In this document: piece by piece, positions 1 to 53,157 of the stretch
How the letters are laid out: each line of letters starts with the position of its first letter
Numbering within the stretch: the first letter of the stretch is position 1
DNA from: Lysobacterales bacterium 15-68-25
Lineage (GTDB): Bacteria > Pseudomonadota > Gammaproteobacteria > Xanthomonadales > Rhodanobacteraceae
NCBI GenBank assembly: GCA_002279065.1
Contig: NCKB01000017.1
Location: 1-53,157 of the forward strand
Length of the DNA: 53,157 nt
Direction: 5' to 3'
The notes under the pieces: generated by a model
What the model was told of the DNA's origin: nothing
The model's database searches: none
Seen by the model: the letters and a program-made list of their open reading frames with translations, nothing else
Made by a program: the position numbers and the translations under genes

Positions 1-172
1 AAGGCGCGATAGCCAGCGAATCACAATCTTGAAACTCATTTAAAAATGATAACTTAGAAGCGAAATTGCCGGTTTTTGTACGAATCCCTGCCGACCCTCC
101 TTATGGCCGTGCACGGATTGATCGACACGCAGGCGCAGCACGCCAACGCCTGACGGGCTCCGGACGGAGAAA
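1..172. other. Intergenic stretch with AT-rich block
   Basis: No convincing gene. Positions 20-70 are much richer in A+T than the surroundings and hold a TTGAAA at 30-35 followed by TGATAACTT, which could be a plus-strand promoter, though the spacing is poor. A 16-codon ATG frame at 103-153 has no ribosome binding site and resembles nothing I know. The block is followed by the hairpin at 173-201, so a short plus-strand RNA of about 130-150 nt is possible. Confidence 0.3.
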
Positions 173-201
173 ACAAAAGCCGGGTCATGCCCGGCTTTTG
201 T
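173..201 (-). terminator. Rho-independent terminator downstream of rne
   Basis: A perfect 12-bp stem (acaaaagccggg / cccggcttttgt, 173-184 and 190-201) with a 5-nt loop and T residues beyond both arms. It lies just past the rne stop codon at 235 and would end rne transcripts. Its symmetry lets it also stop transcription from the other side. Confidence 0.8.
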
Positions 202-234
202 TTTGGTGAGGTTTCGGCATCCGCCGGACGCCGA

Positions 235-3200
235 TCAGCTTCCTGCCGGGCTTTCCGGCTTGCGCTGTTCCTCTTCGGCGTCCTTTTCCGGACCGGCCGG
301 CGCGGGTTCGACCGCATCGTGCAGGTTGTGACCGGGTTCGGTGGTCTCGGGTTCAACGGCTTCCGGCTCTGCCGGGGCCGTGACGGTTGTCTGCGCCAGC
401 AGGTCGCCCTGCGCCGGGGTTGCTGGCGGCGGGACGGTGGCAACCGGGTTGGCCTGCGGCTCGACTATCGGCATCGGGGCATCGGCCTTTCCGGCCACAT
501 CCGGCTGCGCGGGCTCGGCGGCCATCTCCGTGGCGGCGACCACGGATGCCGTGTCTGCAGGCACCTGTTCGGCCGGCGCCATCGGCGCTGCCGCCACGCT
601 ATCGGTCACCGCGGTGGCGTCCGTCCTGGACGGCGTGCCGGGAGCGGCCTCGTTCGTCGGTTTGACAGCAGCGACATCGGCCTCGGGTGCGGCAGCGGGG
701 GAGGCGGTCGGGATCGGCGGCAGCGTCGGCAGATTGAACGAGGTGACCGACGATGCGTCGATCGCCGCCGTCACAGGCGCGGCGGCGGGCTCGGGCTCGA
801 CGTCGCGGCTACCGGCAGGCGGTTCGGCGGACTTCGCCGCAACGTCTTCAGCTGCCGCGACGACGACAGCGGCAGCGACGACCGCCCCCGCAGCCCCGGC
901 CTCGGACGGACGCACCGGAGCGGCAGCGCGCTCGGCACCATCCTCCAGCTCGTCGCGATCCTCGTCATCCAGGCCATCGGCCTGCTGCGTGGCATCGGCG
1001 GTCGTGCCGGCGGCGCTCTCATCCTGGCGGCGACGACGACGCCCGCCGCGGCGACCACGGCGACGACGCGGCGCCGTGCCCTCTGCCGACTCGGGAGCGC
1101 CATCCGTGGGCGCCGGGCCGGAAGCCGCTTCCGGTTCCGCCGTGATCACCGGGAGCTTCTGCTGCTCCTCGGCCGAAGTCTCATTGACAGCTGGAGCCTG
1201 CACCGGTTGCTGGCGGGTCGCGGGCTGCTGGCGTTCCGGGCGCTGGGTGCCCGCGACTTCGGCCTTCGCGTTGACGGCGTCCTGCCTGGCCGGCTGGCGC
1301 GGTTGCGAGGCTTTCTCCTGACGCGGGGGATTACCTGACGAGGCCTTGTCCTGACGCGACGTGCCGCCCTGTGCCTGCTCGGCACCACGGGGGCGGTTGC
1401 CCTTGCCCTGCTGCTGGACGTTGCCGCCGCGGCCGGACGACTGGGGTTGTTCGCGGCGGTTGCCCTTGTTGCCCGGGGTCGGAGTGCCCTGGCCTTGCTG
1501 CTGGGCAGGGCGGCCACGCTCGTCGCGGCGCTGACCCTGCTGGCGACGGTTGCCTCCGCGCTCGCTGCTCTCCTTCTCCGTTGCGGCCGGTGCTTCGGCC
1601 GGGCCGCGGAACCAGCCCAGCAGACGGGACAGGATGCCGCCCGAAGGCGCTGCGGCCGGAGCTGCCACCTGGCGGCGGGGAGCCTGAGGTGCCGGCGCGG
1701 CAGCGGCCGGAGCCGGCTCCTCGCGCACGGGTGCTGGCGTAGAGTGCACCACGCCGCTCACTGCGGGCTGCTCGCTGCTGCCCAGTGTCTGGCCCATCTT
1801 CGGGATCGGCGATGCTTCCACGGCGGTCAGGCGCTCGTAGCTGGGCTTGCTGTGCTCGCCCATGTCCGCTTCCTTGATCCGCTGGATCTCGATGTGCGGC
1901 GTCTGCAGCTTGCGGTCGGCGACGATGACCACGTGCACCTTGTTGCGCAGTTCGATCTCGACCACGCTGGCACGCTTCTCGTTGAGCAGGAAGTTGGCGA
2001 CCGTCGGCGGCGCCTGCACCAGCACCTGGCCGGTGTTGTCCTTCATCGCGTGTTCTTCGATCAGTCGCAGGGTCGACAGCGACAGCGACTCCACGCTGCG
2101 GATGTGGCCGTGGCCCTCGCAGCGCGGGCAGACGATCTGGGTCGCTTCGCCCAGGCTCGGGCGAAGGCGCTGGCGCGACATCTCCAGCAGGCCGAAGCGG
2201 CTGATGCGACCGACCTGCACGCGGGCGCGATCGAGCTTCAGTGCATCCTTGAGCTTCTCTTCGACCTCGCGCTGGTGGCGCGGGCTGTCCATGTCGATGA
2301 AGTCGATGACGATCAGGCCGCCGGCGTCGCGGATGCGCAACTGGCGGGCGATTTCCACCGCCGCCTCGCAGTTGGTGTTGAAGGCGGTTTCCTCGATGTC
2401 GCCGCCCTTGGTCGCCTTGGCCGAGTTGATGTCGATCGCGGTGAGCGCCTCGGTCTGGTCGATCACGATCGAGCCGCCCGACGGCAGGCGCACCTGGCGG
2501 TCGAACGCGCTCTCGATCTGCGTCTCGATCTGGTAGCGCGAGAACAGCGGGGTGTCGTCCTTGTACAGCTTGAGCTTGCGCAGGGCGTTGGGCATCACCT
2601 GCTGCATGAACTCGCGCGCGTCGTTGTACAGCGACTCCTCGTCGATGAGGATTTCGCCGATGTCGTTGCGCAGGTAGTCGCGCAGGGCACGGATGAACAG
2701 TTTCGATTCCTGGTAGATCAGGAACGGCGCCTTCTGCTTGGCGGCGGCCTCGGAGATCGAGCGCCACAGGGTCAGCAGGTAATCGAGGTCCCACTGCAGC
2801 TCTTCGGCGTCGCGGCCCATGCCGGCGGTGCGCACGATCAGGCCGACGTCGTCCGGCACCTTGAGCAGGTCCAGCGCTTCCTTCAGCGCCTGCCGGTCCT
2901 CGCCCTCGATCCGGCGCGAGACGCCGCCGGCCTTCGGGTTGTTCGGCATCAGCACCATGTAGCGGCCGGCCAGGCTGATGTAGGTGGTCAGTGCGGCGCC
3001 CTTGTTGCCGCGCTCTTCCTTCTCGACCTGGACGACCAGCTCCTGGCCCTCCTTGAGCAGTTCGCGGATGTTCGCCTTGTGCGGGTCCAGCCCGGGCGTC
3101 ATGTACTCGCGGGCGATTTCCTTGATCGGCAGAAAGCCGTGGCGCTCGGCACCGTAATCGACGAAACAGGCTTCCAGCGACGCTTCGACGCGGGTGATCC

Positions 3201-3333
3201 GGCCTTTGTAGATGTTGGCCTTCTTCTGCTCGCGGGAGGGGATTTCGATATCGAGGTCGTACAAGGTCTGGCCATCGACGATGGCCACACGCAACTCTTC
3301 ACGCTGAGTTGCGTTGATCAACATGCGCTTCAT
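235..3333 (-). CDS. rne: Ribonuclease E
   Basis: Essential endoribonuclease of mRNA decay and rRNA/tRNA processing and scaffold of the RNA degradosome. The 1032-aa protein starts [10 protein letters not shown], as E. coli RNase E does, which fixes the start; the frame stays open 114 codons further upstream but that part is low-complexity. The S1 RNA-binding region follows at about residues 35-120. The catalytic segment with [20 protein letters not shown] and IVIDFIDM carries the two metal-binding Asp residues, and CPRCEGHGH near residue 405 is the zinc-link of the tetramer. From about residue 520 the protein is a disordered tail rich in Pro, Ala, Gln, Arg and Glu, with an Arg-rich [14 protein letters not shown] patch, as expected for degradosome scaffolds. 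The gene is monocistronic, divergent from rluC, with a long leader as in enterobacteria. Confidence 0.97.
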
Positions 3334-3674
3334 TGTGTTGTTTTCCTTGGGCCCTCCGCGCGTCGCGTGCCTCGGTGGCGCCACTGGGGGCGGCCTGCCG
3401 GGGATCGCGCCGCTGCGGAGCGGCGGCAAAAGTACGACACCATTCCGGGTGCCGGCGATGATTTCTCTCGTTGCTACGCTGCGGCCGTCCGCTCTTTCGA
3501 CGGATCCGGACAAACCGCCATCCGACCCGTTACGATGAAAGGGAGCAGCGACCGGGCGCCCGGGGAAGGCGGCCGGCGCAATCCTCGCCGACGTGACGGA
3601 CGGGGCCCGCACGATCACTGGATCGGGCCGGGCAAAGCGCCGGCCGAGTATCCTATCGAAGCGGATTTTTTTCA
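3334..3674. promoter_or_regulatory. Divergent rne/rluC intergenic region and probable long rne leader
   Basis: This 341-bp gap separates two divergent genes and has no believable ORF. It contains a GC hairpin (gccgct-gcgg-agcggc, 3409-3424) within what would be the rne 5' untranslated region. In E. coli a leader of similar length mediates RNase E autoregulation; a similar role here is inference. For rluC the sequence gagTATCCT at about 3650 could serve as a -10 element, but no clear -35 is visible. Confidence 0.4.
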
Positions 3675-4643
3675 ATGCAGACGGTAACTTCCCCTGACGT
3701 ACCTCACGGGGTGCGTCAAGTCGAGGTCGGCCCGGAACGGGACGGCCAACGCATCGACAACGCCTTGGCCACGCTGCTGAAAGGCGTCCCGAAGAGTGTC
3801 ATCTATCGCATCCTTCGCACCGGCCAGGTGCGGGTGAACGGCAAGCGGGCGAAGCCGGACACCCGGCTGGTCGCCGGCGACCTGCTGCGGATTCCGCCGG
3901 TGCGCGTCGCAGAAAAGCATGAGACGCGAGGGCCGGCCGCCGGTCAGGTCGCCGAGGCGGCGGCTGCGGTCATCTTCGAGGACAAGCATTTCCTGGTGAT
4001 CGACAAACCGTCGGGCATGGCCAGCCATGGCGGCAGCGGGGTCAGCCACGGGGCGATCGAGCTGATGCGCGCGGCCCGTCCGAACGAGCACTTGGAGCTG
4101 GTACACCGGCTGGATCGCGACACCAGCGGCGTCCTGGTGTTCGCCAAGACCCGGGCCGGGCTGACCGGCCTGCAGGAGGCGATCCGCGAAGGGCAGGTGG
4201 TCAAGCAATACCTCTGCCTGATGGTCGGGCACCCGTCCAAGGCCAAGTTCAACGTCAACGCGCCGCTGGCCAAGTCGGTGCTCCAGGGCGGAGAGCGAAT
4301 GGTAAGAGTGTCCGATAAAGGCAAGCCGTCGCTCACTTTTTTCCAGGAAATGGAGCAGTACCCCGGCGCCCGCCTGATGCAGGCGACGCTGGGAACTGGA
4401 CGCACCCATCAGATCCGCGTGCACGCCGCGCATATCGGCCACCCGCTGGCGGGCGACCCGAAATACGGCGACAAGGAGGCCAACAAGCGCTTCCGCGACC
4501 GCGGGCTGCATCGACTGTTCCTGCACGCCTCGCACATGAGCTTCGAACTCGACGGCCGCTCGTACGGCTTCTCCGCGCCGCTACCAGATGACTTGAAGTC
4601 TTTTCTGGATGCGCTTGGATCTAAAAGAAAAAGCGCGCGCTGA
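3675..4643 (+). CDS. rluC: 23S rRNA pseudouridine(955/2504/2580) synthase
   Basis: Converts specific uridines of 23S rRNA to pseudouridine during large-subunit assembly. The 322-aa protein has an N-terminal S4 RNA-binding domain (about 20-80) and an RluA-type catalytic domain with [16 protein letters not shown], in which Asp147 is the expected nucleophile, and the later [20 protein letters not shown] motif. Length and motifs match RluC. Placement divergent from rne is common in gammaproteobacteria. Its 3' end overlaps the convergent CPBP-like gene by 23 bp. RluD is the main alternative, but neighbourhood and sequence favour RluC. Confidence 0.93.
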
Positions 4644-6108
4644 CCTCCAGCGAGCGCAGCACCTGGCCGATCAGCGTGGCGCCGACGATGAGGGCGCTGG
4701 CGGCGTGGGCGAGGGCGACCGGCAGCAGGCTGCGGGTGCGCGAGAAGCAGGCGGCCCAGAACAGCTCGGCCAGCAGGCACAGCTGCATCAGCGCCCCGTT
4801 CGGGGTGTGCATCAGGGCAAACAGGACCGCCACGCCGAGGATCGCCCAAGGCTTGGCGGGCATGATCCGTTCCAGTCGGGGCAGGGCGAATCCGAGCAGC
4901 AGCCACTGCTGCAGCATCGCCCAGCCGACATAGACCAGCGCGCGGCCCGGCTTGATCGGTTCGAACGGGTGACCCCATACCAGGCCGACCGCGATCGCCA
5001 CCGGCACCAGCAGCAATGGTGCCCACCATCCGGCCGAGGTCCACGGGCCGATCCAGGTCCACCGGCGTCCATCCCCGTCGAGTCGATGGGTCCAGCCGGC
5101 GAAGGCCAGGGCACCGCCGAAGGCCCATACCGCCGGCCAGGCAGCCCGCTCACCCCATTGCAGGCCCGCGATCAGCCAGAGGGGGCCGGCGAAGGCCGCC
5201 AGCAGGGTGAGCCCCTCCAGGCGCGGGCGTCGCGCGAGGTAGACCAGCGCGCCCAGATACGCGCCGCAGGCAAGCCAGTCGAGTGCACGGGGTATCGCGT
5301 CAGTGGGGGCGTGTGGCGGGTGATCCACCCGCACGGCCAAGGCGCCGGCCTGCCGATGCACGGCTTCATCGCGCCAGGCCAGCAGCTGCTCGGCCGAGGC
5401 GTCGGCCGGCAGCCAGACCCACGGTGAGGGGATTGAGCCGTCCAAGGCCGCCAGTTGCGCCTCGACCGCCGGCCGAGCGGCTGGCGGTTCCGCCGACGAC
5501 GGTTGCCCGTCCGTGGGATGAGGCGACCCAAGGGCAACCTGCCGCAACGTCCAGGACGTTCCGGTCGCGGCCTGGATGCGCAGGCGCAACATGGTGGCCG
5601 CGACCGGCAAGGAGCAGCCCCGTCCTTGCGCGTCGACCGCGGGCTGCTCGCGCAGATCGATGCGCAGCGGCGCACCGGCCTGCCAATGCACTGCAGGTGT
5701 CAGGCAGGCCTCGCCGTGACTGTCCGCCCAGACAATCCCGGCTTCGACCGCTGCGTGGCCATCGGAGGCGATGGTGAGCACCGGCCAATGGACGAGGTCC
5801 AGCCGTTGCGCGATCGGAAGGCCGAGCTCGAACGGGTCCATGCCGGTGCTCGTGATCGCCAGTCCACCCGCTGCAGGCTGCGCGCGCCCGTTGCCGAAGA
5901 TCCGGCCGGCCACGAGGTCTTCCGGGTGGCGGGGGGCCCACTCCCAGCGGGGCTGACCACGGCCCAGGGCCTGTTCCACCCGTCCGGCCTCGACGGCCAG
6001 ATGGGCCGCCGCCAGTTCCGCCGCCAGCCAGCGGAATGCCAGCAACAGGACGGCCGTGCACGCCAGCAGGCCGGCAGCGCGGACGATGCGAAGTCGGCCA
6101 GACGACAC
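4621..6108 (-). CDS. CPBP-like (Abi family) membrane protein, degenerate active site
   Basis: A 495-aa protein with one N-terminal membrane segment, a large probably periplasmic region (about 40-270) and a cluster of hydrophobic helices in the C-terminal half. The C-terminal part resembles CPBP intramembrane proteases (Rce1-like): FALMHTPNGALM fits the second motif with its His, and VALAHAASALIVG fits the third. The first motif, normally EExxxR with two catalytic Glu, reads QQWLLLGF here, so both Glu are Gln and peptidase activity is doubtful. The start lies 2 nt after the phhB stop, so the two are probably co-transcribed. The soluble region matches nothing I recognise. Confidence 0.6.
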   Translation of the reverse strand: MSSGRLRIVRAAGLLACTAVLLLAFRWLAAELAAAHLAVEAGRVEQALGRGQPRWEWAPRHPEDLVAGRIFGNGRAQPAAGGLAITSTGMDPFELGLPIAQRLDLVHWPVLTIASDGHAAVEAGIVWADSHGEACLTPAVHWQAGAPLRIDLREQPAVDAQGRGCSLPVAATMLRLRIQAATGTSWTLRQVALGSPHPTDGQPSSAEPPAARPAVEAQLAALDGSIPSPWVWLPADASAEQLLAWRDEAVHRQAGALAVRVDHPPHAPTDAIPRALDWLACGAYLGALVYLARRPRLEGLTLLAAFAGPLWLIAGLQWGERAAWPAVWAFGGALAFAGWTHRLDGDGRRWTWIGPWTSAGWWAPLLLVPVAIAVGLVWGHPFEPIKPGRALVYVGWAMLQQWLLLGFALPRLERIMPAKPWAILGVAVLFALMHTPNGALMQLCLLAELFWAACFSRTRSLLPVALAHAASALIVGATLIGQVLRSLEVSARFFF

Positions 6109-6110
6109 GG

Positions 6111-6452
6111 TCAGCGAGCGAGCAGCGCCTCGACCCGGGCGGCGCAGATGAAGTCGTTGAGCGAGAGGCCGCCGACGTCATGGGTCGACCACAACACCTG
6201 GCAGTGGCCGTAGCCGGCCTCGAGGTCGGGGTGATGGTCTTCCTGGTTGGCCATGAAGCCGACGGCGTTGATGAAGCCCAGCGTGCGGTGGAAGTCGTCG
6301 AAGCGGAAATCCTTCACAATCGCCTTGCCGTCGTTGGCGAGCGACCAGCCGGGCAGCGCGTCCATCAGGCCAGCGACCGTCGCGGCGTCCAGCGCGTGTT
6401 CACTGCCCTTGCGCGGGACACAGTGCTGTCGGGCGAGATCGTCGATGCGCAT
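6111..6452 (-). CDS. phhB: Pterin-4a-carbinolamine dehydratase
   Basis: Dehydrates 4a-hydroxytetrahydrobiopterin to regenerate the cofactor of phenylalanine hydroxylase. The 113-aa product has the family signature EDHHPDLE (His73, His74) and THDVGGLSLND with His91, the third active-site His at the usual 17-residue spacing. The start at MRIDDLARQH is supported by caggagaaa just upstream; the frame is open further but without family similarity. Small size matches the family. The CPBP-like gene follows 2 nt downstream. No phhA is visible in the window. Confidence 0.92.
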   Translation of the reverse strand: MRIDDLARQHCVPRKGSEHALDAATVAGLMDALPGWSLANDGKAIVKDFRFDDFHRTLGFINAVGFMANQEDHHPDLEAGYGHCQVLWSTHDVGGLSLNDFICAARVEALLAR

Positions 6453-6604
6453 GCCTTTCTCCTGGGCCGAGGTGCGGGGATGCGAAGGGTCGGAGCTGTG
6501 CGGCGAAATGTCAAAGCGCGCGACACGTCGGCAAAACAGGACTAAAATGGTGCTGTTTCGAAGTGCGGCTTCGCGCTGCGCCGCTTCCACCCATCGGTAT
6601 CCTC

Positions 6605-7213
6605 ATGATCGACATCTCCGAACGCGCCCAGGCCCACTTCCGCAAGCTGCTGACGCAGCAGGGCGGCGACGGGCTCGGCATCCGCCTGCGCGTGACCGCG
6701 GCCGGCACCCCGGCAGCCAATTGCGAACTCGAGTTCTGCGAACGCCAGGACCTGACCGGCGGCGAATGGACACTGGAGTGCGAGGGCTTCGTTTTCTATC
6801 TGGACGGCGACAGTGTCCGCTGGCTCAACGACGCCACCATCGACTTCGAGCCGAACCCCACCGGCGGCCAGCTCAACATCCGCGCGCCGGGCATCAAGGG
6901 ACAGGTCCCCGGCCAGGACGCCGGGCTGGTCGAGCGCGTGCAGTACGTGCTGGAGGCCGAGATCAACCCGCGCCTGGCCTCGCACGGTGGGCGCGTCAGC
7001 CTGCGCGAGATCGACGCCGAGGGCGTCGTCGTGCTGCAGTTCGGCGGCGGTTGCCACGGTTGCGGCATGGTCGACGTGACGCTCAAGCAGGGCGTAGAGA
7101 AAACCCTGCGCGAGCGGGTGCCGGAGGTGACTGCGGTGCGCGACGCCACCGACCACGCCAAGGGCAGCAAGCCCTATTACGAAGGGCCGCGGGGCAGCTC
7201 TGCCATGGGCTGA
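6605..7213 (+). CDS. nfuA: Fe-S cluster carrier NfuA
   Basis: Carrier that delivers [4Fe-4S] clusters to apo-proteins such as aconitase and lipoate synthase. The 202-aa protein has a degenerate A-type domain (about 1-95) and a C-terminal NifU-like domain with QFGGGCHGCGMVDVTLK; Cys150 and Cys153 are the cluster ligands. Domain order and length are those of E. coli NfuA. The ATG at 6605 gives MIDISERAQAHF, aligning with the E. coli start, so 14 in-frame codons upstream are discounted. It is divergent from phhB and followed by a strong terminator. Confidence 0.95.
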   Translation: MIDISERAQAHFRKLLTQQGGDGLGIRLRVTAAGTPAANCELEFCERQDLTGGEWTLECEGFVFYLDGDSVRWLNDATIDFEPNPTGGQLNIRAPGIKGQVPGQDAGLVERVQYVLEAEINPRLASHGGRVSLREIDAEGVVVLQFGGGCHGCGMVDVTLKQGVEKTLRERVPEVTAVRDATDHAKGSKPYYEGPRGSSAMG

Positions 7214-7224
7214 CAGCCAGGCAC

Positions 7225-7252
7225 GAAAAAGCCCGCCGAAGCGGGCTTTTTC
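7225..7252 (+). terminator. Rho-independent terminator after nfuA
   Basis: Perfect 12-bp stem gaaaaagcccgc / gcgggctttttc with loop cgaa and a T run in the 3' arm, 11 nt after the nfuA stop. It lies between convergent genes and has A and T runs on both sides, so it can also serve the cytochrome genes on the minus strand. Confidence 0.85.
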
Positions 7253-7281
7253 ATGTCCGGCAGCGACGGGAGTTGAGTTGC

Positions 7282-7632
7282 TTACTTGTCGCCCTGGATG
7301 TGCCCGTTCAGCGTGCTGAGCTTGGTCGGCAGGCTGGAGAAGTAGGCGGTGATGTCCTCGATGTCCTGGTCGGACAGCGTGGCGGCGAAACCCTTCATGA
7401 TCGGGTTGTTGCGGCCGCCGCTCTTGTACTCGTGCAGGGCCTGTTCGAGATAACCCTGGTACTGGCCGGCCAGACGCGGGTACTGCGGATCGACCGCGTT
7501 GCCGTCGGCGCCGTGGCAGGCGAAGCAGGCGGCAGCCTTGGTCTTGCCGGCCTGCGGATTGCCGGCCGCCATCAGGGAGGTGGACGCGAACGCCAGCGCG
7601 GCGAACGAGATCAGGGTGAGCGCACGGGTCAT
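7282..7632 (-). CDS. Small class I c-type cytochrome (downstream gene of pair)
   Basis: Periplasmic monohaem electron carrier of 116 aa. A Sec signal peptide (about 1-22, cut near MAA-GN) is followed by the haem attachment site CFACH (Cys36, Cys39, His40), and NNPIMKGF supplies the probable axial Met. The length and the PRLAGQYQGYLEQAL segment resemble the single-domain c4/c553/c5 group. The gene lies 19 nt downstream of a second cytochrome c gene with a similar architecture, suggesting a tandem duplication and a role as paired carriers to a terminal oxidase. The exact partner cannot be told from sequence. Confidence 0.88.
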   Translation of the reverse strand: MTRALTLISFAALAFASTSLMAAGNPQAGKTKAAACFACHGADGNAVDPQYPRLAGQYQGYLEQALHEYKSGGRNNPIMKGFAATLSDQDIEDITAYFSSLPTKLSTLNGHIQGDK

Positions 7633-7651
7633 GCGGAATCCTTTGGGCAGC

Positions 7652-7975
7652 TTACTTGGCGAGGCTGGAGAGGTAGGCGGCGATGTCCTGGATGTCCTTG
7701 TCGGACAGGCTCTGCGCCTGGGCCATCATGGTCGGGTGGGTGCGGTCGCCACTCTTGTACCCGTGCAGCGCATTGATGATGTACTGCTCGTTCTGGCCGG
7801 CGATGCGCGGCACCGGATAGTCCGGGTAGGCGTTCGTGTAGCCCTCGACGCCGTGACAGCCGTTGCAGGTATAAACAAGCTTGCGCCCAGCGGCCTTGTC
7901 GCCTTCGGCATGCGCGCTGCCCACGGTGAAAAGGGCGGCGGCCGCGGCGAGGCCGAGCAGTTGCAGTCGAGTCAT
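7652..7975 (-). CDS. Small class I c-type cytochrome (upstream gene of pair)
   Basis: Periplasmic monohaem cytochrome of 107 aa. The signal peptide (about 1-23, ending AHA-EG) precedes CNGCH (Cys37, Cys40, His41), and THPTMMAQA contains the candidate axial Met. PRIAGQNEQYIINALHGYKSG parallels the downstream paralogue, so the two arose by duplication and probably share a transcript. A promoter and an operator-like palindrome lie just upstream. The family is c4/c5-like; the physiological partner is unknown. Confidence 0.88.
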   Translation of the reverse strand: MTRLQLLGLAAAAALFTVGSAHAEGDKAAGRKLVYTCNGCHGVEGYTNAYPDYPVPRIAGQNEQYIINALHGYKSGDRTHPTMMAQAQSLSDKDIQDIAAYLSSLAK

Positions 7976-8005
7976 TGAGTTAGATCCCCAAGAGTCCGGC
8001 AGGTA

Positions 8006-8055
8006 CGTGACACCAAAGTCACGGGAGTATAGTGGCTGCCCGAGAGCAGCGACAA
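8006..8055 (-). promoter_or_regulatory. Promoter and palindromic operator of the cytochrome c pair
   Basis: On the minus strand, TTGTCG (8050-8055) and TATACT (8026-8031) are separated by 18 nt and form a good sigma70-type promoter for the two cytochrome genes. A perfect inverted repeat cgtgac-accaaa-gtcacg (8006-8023) overlaps the expected transcription start. This is where a repressor operator, or an RNA hairpin at the extreme 5' end, would sit. The binding protein is not evident. Confidence 0.6.
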
Positions 8056-8114
8056 CATTCAGCCGGTGTTGCGGCGGGGTATCGCCGGTCGCCCGAAGGG
8101 CAGGTTCTTGCGGC

Positions 8115-9350
8115 TCAGAACAGACTGCGGAAGATGTGCACGCCGGCGCTGTATTCGCCGATCAGCGTGCCGATGCTGACCAGGAAAAAATTGAGCAGGG
8201 TGCGGGCCACGCGGTTCTTCCACCAGCCGGTCCAGTGGCCGATCTGTTCGCGCAACGTTTCGAAGTCGCCGACGCGGGGCTTGCGCACCCAGGCTTCGGC
8301 CATGGCACTGATGCCGCCAGCCGGTACGCCTGGGCGGAACGGCTTGATCGGGGCCGCGACGAAGGCAGCCGCCACGCTTAGCGGATGCCCTCCGGCAAGC
8401 ACAGCGCCGAGCGCGGCGAAACTGCCGGTGAAGAGCACCCAGTGCCAGAGTGCATCGGCACCCAGCGCAGTGTTGCGGTGAAAGGCGTACGCGATCATCG
8501 CGAACACGGCCAGCACCAGCCCGATCGCCAGCCACTTGGGCCAACGCGCTTTCGGCGGCGTCTGCGCCAGCGCGATGGCGGTGGCTGCCGGGTCGTCGTG
8601 ACCCTCGCGCAGTTGCGTCGCCAGTCCCCTCAGGTGGCCGGCACCAATCACCACTAGCACCTTGCGCCCGGGTTGTGTCGCGTGACGCGCAGCTTCCTCG
8701 CGCAGGCGGGCGGCCATGTACTGGTCGCGTTCGCCGATCAGGCTGCGGTAGAGCGGTTCGGACTGGCTGGCGAATTCGCTGAAGGCACTCTCCAGCAGGT
8801 CGCTCTGCTTGAGCTTCTCGATCTCGTGTTCGGCGATGTCCTCGCGGTCGAACACGCTGGCCAGCAGGCCGCCCAGCAGACCGAAGCGCTGCCAGAAGCC
8901 GACGCTGCGCCAGGCGCGCTTGAGCGTGGTGCCGACGTCGCGATCGACCAGCCACACCGGCGTGCCCCGCGCTTCGGCACCGTCCATCGCCGCCTTCATC
9001 TCGGCACCCGGCTGGATGCCGTACTGGTCGGCCAGTCGCTGCTGGAGCGAGGAGAGCACCAGGCTGGCCGCCACCATGCCGGCCTTGCCCTGGCGGATGA
9101 CCTGGAACAGGTCGGTCTGGCGGAACGCATCCGGGTCGCGCATGCCATGCGCGCGGCTGTCGCACAGCTCGACCGCCACGGCATCGAACGCTTCATGCGC
9201 CAGCATCGCCTGGACTGCGTCCACGCTGGCGCGCGACACGTGGGCCGTGCCGAGCAGCACGTATTCCACGCCATCGCGCTCGACGCGCTCGATCGGCTGG
9301 TCGACCAGCGCGGCGGGCAGGGAGGACAGGTCGGCAGCGTCAGCGGTCAT
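8115..9350 (-). CDS. TraB/PrgY-family membrane protein
   Basis: A 411-aa member of the TraB family (TIGR00261-type), related to the enterococcal pheromone-shutdown proteins and to the GumN/TIKI metalloprotease-like fold. The N-terminal domain has LGTAHVS at 33-39 and later VIGAGHLRGL, the two conserved His-containing motifs. The C-terminal third carries several hydrophobic segments, consistent with inner-membrane anchoring. The start at 9350 gives MTADAADLSSLP; the frame is open 28 codons further upstream without typical family sequence. It is in the same direction as aguBA but separated by 95 bp. Molecular function in proteobacteria is not established. Confidence 0.85.
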   Translation of the reverse strand: MTADAADLSSLPAALVDQPIERVERDGVEYVLLGTAHVSRASVDAVQAMLAHEAFDAVAVELCDSRAHGMRDPDAFRQTDLFQVIRQGKAGMVAASLVLSSLQQRLADQYGIQPGAEMKAAMDGAEARGTPVWLVDRDVGTTLKRAWRSVGFWQRFGLLGGLLASVFDREDIAEHEIEKLKQSDLLESAFSEFASQSEPLYRSLIGERDQYMAARLREEAARHATQPGRKVLVVIGAGHLRGLATQLREGHDDPAATAIALAQTPPKARWPKWLAIGLVLAVFAMIAYAFHRNTALGADALWHWVLFTGSFAALGAVLAGGHPLSVAAAFVAAPIKPFRPGVPAGGISAMAEAWVRKPRVGDFETLREQIGHWTGWWKNRVARTLLNFFLVSIGTLIGEYSAGVHIFRSLF

Positions 9351-9445
9351 GCGGTGGAACCGGGTCGGGGGAATGCCAAGCATGGGGACCGCGCCGGTGC
9401 CGGACAAGCGCGACCGTCGGCACGGTTCAGCCACGGGGCGTGGGT

Positions 9446-10336
9446 TCAGTCACGGAATCGCTTGAGCAGGTCGGCGTAGGCGTCGATGCGGCGGTCGCGC
9501 AGGAACGGCCAGATGCGCCGCACGTGCTCGCTGCGGGCCATGTCCACGTCGACGATCAGCAGCTCGCGCGCGTCGGTGCCGGCGCGGGCGAGGAATTCGC
9601 CCTGCGGCCCGGCCACGAAGCTGGTGCCCCAGAACTGGATGCCCGCACCCACGCCCGACGGATCCGCCTCGTAGCCGGTGCGGTTGCACGACAGCAGCGG
9701 CAGGCCGTTCGCCACCGCATGGCCGCGCTGCACGGTGACCCACGCCTCGCGCTGGCGGTCCTTCTCGTCGGGCGCGTCGTTCGGGTCCCAGCCGATCGCG
9801 GTGGGGTAGAGCAGCAGGTCCGCGCCGGCCAGCGCCATCAGGCGCGCCGCTTCCGGATACCACTGGTCCCAGCACACCAGCACGCCAAGGCGGCCGACCG
9901 AGGTGTCGATCGGCTCGAAGCCCAGGTCGCCGGGCGTGAAGTAGAACTTTTCGTAGAACGCCGGATCGTCCGGAACGTGCATCTTGCGGTACTTGCCGGC
10001 GATCGCCGCCGAGCGGTCGAACACCACCGCGGTGTTGTGGTACAGCCCGGTGGCTCGCTTCTCGAACAGCGAGGCGACCACCACCAGCTTCAGCTCCTCC
10101 GCCAGTTGGCCGATGCGCGCGGTGCTGTGGCCGGGAATCGTCTCGGCCAGGTCGAACTCATCCACCGACTCGCGCTGGCAGAAATAAGGACCGTTGTGCA
10201 GCTCCTGCAGCAGCACCAGCTCGGCGCCGGCGGCGGCCGCTTCGCGCAGGCCGGCCTCGATCGCGTCGAGGTTGGCGTCGCGGCTGCCGCGATGGGTCTC
10301 CTGCAGCAGGGCCACCTTGAGGGTCTTGCGGGTCAT
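9446..10336 (-). CDS. aguB: N-carbamoylputrescine amidase
   Basis: Nitrilase-superfamily enzyme hydrolysing N-carbamoylputrescine to putrescine, CO2 and ammonia, the second step of the agmatine route. The 296-aa protein has the Glu-Lys-Cys triad: Glu45 in LLQELHNGPYF, Lys118 in YRKMHVPDD and Cys155 in VLVCWDQWYPE. LLQELHNGPYF and FYEKFYFTPGD are typical of AguB and not of other nitrilases. It lies 33 nt downstream of agmatine deiminase, so the two steps are encoded together. Confidence 0.95.
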   Translation of the reverse strand: MTRKTLKVALLQETHRGSRDANLDAIEAGLREAAAAGAELVLLQELHNGPYFCQRESVDEFDLAETIPGHSTARIGQLAEELKLVVVASLFEKRATGLYHNTAVVFDRSAAIAGKYRKMHVPDDPAFYEKFYFTPGDLGFEPIDTSVGRLGVLVCWDQWYPEAARLMALAGADLLLYPTAIGWDPNDAPDEKDRQREAWVTVQRGHAVANGLPLLSCNRTGYEADPSGVGAGIQFWGTSFVAGPQGEFLARAGTDARELLIVDVDMARSEHVRRIWPFLRDRRIDAYADLLKRFRD

Positions 10337-10369
10337 GTCGGGAATCCTGTGTGGTGGAACGTCGTCGGC

Positions 10370-11407
10370 TCAGCCGACCAGCCCGGCCGGCAACTGCATG
10401 GTGATGCAGTGCAGGCTGCCGTTCTGCCAGATCAGCGCCCGGCAGGGCACCTGCACGACCTCGCGGCCGGGGTGGGCCGCGCCGATGATCCGTGCCGCTT
10501 CGTCGTCGGCCGCATCGCCGTAGGCCGGCACCAGCACCGCACCATTGACGATCAGGTAGTTCGCGTACGAGGCCGCCAGTCGCCGCCCTTCGTCGATGAT
10601 CGGCCGGGCCCACGGCAGCGGGTGCAGCGCGTACGGACGACCGTCGGCCGTGCGCAGCGCGGCCAGCTCGGCGCCCATCTGCTTGAGCTCGTCGAAGTGG
10701 GGGTCGCTGGCGTCGTCGCAAGCCTGGTAAACGATCCGGTCGCCGGGCGCGAAGCGCGCCAGCGTGTCGATATGGGCGTCGGTGTCGTCGCCTTCCAGGT
10801 AACCGTAGTCCAGCCAGAGGATGCGCGAGGCGTGCAGGCCGTCGCGCAGGATGGCGTTCATTTCCTCGCGGGACTGCTCCGGATGGCGCTGGTTGAGGCA
10901 GCGCCAGGTTGTCAGCACGGTGCCCGCACCGTCGCTTTCGATGCCGCCGCCTTCCAGCGCCCAGTCGATGCGGCGGTGCGCGGCCTGGCCGAACACGCCG
11001 GCGTCGACCAGACCGGCGATCAGCGCGTCGTCCTGCTCGGCGCCGAACTTGCCGCCCCAGCCGGTGAAGCGGAAGTCGGTCAGCTGAAAGCGACCGGCGT
11101 CGTCGCGCAGGGTGATCGGGCCGGAGTCGCGCAGCCAGGTGTCGTCATACGGCAGTTCGACGAAGCGGACGCGGTCGAGACGGGCGCCTGCCTCGCGGAT
11201 CAGGCGTTCGGCGTGGACGCGCACGGTGGCGTCGGGCACCACGATCACCAGCGACTCGAAGCGGGTCACCGCGGCGGACAGGGCGGCATACGTGGTTTCG
11301 ACGGAAGCCAGCCGGTCGGCCCAGTCGGTGCCGGCGTGCGGCCAGGCGATCAGCACCGCGGCCTGCGGTTCCCATTCGGCCGGCAGGCGCAGGGTGGAGT
11401 CGTTCAT
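10370..11407 (-). CDS. aguA: Agmatine deiminase
   Basis: Converts agmatine to N-carbamoylputrescine and ammonia in polyamine synthesis or agmatine use. The 345-aa peptidyl-arginine-deiminase-family protein has the N-terminal PAEWEPQAAVLIAWPH segment, the central WLRDSGPI and ALEGGGIESDG motifs, and near the C-terminus NGSLHCITMQLPAG, in which Cys334 is the expected catalytic Cys. Length and order match AguA. The downstream aguB gene completes the pathway to putrescine. Confidence 0.95.
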   Translation of the reverse strand: MNDSTLRLPAEWEPQAAVLIAWPHAGTDWADRLASVETTYAALSAAVTRFESLVIVVPDATVRVHAERLIREAGARLDRVRFVELPYDDTWLRDSGPITLRDDAGRFQLTDFRFTGWGGKFGAEQDDALIAGLVDAGVFGQAAHRRIDWALEGGGIESDGAGTVLTTWRCLNQRHPEQSREEMNAILRDGLHASRILWLDYGYLEGDDTDAHIDTLARFAPGDRIVYQACDDASDPHFDELKQMGAELAALRTADGRPYALHPLPWARPIIDEGRRLAASYANYLIVNGAVLVPAYGDAADDEAARIIGAAHPGREVVQVPCRALIWQNGSLHCITMQLPAGLVG

Positions 11408-11507
11408 CGGGGATATTCGCTCGTCGGGGAAACACGGAGCGGCGAATTGTAAGGCACCGGGTCCCCCGGTGCGGCAGCCCCGGCCTGCTGGCCGGGGCGG
11501 TGGTCGA
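11408..11507. other. Short intergenic region with GC hairpins
   Basis: Two GC stems, caccggg-tc-cccggtg and ccccggcc-tgct-ggccgggg, lie between the stop of the small exported protein gene (11508) and the aguA start. They lack a T run on the minus strand and are at best weak terminators. Confidence 0.35.
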
Positions 11508-11861
11508 TTACTTCGCGGCCGACGGATCGGTGTTGTTGCCGGCCGGCGTGTTCAACACGCTGTGGATCACGTGGTTCTTTTCGAAGTAGACGATGAAGGT
11601 CGCGTAATCCCAGCGGTTGATCACCGGGTGCTTCGCGCTGTCGCCGCCACGCGGGCTGAGCTTGCGCTGCGGTGCGCCGTACTTCTTTTCCACCTGCGCC
11701 ATGGTCATGCCGCGGGTGGGCAGGTTCATGCCCTTTTCCTGCTTGACGCGGTTGATCAGCAGGTTGTCTGCGCGGGCGGCCTGCGGCAGCGCGACGGCGC
11801 CGACGGCCAGGGCGCAGGCCAGGGCGCAGGCCAGGGCCAGGCTGAAACGACGGTTGATCAT
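11508..11861 (-). CDS. Small exported protein of unknown function
   Basis: A 117-aa protein with an Ala/Leu-rich Sec signal peptide (about 1-31, cut after ARA) and a short mature domain. MTMAQVEKKYGAP and the following WDYATFIVYFEKNHVIHSVL resemble the small SmpA/OmlA-BamE-like fold in which a conserved Gly-rich turn precedes beta strands, but it lacks a lipobox Cys. The ATG at 11861 is preceded by ggagagggg. The signal peptide is encoded by two and a half copies of a 12-bp tandem repeat. It is divergent from the ABC-F gene. Confidence 0.7.
   Translation of the reverse strand: MINRRFSLALACALACALAVGAVALPQAARADNLLINRVKQEKGMNLPTRGMTMAQVEKKYGAPQRKLSPRGGDSAKHPVINRWDYATFIVYFEKNHVIHSVLNTPAGNNTDPSAAK
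11808..11838. repeat. 12-bp tandem repeat in a signal-peptide coding region
   Basis: ggccagggcgca occurs twice in a row, followed by a partial third copy. It encodes an ALACALACALA-type stretch on the minus strand. Copy-number change would lengthen or shorten the hydrophobic core of the signal peptide by four residues while keeping the frame. Confidence 0.7.
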
Positions 11862-11958
11862 GATCCCCTCTCCCACGGAATGCGTGCCGCGCCGTTTTAG
11901 CAGAAGCCCCGGCGCTTAGCCACGGCACGCCGCGGGGTTTGCGATGGGTTGGGCGTTC

Positions 11959-12000
11959 CGCAGCCGTTATGATGTACGGCTGCGGGCGCGACGTGCGCCC
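11959..12000 (+). promoter_or_regulatory. Double hairpin in the leader of the ABC-F gene
   Basis: Two adjacent perfect stems: cgcagccgt / acggctgcg (11959-11967 with 11976-11984, 8-nt loop) and gggcgc / gcgccc (11984-11989 with 11995-12000), ending 21 nt before the ATG. There is no T run, so they are not a typical terminator. They could be operator half-sites or RNA structures near the ribosome binding region. Confidence 0.45.
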
Positions 12001-12021
12001 GATCCGGACGAAACTTCCCGC

Positions 12022-13917
<1,896 letters not shown>

Positions 13918-13927
13918 GGCCGGCCGG

Positions 13928-14836
13928 ATGAGCACGTCCGTCCCGCTCACGCTGTGGCTGCCCGCGCTGGCGCGTTTCACGCCGGACCATCCGCTGCACC
14001 GCGCGCTGCGTCGCGCCGATCGCCTGCCCGACGGGCCACGGGGCTATCTCGAGGGGCTGTCGCACTACTTCAGCACCAGGAGCCGCCCGCTGCCGGCCGC
14101 CGCGCTGTTGCGCCAGCACCTGGCCGGGGACGCCGGCGACGCGGTGTGGTTGAGCGCCGATCCGGCCTGGGTGCAGGCCGAGATGAACGGCGCACGCCTG
14201 CTTGCCTGCGGCCAGCTCGGCCTGTCGATGGACGAAGCGCAGGCCCTGGCTGCGCCGTTGCGTCCGGTGCTCGGCGACGCCGGCATGGGGCTGGAGGTGA
14301 CCACGCCGGATCGCTGGCAGCTGCGGCTGGCCGACGGTTCGCCGCTGCCGCCGTTCGCCGCACCGGAGCAGGCGCTGGGCGAGGACCTGTTCCAGCATCT
14401 GCCGCAGGGCACCGAGGGGCGTCGCTGGCGCGTGCTGATCAATGAGCTGCAGGTGCTGCTGCACCAGCATCCGCTCAATGCCGAACGTCGCGCGAAGGGC
14501 CTGCCGCCGGTGAACAGCCTGTGGCTGTGGGGCGGCGGGACGCTGCCGACGGCCGTCACCGCCCGCGTCGCCGGCGTGATCGGCAACGATCCGTTGCTGC
14601 TCGCGCTGGCCGCGCAGGCCGGCGTCCCGGCCACGCCCCGCTCGATGCCGGTGGTGGCCGATGCCGCGGCCGGCCGGCTGGTCGATCTGCAGGACCTGCC
14701 GGTCGCCGAGATCGAACGGGCCTGGTGGCCGACGCTGCAAGCGCTGCTGGCGCGATGCCCGGTACAGCTGGATTTCGCCAGCGGCGAGCGCTGGCTGCAC
14801 AAGCCGCTGCACCGCTGGCGGTTCTGGCGCCGGTGA
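13928..14836 (+). CDS. rpfE: RpfE-type regulatory protein (phosphoglycerate-mutase-like)
   Basis: A 302-aa cytoplasmic protein matching the RpfE type of xanthomonads, sometimes annotated as 2,3-bisphosphoglycerate-independent phosphoglycerate mutase-like. NSLWLWGGGTLP in the middle and LSADPAWVQAEMNGARL in the N-terminal half are characteristic. No catalytic metal or Ser motif of genuine mutases is evident. Its place directly before recJ, with prfB and lysS nearby, parallels the rpf region of Xanthomonas, although no rpfB/F/C/G genes are present in this window. Molecular function is not established. The stop is 2 nt before the recJ start. Confidence 0.72.
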   Translation: MSTSVPLTLWLPALARFTPDHPLHRALRRADRLPDGPRGYLEGLSHYFSTRSRPLPAAALLRQHLAGDAGDAVWLSADPAWVQAEMNGARLLACGQLGLSMDEAQALAAPLRPVLGDAGMGLEVTTPDRWQLRLADGSPLPPFAAPEQALGEDLFQHLPQGTEGRRWRVLINELQVLLHQHPLNAERRAKGLPPVNSLWLWGGGTLPTAVTARVAGVIGNDPLLLALAAQAGVPATPRSMPVVADAAAGRLVDLQDLPVAEIERAWWPTLQALLARCPVQLDFASGERWLHKPLHRWRFWRR

Positions 14837-14838
14837 GC

Positions 14839-16545
14839 ATGGAGCTGCGCCGACGTGAGGCGAAGGGGCCGCCGCAAGGCTGGTCGGCAGACGTGCATCC
14901 GGTGCTGCGGGCGGTCTATGCGGCGCGTGGCGTGCTGTCACCGGAGCAGGCCGAGCACCGCCTGGCCCGGCTGGCCGCGCCGCATGCGCTCGGCGGGATG
15001 GACCGGGCGGTCGCGCTGCTGGTCGAGGCGATCCGCGGCCACTGGTCGATCGTCGTGGCCGGCGACTACGACTGCGACGGCGCCACCGGCACCGCGGTGG
15101 CTCTGCGCGGCTTGCGTCTGCTGGGGGCGCGCGACGTGCGCTACGCGATCCCCAATCGCTTCGTGCACGGCTACGGCCTCAGCGCGGCGCTGGTCGAATC
15201 GCTGCAGCCGACGCCGCAACTGGTGATCACCGTGGACAACGGCGTGGCCAGCGTCGAGGGCGTGGCCGCGGCGAAGGCGCGCGGCATCCGCGTGCTGGTG
15301 ACCGACCATCACCTGCCGGGCGAGCGGCTGCCGAACGCCGACGCGATGGTCAATCCGAACCTGCCCGGCGACGGCTTTCCCAGCAAGGCGCTGGCCGGCG
15401 TCGGCGTGATGTTCTACCTGCTGCTGGCGACCCGCGCGGCGCTGCGCGGGCAGGGCGCGTTCGGCGGCGACGCGGAGCCGGACCTGTCGGTGCTGCTGGA
15501 TCTGGTCGCGCTGGGCACCGTCGCCGACCTGGTGCCGCTGGACTTCAACAACCGCGTGCTGGTGGAGGCGGGGCTCAAGCGCATCCGCGCGGGGCGTGCC
15601 TGCGCGGGCATCACGGCACTGATCGAAGCCGGCAAGCGCAGCGTGGCGACGATATGCGCGAGCGATCTCGGCTACGTGGTCGGCCCGCGACTGAATGCGG
15701 CCGGTCGGCTGGAAGACATGGGTCTGGGCGTGGAGTGCCTGCTCACCGATGATCCGTCGCGCGCCCAGCACCTCGCCGCCGAGCTGGACCGGATCAACCG
15801 CGAGCGCCGCGACCTGCAGGCCTCGATGGTGGCCGAGGCCGAACTGATGGTCGGCACGGCCCACGCCACCGATGCGGTGGGTGTGGCCTTGTTCGAGCCG
15901 AGCTGGCATGCGGGCGTGGTCGGACTGGTGGCATCCAAGCTGAAGGAGCGCCTGCACCGGCCGGTGATCGCGTTCGCGCCGGCGAGCGAGGACGAGACCG
16001 CGGTGCTGCGCGGTTCGGCGCGCTCGATCCCCGGTTTCCACATCCGCGACGCACTGGCCGCCATCGACGCGCGCCAGCCTGGCCTGGTCGAGCGATTCGG
16101 CGGCCATGCCATGGCGGCGGGCCTCAGTCTGCGCGCCGACGATTTCGGACGTTTCGCCGCAGCCTTCGACGCGGTGGCGCGCGAATGGCTGGGCGAGCGG
16201 CCCCTGCAGCCGGTGCTCGACACCGACGGCGAACTCGCGCCGGAGCACCTGCACCTCGACCTGGCGCGACTGCTGCGGCACGCCGCGCCGTGGGGGCAGG
16301 CGTTTCCCGAGCCGGTGTTCGACAACGTGTTCGAGTGTCCGTCCTGGCGTGTGATGGGCGAAAAGCATCTGCGCCTGGACCTGCGCGATCCGCGCGACGG
16401 CCGCACTCACGAGGCGGTGATGTTCAACGCGTACACCGGTGTTGCGCCGCCACCGGTCCTGCGCGCCGCCTACGAGCTCTCGGTCAACGACTGGCAGGGC
16501 CGCGAGAGCCTGCGCCTGTTGCTGCGGCATATCGAAGCGGTGTGA
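14839..16545 (+). CDS. recJ: Single-stranded-DNA 5'-3' exonuclease RecJ
   Basis: Exonuclease of RecF-pathway recombination and mismatch or base-excision repair. The 568-aa protein has the DHH-family metal-binding motifs: AGDYDCDGATGT (Asp76, Asp78, Asp80), ITVDNG, TDHHLPG (Asp156, His157, His158) and GPRLNAAGRLEDMG. The DHHA1 region contains FGGHAMAAGLSL, and the C-terminal OB-like domain is present. Length is normal for RecJ (E. coli about 577). The ATG at 14839 starts 2 nt after the rpfE stop; the frame is open upstream only as overlap with rpfE. Confidence 0.96.
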   Translation: MELRRREAKGPPQGWSADVHPVLRAVYAARGVLSPEQAEHRLARLAAPHALGGMDRAVALLVEAIRGHWSIVVAGDYDCDGATGTAVALRGLRLLGARDVRYAIPNRFVHGYGLSAALVESLQPTPQLVITVDNGVASVEGVAAAKARGIRVLVTDHHLPGERLPNADAMVNPNLPGDGFPSKALAGVGVMFYLLLATRAALRGQGAFGGDAEPDLSVLLDLVALGTVADLVPLDFNNRVLVEAGLKRIRAGRACAGITALIEAGKRSVATICASDLGYVVGPRLNAAGRLEDMGLGVECLLTDDPSRAQHLAAELDRINRERRDLQASMVAEAELMVGTAHATDAVGVALFEPSWHAGVVGLVASKLKERLHRPVIAFAPASEDETAVLRGSARSIPGFHIRDALAAIDARQPGLVERFGGHAMAAGLSLRADDFGRFAAAFDAVAREWLGERPLQPVLDTDGELAPEHLHLDLARLLRHAAPWGQAFPEPVFDNVFECPSWRVMGEKHLRLDLRDPRDGRTHEAVMFNAYTGVAPPPVLRAAYELSVNDWQGRESLRLLLRHIEAV

Positions 16546-16625
16546 GGCCACTTCACGCCGTGCCGCTTGCGCGGAGAGGCCAATCGGAGTGCCATGGCGG
16601 CCTCGTCCAACAAGGAGTGTCATCC

Positions 16626-16991
16626 ATGATCGAGCAGATCACCGATCTTCCCGCCGGCGTGCTGGGCTTCCGCGCCCGCGGCCAGGTCACCGCGGCCGAC
16701 TACGAGAACGTGCTGGTTCCGGACGTCGAGGCCGCGTTCGCGATGAACCCCAAGCTGCGCCTGATGTACCACTGCGGCGAGGACTTCACCGGCTTCGACG
16801 CCAAGGCCGCCTGGGACGATGCCAAGCTCGGCATGCGCCATTTCAGCGGCTGGGAGCGGGTGGCGCTGGTCACCGACGTGGGCTGGCTGCGGGTGGCGGC
16901 GCGGGCGATGCGCTTCGCGATCCCGGCCGAGTTCCGCCTGTTCGCCAATGCGGAGTACGAGCAGGCGCGCGAATGGCTGCTGGCGCCGTGA
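16626..16991 (+). CDS. SpoIIAA-like (STAS-fold) protein
   Basis: A 121-aa cytoplasmic protein of the SpoIIAA-like/DUF3478 type. The pattern GFRARGQVTAADYENVLVP, then LMYHCGEDFTGFD and later ERVALVTDVGWLR and FRLFANAEYEQAREWL, matches this family, which has a STAS-like fold without the phosphorylatable Ser of true SpoIIAA. aaggagtg upstream supports the start. It stands alone between recJ and the asnB leader. Biochemical role is unknown; a soluble regulator or lipid-binding role has been guessed for the family. Confidence 0.82.
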   Translation: MIEQITDLPAGVLGFRARGQVTAADYENVLVPDVEAAFAMNPKLRLMYHCGEDFTGFDAKAAWDDAKLGMRHFSGWERVALVTDVGWLRVAARAMRFAIPAEFRLFANAEYEQAREWLLAP

Positions 16992-17017
16992 GCGGTATGG
17001 CCGTCCAAAAAAAGTTC

Positions 17018-17046
17018 TTGCACCGCATCAAAAGTCGTGATCTAGT
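17018..17046 (+). promoter_or_regulatory. Probable promoter of the asnL-asnB attenuator transcript
   Basis: TTGCAC (17018-17023) and TCTAGT (17041-17046) are separated by 17 nt, matching sigma70 consensus at four of six bases in each element. The predicted start of transcription falls at about 17052-17054, on or next to the ATG of the leader peptide at 17053. There is no Shine-Dalgarno sequence before that ATG, in agreement with a leaderless mRNA. Confidence 0.55.
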
Positions 17047-17052
17047 CGTCCC

Positions 17053-17181
17053 ATGACCCAGTCGTTCACCACCGCCGCCCGCTTTGCCGATGCCCTGCAT
17101 CGCGCGGCTGCGTGCGCCGCGAACGGCCTGAACAACCGCAATGGCAATAACAATCGCCTCACCGGGCGGGCCATCGCGTAG
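17053..17181 (+). CDS. Asparagine-rich leader peptide of asnB
   Basis: A 42-codon frame too short for ordinary gene calling. Residues 24-34 read NGLNNRNGNNN: seven Asn in eleven codons (24, 27, 28, 30, 32, 33, 34), exceptional for random sequence and just what is expected of a leader peptide sensing charged tRNA-Asn. It lies between a predicted promoter and an intrinsic terminator, 95 nt before asparagine synthetase. The codons after the Asn run (positions 17165-17172) form one arm of a predicted antiterminator. The peptide itself is probably not functional beyond its translation. No ribosome binding site is seen, so initiation may be leaderless. Confidence 0.85.
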   Translation: MTQSFTTAARFADALHRAAACAANGLNNRNGNNNRLTGRAIA

Positions 17182-17237
17182 ACGCAAGTTTCAGCACTAC
17201 ATACGCGAAAAAGGCCCGCCTAGTGCGGGCCTTTTTC
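17165..17237 (+). promoter_or_regulatory. Transcription attenuator of asnB
   Basis: Terminator: 13-bp stem 17207-17219 / 17225-17237 (gaaaaaggcccgc / gcgggcctttttc) with a 5-nt loop and further T residues. Antiterminator: ggcgggcc at 17165-17172 pairs perfectly with ggcccgcc at 17213-17220, which removes the 5' arm of the terminator. A ribosome stalled on the Asn codons (ending 17154) leaves the first arm free and permits readthrough. A ribosome reaching the stop at 17179 covers it and lets the terminator form. Geometry fits classical amino-acid attenuation. Confidence 0.85.
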
Positions 17238-17276
17238 TTTTCCGATCCATCGTTTTTCGAGAGAAGGGGTTTGGCC

Positions 17277-18950
17277 ATGTGTTCGATCTTCGGGATGTTC
17301 GACCTGCAGCCGGGTGACGATCTCGCTGCGTTGCGCCGGCAGGCGCTGGAGCTGTCGCAGCGCCAGCGCCATCGCGGCCCGGATTGGAGCGGTGTCTACG
17401 TCGACGCCGGGGTGATCCTGGTGCACGAGCGCCTGGCCATCGTCGATCCGGCCAGCGGCGCGCAGCCGCTGCGCTCGCGCGACGGCGCGCTGGCGCTGGC
17501 CGTGAACGGCGAGATCTACAACCACCGCGAACTGCGTGCGGCCAGCGACTACGACTTCACCACCGGCTCGGACTGCGAGGTGATCAACGCGTTGTATCGC
17601 GACCTTGGAGGCGATGCCTTTGTGCAGGAGGGCGTGGGCAAGCTCAACGGCATCTTCGCCTTCGCTTTGTGGGATGGCGCCAGCCAGCGCTATGTGATCG
17701 CACGCGATCCGATCGGCGTGTGCCCGCTGTACTGGGGTCACGACGGGGAAGGGCGCCTGTGCGTAGCCTCGGAGATGAAGGCGCTGGTCGGGGTGTGCAA
17801 CGACGTGGCCGCGTTCCCGCCGGGCCATGTCTACGACAGCGCCACCGGCGAGCTGACCCGCTACTACGTCAAGGGCTGGCGCGACTACGAGGCGACCAAG
17901 GGACAGGGGCCGGACGGTCTGCGCGAGGCGTTCGAGCAGGCCGTGCATCGCCAGCTGATGACCGATGTGCCCTATGGCGTGCTGCTCTCCGGCGGACTGG
18001 ATTCCTCGCTGGTCGCCGCCTGCGCCGCCCGCTTCGCCCGCGAGCGCATCGAGGACGACGATCGCTCGGAGGCCTGGTGGCCGCGCCTGCACTCGTTCGC
18101 GATCGGGCTGGAGGGCTCGCCGGACCTGGCCGCCGCGCAGGTCGCCGCCGATGCGCTGGGCACCGTGCACCACGGCTTCGTCTACACCTTCTGGGAAGGC
18201 CTGGACGCGGTGCCCGAGGTGATCCGCCACCTGGAAACCTATGACGTCACCACCATCCGCGCCGCCACGCCGATGTACCTGCTGGCCCGCCGGATCAAGG
18301 CGATGGGGGTGAAGATGGTGCTCTCCGGCGAGGGCTCGGACGAGCTGTTCGGCGGCTATCTCTACTTCCACAAGGCGCCGTCGGCCGAGGCCTTTCACGA
18401 GGAGACCGTGCGCAAGCTCGACGCTCTGCACAGCTACGACTGCCTGCGCGCCAACAAGGCGATGATGGCCTGGGGCGTCGAGGCCCGTGTGCCGTTCCTG
18501 GACCTGGAGTTCATCGACGTGGCGATGGGCCTGGACGCCGCCCACAAGATGGCTGGCGGCGGAAAGATCGAGAAGCACGTGCTGCGCGCGGCCTTCGACG
18601 GCGCGCTGCCGAAGGAGATCCTGTGGCGGCAGAAGGAGCAGTTCTCCGACGGCGTCGGCTACGGCTGGATCGACGGGCTGAAGGCACACGCCGAGCAGGA
18701 AGTCAGCGATCGCGAGTTCGCCGCTGCCGCCTCGCGTTTCCCGTTCAACACGCCGGCGACCAAGGAGGCCTATTTCTACCGCCGCATCTTCGAGCAGTTC
18801 TATCCGGGCGAGGCCTGCGCGGCGACGGTGCCGGGCGGCAAGTCGATCGCCTGTTCGTCGCCGGCGGCGCTGGCATGGGACCCGGCCTTCGCCGCGATGG
18901 CCGATCCGTCGGGCCGGGCCGTGCGGGGTGTGCACAGCCAGGCGTTGTAA
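17277..18950 (+). CDS. asnB: Asparagine synthetase B (glutamine-hydrolysing)
   Basis: Makes asparagine from aspartate, glutamine and ATP. The 557-aa protein starts MCSIFGMF, leaving Cys2 as the N-terminal nucleophile of the class II glutaminase domain once Met is removed; this fixes the start at 17277. The N-terminal domain has HRGPDWSG, HERLAIVDP and VNGEIYNH. The synthetase domain has the PP-loop GVLLSGGLDSSLVA and GEGSDELFGGYLYF. Length equals E. coli AsnB. The upstream Asn-rich leader and attenuator predict induction when charged tRNA-Asn is scarce. The convergent neighbour ends 7 nt beyond its stop, without an obvious terminator. Confidence 0.97.
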   Translation: MCSIFGMFDLQPGDDLAALRRQALELSQRQRHRGPDWSGVYVDAGVILVHERLAIVDPASGAQPLRSRDGALALAVNGEIYNHRELRAASDYDFTTGSDCEVINALYRDLGGDAFVQEGVGKLNGIFAFALWDGASQRYVIARDPIGVCPLYWGHDGEGRLCVASEMKALVGVCNDVAAFPPGHVYDSATGELTRYYVKGWRDYEATKGQGPDGLREAFEQAVHRQLMTDVPYGVLLSGGLDSSLVAACAARFARERIEDDDRSEAWWPRLHSFAIGLEGSPDLAAAQVAADALGTVHHGFVYTFWEGLDAVPEVIRHLETYDVTTIRAATPMYLLARRIKAMGVKMVLSGEGSDELFGGYLYFHKAPSAEAFHEETVRKLDALHSYDCLRANKAMMAWGVEARVPFLDLEFIDVAMGLDAAHKMAGGGKIEKHVLRAAFDGALPKEILWRQKEQFSDGVGYGWIDGLKAHAEQEVSDREFAAAASRFPFNTPATKEAYFYRRIFEQFYPGEACAATVPGGKSIACSSPAALAWDPAFAAMADPSGRAVRGVHSQAL

Positions 18951-18957
18951 TGGGCGC

Positions 18958-20208
18958 TCAGTGCAGGTGGTCGTGCAGCAGCAGGCAGGTGTGGTGCTGC
19001 TGGAAGTCGAGGAAGAAATCCATGTCGCGCAGCGCGCCGCTACCCAGCATGTAGGGCCACGGCATCCGGGCATCGGGAAACACGTCGAAGGTCATGTGGA
19101 TCGGCTGGCCGGAGACCACGACTTCGGCGGTGGCCCGGCTGACCCGTGCGTGGTGGGTGAACTCGCCAGGGCCGTTGGTTCGCGCCCGGCGGTTGTCGTA
19201 AAGGGGCAACTGGTCGGCAGCCTGGCGGTTGCCGCTGAGGTAGAGATCGCTGCCGCTGACCAGTTCGGTGGTCTCGATGTGGCCGTCGATTGGCAGGGCG
19301 ACCACCACGCGCAACCAGTTGCCCCATGGGTTGCTGGCCACCAGCATCGGCTCATGGCATGCGGGGCGTGGCGACTTCGGGCCGTACACCTGTAGCTCCG
19401 TCCGGGACAGACGGAACGCTCCCAGTTGACGAAGCACGTCGATGCCGAGCACCCGCTCGCGACCCGGCACGACCTCCACCGGGACCTGAGTGAGGGTGAT
19501 CGGGCCGAGCTGCATGCGGTCGAGCACGCCGTACTGCAAGGGCACGTCGGTGCCGAGAAAGTCGCGTGTTTGGCCGGTGATTCCCAGCATGCGCACGCCC
19601 ATCCGCTTTGCAGTGGCCTCGTCCAGTGCCAGCGGACCCGAGCCGGTACCCGGCACCAGTCGCGTCGTCAGGCCGTTGGCCTGCACTTCCAGCAGACCCC
19701 GCCGGTCGCGTGGCCGGTGGACCAGTGGGAGGATGGCGCCAGTCGCGGGCATCTCCACCTTCATCGGCGCAACGCCCCGGTGGGCGTCGACGTAGTCGCG
19801 CATCGTCTTCAACGTCGCGGCGGGCACCTTGCCGGTGAAGCGCTGGATGACGGCCTGCTCGGCCGGGTCCGCGACCGCAGGACCCTGCGCCAGGCGCAGG
19901 TTGCCGTTGTCGAACTGGGCGCAGAACAGGGCGATGCCGGGATCGCTGCCGATCAGTGCCCGCTCGCACAGTCGGGCGTCTTCGCTGGATTTGTCCAGGT
20001 TGAGGTGGATGCGCTCCAGCGCCATCGCCGCCAGCACCCGCATGACTGGGTCCGAAGTGTGCTGGTAGGCGTCGGCCAGGGCCGGCACGCTGGCGTCCAC
20101 GGTGGCCTGGGTGACCATGTCGCGGTGCCAGTCGCCGGCAGGGGCGGGCTCGGCGGCAGCGGCAACGCCGGCGAGCGTCAGGCCGGCGAGCATCATCCAT
20201 GACCTCAT
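18958..20208 (-). CDS. Exported protein with degenerate aspartyl-protease-like repeats
   Basis: A 416-aa protein with a Sec signal peptide (about 1-19, MRSWMMLAGLTLAGVAAAA). The middle and C-terminal parts resemble retropepsin-like domains: LVPGTGSGPLALDEATAKRMGV occupies the place of the usual DTGAS loop, and ELVSGSDLYLSGN is a possible second copy, but the catalytic Asp is absent in both. It is therefore probably not an active protease, or uses the fold for binding. The N-terminal part, about 20-140, is helical. The start at 20208 was chosen because the signal peptide begins there; 58 upstream in-frame codons overlap the promoter region. Function is unknown. Confidence 0.6.
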   Translation of the reverse strand: MRSWMMLAGLTLAGVAAAAEPAPAGDWHRDMVTQATVDASVPALADAYQHTSDPVMRVLAAMALERIHLNLDKSSEDARLCERALIGSDPGIALFCAQFDNGNLRLAQGPAVADPAEQAVIQRFTGKVPAATLKTMRDYVDAHRGVAPMKVEMPATGAILPLVHRPRDRRGLLEVQANGLTTRLVPGTGSGPLALDEATAKRMGVRMLGITGQTRDFLGTDVPLQYGVLDRMQLGPITLTQVPVEVVPGRERVLGIDVLRQLGAFRLSRTELQVYGPKSPRPACHEPMLVASNPWGNWLRVVVALPIDGHIETTELVSGSDLYLSGNRQAADQLPLYDNRRARTNGPGEFTHHARVSRATAEVVVSGQPIHMTFDVFPDARMPWPYMLGSGALRDMDFFLDFQQHHTCLLLHDHLH

Positions 20209-20329
20209 GAGTGCATCCTTGCAGTCGGGCGGGAGGCCGCGAGTATAGCGACTGGACATCGCTCGCCGCACAGAGGCGGCGTGCCCTCTGCTACCATGAT
20301 CGGCCATTTTTCCCTGTTGCCAACCATCC

Positions 20330-21455
20330 ATGATCGAGACCAATCCGATCCTTGCGCAGATCGCGGACCTGACCGGCCGCATCGAGTCGCTTAGGGGGTA
20401 TCTTTGACTACCCGGCCAAGCGCGAGCGGCTGGAAGAAGTAACCCGCGAACTGGAGAGTCCCAACGTCTGGGACGATCCGACCCGCGCGCAGGAGCTGGG
20501 CCGCGAGCGCGCCCGCCTGGACACCGTCGTCAACGGCATCGACCGGCTCACCGCCGGCCTCGCCGACGCGCGCGAACTGCTGGAACTGGCCGCGGCCGAC
20601 GGTGACGACGACACTGTCGCCTCGGTGCAGGGTGACGTCGCCCTGCTCGAGGTCGAGGTGAACAAGCTGGAGTTCCAGCGCATGTTCTCCGGCAAGATGG
20701 ATTCGGCCAACGCCTACGTCGACATCCAGGCGGGTGCCGGCGGCACCGAGGCCCAGGACTGGGCCGAGATGCTGCTGCGCATGTACCTGCGCTGGTGCGA
20801 GTCGCGCGGCTGGAAGACCGAGCTGATGGAGGCCTCCGGCGGCGAAGTGGCCGGCATCAAGTCCGCCACCTTCCGCGTCGAGGGCGACTACGCCTACGGC
20901 TGGCTGAAGACCGAGACCGGCGTGCACCGGCTGGTGCGCAAGAGCCCGTTCGACTCGGACAACCGACGCCACACCAGCTTCACCTCGGTGTTCGTGTCGC
21001 CGGAAGTCGACGACAACATCGAGATCAACATCAACCCGGCCGACCTGAAGACCGACGTCTACCGCTCGTCCGGCGCCGGCGGCCAGCACGTCAACAAGAC
21101 CGAGTCGGCGGTGCGCATCACCCACGTGCCGACCGGTATCGTGGTGGCCTGCCAGACCGGCCGCAGCCAGCACGCCAACCGCGACACCGCGATGAAGATG
21201 CTGGCGGCCAAGCTGTACGAGCTGGAAGTGCAGAAGCGCAACGCCGAGAAGGATGCGGTGGAAGCGACCAAGTCCGACATCGGCTGGGGCAGCCAGATCC
21301 GCAACTACGTGCTCGACCAGAGCCGCATCAAGGATCTGCGCACCGGCATCGAGCGCTCGGATACCCAGAGAGTGCTCGACGGCGACCTCGACGAATTCGT
21401 CGAGGCCAGCCTCAAGGCGGGTCTGGAGGTCGGCGCCAAGCGCGCCGACGCCTGA
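20330..21455 (+). CDS. prfB: Peptide chain release factor 2, with programmed +1 frameshift
   Basis: Recognises UGA and UAA stop codons and triggers peptide release. The gene is read as 20330-20404 joined to 20406-21455, giving 374 aa. Codons 21-26 are CTT AGG GGG TAT CTT TGA: a Shine-Dalgarno-like AGGGGG just before the slippery CTT and an in-frame TGA at 20405-20407, identical in design to E. coli prfB. When RF2 is low, ribosomes slip +1 and make more RF2. After the shift the protein has the codon-reading motif KSPFDSD and the catalytic GGQ at residues 250-252, the same position as in E. coli. Confidence 0.97.
20387..20408 (+). promoter_or_regulatory. Autoregulatory +1 frameshift site of prfB
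   Basis: The segment cttagggggtatctttgac contains the internal Shine-Dalgarno AGGGGG (20393-20398), 3 nt before CTT (20402-20404) and the UGA (20405-20407). T20405 is skipped by the shifting ribosome. This explains the apparent break between the first 25 codons and the main reading frame. Confidence 0.95.
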
Positions 21456-21500
21456 TCCGGGCCTGTCGTCCCGTTCGTCCGATCCTGCGAGGAGGCATCC

Positions 21501-21788
21501 ATGAAGCGTGGAACGTTCCTTTCAATCGCCGCCGCCGTGCTGCTCGCCGGCACGGGCGCGGTCAGCGCCCAGCCGCAGTCGACCAAGCAGGCGATCAAGC
21601 ACGATGCCAAGGCGGCCGGCCACGACATCGCCGACGGCGCCCGCGACGTCGGCCACGCCACGCGCGACGTGGCGATCAAGGTCGGTCACGGTGCACGCGA
21701 TGCCGGTCGCGGGATCGCCAAGGGCGCACGGGAGGGCTGGGACGCCACCAAGCACGGCTTCAAGGAAGTCTTCCACAAGGGCGGCTGA
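21501..21788 (+). CDS. Small exported amphipathic-repeat protein
   Basis: A 95-aa protein with a clear signal peptide (about 1-23, ending VSA-QP). The mature part is a single run of short helical repeats with phrases such as HDIADGARDVGHATRDV and GHGARDAGRGIAKGAREG, rich in Ala, Gly, Asp, Lys and His and with a period near 11. Such repeats resemble those of LEA-like or apolipoprotein-like amphipathic helices, suggesting membrane or surface association or stress protection; this is inference. gcgaggagg upstream supports the start. It lies between prfB and lysS. Confidence 0.65.
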   Translation: MKRGTFLSIAAAVLLAGTGAVSAQPQSTKQAIKHDAKAAGHDIADGARDVGHATRDVAIKVGHGARDAGRGIAKGAREGWDATKHGFKEVFHKGG

Positions 21789-21865
21789 GTCGACCCTCGT
21801 CTCTCCATGATTCAACCGACCGGCACCCGCCAGCGCGTGCGTGCCATCCGTAACGGAACCCTGCA

Positions 21866-23383
<1,518 letters not shown>

Positions 23384-23403
23384 TCGGCGAACGACGCGCG
23401 ATG

Positions 23404-23436
23404 ACGAAGGCCCGCCGCGTGCGGGCCTTCGTTTTT
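23404..23436 (+). terminator. Rho-independent terminator after lysS
   Basis: Perfect 12-bp stem acgaaggcccgc / gcgggccttcgt (23404-23415 and 23421-23432) followed by TTTT. It sits between convergent lysS and the YidC homologue and marks the 3' end of the large minus-strand block as well, although no T run exists on that side. Confidence 0.85.
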
Positions 23437-23443
23437 CCCGGGA

Positions 23444-24079
23444 TCAGGCGTTCGAATGCGGCCGCACGCGTCGCCGCAGGATCGCGGCCTGCAGCACGTT
23501 GACGCTGCTGGAGCCGGCCCAGTACAGGCCGAGGCCGGCGGCGAGGTGCCACACCATCAGGAACGAGACCAGCACCGGCAGCATCTGCAGCGCGGTCTTC
23601 ATCTGCGTCGGCATGGCTGGGTTGAGCACGATCGCCGCCCAGGTGAGTGCGGCGACCGCCAGCGCGAGCAGGAAGTCCGGCCGCGCCAGCCGCGGGATCC
23701 ACAGGAACGATCCGGCTGCCGCGACGCTCTGGCGGATCGCGGCATAGATGCCCATGCCCAGCGGCGCCTGCACGGCGGACACCAGCAGGCCGCCGCCGAG
23801 TCCACTGGTGATGCCGTGCTGCTTGTGCAGCGCCTGGGCGGCGCGAGCATAGGCCAGCGGGTCCTTTGCGTGTCGCTCGCGCAGGGCGTCGAGCTTCGGC
23901 TGCAGTGCCCGCATCCGCTGCTGGCGGTGCCAGCCCTGTTCGGCCAGCCGCAGGGTCAACGGCAGCAACACGAGACGGACGGCCACGGCGATGGCGACGA
24001 CGGCCAGACCGTAGCTGCCGCCCAGGAGATGGGCGAGGAGCGAGAGCCCTTCCGCGAACGGATGAACGAAAGATTCCAC
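23444..24079 (-). CDS. YidC/Oxa1-family membrane protein, short form
   Basis: A 211-aa inner-membrane protein with about five hydrophobic segments. The first conserved helix pair has AVRLVLLPLTLRLAEQG, whose Arg matches the hydrophilic-groove Arg of YidC, then MRALQPKLDALRERHAKDP, the typical cytoplasmic loop, and SAVQAPLGMGIYAAIR. It lacks the large periplasmic domain of gammaproteobacterial YidC (about 550 aa) and is the size of Gram-positive YidC proteins. It therefore looks like a second, specialised insertase, possibly for the N-ATPase subunits encoded in the same block. The start is GTG at 24079, with gaggcg upstream. It is 73 nt downstream of phosphoketolase. Confidence 0.82.
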   Translation of the reverse strand: MESFVHPFAEGLSLLAHLLGGSYGLAVVAIAVAVRLVLLPLTLRLAEQGWHRQQRMRALQPKLDALRERHAKDPLAYARAAQALHKQHGITSGLGGGLLVSAVQAPLGMGIYAAIRQSVAAAGSFLWIPRLARPDFLLALAVAALTWAAIVLNPAMPTQMKTALQMLPVLVSFLMVWHLAAGLGLYWAGSSSVNVLQAAILRRRVRPHSNA

Positions 24080-24152
24080 GATGGCGCCTCCCTGTGCATG
24101 TCGGCTTCCGCGACATGCGTTCGTCGGGCCTCACACTCAAGGGTGCCGCAAG

Positions 24153-26540
24153 TCACGCCGCGCCGGCCCGCCCCGGCCAGCGCCAGTCCGCGTATTCGGG
24201 TTGGTCGTATCCCTCGCTGCAGGCGAAGCGCTGACAGGCGAGGATGGCGTCCTTCATCCGATCGCGAACGTGCGCGCCGGCCACCAGCAGATCAGGCACA
24301 CGGTCGATGGCGTCGATCACCAGGTCGAAGCGGTCGATCTGGTTGCGGATGGCCAGGTCCATCGGGGTGTTGATGTTGCCTTGTTCCTTGTAGCCGCGGA
24401 CGTGCACGTTACGGCTGTTGTGGCGTCGGTACAGCAGCTTGTGGATCAGCCACGGATAGCCGTGGAAGTTGAAGATCACCGGCTTGTCGCGGGTGAACAG
24501 ACTGTCGAACTCGGCGTCGGACAGCCCGTGCACGTGCTCGCTTTCCGGCTGCAGCCGGAACAGGTCCACCACGTTGACGAAGCGCACCTTCAGACTGGGG
24601 AAGTGCTCGCGCAGTAGGGCGGTGGCGGCCAGCGCCTCCATCGTCGGCACATCGCCGGCGCAGGCCATCACCAGGTCCGGCTCGGCGCCGTCGTCGCTGC
24701 TGGCCCAGTCCCAGATGCCGATGCCCTTGGCGCAGTGGTCGGCTGCCTCGTCGATGGTGAGGTACTGCAGGTGGCGCTGCTTGTCGGCGACGATGACGTT
24801 GATCTTGTCGGTGCTGTCCAGGCAGTGGTCGACGACCAAGAGCAGGCAGTTCGCGTCCGGCGGCAGGTAGATGCGGGTGACCCGCGGGCTCTTGTTGGTG
24901 ACCACGTCGAGGAAACCGGGGTCCTGGTGCGAGAAGCCGTTGTGGTCCTGCCGCCACACGGTGGAGGTGACCAGGATGTTGAGCGAGGACACGCTCGCCC
25001 GCCACGGCACGTCCAGCGCCTTCTCGAGCCACTTCGCGTGCTGGTTGAACATCGAGTCGATGACGTGGATGAAGGCCTCGTACGAGGCCAGCAGGCCGTG
25101 CCGGCCGGACAGCAGGTAGCCCTCCAGCCAGCCCTCCAGTGTGTGTTCGGAGAGGATTTCCATCACCCGGCCGCCGCGTTCCAGGTGGGTACCGTCGGCA
25201 TCCTCCGGCAGCGTCGCGGCCATCCACGCCTTGCCGCTGGCCTGGTAGATGTCGTCCAGCCGGTTCGAGGCCGTCTCGTCGGGACAGAAGAAGCGGAAGC
25301 GGTCGGGGTTGGCGCGCATCACATCGCGCAACAGGCGTCCGGTCGGTCGGGTGTTCTCTTCGGTGGCGGTGCCCGGTTCGGTGACCGCCACGGCGTACTC
25401 GCGGATGTCCGGTCGCAGCAGCGCCCGCCGCAGCAGGCCGCCGTTGGCCACCGGGTTGGCGCTCATGCGGCGATGTCCGGACGGTGCCAGCGCCGCCAGT
25501 TCCGGCACCAGGTGGCCGTCCGCGGTGAACAGCGTCTCGGGGCGGTAGCTGCGCAGCCACTGCTCGAGCTGCCGCAGGTGGGCGGTGTCCCGGTGCGGGT
25601 CCAGCGGGATCTGGTGGGCGCGCCAGGTACCCTCCACGCGATGGCCGTCCACCTCCTTCGGGCCGGTCCAGCCCTTGGGCGTGCGCAGCACGATCATCGG
25701 CCAGACCGGCAGGCCCTCGAAGTGGCCGGTGCGGGCACGGCGCTGGATATCGGCAATTCGGTCCAGCGCGGTTTCCAGCGCGGTGGCGAGCTGCCGGTGT
25801 ACCTGTCGTGGATCGTGGCCTTCGACGAAGAGTGGCTCGTAGCCGTAGCCGCGCATCAGGTCGGCGAGCTGTTCGTGGGGAATGCGCGCCAGCACCGTGG
25901 GGTTGGCGATCTTGTAGCCGTTGAGGTGCAGCACCGGCAGCACCGCGCCGTCGCGCGCCGGATCGAGGAACTTGTTCGAGTGCCAGGCGGTGGCCAGCGG
26001 TCCGGTCTCCGCCTCGCCGTCGCCGACCATGCACACCACCAGCAGGTCGGGGTGGTCGAACGCCGCGCCGTAGGCGTGCGCCAGGCTGTAGCCGAGCTCG
26101 CCGCCCTCGTGCAGCGACCCCGGCGTCTCCGGCGTGCAGTGGCTGCCCACGCCACCGGGGAAGGAGAACTCCTTGAAGAAGCGACGCAGCCCGTCCAGGC
26201 CCGGCCCCTTGTCCGCATACAGCTCGCCGTAGCGTCCCTCCAGCCAGGCGTGGGCCAGTACCGAGGGCGCGCCATGGCCGGGGCCGGAGACGAAGATCGC
26301 GTCGAGTTCGCGCGCGCGGATCAGCCGGTTCATGTGCGTCCATACCAGGGTCTGGCCCGGGTCCGAACCCCAGTGGCCGAGCAGCCGGTGCTTGATGTGC
26401 TCCAGCCGCAGCGGCTCGTGCAGCAGCGGGTTCTCGCGCAGGTACAGCATGCCGGCGCACAGGTACAGCGAGGCGCGCCAGTAGCGGTCGAGGCGGACGA
26501 GCTCGTCGTCGGGCAGGACATTGGGAGACGGAGTGGACAT
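24153..26540 (-). CDS. xfp: Phosphoketolase (xylulose-5-P/fructose-6-P)
   Basis: ThDP enzyme that splits xylulose 5-phosphate (and often fructose 6-phosphate) with phosphate to acetyl-phosphate and a triose or tetrose phosphate. The 795-aa protein has the family signature EGGELGY (145-151) and the ThDP/Mg motif GDGEAETG (173-180), followed by [11 protein letters not shown]. Length is normal. AckA and Pta homologues are in the same strand block, so acetyl-phosphate can be used for ATP or acetyl-CoA. aggagg precedes the ATG, 27 nt after the beta-CASP gene, suggesting one operon. Confidence 0.95.
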
Positions 26541-26567
26541 GGGCAGCCTCCTGGCCGTCGATGGAAG

Positions 26568-27947
26568 CTAGAGCGTGATGGCGTCGCCCTTGCCGGGCAT
26601 GTGCACCTCGGTCGTGGTGAGCCGCGTGGCGAACGCCTGCATCACCCGTTCGTCGCCATGCACGAGGATGGTCTTGTCCGGTCGAACCGCCGCGTGCCAG
26701 GCCAGCAGTTCGTCGCAGTCGGCGTGTGCGGAGAAGCCGTTGATGGTGTGCAGGTGCGCGCGTACCGGGATGTCGTCGCCGAACAGGCGCACGGATTTGG
26801 CGCCATCGATGAGGATGCGCGCCAGCGTACCGGTGGCGGCATAGCCGACGAACACCACGCTGGAGTCTTCGCGCCAGAGGTTATGCCGCAAGTGATGGCG
26901 CACGCGACCGCCGGTGCACATGCCCGAGCCGGCCATGATGACCGCGCCGCCGCGAATCCGGTTCAGCGCCATCGAGTCGGCGGTCTCGCGGGTGAAGCGC
27001 AGGCCGGGCAGGGCGAACGGATCGCCGCCATGGGCGAACAGGGCGCGTTCCTTCGGGTCGTAGCACTCGGTGTGGCGGCGGAAGATCTCGGTGGCGGAGA
27101 TCGCCATCGGCGAATCGAGGAACACCGGCAGCGTGCGCGGCAGACGGCCGCTCTCCACGCCGGCACGCAGGTAGTAGAGGATCTCCTGCGTACGCTCCAG
27201 CGCGAAGGTGGGAATCACCACGTTGCCGCCCCGCGCGAAAGTGTCGGTGATCGCGGCATACAGCTCTTCCACCGACGGACCCAGCGGCTTGTGCAGGCGG
27301 TCGCCGTAGGTGGTCTCCATCACCACCGCGTCGGCCTGCGGTGGCGGTTGCGGGTCGCGCAGGATCGGTCGACCGCTGTTGCCGAGGTCGCCGGAGAAGA
27401 TCACCGAACGGCCGCCGTCGCCTTCCTGTGCGATGCGGATGCTGGCCGAACCAAGGATGTGCCCGGCATCGTGGAAGGTGGCGGTCAGGCCCGGCGCGAG
27501 GTTGATGGCCTGACCGTAGCGTGCGACCCGGCCAAAACGGTCCATCGCATTGAGCGCGTCGAGCGTGGTGTATAGCGGATGGCTGTTGTCCTCGCCGCGG
27601 CGCCTGGCATGCCGCTGGCGGCGCTCGGCGTCGGCTTCCTGCAGGCCGGCGGCGTCGAGCATCACCAGCCGCGCCAGCTCGCGCGAGGCCGCGGTGGTGA
27701 TGATCTCGCCGGAGAAGCCACGATCGACCAGCAGCGGGATGCGCCCGCAGTGGTCCAGGTGGGCGTGGGTGAGCAGCAGGGTGTCGATGGCGGCGGGGTC
27801 GAAGCCGAAGTCGTCGGCATTCTGTTCGTCCAGTTCGCGGCTGCCCTGGTACATGCCGCAATCGACCAGGATGCGCTTGCCGGCAGCCTCGAGCAGGTGG
27901 CAGGAGCCGGTGACTTCGCGATCGGCACCGTGGAAGGAAATTTTCAT
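26568..27947 (-). CDS. MBL-fold beta-CASP ribonuclease-like protein
   Basis: A 459-aa metallo-beta-lactamase-fold protein with a beta-CASP insert, related to CPSF73/YsdB-type RNA nucleases. HAHLDHCG at 61-68 is the metal-binding motif. MAGSGMCTGGRVRHHL and FSAHADCDELLAWH are the beta-CASP and C-terminal metal motifs. Bacterial members are commonly found beside phosphoketolase, N-ATPase or PHB genes. No RNA target can be inferred. The start overlaps the upstream LOG gene by 4 nt (ATGA type), implying translational coupling. Confidence 0.9.
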   Translation of the reverse strand: MKISFHGADREVTGSCHLLEAAGKRILVDCGMYQGSRELDEQNADDFGFDPAAIDTLLLTHAHLDHCGRIPLLVDRGFSGEIITTAASRELARLVMLDAAGLQEADAERRQRHARRRGEDNSHPLYTTLDALNAMDRFGRVARYGQAINLAPGLTATFHDAGHILGSASIRIAQEGDGGRSVIFSGDLGNSGRPILRDPQPPPQADAVVMETTYGDRLHKPLGPSVEELYAAITDTFARGGNVVIPTFALERTQEILYYLRAGVESGRLPRTLPVFLDSPMAISATEIFRRHTECYDPKERALFAHGGDPFALPGLRFTRETADSMALNRIRGGAVIMAGSGMCTGGRVRHHLRHNLWREDSSVVFVGYAATGTLARILIDGAKSVRLFGDDIPVRAHLHTINGFSAHADCDELLAWHAAVRPDKTILVHGDERVMQAFATRLTTTEVHMPGKGDAITL

Positions 27948-28897
27948 GGGCGGGCATCCGTGGCGGAGGAGGAAAGCAGGGGGCTGCCGTTGTGGGCGTG
28001 CCAGTCGAGGATGCCCTGCCAGGCTTCGTCGGCGGTCTCGGCGTACCAGAACAGCTCACGATCCTCTTCGTCGATGCTGCCGGCCTCGAGCAGGAAATCG
28101 ACGTCGAACACGCGGCGCCAGTAGCTCTCGCCCACCAGCACGATCGGGATCGGGGCGCTCTTGCGGGTCTGGATCAGGGTCAGCGCGCCGAACACCTCGT
28201 CCAGCGTGCCGTAGCCGCCGGGCAGGGCGACGATGGCTGCGGCCCGCTTCATGAAGTGCAGCTTGCGCATCGCGAAGTAATGGAACTGCATACACAGGCC
28301 GGGGGTGACGTAGGGGTTGGGGTACTGCTCGCGCGGCAGCGCGATGTTCAGCCCCACCGTCTGGGCGCCGACCTCGCTGGCGCCGCGGTTGGCCGACTCC
28401 ATCGCACCCGGCCCACCGCCGGTGAGCACGGCCAGGCCCGGGACGTCGGCACGCCCGACCAATCGGCCGATCTCGCGCCCCACCTCGTAGTAGCGCGACA
28501 GCGCCTCGCGTCGCTCGGCCAGTTGCACGGCGCGGGCCAGCGTCGCGTCATCGGGCCGTTTCGTCGCCGCTTCGCGGGCTGCGGCCAGCTCGCGACTGGC
28601 GGTCTCCGGCTCGCGCAGACGGGTGCTGCCATAGACGAGCACCGTGCGCTCGATGCCGTGCGCGGCCAGCACCAGCTCGGCCTTGAGGTAATCCACCTGC
28701 AGCCGCACGCCGCGCGCCGCGCCGTCGTGCAGAAAGGCCGGGTCGCTGTCCGCTTCCAGGTAGGACGGGTGCTGCATGATCGCGCGCAGGCGCTCGTCCA
28801 CCCGCGGCTCTTCCGCATGGGCCTTGGGATGCTCCCAGGGCAGCGGGGTCCGGCGCTTTCGCGGCGGGGGCGGTGGACAGTGGCGGCGATGGTTCAC
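27944..28897 (-). CDS. LOG-family (TIGR00730-like) nucleotide phosphoribohydrolase
   Basis: A 317-aa Rossmann-fold protein with GGGPGAMESANRGA and PGGYGTLDEVFGAL, the two LOG-family nucleotide-binding motifs. Characterised members release bases from nucleoside monophosphates (cytokinin activation or AMP/GMP hydrolysis). It is longer than the 190-aa minimal LOG proteins, with a Pro-rich N-terminus (PPPPPRKRR). The start is GTG at 28897, with aaaggag 8 nt upstream. It overlaps the beta-CASP gene by 4 nt and lies 44 nt after atpG. Confidence 0.88.
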   Translation of the reverse strand: MNHRRHCPPPPPRKRRTPLPWEHPKAHAEEPRVDERLRAIMQHPSYLEADSDPAFLHDGAARGVRLQVDYLKAELVLAAHGIERTVLVYGSTRLREPETASRELAAAREAATKRPDDATLARAVQLAERREALSRYYEVGREIGRLVGRADVPGLAVLTGGGPGAMESANRGASEVGAQTVGLNIALPREQYPNPYVTPGLCMQFHYFAMRKLHFMKRAAAIVALPGGYGTLDEVFGALTLIQTRKSAPIPIVLVGESYWRRVFDVDFLLEAGSIDEEDRELFWYAETADEAWQGILDWHAHNGSPLLSSSATDARP

Positions 28898-28906
28898 GGA
28901 GGCTCC

Positions 28907-28926
28907 TTTCGTCGCGGCCCGCTGGC
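28907..28926 (-). other. GC hairpin between atpG and the LOG gene
   Basis: A perfect 7-bp stem cgcggcc / ggccgcg with a 4-nt loop lies in the 44-bp gap. There is no T run, so it probably acts as an RNA-processing or stability element rather than a terminator. Confidence 0.4.
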
Positions 28927-28941
28927 CGCGATGGGTGTGGG

Positions 28942-29787
28942 TCAGGTTCGGGCAGCGGAAAGCTCGAGGATCTCGTCGGTGATGTCTTCCTGGCGTACGC
29001 GCTGGAACTCCAGTGTGAGCGTAGCCTCGGTGCGTTCCAGGTTGCCGTGGGCGGCGATCATCGCCTGCATGCGGGCCTGGTTTTCCGCCGCGTAGGAAAG
29101 CATCAGCGCTTCGCACAGGTCGGCGTGCACGTATTCCACCGCGAGCTGTTCGAGCAACACTGCCGGCGGCAGGTTCATCAGCGGTACCTGGCCAACGGCG
29201 AGACGGGCGGGAAAGCGGCCGAAGTCGAACGGCAGCAACCAGCGGCGCACGATCGCCGGCTCCTCGCCTTCGGCTGGACTGCCGTAGACCAGCAGTACCC
29301 GGTCCGCCGTGCCACGGGCGGCGAGCGCCGCATAGACGGCATCGGAGATCCGGTCGGCCAGCGCGGAGACCTCGTCGGTATGGGCCGCCATCGGCACGCT
29401 CCAGTCCGGCGTGCGCCCGCGGTTGCCGGCCACCATCAGGCCGCGGTCGCCGACCACGAACAGGTGCCCGTCATCCGCCAGCGGCAGGGCGACATCCAGT
29501 ACACGCTCGTTGAAACTGCCGGCGAAGCCCTGTTCGGCGCACAGCGCAACCACCAGCACGCCGTCCGACCTCGCTGCCGGCGGCGCCATCGACTGGCCGG
29601 CCGGCAAGGTGCCGAGCACCTGGTCGATCGCCTGGCCGATGGTGGCCGCGTACAGGCGGATCGCCTCCAGCTCCCGCCGCGCCTGCTGCGAGCGGCTCGC
29701 AGCGATCGCCCGCATGGCGGAGATCACGCTGCCCAGCTGGCGCGTGGAGTCCAGTCGTGCGGCGACTTCGGCGAGTTGTCCGCTCAT
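28942..29787 (-). CDS. atpG: N-type F-ATPase gamma subunit
   Basis: Central rotary shaft of the F1 part. The 281-aa protein has the two terminal helices of the gamma coiled coil: an N-terminal part with [20 protein letters not shown] and a C-terminal part with [19 protein letters not shown] and [12 protein letters not shown]. It is somewhat divergent from housekeeping AtpG, as usual for N-ATPases. The start overlaps the atpA stop by 4 nt. It is the last gene of the atpDCQRBEFAG order that defines N-type ATPase operons. Confidence 0.9.
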
Positions 29788-31310
29788 GCCGGCGGCCCTT
29801 TCGTGGCGGCGATCGCGGCGACCAGCTCGCGCACAGCGTCCACCAGCACGCTGCGGGTGGATGGGTCCAGCGTGTCGCCAATCTGCACCGGCTGGCCCTG
29901 GGCCAGGCGGGCCGGCAGTTGCCGGCACAACCCGGCGATCGCCGCGGCAGGCTGGCCGTCCAGCACACCGTCGTCCAGCGCGGCGAGCAGGGCGAGCTGT
30001 TCCACCGGCGACTGCGCGGCGAAGCGCGGCTGGGTCAGCAGGGCACGGATCGCCTGGCCACGGGCGATCTGCGCCTTGACCCGGGTGTCGCTGAGGTTGC
30101 CGAAGCGGGTGAACAGTTCCAGCTCGAGGAACTGCGAATACTGCAGCCGCAGCTTGCCGGCCACCTCGCGCAGCACCGGCGGTTGCGCCTTGCCGCCGAC
30201 ACGGCTCACCGACAGGCCGACATCCACCGCGGGCCGCTGGTCGGCGGCGAACAGCGCGGTGTCGAAGACGATCTGGCCGTCGGTGATCGAGATCAGGTTG
30301 GTCGGGATGTAGGCGGCGAGGTTGCCCGCCTCGGTCTGCGCGATCGGCAGCGCGGTGAGCGAACCGCCGCCCCGGGCCGCGGAGAGTCTGGCCGCGCGTT
30401 CGAGCATCCGGGCATGCAGGTAGAACACGTCGCCGGGGTAGGCCTCGCGGCCGGCCGGCTGGTGGGTGAGCAGGGCCAGCTCGCGGTGGGTGGCCGCGTG
30501 CTTGGTCAGGTCGTCGATCACGATCAGCGCGTGCTGGCCGCGGTCGCGGAAGTACTCGGCGATGCTGAAGCCGGCGAACGGCGCCACCCACTGCAGTCCG
30601 GCCGAGGCCGACGCCGAGGCCACCACGAAGATGGTGCGCTCGGGCGCACCGTGCGCGCGCACCGCCTCGATCACCTGCTGCACGGCATGCGCGCGCTGGC
30701 CGACCGAGACGTACACGCAGACCATGTCCGAGTGCTTCTGGTTGATCATCGCGTCCACCGCCAGCGAGGTCTTGCCGGTGGCGCGGTCGCCGATCAGCAG
30801 TTCGCGCTGGCCGCGGCCGATCGGAAACATCGCGTCGATCACCAGCACGCCGGTGGCGACCGGCTCGCTCACCAGGTCGCGCTCGATGATCGCCGGCGCC
30901 GGCCGCTCGATCGGCAGGTGGTCCTCGGCCGGCACCGGCTCGTCGCGGTCCAGCGGACGTCCCAGCGGGTCGAGTACGCGGCCGAGCAGGCCCGGTCCCA
31001 CCGGCACGCGCAGCACCTCGCCGGTGCCCCGCACCTCGGAACCCGCCTCGACGCTGCCGTCGTCGTCCAGCAGCACGGCGGCCAGCGTGTCCTCATCGAG
31101 CGACAGCACGAAGCCCATGCGGTCGTGCTGGAAGCGCAGCAACTCGTGCAGCTTTGCCTGGGCCAGGCCGGACACCACGGCGATGCCGTCGGCGATCCGC
31201 TCGACGTGGCCCAGCCCGACCGAGCGCACGCCGAGCCGGCTGCGGGCGACGACGGCCTGGCTGCGGCGCAGCCAGTCGCCGGGGGTGGCGTCAGGCATGT
31301 CCGTCGGCAT
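29784..31310 (-). CDS. atpA: N-type F-ATPase alpha subunit
   Basis: Non-catalytic nucleotide-binding subunit of F1, 508 aa. The Walker A motif GDRATGKT is at 174-181, followed by [11 protein letters not shown]; the [20 protein letters not shown] segment and the [10 protein letters not shown] region are conserved. It is clearly of the alpha type, but its sequence is N-ATPase-like and its place after a long atpF is typical of that operon. The 5' end overlaps atpF by 20 nt and the 3' end overlaps atpG by 4 nt. Confidence 0.94.
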
Positions 31311-32037
31311 GGTTCAACTCGTGCAGGAGATGGTCGAGATCGGCACGCAAGTGGTTGCTGACCACCAGGCTGGAGCTGCGCAGCTCCAGCCCGGCGATCA
31401 GGTTCGGGTCGACCGTCAGCTGCAGCGGTGCGGTGCGACCGACGGCCTGCTGGATCGCCCGCACGCAACGCTCGCTTTCATCCGCCTCGAGCGTGCGGGG
31501 CGCGACCAGCGCGAGCGGCGTGGAGGCCTCGGCCAGCTGCTGGCGTTGCGACTCCGGCAACGCCCGCAGCGAAGCGATGAGATCGTCGAGAAAGCCCGCG
31601 ACACGCGCCGAGGCGGGCAGGCGTCCGAGCAGCCGCGCCGTGATATCGACCGCCAGCGCCGCGGCACGCTGTTCGTCGGCGCGCTGCTGCGCGACGAGCT
31701 GCTTGTCGCGCTCGGCCTGTGCCTGCTGGCGCAGGGCCTCGGCCTCGGCCTGCGCGGCGGCCAGCAGGCGGGTGCGTGCCGCCTCGGCGTCGGCCTGCGC
31801 GGCCTTGAGCGCCGTATCACGTCCGGCCGCGAGCTCCGCCTGCTGCGCGGTGGCCGCTGCCGTGGCCTGGCGTGCGCGGTCGCGCTCGGCCTCGGCGTCG
31901 GCCAGCAGCTTCGTCGCCGCGTCGCGCCGTTGCGCCATCGCCCGCACCACCGGCCGGTAGAGCACCCGCGAGAGCAGCCAGATCAGGACGAGCGCGTTGA
32001 TCGCCTGCAGCGCCAGCGTCCAGAAGTCGATCTTCAT
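31291..32037 (-). CDS. atpF: N-type F-ATPase b subunit with delta-like C-terminal domain
   Basis: Peripheral stalk subunit, 248 aa versus about 156 for ordinary b. One N-terminal membrane helix (about 8-27) leads to a long Ala/Glu/Gln coiled coil (about 30-160). The C-terminal part ends in [20 protein letters not shown] and [14 protein letters not shown], resembling the C-terminal part of subunit delta (VDPxLIGGxxIR). As the operon has no separate delta gene, the fusion probably supplies its function; this is inference from sequence. It starts 13 nt after atpE. Confidence 0.88.
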
Positions 32038-32050
32038 CGAAGGTCGCCGC

Positions 32051-32299
32051 TTACTTGAGGAACGGGTTGGCGAACAGCAGCAGGATGGCGATCACCAGGC
32101 AGTAGATCGCCATGGTCTCGATCATCGCCAGGCCAACGAACAGCGTACGCGAGATGGTGCCGGCCGATTCGGGCTGGCGCGCGATCGCATCCATCGCCGC
32201 CGCCACCGCGCGGCCCTCGGCGAGCGCCGGGCCGATCGCGCCGAAGCTCACCGACAGCGCCGCGGCGAGGATGCTGACAACGGGAATGAGGTCGGTCAT
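32051..32299 (-). CDS. atpE: N-type F-ATPase c subunit
   Basis: Rotor-ring proteolipid, 82 aa, two membrane helices joined by the conserved ARQPE loop (40-44). Helix 2 has IETMAIY with Glu61, Thr62 and Tyr66, the pattern of Na+-binding c subunits. Helix 1 has Glu28 at the place of the Na+-ligand Gln of Ilyobacter (PALAEGRA versus PGVGQGYA). The pattern is typical of N-ATPases; whether Na+ or H+ is carried cannot be settled by sequence. It overlaps atpB by 4 nt. Confidence 0.93.
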   Translation of the reverse strand: MTDLIPVVSILAAALSVSFGAIGPALAEGRAVAAAMDAIARQPESAGTISRTLFVGLAMIETMAIYCLVIAILLLFANPFLK

Positions 32300-33012
32300 G
32301 ACGGGTCTCTCCGATCGGAAGGTGCGGGCGCGTCCGGCGCGCGGGAGGGCGGGGCGGGGTGCACGGCGGCGCCGATGAACACCATCGCCAGCACGCTGAA
32401 GATGTAGGCCTGGATGGCGCCGGTGAGCAGGTCCAGCGCCATGAACGGGATCGGCACGATCAGCCCCGCCAGCGACAGCGCGATGCCGACGACAAACACG
32501 CCGCTCATCACGTTGCCGAACAGGCGCACCATCAGCGAGAAGGTGCGGGTGATCTGCTCGACCAGGTTCAGCGGCACCATCAGCCAGCCCGGTTCGGCGA
32601 AGGTGGCGAGGTAGCCGCGCACCCCGCGGGTGCGCAGACCAAACCAGATGGTGGCGAAGAACACGATGCCGGCCAGCGCGGCGTCGGTTTCCAGATGGGC
32701 GGTGGGCGGCTCCACGCCGGGCACCAGGCCGGACCAGTTGGCGGTCAGCACGAACAGGAAGATGCTGCCGATCAGCGACCGGTACGGTGCCGGGTCGACC
32801 TGCATGGTGTCGTGGATCTGCGTGTCGATGGTCTCGACCAGCAGCTCCAGTAACGCCTGCGTGCGCGAAGGCCGTGGCGACAGGTGCCGCGTGGCCAGCC
32901 ACGCGCCGAGGACCAGCACCGCCATGATGCCCCAGGTCACCGCCACGGCCGAGCTCACCGGAACCGGGCCGAGATGGAACAGCGTGTCGGTGCGCAGGGG
33001 CGAGCCGATCAT
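32296..33012 (-). CDS. atpB: N-type F-ATPase a subunit
   Basis: Membrane stator that forms the ion half-channels, 238 aa with five or six membrane segments. FSLMVRLFGNVMSG carries the essential Arg facing the c-ring, and LTGAIQAYIFSVLAMVFIG is the conserved last helix. The hydrophilic C-terminus (from about 215) is rich in Pro and Ala. It overlaps atpR by 4 nt upstream and atpE by 4 nt downstream. Confidence 0.93.
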   Translation of the reverse strand: MIGSPLRTDTLFHLGPVPVSSAVAVTWGIMAVLVLGAWLATRHLSPRPSRTQALLELLVETIDTQIHDTMQVDPAPYRSLIGSIFLFVLTANWSGLVPGVEPPTAHLETDAALAGIVFFATIWFGLRTRGVRGYLATFAEPGWLMVPLNLVEQITRTFSLMVRLFGNVMSGVFVVGIALSLAGLIVPIPFMALDLLTGAIQAYIFSVLAMVFIGAAVHPAPPSRAPDAPAPSDRRDPS

Positions 33013-33338
33013 GCGTGCGGCTTCCGGGTCGGCGATGGGACATCCTGCGCGGCGCTCGTCGCGCCTCGCTCGCGCAGCAGGGCATGCCGTGCCACCAGGA
33101 AACCCATGAAGCCGGCCAGCAGTGCCGCCAGGCCGAATCGCAGCAGCGCGGCCAGCAACAGCGCGCTGATCGCCACGCGCAGCCCTTGCGAGGCCAGCGC
33201 CAGGCCGGTCCGTCCGGCCGCGAGCAGTCGCACCGAGTAACGCAGCCCGATGAAATGCAGCAGGCCGACCAGACCGCCGCCGAGCAGGCCGATGCCGACG
33301 GCGGGCGCGAACGGGAGCTCGGTGAGTGGCAGGGTCAT
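33009..33338 (-). CDS. atpR: N-ATPase accessory membrane protein AtpR
   Basis: A 109-aa protein with about three hydrophobic segments (AVGIGLLGGGLVGLLHFIGL, LRVAISALLLAALLRFGLAA and LAGFMGFLVARHAL). AtpR is found only in N-type operons, between atpQ and atpB as here. The Arg residues in and near the first two helices fit the suggestion that AtpR helps ring assembly or stator function. Overlap of 4 nt with atpB indicates coupling. Confidence 0.85.
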   Translation of the reverse strand: MTLPLTELPFAPAVGIGLLGGGLVGLLHFIGLRYSVRLLAAGRTGLALASQGLRVAISALLLAALLRFGLAALLAGFMGFLVARHALLRERGATSAAQDVPSPTRKPHA

Positions 33339-33348
33339 GGCAGGTTCC

Positions 33349-33647
33349 TCATTGACGGTGCATCCAGCGCCAGGCGAACCACATGCCCAGCCCGGCGCCG
33401 ACCGTGAGCAGGGCGGCGGCGAACGTCACGCCGGTGCGCAGCCAGCGGTCCAGCCAGTGCCCGGCCAGCAGGCCGAGAAGGATCGGGGTGACGATGGTCC
33501 AGCCCAGCACGCCGATCTGTGCGAGGCGGATGCTGGCTGGAGTGACGGGGTTGTCGCGGTTGGCCTCGTCGCGCTGCTGCGCGCGACGGGCGGCCGAGGC
33601 CGCCGGGTCGCGGTTTTCGTCGCCGTGCTTCGCGGGAGGCGGCGTGC

Positions 33648-33651
<4 letters not shown>
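33349..33651 (-). CDS. atpQ: N-ATPase AtpI/AtpQ-like membrane protein
   Basis: A 100-aa protein with a charged N-terminus (about 1-42) and two hydrophobic segments (IGVLGWTIVTPILLGLLAGH and TGVTFAAALLTVGAGLGMWF) joined by a short basic turn. It is the AtpI/AtpZ-like gene characteristic of the N-ATPase operon, where it is called AtpQ; related AtpI proteins help assemble the c-ring. It overlaps atpC by 4 nt and precedes atpR by 10 nt. Confidence 0.85.
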
Positions 33652-35579
<1,928 letters not shown>

Positions 35580-35590
35580 TCCGGAACGGA

Positions 35591-36796
35591 TCAGCCCTGC
35601 AGCAGCTCCAGCGCAGCACGGGCGGCGATCCACTCCTCGTTGGTCGCCTCGACCACCACGCGCACGCGGCTTTCCGGGCCGGACACCACCGCAGCGTGCG
35701 CCGCGTTGGCCCGGGTGTCCAGCGCGACGCCCAGCCAGCCCAGCGCATGGCAGACACGCTCGCGGATCACCGCGTTGTGCTCGCCGATGCCGGCGGTGAA
35801 CACCAGCATGTCCAGACCGCCGAGCACGGCGGTGAGCGCGCCGATCTCGCGCACGATGCGTCGCACATACAGGGCCAGTGCCTCGCGCACGGGCGCCTCG
35901 TCCTCGCGCGGCAGCAGCACGCGCGGATCGGGCGATACGCCCGAGACGCCCAGCAATCCGGACTCGTGATAGAGCATGTGGCCGACCTGGTCGATGCCGA
36001 GGCCGCGGATCTGCATCAGGTAGAGCAGGGCACCGGGATCGAGCGCGCCGCAGCGCGTGCCCATCATCAGGCCGTCCAGCGCGGAAAAGCCCATCGTGGT
36101 GGCGACGCTGCGCAGGTCGTGCATGGCGCACAGGCTGGCGCCGTTGCCCAGGTGGGCGCAGATCGTGCGGCCACGCGCGCCGTCGCCGTAGCGCTCGTCC
36201 AGCACCGTGGCCATATAGGCGTAGGACAGCCCGTGGAAGCCGTAGCGACGCAGGCCTTCGTCCCAGAGCGCACGCGGCAGCGGCAGCATCTGCTCCACCT
36301 TCGGCACCGTGTGGTGGAAGGCGGTATCGAAGCAGGCGACCTGCGGCAGGTCCGGGTGCAGGCCGAGCAGCGCCTCGATCGCCTCCAGCGCGAACGGCTG
36401 GTGCAGCGGCGCCAGCGGGATGTAGCTGCGCAGGTCGGCGAGCACCGCGGCGTCCACCCGTACCGGCGCGAAGTACTTGCTGCCGCCGTGCACGACACGG
36501 TGCGCCACCGCGGCGAGCTGGCGTTCGCCGAGGCGGCCCTGCAGGCGTTCGCGGATGTGCGTCAGGGCGCCGGTGTACGGATCGCCGGCATCCAGCGCGA
36601 GCGTCGCCTCGGGTTCGCCCGCCGCCTCGTAGCGTGGTGCCGGCCCGGTGATGCCCTCGACCTTGCCGCTCCAGGCGGGCTGGCGCGGCAGCGGCGAGAT
36701 CGCGGCGTCGAACAGCGCGAACTTGATGCTGGACGAGCCGCAGTTGAGCACCAGCAGCAGGTCCCCCGCCGCCTTGCCCATGGGGAAGGCGGTCAC
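35591..36796 (-). CDS. ackA: Acetate kinase
   Basis: Transfers phosphate between acetyl-phosphate and ADP, making ATP and acetate. The 401-aa protein has VLNCGSSSIKFALF, AVAHRVVHGG, CFDTAFHHT, RRYGFHGLSY, CAHLGNGASLCA and FTAGIGEHN, all acetate-kinase signatures. The start is GTG at 36796, overlapping the stop of the MaoC-Pta gene (GTGA), so the two are coupled; ATG at 36781 is the alternative. It would draw acetyl-phosphate from phosphoketolase or from the adjacent Pta. Confidence 0.95.
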   Translation of the reverse strand: MTAFPMGKAAGDLLLVLNCGSSSIKFALFDAAISPLPRQPAWSGKVEGITGPAPRYEAAGEPEATLALDAGDPYTGALTHIRERLQGRLGERQLAAVAHRVVHGGSKYFAPVRVDAAVLADLRSYIPLAPLHQPFALEAIEALLGLHPDLPQVACFDTAFHHTVPKVEQMLPLPRALWDEGLRRYGFHGLSYAYMATVLDERYGDGARGRTICAHLGNGASLCAMHDLRSVATTMGFSALDGLMMGTRCGALDPGALLYLMQIRGLGIDQVGHMLYHESGLLGVSGVSPDPRVLLPREDEAPVREALALYVRRIVREIGALTAVLGGLDMLVFTAGIGEHNAVIRERVCHALGWLGVALDTRANAAHAAVVSGPESRVRVVVEATNEEWIAARAALELLQG

Positions 36797-38238
36797 AGCG
36801 GCTGGGTCCGGTAGCGCAGGGCCAGCAGCAGCGCCACGGCGCAGGAGGCCATGCGCGATTCACGCGAATCGGCACGGCTGGTGAGCACGATCGGAACCTT
36901 CGCGCCGATCACGATGCCGGCGCTGGCCGCGCCGCCGAGGTATTCGAGCTGCTTGGCCAGCATGTTGCCGCTCTCCAGGTCGGGCACCACCAGCACGTCG
37001 GCCTGGCCGGCCACTGGCGAGACGATGCCCTTGATCCGCGCGGCGGCCACCGACACCGCGTTGTCGAACGCCAGCGGGCCGTCGATCACGCCGCCGGTGA
37101 TCTGTCCGCGGTCGGCCATCTTGCACAGCGCCGCCGCATCCAGCGTGGCCGGCATGTGCGGGTTGACCGTCTCCACCGCCGCCAGGATCGCCACGCGCGG
37201 CTGCGCCACGCCGATCACCTGGGCCAGGTCGATGGCGTTGCGGATGATGTCGGCTTTCTCCTCCAGCGTCGGCGCGATGTTGATTGCCGCGTCGGTGATG
37301 ATGAACGGCCGCGGGTAGGCCGGCGTCTGCATCAGGAAGCAGTGGCTGATCCGCCGCTTGGTACGCAGGCCGCTGCCCGAGGCGACCACCGCACCCATCA
37401 ACTCGTCGGTGTGCAGACTGCCTTTCATCAGCGCATCGACCTCGCAGGCCGCGGCCAGCTCGACCGCGCGTGCGGCGGCGGCGTGGCTGTGCGGGACATC
37501 CTCGATCGCGATCCCGGTGAGGTCGAGTCCCGCCTGGGCGGCCACCGCCTCGATCCGCGCACGCGGGGCCACCAGCACCGGTTCGATCAGTCCCGCGCGG
37601 TACGCATCCACTGCGCCGCCGAGGCTGGATTCGTCGCAGGGATGGACCACCGCCATGCGGATCTTCCCCAGCGGTTTCACGTAGTCGAGCAGGCGCTGCA
37701 CGTCATGGTTGCCCCGGGTGAGGCGGACCTCGGGCAGGGTGGCGCGCGGGCGGACGATCTTCTCCACCGGCGCCAGCACCAGGGCTTCGCCCTGGATCGC
37801 GCACTGGCCGGCCTGGTCGGTGCAGCTGCAGTCGAGCACCAGCTCCTTCCTTGCCTCGTCCTTGGAGCGCACGGTGACCCGGATGGTCAGGGTGTCGCCG
37901 ATATGCACCGGGGCGAGGAACTTCAGCGTCTGCGACAGGTAGATCGTGCCGGGGCCGGGCAGGCGGGTGCCGAGCACGGCCGAGATCAGCGCCGCGCCCC
38001 ACATGCCGTGCGCGATCACGCCGTGGAAGCGGGTGGAGGCAGCGAAGTCCGGGTCCAGGTGTTGCGGATTGACGTCGCCGGACATCACGGCGAACAACTG
38101 GATGTCCTCGGCGGTGAGCGTGCGCTCGATCGCCGCGGTGTCGCCGACGGCGATTTCCTCGAAGGTGCGGTTGCGGATGAAGTGGATGTCGTCGGCGTCG
38201 CCGGGCGGGCCGGCGGTGGCGGCGGGGGTATCGGGCAT
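36793..38238 (-). CDS. Bifunctional MaoC-like hydratase / phosphate acetyltransferase
   Basis: A 481-aa fusion. Residues about 20-160 are a hot-dog MaoC domain with MSGDVNPQHLDPDFAA and GVIAHGMWGAALISAVLG, the hydratase-2 motif with its Asp and His. The rest (about 175-481) is a Pta domain related to phosphate acetyl/butyryltransferases, with ALMKGSLHTDELMGAV and GVIDGPLAFDNAVS. It would link acyl-CoA and acyl-phosphate and perhaps hydrate enoyl-CoA to (R)-3-hydroxyacyl-CoA, a PHA precursor. It is coupled to ackA downstream and follows phaB after 30 nt. Confidence 0.88.
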   Translation of the reverse strand: MPDTPAATAGPPGDADDIHFIRNRTFEEIAVGDTAAIERTLTAEDIQLFAVMSGDVNPQHLDPDFAASTRFHGVIAHGMWGAALISAVLGTRLPGPGTIYLSQTLKFLAPVHIGDTLTIRVTVRSKDEARKELVLDCSCTDQAGQCAIQGEALVLAPVEKIVRPRATLPEVRLTRGNHDVQRLLDYVKPLGKIRMAVVHPCDESSLGGAVDAYRAGLIEPVLVAPRARIEAVAAQAGLDLTGIAIEDVPHSHAAAARAVELAAACEVDALMKGSLHTDELMGAVVASGSGLRTKRRISHCFLMQTPAYPRPFIITDAAINIAPTLEEKADIIRNAIDLAQVIGVAQPRVAILAAVETVNPHMPATLDAAALCKMADRGQITGGVIDGPLAFDNAVSVAAARIKGIVSPVAGQADVLVVPDLESGNMLAKQLEYLGGAASAGIVIGAKVPIVLTSRADSRESRMASCAVALLLALRYRTQPL

Positions 38239-38268
38239 GGACGCGCTCCTTGGGTCCGCGGAGGGAAT

Positions 38269-39015
38269 TCAGGCCATGTGCTGGCCGCCGTTCATCGCCA
38301 GGTTCGCCCCGGTCATGAACGCGGCCGCATCGCTGCAGACGAAGGCGACCAGGGCGCCGACCTCGTCGGTGCGTCCCAGCCGTCCCATCGGGATCTGCGA
38401 GAGCACCTTGGTCTTGAGCACCTCCTCGGGCACGGCCATCACCATGCGTGTCTGCAGGTAGCCCGGCGACACCGTGTTGACCGTGATGCCCTTGGTCGCC
38501 AGCTCCAGCGCCAGCGACTTGGTGAAGCCGTGCATGCCGGCCTTGGACGCCGCGTAGTTGGTCTGGCCGAAAGCACCCTTGGAGCCGTTGACCGAGGCGA
38601 TGTTGACGATGCGCCCCCAGCCGCCGCCGATCATGCCCTCGACGAACGCCTTGGTGACGTTGAACAGCGAATCGAGGTTGGTGTGCATCACCGCGTCCCA
38701 GTCCACCTTCTGCATCTTGCGGAAGCTGGCGTCGCGGGTGATGCCGGCGTTGTTGACCAGGATGTCCACGACATGGCCGTCGGCGCGGATGCGCTCGGCA
38801 CAGGCGGCGCAGGAGTCGGCGTCGGCCACGTCCATCTCGTAGGTGAGGTAGCTGCGGCCCTGGGCGGCGTGTTCGGCCAGCCAGGCGTCGACGTCGCTGC
38901 GCCCGGGCGAGTGGGTGACGATCACGCGGCAGCCGGCATCGTGCAAGGCCTGGGCGATCGACTCGCCCAGGCAACCCATGCCACCGGTGACGACGGCGGT
39001 GTGCTCAGTGCGCAT
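38269..39015 (-). CDS. phaB: Acetoacetyl-CoA reductase
   Basis: NADPH-type SDR reducing acetoacetyl-CoA to (R)-3-hydroxybutyryl-CoA for polyhydroxybutyrate. The 248-aa protein has the Rossmann TGGMGCLGESIA, LVNNAGITRDASFRKM, the Tyr-Lys pair in NYAASKAGMHGF, and the PhaB-type VSPGYLQTRMVMAV. These distinguish it from FabG. The stop of the phasin gene overlaps its start by 11 nt. No phaA (thiolase) is in the window. Confidence 0.93.
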   Translation of the reverse strand: MRTEHTAVVTGGMGCLGESIAQALHDAGCRVIVTHSPGRSDVDAWLAEHAAQGRSYLTYEMDVADADSCAACAERIRADGHVVDILVNNAGITRDASFRKMQKVDWDAVMHTNLDSLFNVTKAFVEGMIGGGWGRIVNIASVNGSKGAFGQTNYAASKAGMHGFTKSLALELATKGITVNTVSPGYLQTRMVMAVPEEVLKTKVLSQIPMGRLGRTDEVGALVAFVCSDAAAFMTGANLAMNGGQHMA

Positions 39016-39496
39016 GGCTCTTTCCCTTGCCGGCCGGCTTCGATCCGGCCGCGTTGCCGGGGGGCGTGAACATCGCCATCAGGGCGCTGAAATCGGGCAC
39101 GGCACCCTGCATCGGCGCGGCCATCGGCATCGCCTTGCCGACATTGCTGAAGGCGCGGGTCACCGACTTCTGCCAGTCGGCCAGGGCATGCTGGACGCCC
39201 GCCACGAAGCGCGTTTGCTCGGCAATGGCCGTTTCGGTACACGCCTGCGCATCGCCCACCCGCTTCTGCATGCGTCGCCAGGCCGTGCTGCCGGGCAGGT
39301 TGGTGAGGTCACGCCAGTCGCTGGCGCGGGACAGTTCCTCCAGCTCCTTGCGGGTTTCCTCCACGTCCTCCTCCAGCGTCTTGTCGCCGAGATCGGCCCA
39401 TTGCTGGCGGGCCTCCTGCATCAGCAGGCCCATGTTCAACCACAGCTGGACGTTGGCCTTGTACAGCTCCATGGGAAGGTTGGTATCGATGTTCAT
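39005..39496 (-). CDS. Phasin-family granule protein
   Basis: A 163-aa helical protein without signal peptide, of the type that coats polyhydroxyalkanoate granules. NLPMELYKANVQLWLNMGLL at the start and a long amphipathic helical run are phasin-like; the C-terminus (about 140-163) is Ala/Gly/Lys-rich. aggag lies 6 nt before the ATG at 39496; the ATG 6 nt further upstream has no room for it. The 3' end overlaps phaB by 11 nt. Position between phaC and phaB supports the role. Confidence 0.8.
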   Translation of the reverse strand: MNIDTNLPMELYKANVQLWLNMGLLMQEARQQWADLGDKTLEEDVEETRKELEELSRASDWRDLTNLPGSTAWRRMQKRVGDAQACTETAIAEQTRFVAGVQHALADWQKSVTRAFSNVGKAMPMAAPMQGAVPDFSALMAMFTPPGNAAGSKPAGKGKSHAH

Positions 39497-39682
39497 GATC
39501 ATCTCCTCGCTTCGGGTGCGGCGGTTGGCGTCAGGCCGGCATCCTTCGTTCGTCGTGACGGGCGATACCGGCAGTCGTCCGCAAAGGTGGCCGCGTTCCA
39601 TGACAATCCGTGCGGCCGTTGATTCCTGGGAGGCGCTTGTTTCCTTCAGTCCAGTCGGCGATGCAATGCGCGACGGGAATGC
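39497..39682. other. phaC-phasin spacer
   Basis: This 186-bp gap holds no gene. One half-site TTGAT occurs near 39620 without its partner. No clear terminator is seen, so phasin and downstream genes may be read from the phaC promoter or from a weak promoter here. Confidence 0.35.
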
Positions 39683-41440
39683 TCACGACTCCCGCACGTA
39701 GTGCCCGGGAGCATCGGCAAGCGGGCGATAACCGGCACGGGCGTTGCCCATCCGGGGCGGCTCGACCGGCGCGCCGGAATGCTCGTCCAGCCACCGCACC
39801 CACGCTGGCCACCACGAGCCGTCGTGCGTCGGCGCCTGTTCGAGCCAGTCGTCGGGGCCGATGTAGGCAGCACCCTTCGGACGCCGCAGCAACTGGTAGC
39901 TGCGATGCGGGTGTCCCGGCTCGCTGACGATGCCGGCGTTGTGCCCGCCGCTGGTCAGCACGAAGGTCAGGTCGGCCACAGTGAGGTAATGCAGCTTGTA
40001 GACCGATCGCCATGGCGCGACGTGATCGGTCTGCGTGCCGACGCAGAATATCGGCAGGGTGATGTCGCTCAGCGCGACCGGCCGCTCTCCCACCGGATAG
40101 CGTCCCTCGGCCAGGTCGTTGCGCAGGAACAGCCGACGCAGGTACTCCGAATGCATGCGCGCTGGCATGCGGGTGGCATCGGCGTTCCAGGCCATCAGGT
40201 CGTTGATCGAAGGGCGCGTGCCCATCAGGTACTCGCCGACCATGCGCGACCACAGCAGGTCGTACGACCGCAGCATCTGGAACGCGCCGGCCATCTGCTG
40301 GGCGGTCAGATAGCCGGTCTGCGCCATCTGCGCCTCGAGCAGGGAAACCTGGCTCTCGTCGACGAACAGCCCCAGTTCGCCCGGTTCGGTGAAGTCGGTC
40401 TGCGCCGCGAACAGGGTGACCGAGGCCAGTCGATGGTCGCCGTCGCGGGCCATGGCGGCCGCGCCGATGGACAGCAGCGTGCCGCCCAGGCAGTAGCCGA
40501 CCCCATGCACCTTCCGCTTCGGGACGATGGCGTTCAGTGCGTCCAGTGCCGCCATCACGCCGAGCCGGAGGTAATCCTCCATGCCCAGGTCATGGTCCTC
40601 GGCCACGGGGTTTTTCCACGACAGGCAGAACACCGTGTGGCCCTGGTCGACCAGGTAGCGGATCAGCGAGTTGTGCGGCGAGAGATCGAGGATGTAGTAC
40701 TTCATGATCCAGGCCGGCACGATCAGGATCGGCTCGGGCCGCACCTTGTCGGTCGTGGGCGTGTACTGGATCAGTTCCGCCAGGCGGTTCTTCATCACCA
40801 CCTTGCCCGGGGTGACGGCCAGGTTGCGGCCGACCGCGTACTCCTCGGTGCCGGCCGGCGGCGCGCCGATCGCCAGCCGGTCCAGGTCGTCCAGCGCGTT
40901 GAGCCAGCCGTGCCAGAGATTGGTGCCGGCCTGTTCGATCGTCTGCTTCAGGACCACCGGATTGGTGGCCAGCTGGTTGCCGGGCGACCACATGTCCAGC
41001 CATTGGCGGGCAACGAAGCCGGCGACTTCCGCATGGTGCTTTTCGACCCCGTCGACGCCTTGGGTGGCTTCCTCCCACCAGCGCTCGGCCATCAGGAATG
41101 CCTGCTGCATGACGTTGAACGGCCAGCGGCTCCACTCCGGCTCGCGGAAGCGTCGGTCACCGGGACGGGGCGTGACGCAGCCGGTGCCGTTGCCCGTGGC
41201 ACCAGGCAGGGAGCAGCGCGCCGCATACTCCGCCAGCGCCTGCCATTGCTGCAGTCCCAGGTGCATCAGCTCCAGCCGCTTGCCGGGCGAGGCGGCCAGG
41301 TGGGAAGCCCAGTCGCTCCAGGCCAGTTGCAGCGAAGCGGGGGAGATCGAGGCCGTCCATCGCGCCAGCGCTGCGCGCACCTGGCGATCGATACGCTCGG
41401 CGGGCGTCGAGGTGGCGGGAGCGGGGACGACGTCCTTCAT
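39683..41440 (-). CDS. phaC: Class I polyhydroxyalkanoate synthase
   Basis: Polymerises (R)-3-hydroxyacyl-CoA on the granule surface. The 585-aa length fits class I. The lipase-box-like GYCLGG contains the nucleophile Cys317, close to Cys319 of Cupriavidus PhaC. VLTSGGHNAGIVSEPGHP holds the catalytic His, and LPIFCVGTQTDHVAPW the Asp. The start at 41440 gives MKDVVPAPATS; the open frame upstream is low-complexity. An FNR/Dnr-type palindrome lies 89 nt upstream. It is the first gene of the minus-strand block. Confidence 0.96.
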   Translation of the reverse strand: MKDVVPAPATSTPAERIDRQVRAALARWTASISPASLQLAWSDWASHLAASPGKRLELMHLGLQQWQALAEYAARCSLPGATGNGTGCVTPRPGDRRFREPEWSRWPFNVMQQAFLMAERWWEEATQGVDGVEKHHAEVAGFVARQWLDMWSPGNQLATNPVVLKQTIEQAGTNLWHGWLNALDDLDRLAIGAPPAGTEEYAVGRNLAVTPGKVVMKNRLAELIQYTPTTDKVRPEPILIVPAWIMKYYILDLSPHNSLIRYLVDQGHTVFCLSWKNPVAEDHDLGMEDYLRLGVMAALDALNAIVPKRKVHGVGYCLGGTLLSIGAAAMARDGDHRLASVTLFAAQTDFTEPGELGLFVDESQVSLLEAQMAQTGYLTAQQMAGAFQMLRSYDLLWSRMVGEYLMGTRPSINDLMAWNADATRMPARMHSEYLRRLFLRNDLAEGRYPVGERPVALSDITLPIFCVGTQTDHVAPWRSVYKLHYLTVADLTFVLTSGGHNAGIVSEPGHPHRSYQLLRRPKGAAYIGPDDWLEQAPTHDGSWWPAWVRWLDEHSGAPVEPPRMGNARAGYRPLADAPGHYVRES

Positions 41441-41528
41441 CGGATGACCCGTATGCGCGGAGGTGTTCCGGCAGCTGTGATGCCGGAGAGGCAAGTGGGC
41501 AGGATGCGCCGCCACATCGGGACGGGCC

Positions 41529-41542
41529 TTGACTGAAGTCAA
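41529..41542. promoter_or_regulatory. FNR/Dnr-type palindrome between phaC and yciI-like gene
   Basis: ttgac-tgaa-gtcaa is a perfect inverted repeat of the FNR/Dnr/CRP class, roughly in the middle of the divergent 193-bp region (89 nt before phaC, 91 nt before the yciI-like gene). With the similar site before atpD it suggests joint control of PHB and N-ATPase genes by a low-oxygen or NO regulator. Confidence 0.65.
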
Positions 41543-41633
41543 CCAGCCCTCCGAACGTTACTGCGACGCAGCAAGGTCCGCCGCTGGCAGCCGCTGAAGT
41601 AAAATGGCGGTTTGCCCAGTCAGGAAGCGCCTC

Positions 41634-41933
41634 ATGTGGTTTGCCGTCCACGCCAAGGACCACCCCGATTCCCTCGCCAAGCGCATGGCCGCACGGCCTG
41701 AGCACCTGGCCCGCCTGCATGCGCTGCAGGCCGAAGGCCGCCTGCTGCTGGCCGGTCCGTTCCCGGCGGTCGCCTCGGAGGACCCGGGCCCGGCCGGCTT
41801 CACCGGCAGCCTGATCATCGCCGAGTTCGCCAGCCAGGCCGATGCCGAAGCCTGGGCCGCCGCTGACCCTTACGTTCAGGCTGGCGTCTACGCCGAGGTC
41901 GAGGTCAAGCCGTTCCGCAAGACCCTGCCATGA
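41634..41933 (+). CDS. YciI-like protein
   Basis: A 99-aa protein of the YciI family (dimeric alpha-beta barrel, EthD/muconolactone-isomerase-like). [20 protein letters not shown], the [10 protein letters not shown] helix, LLLAGPF and [20 protein letters not shown] are characteristic; His residues in the first and second segments are the usual putative active site. aggaagcg supports the ATG at 41634. The stop overlaps bolA by 4 nt. Substrate unknown. Confidence 0.9.
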
Positions 41934-42193
41934 GCCGGGCGATGGTCGAGCAGATCCGCGAGCGGCTCGCCGCCGCCCTGGCGCCGACCGAGCTGGAGGT
42001 GCTGGACGAGGGCCACAAACACGCCGGCCACGCCAACGCGGGGAAGGGCCATTTCCACGTCCGCATCGTAAGCGCCGCGTTCGCCGGGGTGCTGCCGATC
42101 AAGCGCCACCGCATGGTGTATGCGGCGCTGGATGGCCTGATGGACAACGGGATCCACGCCCTGTCCATCGATGCACGGGCACCTGATGTGTAA
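41930..42193 (+). CDS. BolA-family protein
   Basis: An 87-aa BolA-type protein. BolA proteins pair with monothiol glutaredoxins in Fe-S handling and affect morphology. The conserved helix/KH-like region [20 protein letters not shown] and [12 protein letters not shown] are seen; the His residues are potential Fe-S ligands. It starts in the stop codon of the yciI-like gene, a pairing known in this order. It could be the IbaG type as well as BolA proper. Confidence 0.9.
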
Positions 42194-42228
42194 AATCAGC
42201 CGCTTGCAGTAACTTCTTCAAGTGGATT

Positions 42229-42256
42229 GCGCCGCCGCAACGCATTGCGGCGGCGC
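42229..42256 (+). promoter_or_regulatory. Perfect 12-bp hairpin in the smc leader
   Basis: gcgccgccgcaa / ttgcggcggcgc with loop cgca lies between bolA and smc, 70 nt before the smc ATG. Without a T run it is not a standard terminator. It could protect or process the bolA-smc transcript or act in attenuation. Confidence 0.5.
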
Positions 42257-42325
42257 CTGCCGTTTGGCACAGTGCCCCGTCGCCCCGCGTTCGCGTGGGC
42301 GCTCTTAAGGAATGTTGAGCCGCCG

Positions 42326-45300
42326 ATGCGCCTGACCACCATCAAACTTGCCGGATTCAAGTCGTTCGTCGATCCGACCACGTTGCACCTGCCCACCAAC
42401 ATGACCGGCGTGGTCGGTCCGAACGGTTGCGGCAAGTCCAACATCATCGACGCGATCCGCTGGGTGATGGGCGAGAGCGCCGCCAGCCGCCTGCGCGGCG
42501 ACTCGCTGACCGACGTGATCTTTTCCGGCTCCAACTCGCGCAAGCCGGTGGGGCAGGCCACGGTGGAGCTGATCTTCGACAACGCCGACGGTTCGGTGCA
42601 GGGCGAGTACGGCCAGTACGCGGAGATCTCGGTCAAGCGCCAGGTGACCCGCGACGGCCAGTCGTCGTACTTCCTCAACGGCGCACGCTGCCGCCGCCGC
42701 GACATCACCGACCTGTTCCTCGGCACCGGCCTGGGGCCGCGCAGCTACTCGATCATCGAGCAGGGCATGATCAGCCAGATCGTGGAGGCGGCGCCGGAGG
42801 ACCTGCGCACCCACCTGGAAGAGGCCGCCGGCATCTCCAAGTACAAGGAGCGCCGCAAGGAGACCGAGAGCCGGATCAAGTCCACCCGCGAGAACCTCGA
42901 CCGCGTGCGCGACGTGCGCGACGAGGTGGACAAGCAGCTCGAGCACCTCAACCGCCAGGCCCGCGCCGCCGAGCGCTGGAAGGCGCTGAAGGAAGAACAG
43001 ACCCGCAAGGAGGCCGAGCTGCGCGCGCTGGAATACCGCGCGCTGAAGGGTCAGCACGACGGCGAAGGGCAGGGGCTGTCCGCCGCCGAGATCGCCATCG
43101 AGAAGAAGCTCGCCGAGCAGCGCCACGTCGAGGCGCAGCTGGAAACCGTGCGCGAGCGGCACGTCGCCGCCAGCGATCATCTGAACAGCGTGCAGGCCGA
43201 GGTCTACAAGGTCGGCGCCGAGATCGCCCGCGTCGAGCAGCAGGTGCGCTTCAACAAGGAAACCGCCGAGCGGCTGCAGCGCGCCCAGGGCGAAGCCGAG
43301 CGCGAGCACGCCGAGCTGGCCTCGCACATCGCCACCGACCGCGAGCAGATCGAGACGCTGCGCATGGCGCTGGCCGAGGGCGAGCCCAAGCTCGAAGCGC
43401 TGCAGCAGATGCAGGACGAGACCGCCGAGGCTCAGCGCAGCACCGAGTCGAAGCTCTCCGACTGGCAGCAGCGCTGGGACGCCTACACCCGTACCGCGGG
43501 CGAATCCAGCCGTGCGGCCGAGGTCGAGCGCACCAAGCTCAACTACCTCGATCGCCAGGCGGTGGACCTGGCCCGGCGCCGCGAGGCGCTGGAAGCCGAG
43601 CAGAAGGCCACCGACGTCACCGCGCTCGATGCCGCCGCCGAGCAGCTGGAAACCGAGCACGAGACCCAGCGTGAGCGGGTTGAGACGTTGGGACAGATGC
43701 TCGACCAGCACAAGTCGGCGCACGAGAAGGTGCTCGACGAGGAGCGCCAGGTGCAGTCCGCGCTGAACGAGGCGCGCCAGCAACTGCAGACCGCGCGCGG
43801 TCGGCTGTCATCGCTGGAGGCGCTGCAGCACGCCGCGCTGGGCCAGGAGGAATCGGCCGCCAGCGGCTGGCTGGCCGGCTTCGGGCTGGACAAGGCACGC
43901 CGTCTGGGCGAATCGCTGCAGGTCGATGCCGGCTGGGAGTCGGCGGTCGAGACCGTGCTGGCTGGCCTGCTCGACGGCGTGCTGGTGGACGATCCACTGG
44001 CGCTGGCCAACGATTTCGCCTCGCTGGGCGAGGCCGATCTCGCCCTGCTGGCCGCGCAGTCCGGCGGGCAGGGCGCCGAGGGCACGCTGGCCGCACGTGT
44101 TCGCGGCCCGGCCGCGGCGTTGGAGTTGCTGTCGCAGGTACATACCGCCGACACGCTGGAGGAAGCGCGTAACCGGGTCGGTTCGCTTGGCGCCGGCCAG
44201 TCGGTGATCACCCGCACCGGCGAATGGTTGGCCCCGCAGTGGGCCCGCGTGCGCCGGGCGCAGGGCAACCAGGTCGGCGTGCTGGCGCGCGAGCGGGAGA
44301 TCCGCACGCTGACCGACCAGATCGCCACGCTGGAGGCGCGCATCGAGGAGGCCACCGGCCAGCTCGAAGACCTGCGCACCGCCAAGTTCGAAGCCGAGCG
44401 CGCCCGCGACGACGCCCAGCGTGAGCTGTACAACGCCCATCGCCGCCAGTCCGAGCTGGCTGGCCAGCTGCAAAGCCATCGCGGCAAGGTCGAGACCGCC
44501 CGCGCCCGCGCGGAGAAGGTCGCCGGCGAATTGTCCGCGCTGATCGAGCAACTCGACGAACTGCAGGGCCAGACCCGGGAGGCGCGGGCGCGACTGGACG
44601 AGTCGGTCAACCACATGGGTGACCTGGAAGACCAGCGCCGCGAGCTCGAGAACGAGCGCCGCGCCCTGCTGGAAGCGCGTGAAGAAGCCCGCATGAACGC
44701 CCGCGAGGCCGCCGACCAGGCGCACGCGCTGGCGCTGTCGATGGAGTCCAAGCGTTCCTCGCTGGCCTCGCTGGAGCAGGCGCTGGCCCGTCTCGACGCG
44801 CAGATCCGCGTGGTCGAAGCGCGCCGCACCGAGATCGCCGAACAGCTCGCCTCCGGCGCCGATCCGATCGCCGAGCTGGAAGCCGAGCGCCAGACCTATC
44901 TCGACCAGCGTCTGCTGGTCGATCGACAACTGGTCGAGGCCCGCCGCGCGCTGGAAGACTGCGACATCGAGGTGCGCAAGCTGGAACAGCAGCGCCAGCT
45001 GCACGAGCAGGAACTGGCCGCGCTGCGCGAGCAGCATTCCGAGAAGCGCCTCGCCGCCCAGGCGCTGCAGATGCGTGCGCAGCAGCTGGCCGACGCGATC
45101 GCCGCTTCCGGCCTGGAACTGGAGGCGCTGCTGGCCGAACTGGCCGAACTGGCCGAGGACGCCGATGCCGACGCCTGGCGCCGCCAGCTCACCGACATCG
45201 GCCAGAAGATCGTGCGACTGGAGCCGGTCAACCTGGCCGCGATCCAGGAACACGCCGAGCAGAGCGAGCGCAAGACCTACCTGGACAACCAGCTCAACGA

Positions 45301-45835
45301 CCTCACCAGCGCGATGGAAACGCTGGAGGACGCGATCAAGAAGATCGACCGCGAGACGCGCCAGCGCTTCAAGGAGACCTTCGATCGCGTCAACGCCGGC
45401 GTGCAGGAGCTGTTCCCGCGCCTGTTCGGCGGCGGCCACGCCTACCTGGAGCTGACCGGCGACGACCTGCTCAGCACCGGCGTGGCGATCATGGCCCGCC
45501 CCCCGGGCAAGCGCGTATCGAACATCTCGCTGCTGTCCGGTGGCGAGAAGGCGCTGACCGCGGTGTCGCTGGTGTTCTCCATCTTCGGCCTCAACCCCGC
45601 GCCGTTCTGCCTGCTCGACGAGGTGGACGCACCGCTGGACGAGGCCAACGTGGGCCGCTTCTCCGCGATGGTGCGCGAGATGAGCGAGAAGGTGCAGTTC
45701 ATCTTCATCAGCCACAACAAGGCCACGATGGAAGCGGCCACCCAGTTGTGCGGCGTGACCATGCGCGAACCCGGCGTGTCGCGCCTGGTGCAGGTGGATC
45801 TGGCCGAAGCGGCTAAACTTGCCGGCGCCGCCTAA
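42326..45835 (+). CDS. smc: Chromosome segregation protein SMC
   Basis: Condensin ATPase that organises and separates chromosomes with ScpA and ScpB. The 1169-aa protein has an N-terminal ABC half with Walker A GPNGCGKSN, two long coiled-coil arms (about 170-500 and 660-1000) around the hinge (about 510-650), and a C-terminal half with signature LSGGEKALTA and Walker B FCLLDEVDAPLDE. Length is normal. The ATG at 42326 gives MRLTTIKLAGFKSFVDPT as in other SMCs; 33 upstream codons overlap the hairpin. zipA follows after 12 nt, as in xanthomonads. Confidence 0.96.
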   Translation: MRLTTIKLAGFKSFVDPTTLHLPTNMTGVVGPNGCGKSNIIDAIRWVMGESAASRLRGDSLTDVIFSGSNSRKPVGQATVELIFDNADGSVQGEYGQYAEISVKRQVTRDGQSSYFLNGARCRRRDITDLFLGTGLGPRSYSIIEQGMISQIVEAAPEDLRTHLEEAAGISKYKERRKETESRIKSTRENLDRVRDVRDEVDKQLEHLNRQARAAERWKALKEEQTRKEAELRALEYRALKGQHDGEGQGLSAAEIAIEKKLAEQRHVEAQLETVRERHVAASDHLNSVQAEVYKVGAEIARVEQQVRFNKETAERLQRAQGEAEREHAELASHIATDREQIETLRMALAEGEPKLEALQQMQDETAEAQRSTESKLSDWQQRWDAYTRTAGESSRAAEVERTKLNYLDRQAVDLARRREALEAEQKATDVTALDAAAEQLETEHETQRERVETLGQMLDQHKSAHEKVLDEERQVQSALNEARQQLQTARGRLSSLEALQHAALGQEESAASGWLAGFGLDKARRLGESLQVDAGWESAVETVLAGLLDGVLVDDPLALANDFASLGEADLALLAAQSGGQGAEGTLAARVRGPAAALELLSQVHTADTLEEARNRVGSLGAGQSVITRTGEWLAPQWARVRRAQGNQVGVLAREREIRTLTDQIATLEARIEEATGQLEDLRTAKFEAERARDDAQRELYNAHRRQSELAGQLQSHRGKVETARARAEKVAGELSALIEQLDELQGQTREARARLDESVNHMGDLEDQRRELENERRALLEAREEARMNAREAADQAHALALSMESKRSSLASLEQALARLDAQIRVVEARRTEIAEQLASGADPIAELEAERQTYLDQRLLVDRQLVEARRALEDCDIEVRKLEQQRQLHEQELAALREQHSEKRLAAQALQMRAQQLADAIAASGLELEALLAELAELAEDADADAWRRQLTDIGQKIVRLEPVNLAAIQEHAEQSERKTYLDNQLNDLTSAMETLEDAIKKIDRETRQRFKETFDRVNAGVQELFPRLFGGGHAYLELTGDDLLSTGVAIMARPPGKRVSNISLLSGGEKALTAVSLVFSIFGLNPAPFCLLDEVDAPLDEANVGRFSAMVREMSEKVQFIFISHNKATMEAATQLCGVTMREPGVSRLVQVDLAEAAKLAGAA

Positions 45836-45847
45836 AGGACATTCGCC

Positions 45848-46870
45848 ATGACGCTCGAGATGCCACTCGCTCTGGCCTGGAACGCCAACGTCGGCGTTCC
45901 GCTGCTCATCGCCGGCCTGATCGTGCTCGGCCTGATCTGGCTGTTCGGTCAGCCGAAGAAGGAGCAGGGCAAGCGCCGGCCCGCGCCGGAACCGGCTGCC
46001 GGCGGTAGCGGCCACCATGAACGCCGCGAACCGACCGTGGGCCACACCAGCCTCGCCGACGACCCGTTCTTCAGTTCGCTCGACCGCGTCGCCCAGGTGC
46101 CGGAATCCGAGCAGCCGGAGCAGGGCGAACTGGACATGGGCTTGCGCGAGGAGCTGGAGAAGCTCGGCGCGACGCTTGCCGGCGAGCGCGGCAACGAACC
46201 CGCGCAAACCAGGAAATCGCCGCGTCCGTCCAGCCAGGCCGAATCGATCATCAACGCACTGCGTTCGCCCGGCATGCCTGGCGACGGTGCGCCCGCGCCT
46301 CAACCGGCGATCGCTCCGGCGCCGACGCCAGCGCCTGCACCGGTGGCGGCCCCGGTTCCGGCGGCCAGCCCGGCGCCGCGCCAGGTGCCGCGGTCCGACC
46401 TGGGACGCCGCCCGCCGCAGATGCCGGTAGAACGCATCGTCACGCTGTTCGTGGTGGCCCGCGAGGGCGAGCTGTTCCACGGTCCGGATCTCGTCGTGGC
46501 GGCGGAGAAGGCGGGCCTCGAGTTCGGCGACATGGGCATCTATCACCGCCTGGTCGACGGCAAGCGCGAGCTGGGCCCCATCTTCAGCGTGGCCAACATG
46601 CTCAAGCCCGGCAATTTCGACATCGCGCGGCTGGAGTCCCTGCGCACGCCGGGCCTGAGCTTCTTCATGACGCTGCCGGCGCCGATTCCCGCGCTCGATG
46701 CGTGGGACGCCATGCTGCCCACCGCGCAGCGCATCGCCGAACTGCTCGACGGCCAGGTGCTCGACGAAGAGCGCAATGCACTGGGTCGCCAGCGCATCGC
46801 GCACATCCGCGACGAACTGCGCGGCTGGGACCGCGACCACGAAGGCGAAGAGATCATCTTCGGCCGCTGA
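45848..46870 (+). CDS. zipA: Cell division protein ZipA
   Basis: Inner-membrane anchor of FtsZ, 340 aa. A single N-terminal membrane helix (about 15-34, LLIAGLIVLGLIWLFG) is followed by a charged and Pro/Ala-rich linker (about 35-190) and the C-terminal FtsZ-binding domain (about 195-335) with FVVAREGELFHGPDLV and the later ANMLKPGNFDIARLESL. This order is characteristic. ligA, usually next, is replaced here by the transposon region after a terminator. Confidence 0.95.
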   Translation: MTLEMPLALAWNANVGVPLLIAGLIVLGLIWLFGQPKKEQGKRRPAPEPAAGGSGHHERREPTVGHTSLADDPFFSSLDRVAQVPESEQPEQGELDMGLREELEKLGATLAGERGNEPAQTRKSPRPSSQAESIINALRSPGMPGDGAPAPQPAIAPAPTPAPAPVAAPVPAASPAPRQVPRSDLGRRPPQMPVERIVTLFVVAREGELFHGPDLVVAAEKAGLEFGDMGIYHRLVDGKRELGPIFSVANMLKPGNFDIARLESLRTPGLSFFMTLPAPIPALDAWDAMLPTAQRIAELLDGQVLDEERNALGRQRIAHIRDELRGWDRDHEGEEIIFGR

Positions 46871-46895
46871 GCCTCCGTCCCGTTTGCAAGCGAGA

Positions 46896-46922
46896 GAAAG
46901 GGCCGCATCGCGGCCCTTTTTC
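46896..46922 (+). terminator. Rho-independent terminator after zipA
   Basis: A 10-bp stem aaagggccgc / gcggcccttt with loop atc and a T run to 46921. It ends the smc-zipA transcript. The neighbouring base composition falls in G+C from about 46990. Confidence 0.8.
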
Positions 46923-47180
46923 ATGGACGTCGGGACAGGGCTCGGATCCGTTCTGTGAGCGGAGGGGGAGTTCGCCGGCACCAGCCAGTCAGCCTTTTGG
47001 ATGCGCGCAAACTTCCGAAAATCCTTTGAAATCCGTGTATTGCCAACCATTCCTCTTGATTGAGGTTGCGCTTTCAGAATTGAATCCGCGCTAATTGGTC
47101 GCGAACTTGCAGAGTTTGCTCAGTTCGGTCACGAACATTTGCAGCGGTGCCCGCCGGCATCCAATTCCCTCAGGCTTCAC
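46923..47180. mobile_element. Probable transposon-end region beside zipA
   Basis: About 260 bp without a gene. The first 60 nt have the host GC level; from about 46990 AT content rises. It contains two diverged copies of a repeat, tggtcgcgaacttgcagag (47096-47114) and cggtcacgaacatttgcagcg (47126-47146), 30 nt apart. Multiple TnsB/TniA-binding repeats at the ends are typical of Tn7-like elements. The exact terminal TG could not be placed; no target duplication can be checked because the other end is outside the window. Confidence 0.45.
47096..47146. repeat. Direct repeat pair near transposon end
   Basis: Copies at 47096-47114 and 47126-47146 share ggtc-cgaac and ttgcag, with a 2-nt length difference in the middle. 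They may be TniA (TnsB-like) binding sites. Only two copies are recognisable, fewer than in Tn7. Confidence 0.45.
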
Positions 47181-47861
47181 CTACCGGTGTGCCCAAGCGT
47201 CAACGATTGCCGTCCGAGAAAAGGCAACCTCTGCGTGGAGTTTGGAGGCGTGATCTAGCGCCAAATTGAAGGCTTGATTGAGGGTTTTGGCCGTTGCGCT
47301 GGTGCGCAGGCAGGGGAGTTGTCGATCTGCACCGATGACTACAGCGAGAACATCTGCTTCTGTCATAGCCAGGCGTAGGAGCCCGACGGCCAGCCGGCAC
47401 CCGAAATCAGGATTGTAGTGGTCCAGACCGGTACATCCGAGATACTCAGCGAACAGCTCAGGCGATAGAACCTCGATGCGGCTACCAACAAATCGGTAGT
47501 TCTGTTGCGCGACGGTGAGCGCCTTTACGATGTCGCCGTCACGAGCTTGCCGCATACGCTCAGCAACGATCGGGCGCACTTCGGCAATGAGGGCCAAAGT
47601 TTGGTCAAAAGGGACGTGGCCCTCGAGCCACTTCTTACAGGTGCCAGTCGGCATCGACCGCTTTACTGGAGGCAGTCCGCTATTGATTTGGTGTGACCTG
47701 CGATCAGCCCGGGCCCGGGGCGAGAAGGCCAACGCCCGTTCCAGCGCAGTAGGACCATAAACCCCGCCAAGCGCTTCTGCTGCTGCCGCAAAGCTCATGC
47801 GGCCGGCGACCACGCGGGCGTACGGATCCGAAATCCTTGTAGGGACGCGGCGTCGAGGCAT
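47181..47861 (-). CDS. Unknown protein divergent from tniA
   Basis: A 226-aa protein I do not recognise. It starts MPRRRVPTRISDPYARVVAG, with a basic N-terminus, then an Ala-rich helical segment (AAAAEALGGVYGPTALERAL), a centre with PTGTCKKWLEGHVPFDQTL reminiscent of a helix-turn-helix antitoxin/Xre-like element that recognises DNA, and an aliphatic C-terminal half. No membrane segment is apparent. It is divergent from tniA, across a perfect dyad, and runs toward the presumed transposon end. A regulator of the tni operon or a cargo gene is possible. Lower GC than the chromosomal genes agrees with transfer. Confidence 0.6.
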   Translation of the reverse strand: MPRRRVPTRISDPYARVVAGRMSFAAAAEALGGVYGPTALERALAFSPRARADRRSHQINSGLPPVKRSMPTGTCKKWLEGHVPFDQTLALIAEVRPIVAERMRQARDGDIVKALTVAQQNYRFVGSRIEVLSPELFAEYLGCTGLDHYNPDFGCRLAVGLLRLAMTEADVLAVVIGADRQLPCLRTSATAKTLNQAFNLALDHASKLHAEVAFSRTAIVDAWAHR

Positions 47862-47884
47862 GGGCTATCGCATTTAACAATCGT

Positions 47885-47914
47885 GGTAAAGAACGTACCG
47901 GTGCCAACTTTACC
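47885..47914. promoter_or_regulatory. Perfect 30-bp dyad operator between the unknown gene and tniA
   Basis: ggtaaag (47885-47891) and ctttacc (47908-47914) are perfectly symmetric around the palindromic core accggt (47897-47902), with 5 nt on either side. It lies 24 nt before the start codon of the minus-strand gene and about 75-105 nt before tniA. Downstream, TTGACT (47932-47937) may be the -35 of tniA. This is the expected place for an autoregulated operator. Confidence 0.6.
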
Positions 47915-47990
47915 TTCTCGCGCGAGCCCAAGTTGACTAGCATTGGGAGTCGCCTAGCCATTCGTTGTCGAGCATGACGAGTAGTTGCCC

Positions 47991-49874
47991 GTGGCCGATA
48001 CCCCGGAATCCCTAACAGCTTCTTCGTCGTCGGTGCCGCCGGCGAAGCGTCGTACCGCTGTGATGCGGGTGAAGAAAGGCGAGTTGGTAGTGTGCGGAGA
48101 TCGCGCCGCGAAGGTGTTGGCGGTCGTTTCGGCTGCACAGATATGGTTGAACTATCTGGGTACCGAGGATCACGAGTGGGTCAGTTTAGAGGCGCTCTCA
48201 CCTTATGTAGAAGGCGATCCGGTGATGCGCGCTCCGGCCGAGGTTCGGGTCGAGGACGATTTCGAATTCGAGCGAGCCCGCGAGTGGACACAAGCATTCG
48301 ATCCCTTCAAGAACTACGTGGCTCTACCTACGCAGGTTAAGGCGGAAATTGGCAAGGCGCTCAACGCCAGCCGACGCACGGTCGACCGCCACTTCGAGCT
48401 GTATCAACTCGATTCAAGTGTTCGTGGTCAGTTGCCGTGCAAGTCCGGACCAGAAAAAGGCGCTTCGTATCTGGGGAAGGCGAAACTAGCGATTGTCGAT
48501 AAAGCGATCGAGGAGCGGTATCGCACCGAAGAGCGTGGTTCGATCCAGGCAACCGCCGAATTGGCGGGTGCGCGGTGCGCAGCCGCGGGCCTGGAGCCGC
48601 CTTGCTACAACAGCGTGCTGGCACGCATCCAAACCTTGGACCGCTGGAAGCTCGCGCGCGAGCGTCACGGACGCGTGCGTGCAGATGCGAAAGCAGGGCC
48701 CGCCGGCGCAGGCATCCCGAATAAAGGCGACCTCAAACCACTCGACTTCGTGCAGATGGATCACGCAATTGTCGACGTGATCGTGGTGGACCCAGAGACT
48801 CGCGAGGAAATCGGGCGCCCCTGGATTACCCTAGCCATTGATGTGGCCACGCGCTGCATTCTCGGCTTCCACCTGACCTTCGATGCTCCATCGCAAACGA
48901 GCGTCGCGCTCGCACTCGAGCAGTGTTGTTTGCCCAAGGATGCCTGGCTGAAGAGTCTCGGGCTATCCGATCCGTGGTTACCCTTTGGTCTGATGAAATG
49001 CATTGGCTGGGACAATGCCAAGTGTTTCCGCAACACGAATCTGATCAACGCGTGCCGGGAACATGACATCAACCCTCGTTTCCGGAAGGTGCGCAATCCA
49101 GTTCACGGCGCTCACATCGAGCGTGTGATCGGCACCTACATGGGGCGCATCCATCTGATAAAGGGCACAACCTTTTCGAACACCAAGGAACGCGAGGATT
49201 ACAAGAGCGGTGACAAAGCCATTATGACGTTGCAGGAACTCACGCTCTGGACGATCCACGAAATCAATGGCCGTTACCACAACACCAAGCACAGCGGCCT
49301 CGGACGCACGCCGCTCGAGGCCTGGAACGAAGTGTGGACGCAGGACGGCGCGCTTCGACTCCCTCCGATTCCTGCCAATCGTCGCGACTTCAGGCTGTCG
49401 TTGCTTCCTCGCGTCCAGCGCGCGATCGGTCGCGAAGGCATTCAACTCTTCGCACTTAAATACTGGGACGAAGGCCTTATTCCGTTGATTGGAGCAAAGC
49501 ACAAGTTCTGGGTGGCTCACGATCCGCGAAACATAAGCCGCGTCTACGTGTTGATCAACAACATTTGGATCGACGTCCCTTGGAGCGATCGTACCCGAGC
49601 GCCCATTGCACTTTGGGAGTGGGTGCGCGCCAAGCAAGAGCTGCGTAGAAAACACAACGGCCCCGTAAGCAATGCCACGGCATTCAAACACATCGAGGCC
49701 CAGCGTGAAATGGAGAAAAAGGCCGAGAAAACCACGCGTCGGCAACGGAGGGACCGACAGCGCCGTCCTGAAGACGACCGGTCAAGCAGTCGGCCGGAGG
49801 CTGTGGACTACAGGGCAACACCGGTGCTGCTTGCCAACCCGCTGGAGGGAAATCATGAGCAACGCGGCCATTGA
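47991..49874 (+). CDS. tniA: TniA (TnsB-like) DDE transposase
   Basis: Integrase-superfamily transposase of Tn7/Tn5053-like elements, about 627 aa. The catalytic triad is Asp257 in VQMDHA, Asp341 in GWDNAK and Glu377 in HIERVIG, counted from GTG at 47991; the 35-residue gap between the last two is classical. N-terminal helix-turn-helix domains (about 60-190) and a C-terminal Mu-like beta-barrel region (from about 470), then a highly charged Arg/Glu tail, complete the architecture. Starts at TTG 47985, GTG 47991 or ATG 48063 are possible. The 3' end overlaps tniB by 20 nt. No TnsA gene precedes it. Confidence 0.92.
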   Translation: MADTPESLTASSSSVPPAKRRTAVMRVKKGELVVCGDRAAKVLAVVSAAQIWLNYLGTEDHEWVSLEALSPYVEGDPVMRAPAEVRVEDDFEFERAREWTQAFDPFKNYVALPTQVKAEIGKALNASRRTVDRHFELYQLDSSVRGQLPCKSGPEKGASYLGKAKLAIVDKAIEERYRTEERGSIQATAELAGARCAAAGLEPPCYNSVLARIQTLDRWKLARERHGRVRADAKAGPAGAGIPNKGDLKPLDFVQMDHAIVDVIVVDPETREEIGRPWITLAIDVATRCILGFHLTFDAPSQTSVALALEQCCLPKDAWLKSLGLSDPWLPFGLMKCIGWDNAKCFRNTNLINACREHDINPRFRKVRNPVHGAHIERVIGTYMGRIHLIKGTTFSNTKEREDYKSGDKAIMTLQELTLWTIHEINGRYHNTKHSGLGRTPLEAWNEVWTQDGALRLPPIPANRRDFRLSLLPRVQRAIGREGIQLFALKYWDEGLIPLIGAKHKFWVAHDPRNISRVYVLINNIWIDVPWSDRTRAPIALWEWVRAKQELRRKHNGPVSNATAFKHIEAQREMEKKAEKTTRRQRRDRQRRPEDDRSSSRPEAVDYRATPVLLANPLEGNHEQRGH

Positions 49875-50748
49875 TCTGTCAGATGCGGCGAATGCCGTTC
49901 TACAAGCTAGCGCAAGTAAGAAAGTCGACTGGATTATGGCGGACGCCTGGGTGCATACACCGACGACGACAATCGCTTTCCAGTGGATGGCCTACATGCA
50001 TCGCTGCGGTGCGGTGATGCGGCCTCCCTGTCTGCAGATCATTGCAGACGGCGGCATGGGTAAGACCGCGGTGCTGCTGGCCTACGCTGAACTGTATCCC
50101 GTGCAGGAAACGGACGATCCGTTGCGGTTGCAGCGCCCCGTCGTATACGTCGAGTGCAAGCCTGAGTACAGCGGCGAACGTAGCGTTCGGCACGCGATTC
50201 TCAAGGCTTGTTGGCCACGCGCCAAGCGCATCGCTGGAACGGAGGAAGAGGTGGATGCCACTCTACGTGCCCAGGGGGTGCGTATGTTGTTGCTTGATGA
50301 GTTTGGGGAGTTGACCAAGGCTGGAGCTGCAAGCCACCGACGCGCTTTGTCGGAACTCAAACGCCTGAGCAACACTGCGCGGATAGGAATCGTAGCCGCC
50401 ACAGTAAGCAACCTGGCACATGTGCTTGACGTCGATCAGCAGTTCGCAAGCCGCTTTAAACGGAAAATTACTATCGGTCCTTGGGCGCTGTCTAACGTAC
50501 TGCGCAACTTCGTCTACGGGTTGCAGCGAAACCTTCCGTTTCCAGAGCGATCGCAACTCGACGATAGCAATTGTTTGCCCTTAATCGCTCAGCACAGCGA
50601 AGGAAATACCAAGGAAATTGTCGAGGTGGTCCGTCTGGCAGCATTGCACGCCCTCGATTCGGGTGCGGAGCGCATTGAGTACGCTCATCTCAAGCTGGCT
50701 ATCGACAGCCCATCACCTCCGGGCATAGCACTGTCGAGCGTGGCATGA
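49855..50748 (+). CDS. tniB: TniB (TnsC-like) AAA+ ATPase
   Basis: Transposition regulator that connects target selection to the transposase, 297 aa. Walker A is IADGGMGKT (63-71) and Walker B MLLLDEFGEL. The later segment FASRFKRKITIGPWALSNV corresponds to the conserved part after sensor 1 in TniB proteins. A strong ggaggga lies 5 nt before the ATG. It overlaps tniA by 20 nt and tniQ1 by 4 nt. Confidence 0.93.
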   Translation: MSNAAIDLSDAANAVLQASASKKVDWIMADAWVHTPTTTIAFQWMAYMHRCGAVMRPPCLQIIADGGMGKTAVLLAYAELYPVQETDDPLRLQRPVVYVECKPEYSGERSVRHAILKACWPRAKRIAGTEEEVDATLRAQGVRMLLLDEFGELTKAGAASHRRALSELKRLSNTARIGIVAATVSNLAHVLDVDQQFASRFKRKITIGPWALSNVLRNFVYGLQRNLPFPERSQLDDSNCLPLIAQHSEGNTKEIVEVVRLAALHALDSGAERIEYAHLKLAIDSPSPPGIALSSVA

Positions 50749-51458
50749 ACGCAGAGTATTGGGCTGCACTAGGATCTCGCCGCGGCGCAGGTGAGTCGTT
50801 GGGCTCGTGGTTGCGGGCTGGTCCCCTTGGCGCACAAGTCGTCGATGAACCCATCGCCCCTGAGCTGGAAGTCCCTCAACTCTATTGTCCTGCTTGCAGG
50901 GTGGAAGAGGCGGGCAGGCGTCGATGGTATACCCGCGAGGAATGGCCCACGGATGGCGTCGTGTGTACGACTCACGCCCTGCCGCTACTGCTCTGTAACG
51001 CACCTCCTACACGTCTTCGCAGTCGCCACTGGTCGCCAATCCTACGGGGCGAATTCCGAGCACTGGGCGAATGGATCCAGCAAGGCAGTGCAGGTGAATT
51101 AGGGCGCGCGATCGCTCGCGCGACGTGCGCGCGTAGCGATCCACGCGTCGCCTATTCGCGTGCTTGGGCGGAGGCTCAGTGGCACTTATGGGCGATCGAA
51201 TGGCCGGTGCCAGCTGCCCCGCGATTGCCAGCCAGCGGCAACTTGGTCCCGCTGCATCAGCGCGATCGCCTTGCGCTCTCGGCGATCGTGCACCGTTTAT
51301 ATCTGGCTTTGGAGACCGGGCAAGGCACGCTTTGGCCAGCTCTGCCGATTCGCCCCAGGGTGCTGCGTTGGCTGGAAGGTCGGATTCGGCTATTGCGCCC
51401 ATCTTGGCGTCTGCACTTAGGGCGCTGCTTTCGTGACATCACGAAACCACCGAGATGA
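50745..51458 (+). CDS. tniQ: TniQ-family target-selection protein, short form
   Basis: A 237-aa TniQ-like protein. LYCPACR (Cys48, Cys51) and CTTH (Cys74, His77) form the zinc finger in the N-terminal part that defines the TniQ/TnsD family. It is much shorter than Tn5053 TniQ (about 400 aa) and lacks the C-terminal part. Coupled by ATGA overlaps to tniB and to the second tniQ. It may form a module with the longer TniQ or serve a different target route. Confidence 0.88.
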   Translation: MNAEYWAALGSRRGAGESLGSWLRAGPLGAQVVDEPIAPELEVPQLYCPACRVEEAGRRRWYTREEWPTDGVVCTTHALPLLLCNAPPTRLRSRHWSPILRGEFRALGEWIQQGSAGELGRAIARATCARSDPRVAYSRAWAEAQWHLWAIEWPVPAAPRLPASGNLVPLHQRDRLALSAIVHRLYLALETGQGTLWPALPIRPRVLRWLEGRIRLLRPSWRLHLGRCFRDITKPPR

Positions 51459-52795
51459 CGCGACTTCAGTTGACGCTAAGCGGACCCCGCCTCGCTGGTG
51501 GTGGAGAAGACTACCTTCCACTGCAGGCGGATGAGACCTTGGCCAGCTGGGCCAGGCGTCAACCAGGCGTCTTAATGCATTCCGATTCTCCAAGCGAGAA
51601 CACTTTTGGGCGGCTGGACATAAACCTACCGGGGATTTCGCACACACTGCGGCGCGAACTTCACCGCGCCGCCAAGGCGCCGGATGACTGGTTGCTCCAA
51701 CCGTACCAGCGCACGTTGAGTTGCCCGCTCTGCATGGCCGAGGACTGGGCACAGGGCGTGCCCTCATATATTCGTCGCTCGTGGTGCGTCGCTTGGAGAA
51801 CCTGCTGCTCCCGCCATGGGGTCCTATTTGACTCCTACAAGCGCCCGTCACCCGCATGGTATCGATTGCTCGTTGGTCCACGTTGGTCTGGCGGAGAGTT
51901 GCGAATCATTCTCCGCTCTCCGGCATGGTCGCCGGTCAAATTTTCGCTTGGCTCCGACCACCGCGCAGTGCACTTGGAGGCCGCCTTGGCCGGACGCCGC
52001 CCAGGCTTCTGGTTTCCGAAAGGAATGAATCAAGCTTCATTGCGAACGATCTACCGAGAGATCATCTCAGACCTACTGGATCAGGTCTTTCTGGCATACG
52101 ACGGGCCAGAGGATCAATTACCCCATCCAAGTTTTAATCATCAGAACAACGATAATCGCTTTGCGATAAACGTCCTCGCAGAGGCGATCCTGTCAGAGTG
52201 GACGAATACGCCCTTGCCAACGTCCGCAATGGCGCAGCGAACATCGCTGCTCGTGCGGGCAATAGGCTGGGGTGAGCGGAAGCCGCCGTTCGTACGTGCA
52301 GGGCAGGTGCTGTTCCGCGGACCAATCGAGCGTACACCCTCGTTAATGCGGTATGAGAAATACCTTACATCGAAGCATTTCGTCCGACTTTCAAGACCGA
52401 CGGACGGCAATCGAACGGGCTACCTGACCCTGCCTGAGGCTCGCCTGCTGGGATTGGACTGCAGTGAGGCCGTGACCAGTCTTAAAAGGATGGTCGGGCG
52501 GGGACAGTTCCTGGCCTTCAACGCGCGAAGAGGCAGTCTCGTCGAAAATCCTCATTTACCGTCGCAGGCGCGACTTGTTCCACCGTCACACCCTGAGGAA
52601 ATGATCTTGCCCGGTTGGGCCTTTCGCGATCTGCCACCCCGCGAGCATACCAACGACAACGGATGGCTGCGTGACCTGTTAGCTTTAGAGTTATCGCCTG
52701 ATACGAAACTGCGTCAGATCGCTACACGGCGGCGGCAACGCGAAGAGCGGACATGGGTCCGCTTTTGTCCAGAAGCGCGGGGCGGCGACACTTAA
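51455..52795 (+). CDS. TniQ-family target-selection protein, long form
   Basis: A 446-aa second TniQ homologue. The N-terminus is typical (DETLASWARRQ), and LSCPLC (Cys90, Cys93) with CCSRHG (Cys117/118, His121) forms the zinc finger. The C-terminal half is less conserved and could bind the attachment site as TnsD does. Overlaps tniQ1 by 4 nt. It is the last gene of the tni operon; cas or resolvase genes are not seen before the window ends. Confidence 0.88.
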   Translation: MTRLQLTLSGPRLAGGGEDYLPLQADETLASWARRQPGVLMHSDSPSENTFGRLDINLPGISHTLRRELHRAAKAPDDWLLQPYQRTLSCPLCMAEDWAQGVPSYIRRSWCVAWRTCCSRHGVLFDSYKRPSPAWYRLLVGPRWSGGELRIILRSPAWSPVKFSLGSDHRAVHLEAALAGRRPGFWFPKGMNQASLRTIYREIISDLLDQVFLAYDGPEDQLPHPSFNHQNNDNRFAINVLAEAILSEWTNTPLPTSAMAQRTSLLVRAIGWGERKPPFVRAGQVLFRGPIERTPSLMRYEKYLTSKHFVRLSRPTDGNRTGYLTLPEARLLGLDCSEAVTSLKRMVGRGQFLAFNARRGSLVENPHLPSQARLVPPSHPEEMILPGWAFRDLPPREHTNDNGWLRDLLALELSPDTKLRQIATRRRQREERTWVRFCPEARGGDT

Positions 52796-52894
52796 CCTTC
52801 CAGCTCGCACTGTTAGTGAGAGGTCCTTGGCAAGGCCGTGGCCCTCACTTTTGAAGGGGGCTTGGCCATGGCTTGCCGAGTGCGCGCCCCTGCT
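52796..52894. other. Gap after the tni operon
   Basis: About 100 bp between convergent genes. Short inverted repeats (cact-gtt-agtg; ccttgg-caagg) and a loosely paired gtgag...ctcac exist, but none is a convincing terminator. Confidence 0.3.
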
Positions 52895-53157
52895 TTAAGG
52901 GCTTTTCGCATTTGAATTGCTAGCTTGGTATGCAGGCATGAAGTTTCGGATGTAGTCCGACATCGAGCCACGAAATGTGTGTGCTTCCTCTGGGATAGTT
53001 ATGTCCAGTGCTTTGCTAATACGTGCGGCAAGAGATCTCTGGCGTTCAGTGGGTGGGAGCGTAAGCTCCCCCGCTAGGCAGACATCTCGAAAGTAGAACT
53101 TTCTGGCATCGTTCCCGAGCCAGGAGGTTCCATGAAGAAGTCGAAATTCACCGAGAC
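52895..53157 (-). CDS. 3' end of a cargo gene, open at the window edge
   Basis: A minus-strand frame without stop runs from the window end to TAA at 52895-52897, covering at least 86 codons. Segments such as LTLPPTERQRSLAARISKAL and GSMSDYIRNFMPAYQ look protein-like. TERQ-x-A-ARI followed by a Pro and a second helix resembles the short helical module at the C-terminus of many plasmid topoisomerases and other DNA-processing proteins. The protein's identity is unknown. It overlaps the apparent start of an IS3-type transposase on the other strand, so the gene may be interrupted or one of the two readings is wrong. Confidence 0.4.
   Translation of the reverse strand, partial: LGEFRLLHGTSWLGNDARKFYFRDVCLAGELTLPPTERQRSLAARISKALDITIPEEAHTFRGSMSDYIRNFMPAYQASNSNAKSP
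53132..53157 (+). CDS. Start of an IS3-family transposase OrfA (partial)
   Basis: Only 26 bases are in the window. ATG AAG AAG TCG AAA TTC ACC GAG reads MKKSKFTE, a typical start of IS3-family OrfA proteins, and ggagg precedes it at good distance. An inverted repeat gaaagt-aga-actttc lies at 53089-53103. The insertion-sequence end was not located. Confidence 0.5.

Follow-up and report, generated by a model that had tools for sequence, protein, structure and literature searches.

The window analysed here, a stretch of 53,157 nucleotides, carries a gene for asparagine synthase B, asnB (17277-18950, + strand, 557 aa). The encoded protein scores 846 bits with the AsnB model NF006949 (cut-off 499), which bears out the asparagine synthetase that an earlier note on this DNA had placed behind a leader. 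A Shine-Dalgarno-like sequence, AGAAGGGG, can be read by eye ahead of it (17262-17269, + strand). Between the end of a SpoIIAA-like gene (16991) and the first base of asnB (17277) sits a short open reading frame of 42 codons on the + strand (17053-17181; MTQSFTTAARFADALHRAAACAANGLNNRNGNNNRLTGRAIA), whose mRNA is probably leaderless, with a predicted start at the A of the ATG or next to it. Translation of this leader ORF reproduced the 42-codon frame and all seven asparagines that had been described, at positions 24, 27, 28, 30, 32, 33 and 34. Seven of eleven codons (24-34; 17122-17154, + strand) therefore specify Asn, and these regulatory codons are the predicted sites of ribosome stalling.

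Such a density of Asn codons is exceptional for this DNA. When all six frames of the window were read, stretches of eleven codons with at least five Asn codons occurred only at the leader ORF. When the 300 nt ahead of asnB were dinucleotide-shuffled 5000 times, six Asn per eleven codons was never reached and five was reached in four cases, compared to seven in the real sequence. Written as a degenerate pattern, the arrangement of the Asn codons occurs a single time in the 3.9-Mb genome.

Lasso cyclases are homologues of asparagine synthetases, and the lasso precursors are encoded by short ORFs beside them. The leader ORF might thus encode a precursor peptide, for a lasso peptide or another modified product, with the asparagine-synthetase homologue as its cyclase, and both the position of the short ORF beside such a homologue and a weak match to the lasso-cyclase model NF033535 would agree with this. 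However, that match reaches 123 bits where 525 are needed, as against 846 with the AsnB model and its cut-off of 499. The five neighbours scanned encode a SpoIIAA-like protein, RecJ, an aspartyl-protease-like protein, a peptide-chain release factor and a twin ABC-ATPase protein, with no lasso protease among them, and the alternative helices described below are not expected for a precursor gene. Because of the cyclase score and the unrelated five neighbours we rejected a lasso peptide cluster, and a precursor function of the leader ORF is extremely improbable. In the same region, a frame of 509 codons that lies downstream of the gene for the release factor gave an AspRS-like match (TIGR00459, below cut-off) at 22058-23365 (+ strand); this frame may encode a lysyl-tRNA synthetase.

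An intrinsic terminator had been claimed between the leader and asnB, and a hairpin with a 13-bp stem, a loop of 5 nt and TTTT behind it was indeed found there, recognised by sequence and covariation (17207-17237, + strand). A simple consensus scanner reported neither a terminator nor a promoter between 16900 and 17400. In our reading it missed the hairpin because it requires five or more T behind the stem; here, the T run is taken up by pairing with an A run, which leaves only TTTT. The arms proposed for an antiterminator could be confirmed: GGCGGGCC (region 2, 17165-17172, + strand), the 5' arm that lies inside the leader ORF, is the exact complement of GGCCCGCC (region 3, 17213-17220, + strand), which serves the antiterminator as well as the terminator, there as part of the 5' arm, and contains the hairpin's 5' core. 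The gap between Asn codon 34 (17152-17154) and region 2 is 10 nt, the same value as noted before. The antiterminator appears to be composite, as a second helix of 4 bp, GCGU/ACGC, can be added to the 8 bp; its 5' side (17176-17179, + strand) overlaps the stop codon, and its 3' side (17203-17206, + strand) is seen in the alignment to be conserved within the non-coding spacer.

The earlier note had proposed as a check that the Asn codons be sought in relatives, and these are kept, at all 77 testable named loci of the own family, the Rhodanobacteraceae, and in three families. The named loci, taken as the best 80 of 484 in a protein search for asnB, belong to Rhodanobacter, Dyella, Frateuria, Fulvimonas, Dokdonella and MAGs; the closest relative among them is Dyella lutea (Rhodanobacteraceae, Lysobacterales), with an asnB that is 98% identical. 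The leader was found within 420 nt of asnB at 76 of the 80 loci and at -444 at L068, and has 3-8 Asn per eleven codons at the testable loci. The remaining three (L052, L053, L084) have upstream sequences too short to show a leader and stand outside the 77, and at L052 and L053 an apparent 3' part of the terminator is still visible.

An order-wide sample of 150 genomes, 97 of which have an asnB at E <= 1e-150, allows a broader view. Among the asnB-bearing genomes a leader precedes the gene in 22 of 23 Rhodanobacteraceae, in 26 of 27 genomes of a second family (probably the Lysobacteraceae) and in all three of a third. The two leader-negative genomes, one in each of the first two families, harbour divergent asnB copies of 65% identity. 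Four further families (f5, f6, f8 and f10) showed no locus with more than four Asn per eleven codons in the 37 of 44 loci that were read. The asnB homologues of f8 and f10 are about 60-72% identical, and none of the 35 loci (of 42) that were read there has a leader, which points to a gain or loss of the element within the order. Class-wide, asnB was detected at E <= 1e-180 in only two of 281 genomes outside the Lysobacterales (G260 and G419), and no Asn-rich leader was seen by eye in the 300 nt upstream of these two genes.

For the following comparisons 129 loci were analysed, 100 from Rhodanobacteraceae, 26 from the second and three from the third family, of which 121 are distinct (92, 26 and three). 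Left out were L001 (a repeat of the locus in the window), L005 (its leader is the same as that of L008), L052, L053, L084 and L068, as well as L156 and L165, which have no leader. All 129 have at least three Asn per eleven codons and 119 have at least five; exactly three were counted at three loci. Within the Rhodanobacteraceae the peptides share the Asn run (e.g. NNNRANNNANRWRARA and LNNNNANNNTRIDGWAGV) and a conserved C-terminal arm, and their first halves are variable. A terminator was found at all 129 loci with our own hairpin finder, which was run without a null, and by our own count ten of these terminators have four or fewer T after the stem. The distance from terminator to asnB amounts to 100-200 nt or more at some loci. 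Repeat-like sequence (ATGGCCATGGATGGCCGGTA and similar) was observed between terminator and asnB in several Rhodanobacteraceae: it extends from about -380 to -40 of asnB at L068 and follows directly after the terminator at L030, L036, L051, L060, L064 and L072.

Upstream of the leader a putative promoter can be recognised by eye (17018-17046, + strand), consisting of TTGCAC (17018-17023), a spacer of 17 nt and TCTAGT (17041-17046); as we read it, the scanner missed these hexamers because they fall short of its 9-of-12 rule. Between the end of the best-scoring -10-like hexamer and the leader ATG lie 6 or 7 nt at 89 of 100 loci of the Rhodanobacteraceae, 24 of 26 of the second family, for which leaders of at least 18 codons were searched, and all three of the third. 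A promoter score of at least 7 was reached at 90/100 and 7/26 loci of the first two families, versus 72 of 1020 other ATGs, a comparison that favours the leader ATG since it had been picked as the best-scoring one in frame. An SD-like 4-mer precedes the leader ATG at only 4 of 129 loci. Ahead of asnB, an SD-like motif from a wider list occurs at 112 of the 129. The promoter-like spacing together with the rarity of SD-like sequences suggests that the leader mRNA is probably leaderless, the first nucleotide of the transcript probably lying at or near the A of the leader ATG.

For a count of codons at the Asn columns, five sequences with an extra or missing codon were excluded. In the 73 sequences of equal spacing these columns contain AAC or AAT and not a single Lys codon, as would be expected for selection on the amino acid. 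Among the 16 codons that end the leader, mismatch amounted to 0.33, 0.31 and 0.288 at codon positions 1, 2 and 3; the third position is thus the least variable, unlike the usual coding pattern. Support for coding therefore comes from the lack of Lys codons at the Asn columns and not from this comparison of positions. In the leaders of the Rhodanobacteraceae 231 of 536 Asn codons are AAT, as against 85 of 580 in the asnB genes (Fisher p = 2.5e-26), so that the leaders favour a codon which the asnB genes avoid.

These codon data also bear on the nature of the signal. The leader could be translated and yet respond to something other than the charging of tRNA-Asn, either arrest caused by the Asn-rich nascent peptide itself or a general slowing of leaderless translation. 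Arg and Ala codons are recurrent in the leaders too, and a likely leaderless initiation could couple the switch to the conditions of initiation. On the other hand, residue order and number of Asn vary between the families while Asn richness is retained, which fits a counting of codons better than a specific arrest peptide, and the enrichment of AAU fits a dependence on decoding speed. We regard arrest or slow-down as very unlikely compared to a sensing of tRNA-Asn charging.

Both helices were examined in an alignment of 78 sequences from Rhodanobacteraceae. Covariation of both stems had been put forward as a further check, and the outcome differs between the two: the terminator covaries within the family, and the antiterminator does not, its two-sided support coming from differences between families. 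In the terminator helix 97.5% of the cells are paired and 80 cells are changed on both sides; the number of these changes and the covariation score lie above all 500 shuffles, while the number of pairs with a two-sided change (4 of 12) does not exceed them. For the antiterminator, 97.6% of the cells of the 8-bp arm and 98.7% of those of the GCGU/ACGC helix are paired, and the whole structure reaches 98.0% as against 23-47% when one side is slid. Its changes in these 78 sequences are one-sided only, with no two-sided pair, and the covariation measures are not above shuffles; within the Rhodanobacteraceae it is therefore conserved, not covarying. Two antiterminator pairs are broken at L060. RNAalifold predicted from this alignment the terminator and a small helix at columns 60-62/69-71, but not the antiterminator. 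Since the terminator is what one would expect as the stable end state of folding, the antiterminator was examined as a predefined structure.

Comparing the families gives a different picture. In the second family AACCCGCATC occurs in the terminator at 17 of 26 loci and CCGATGCGGG in the leader at 15, both together at 14. Duplexes of a leader with its own terminator have mean energies of -21.9 kcal/mol in the Rhodanobacteraceae and -21.4 kcal/mol in the second family. When partners are swapped the duplexes weaken to means of -14.1 (Rhodanobacteraceae leader with terminator of the second family) and -16.2 kcal/mol (the reverse), whereas swaps between the Rhodanobacteraceae and the third family change little (-21.2 and -22.0 kcal/mol). 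The pair adjoining the common core is G-C at 82 and G-U at 17 of 100 loci of the Rhodanobacteraceae; in the second family it is U-A at 19 of 26 and mismatched at 6. With the register re-chosen in every shuffle, arms of the same locus pair at a mean of 9.1 of 12 positions versus 8.64 (sd 0.08) for shuffled partners, a small difference that none of 500 shuffles matched. Ancestry is ignored in all these between-family counts. Taken together, the data support that antiterminator and terminator arms differ together between families, although this two-sided support corresponds to few independent events at the family level; because the third family resembles the Rhodanobacteraceae, the contrast is essentially one of these two against the second.

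A covariance model built from the 78 sequences was searched against the 150 genomes of the order. At E < 1e-7 it gave 26 matches, one per genome, all directly upstream of asnB by their coordinates. They comprise 22 Rhodanobacteraceae, as expected from a model built on this family, all three sites of the third family and one of the second, the other 25 sites of which fall short of this threshold. Among the matches listed, most of the weaker ones cover the terminator alone. Weak full-length matches away from asnB, of about 29-31 bits, were observed at G062:C60:7878-8000, G042:C6:236771-236889 and G041:C11:89051-89169; they may be chance or other attenuators.

The restriction of the strong matches to asnB bears on a simpler explanation, that a conserved gene for a small protein, complete with a terminator, stands by chance before an unregulated asnB that has its own promoter. 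The long gaps between terminator and asnB at some loci, 100-200 nt or more, would indeed leave room for another promoter. But a model whose strong matches lie only before asnB, and peptides that conserve the Asn run and the C-terminal arm and vary in the first half, are difficult to reconcile with a chance neighbour. Furthermore, a plain terminator has no need of a complementary segment that differs along with it between families, as region 2 does. The chance arrangement is accordingly a very remote prospect, and regulation of asnB by the leader is the reading that we follow.

Whether the distances would allow ribosomes to choose between the helices was examined by folding, with a ribosome taken to shield some 10 nt past its A-site codon. 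For a ribosome positioned on the stop codon, folding predicts the terminator at 120 of 121 distinct loci. If the ribosome stands instead at the second-last Asn codon, region 3 finds its partner in the leader ORF at 121/121 loci, but so it does in 799 of 1210 controls with shuffled leader tails, and this result is thus one of consistency and not proof. At the last Asn codon such pairing is found at only 37 of 92 loci of the Rhodanobacteraceae, and at 26/26 and 3/3 of the second and third families. The mean energies in the Rhodanobacteraceae are similar, -26.4 kcal/mol for the segment with the antiterminator and -25.4 kcal/mol for the terminator hairpin, and therefore the order of synthesis should decide the outcome, as in classical attenuators. 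The locus shows the anatomical features of a ribosome-mediated attenuator, and its geometry may be compatible with one.

Comparison of sequences shows a leader, its Asn codons, a terminator helix, a conserved antiterminator complementarity, a promoter-like spacing and an association with asnB; from these we infer a transcription start, translation, stalling, termination and a response to asparagine, in the following way. RNA polymerase would initiate on the leader ATG or right beside it, and ribosomes would load on the leaderless mRNA. If asparagine is plentiful, the ribosome would pass the Asn codons, reach the stop codon and cover region 2 (17165-17172), whereupon region 3 would pair with region 4 and the terminator would halt transcription ahead of asnB. 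If charged tRNA-Asn is scarce, the ribosome would stall within the Asn run and leave region 2 free; region 2 could then pair with region 3, with help from the GCGU/ACGC helix, while region 4 has yet to be synthesised, so that no terminator would form and asnB would be transcribed. On these grounds the attenuator interpretation given in the earlier note is supported, and we hold it very likely that the element is a ribosome-mediated transcription attenuator which senses asparagine via the charging of tRNA-Asn.

The gene content of the genome agrees with such a signal. AsnRS is present (632 bits, above cut-off) and gatB gave no match in this genome, which means that Asn-tRNA should not be made by the transamidation route, as judged from these gene searches, and that free asparagine should set the charging of tRNA-Asn. 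An AsnRS match is absent in eight of the 150 genomes of the order, all eight outside the three families with the leader. No match to asnA was found in the genome either. A second glutamine-hydrolysing gene of the asparagine-synthase family was observed at G000:C4:108409-110154 (L002), above the cut-off of TIGR01536 and below those of the XrtA-type amidotransferase and AsnB models; asnB is therefore perhaps not the sole source of asparagine.

A switch for asparagine would extend amino-acid attenuation by a new specificity and would explain the control of asnB in the Lysobacterales. The three families would represent a natural experiment, in which the logic is kept while the peptide and, in one family, both helices are rewritten. 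The probable leaderless start further raises the question of how leaderless initiation keeps the ribosome in step with RNA polymerase. A description of an Asn leader before asnB was not found in the open-licence literature searched, and such a leader may therefore be new. The available parts of PMC2965389, PMC5009743, PMC10219788, PMC3771888, PMC7298713, PMC1262725, PMC8632094 and PMC2311275 do not mention such a leader. According to the accessible part of one of these studies, the Xanthomonas asparagine synthase gene AsnB2 was tested for regulation by the small RNA sX13, with ratios of 1.0 (PMC3771888). We consider it probable that this is the first described Asn-specific ribosome-mediated attenuator, that it is present in at least three families of the Lysobacterales on a leaderless leader mRNA, that its terminator and the antiterminator in the coding region were rewritten together between families, and that the AAU bias heightens its sensitivity.

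No Rfam family reached its threshold in the window, and in 20 of 29 relatives from the second and third families (19 and one) none was found at E 0.01. Over the element itself there are weak matches to Thr_leader (RF00506, 26.6 bits, gathering 55) and Trp_leader (RF00513, 23.3 bits, gathering 41), which perhaps reflect the same architecture. T-box RNAs specific for tRNA-Asn occur before Asn-related genes and sense charging directly, without a leader peptide, by a choice between terminator and antiterminator. The charging of tRNA-Asn is also the signal proposed here, whereas a leader peptide distinguishes the present element from them. A T-box riboswitch was rejected: the window gave none at gathering score, and 16990-17300 showed no match even with E relaxed to 5.

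The closest parallel for the start of the transcript comes from Sinorhizobium meliloti, which belongs to a different class of Pseudomonadota. As far as the available part of the report goes, the 5' end of its trpL attenuator RNA is the ATG of the leader ORF, so that there too a leaderless attenuator (in our case a probable one) lies ahead of an amino-acid biosynthesis gene (PMC7298713). The S. meliloti leader has Trp codons, precedes trpE(G) and encodes 14 aa, against Asn codons, asnB and 42 aa here (PMC7298713, same part). The S. meliloti products rnTrpL and peTrpL are reported there to act in trans (PMC7298713, same part). Since the architecture is shared, the released leader RNA or peptide could likewise act elsewhere in the organisms studied here; the N-terminal half of the peptide is, however, not conserved, and we think a role in trans hardly likely compared to attenuation in cis.

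The well-known ribosome-mediated attenuators are the trp, his, thr, leu, ilv and phe leaders of E. coli, and the known specificities make up a short list of Trp, His, Leu, Ile/Val, Thr and Phe. To these, Cys leaders have been proposed for actinobacteria, according to the part of that study available (PMC1262725), and the E. coli trp attenuator is also described in the accessible part of PMC7298713. Like the E. coli leaders, the present element has a short ORF in which codons cluster for the amino acid that the downstream gene produces, antiterminator and terminator structures that exclude each other, and a region 2 that lies close downstream of the regulatory codons and that a ribosome reaching the stop codon would mask. 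It differs from them in that asparagine would be the amino acid sensed, that the regulated unit is apparently the single gene asnB, that region 2 lies inside the ORF, and that the leader mRNA is probably leaderless.
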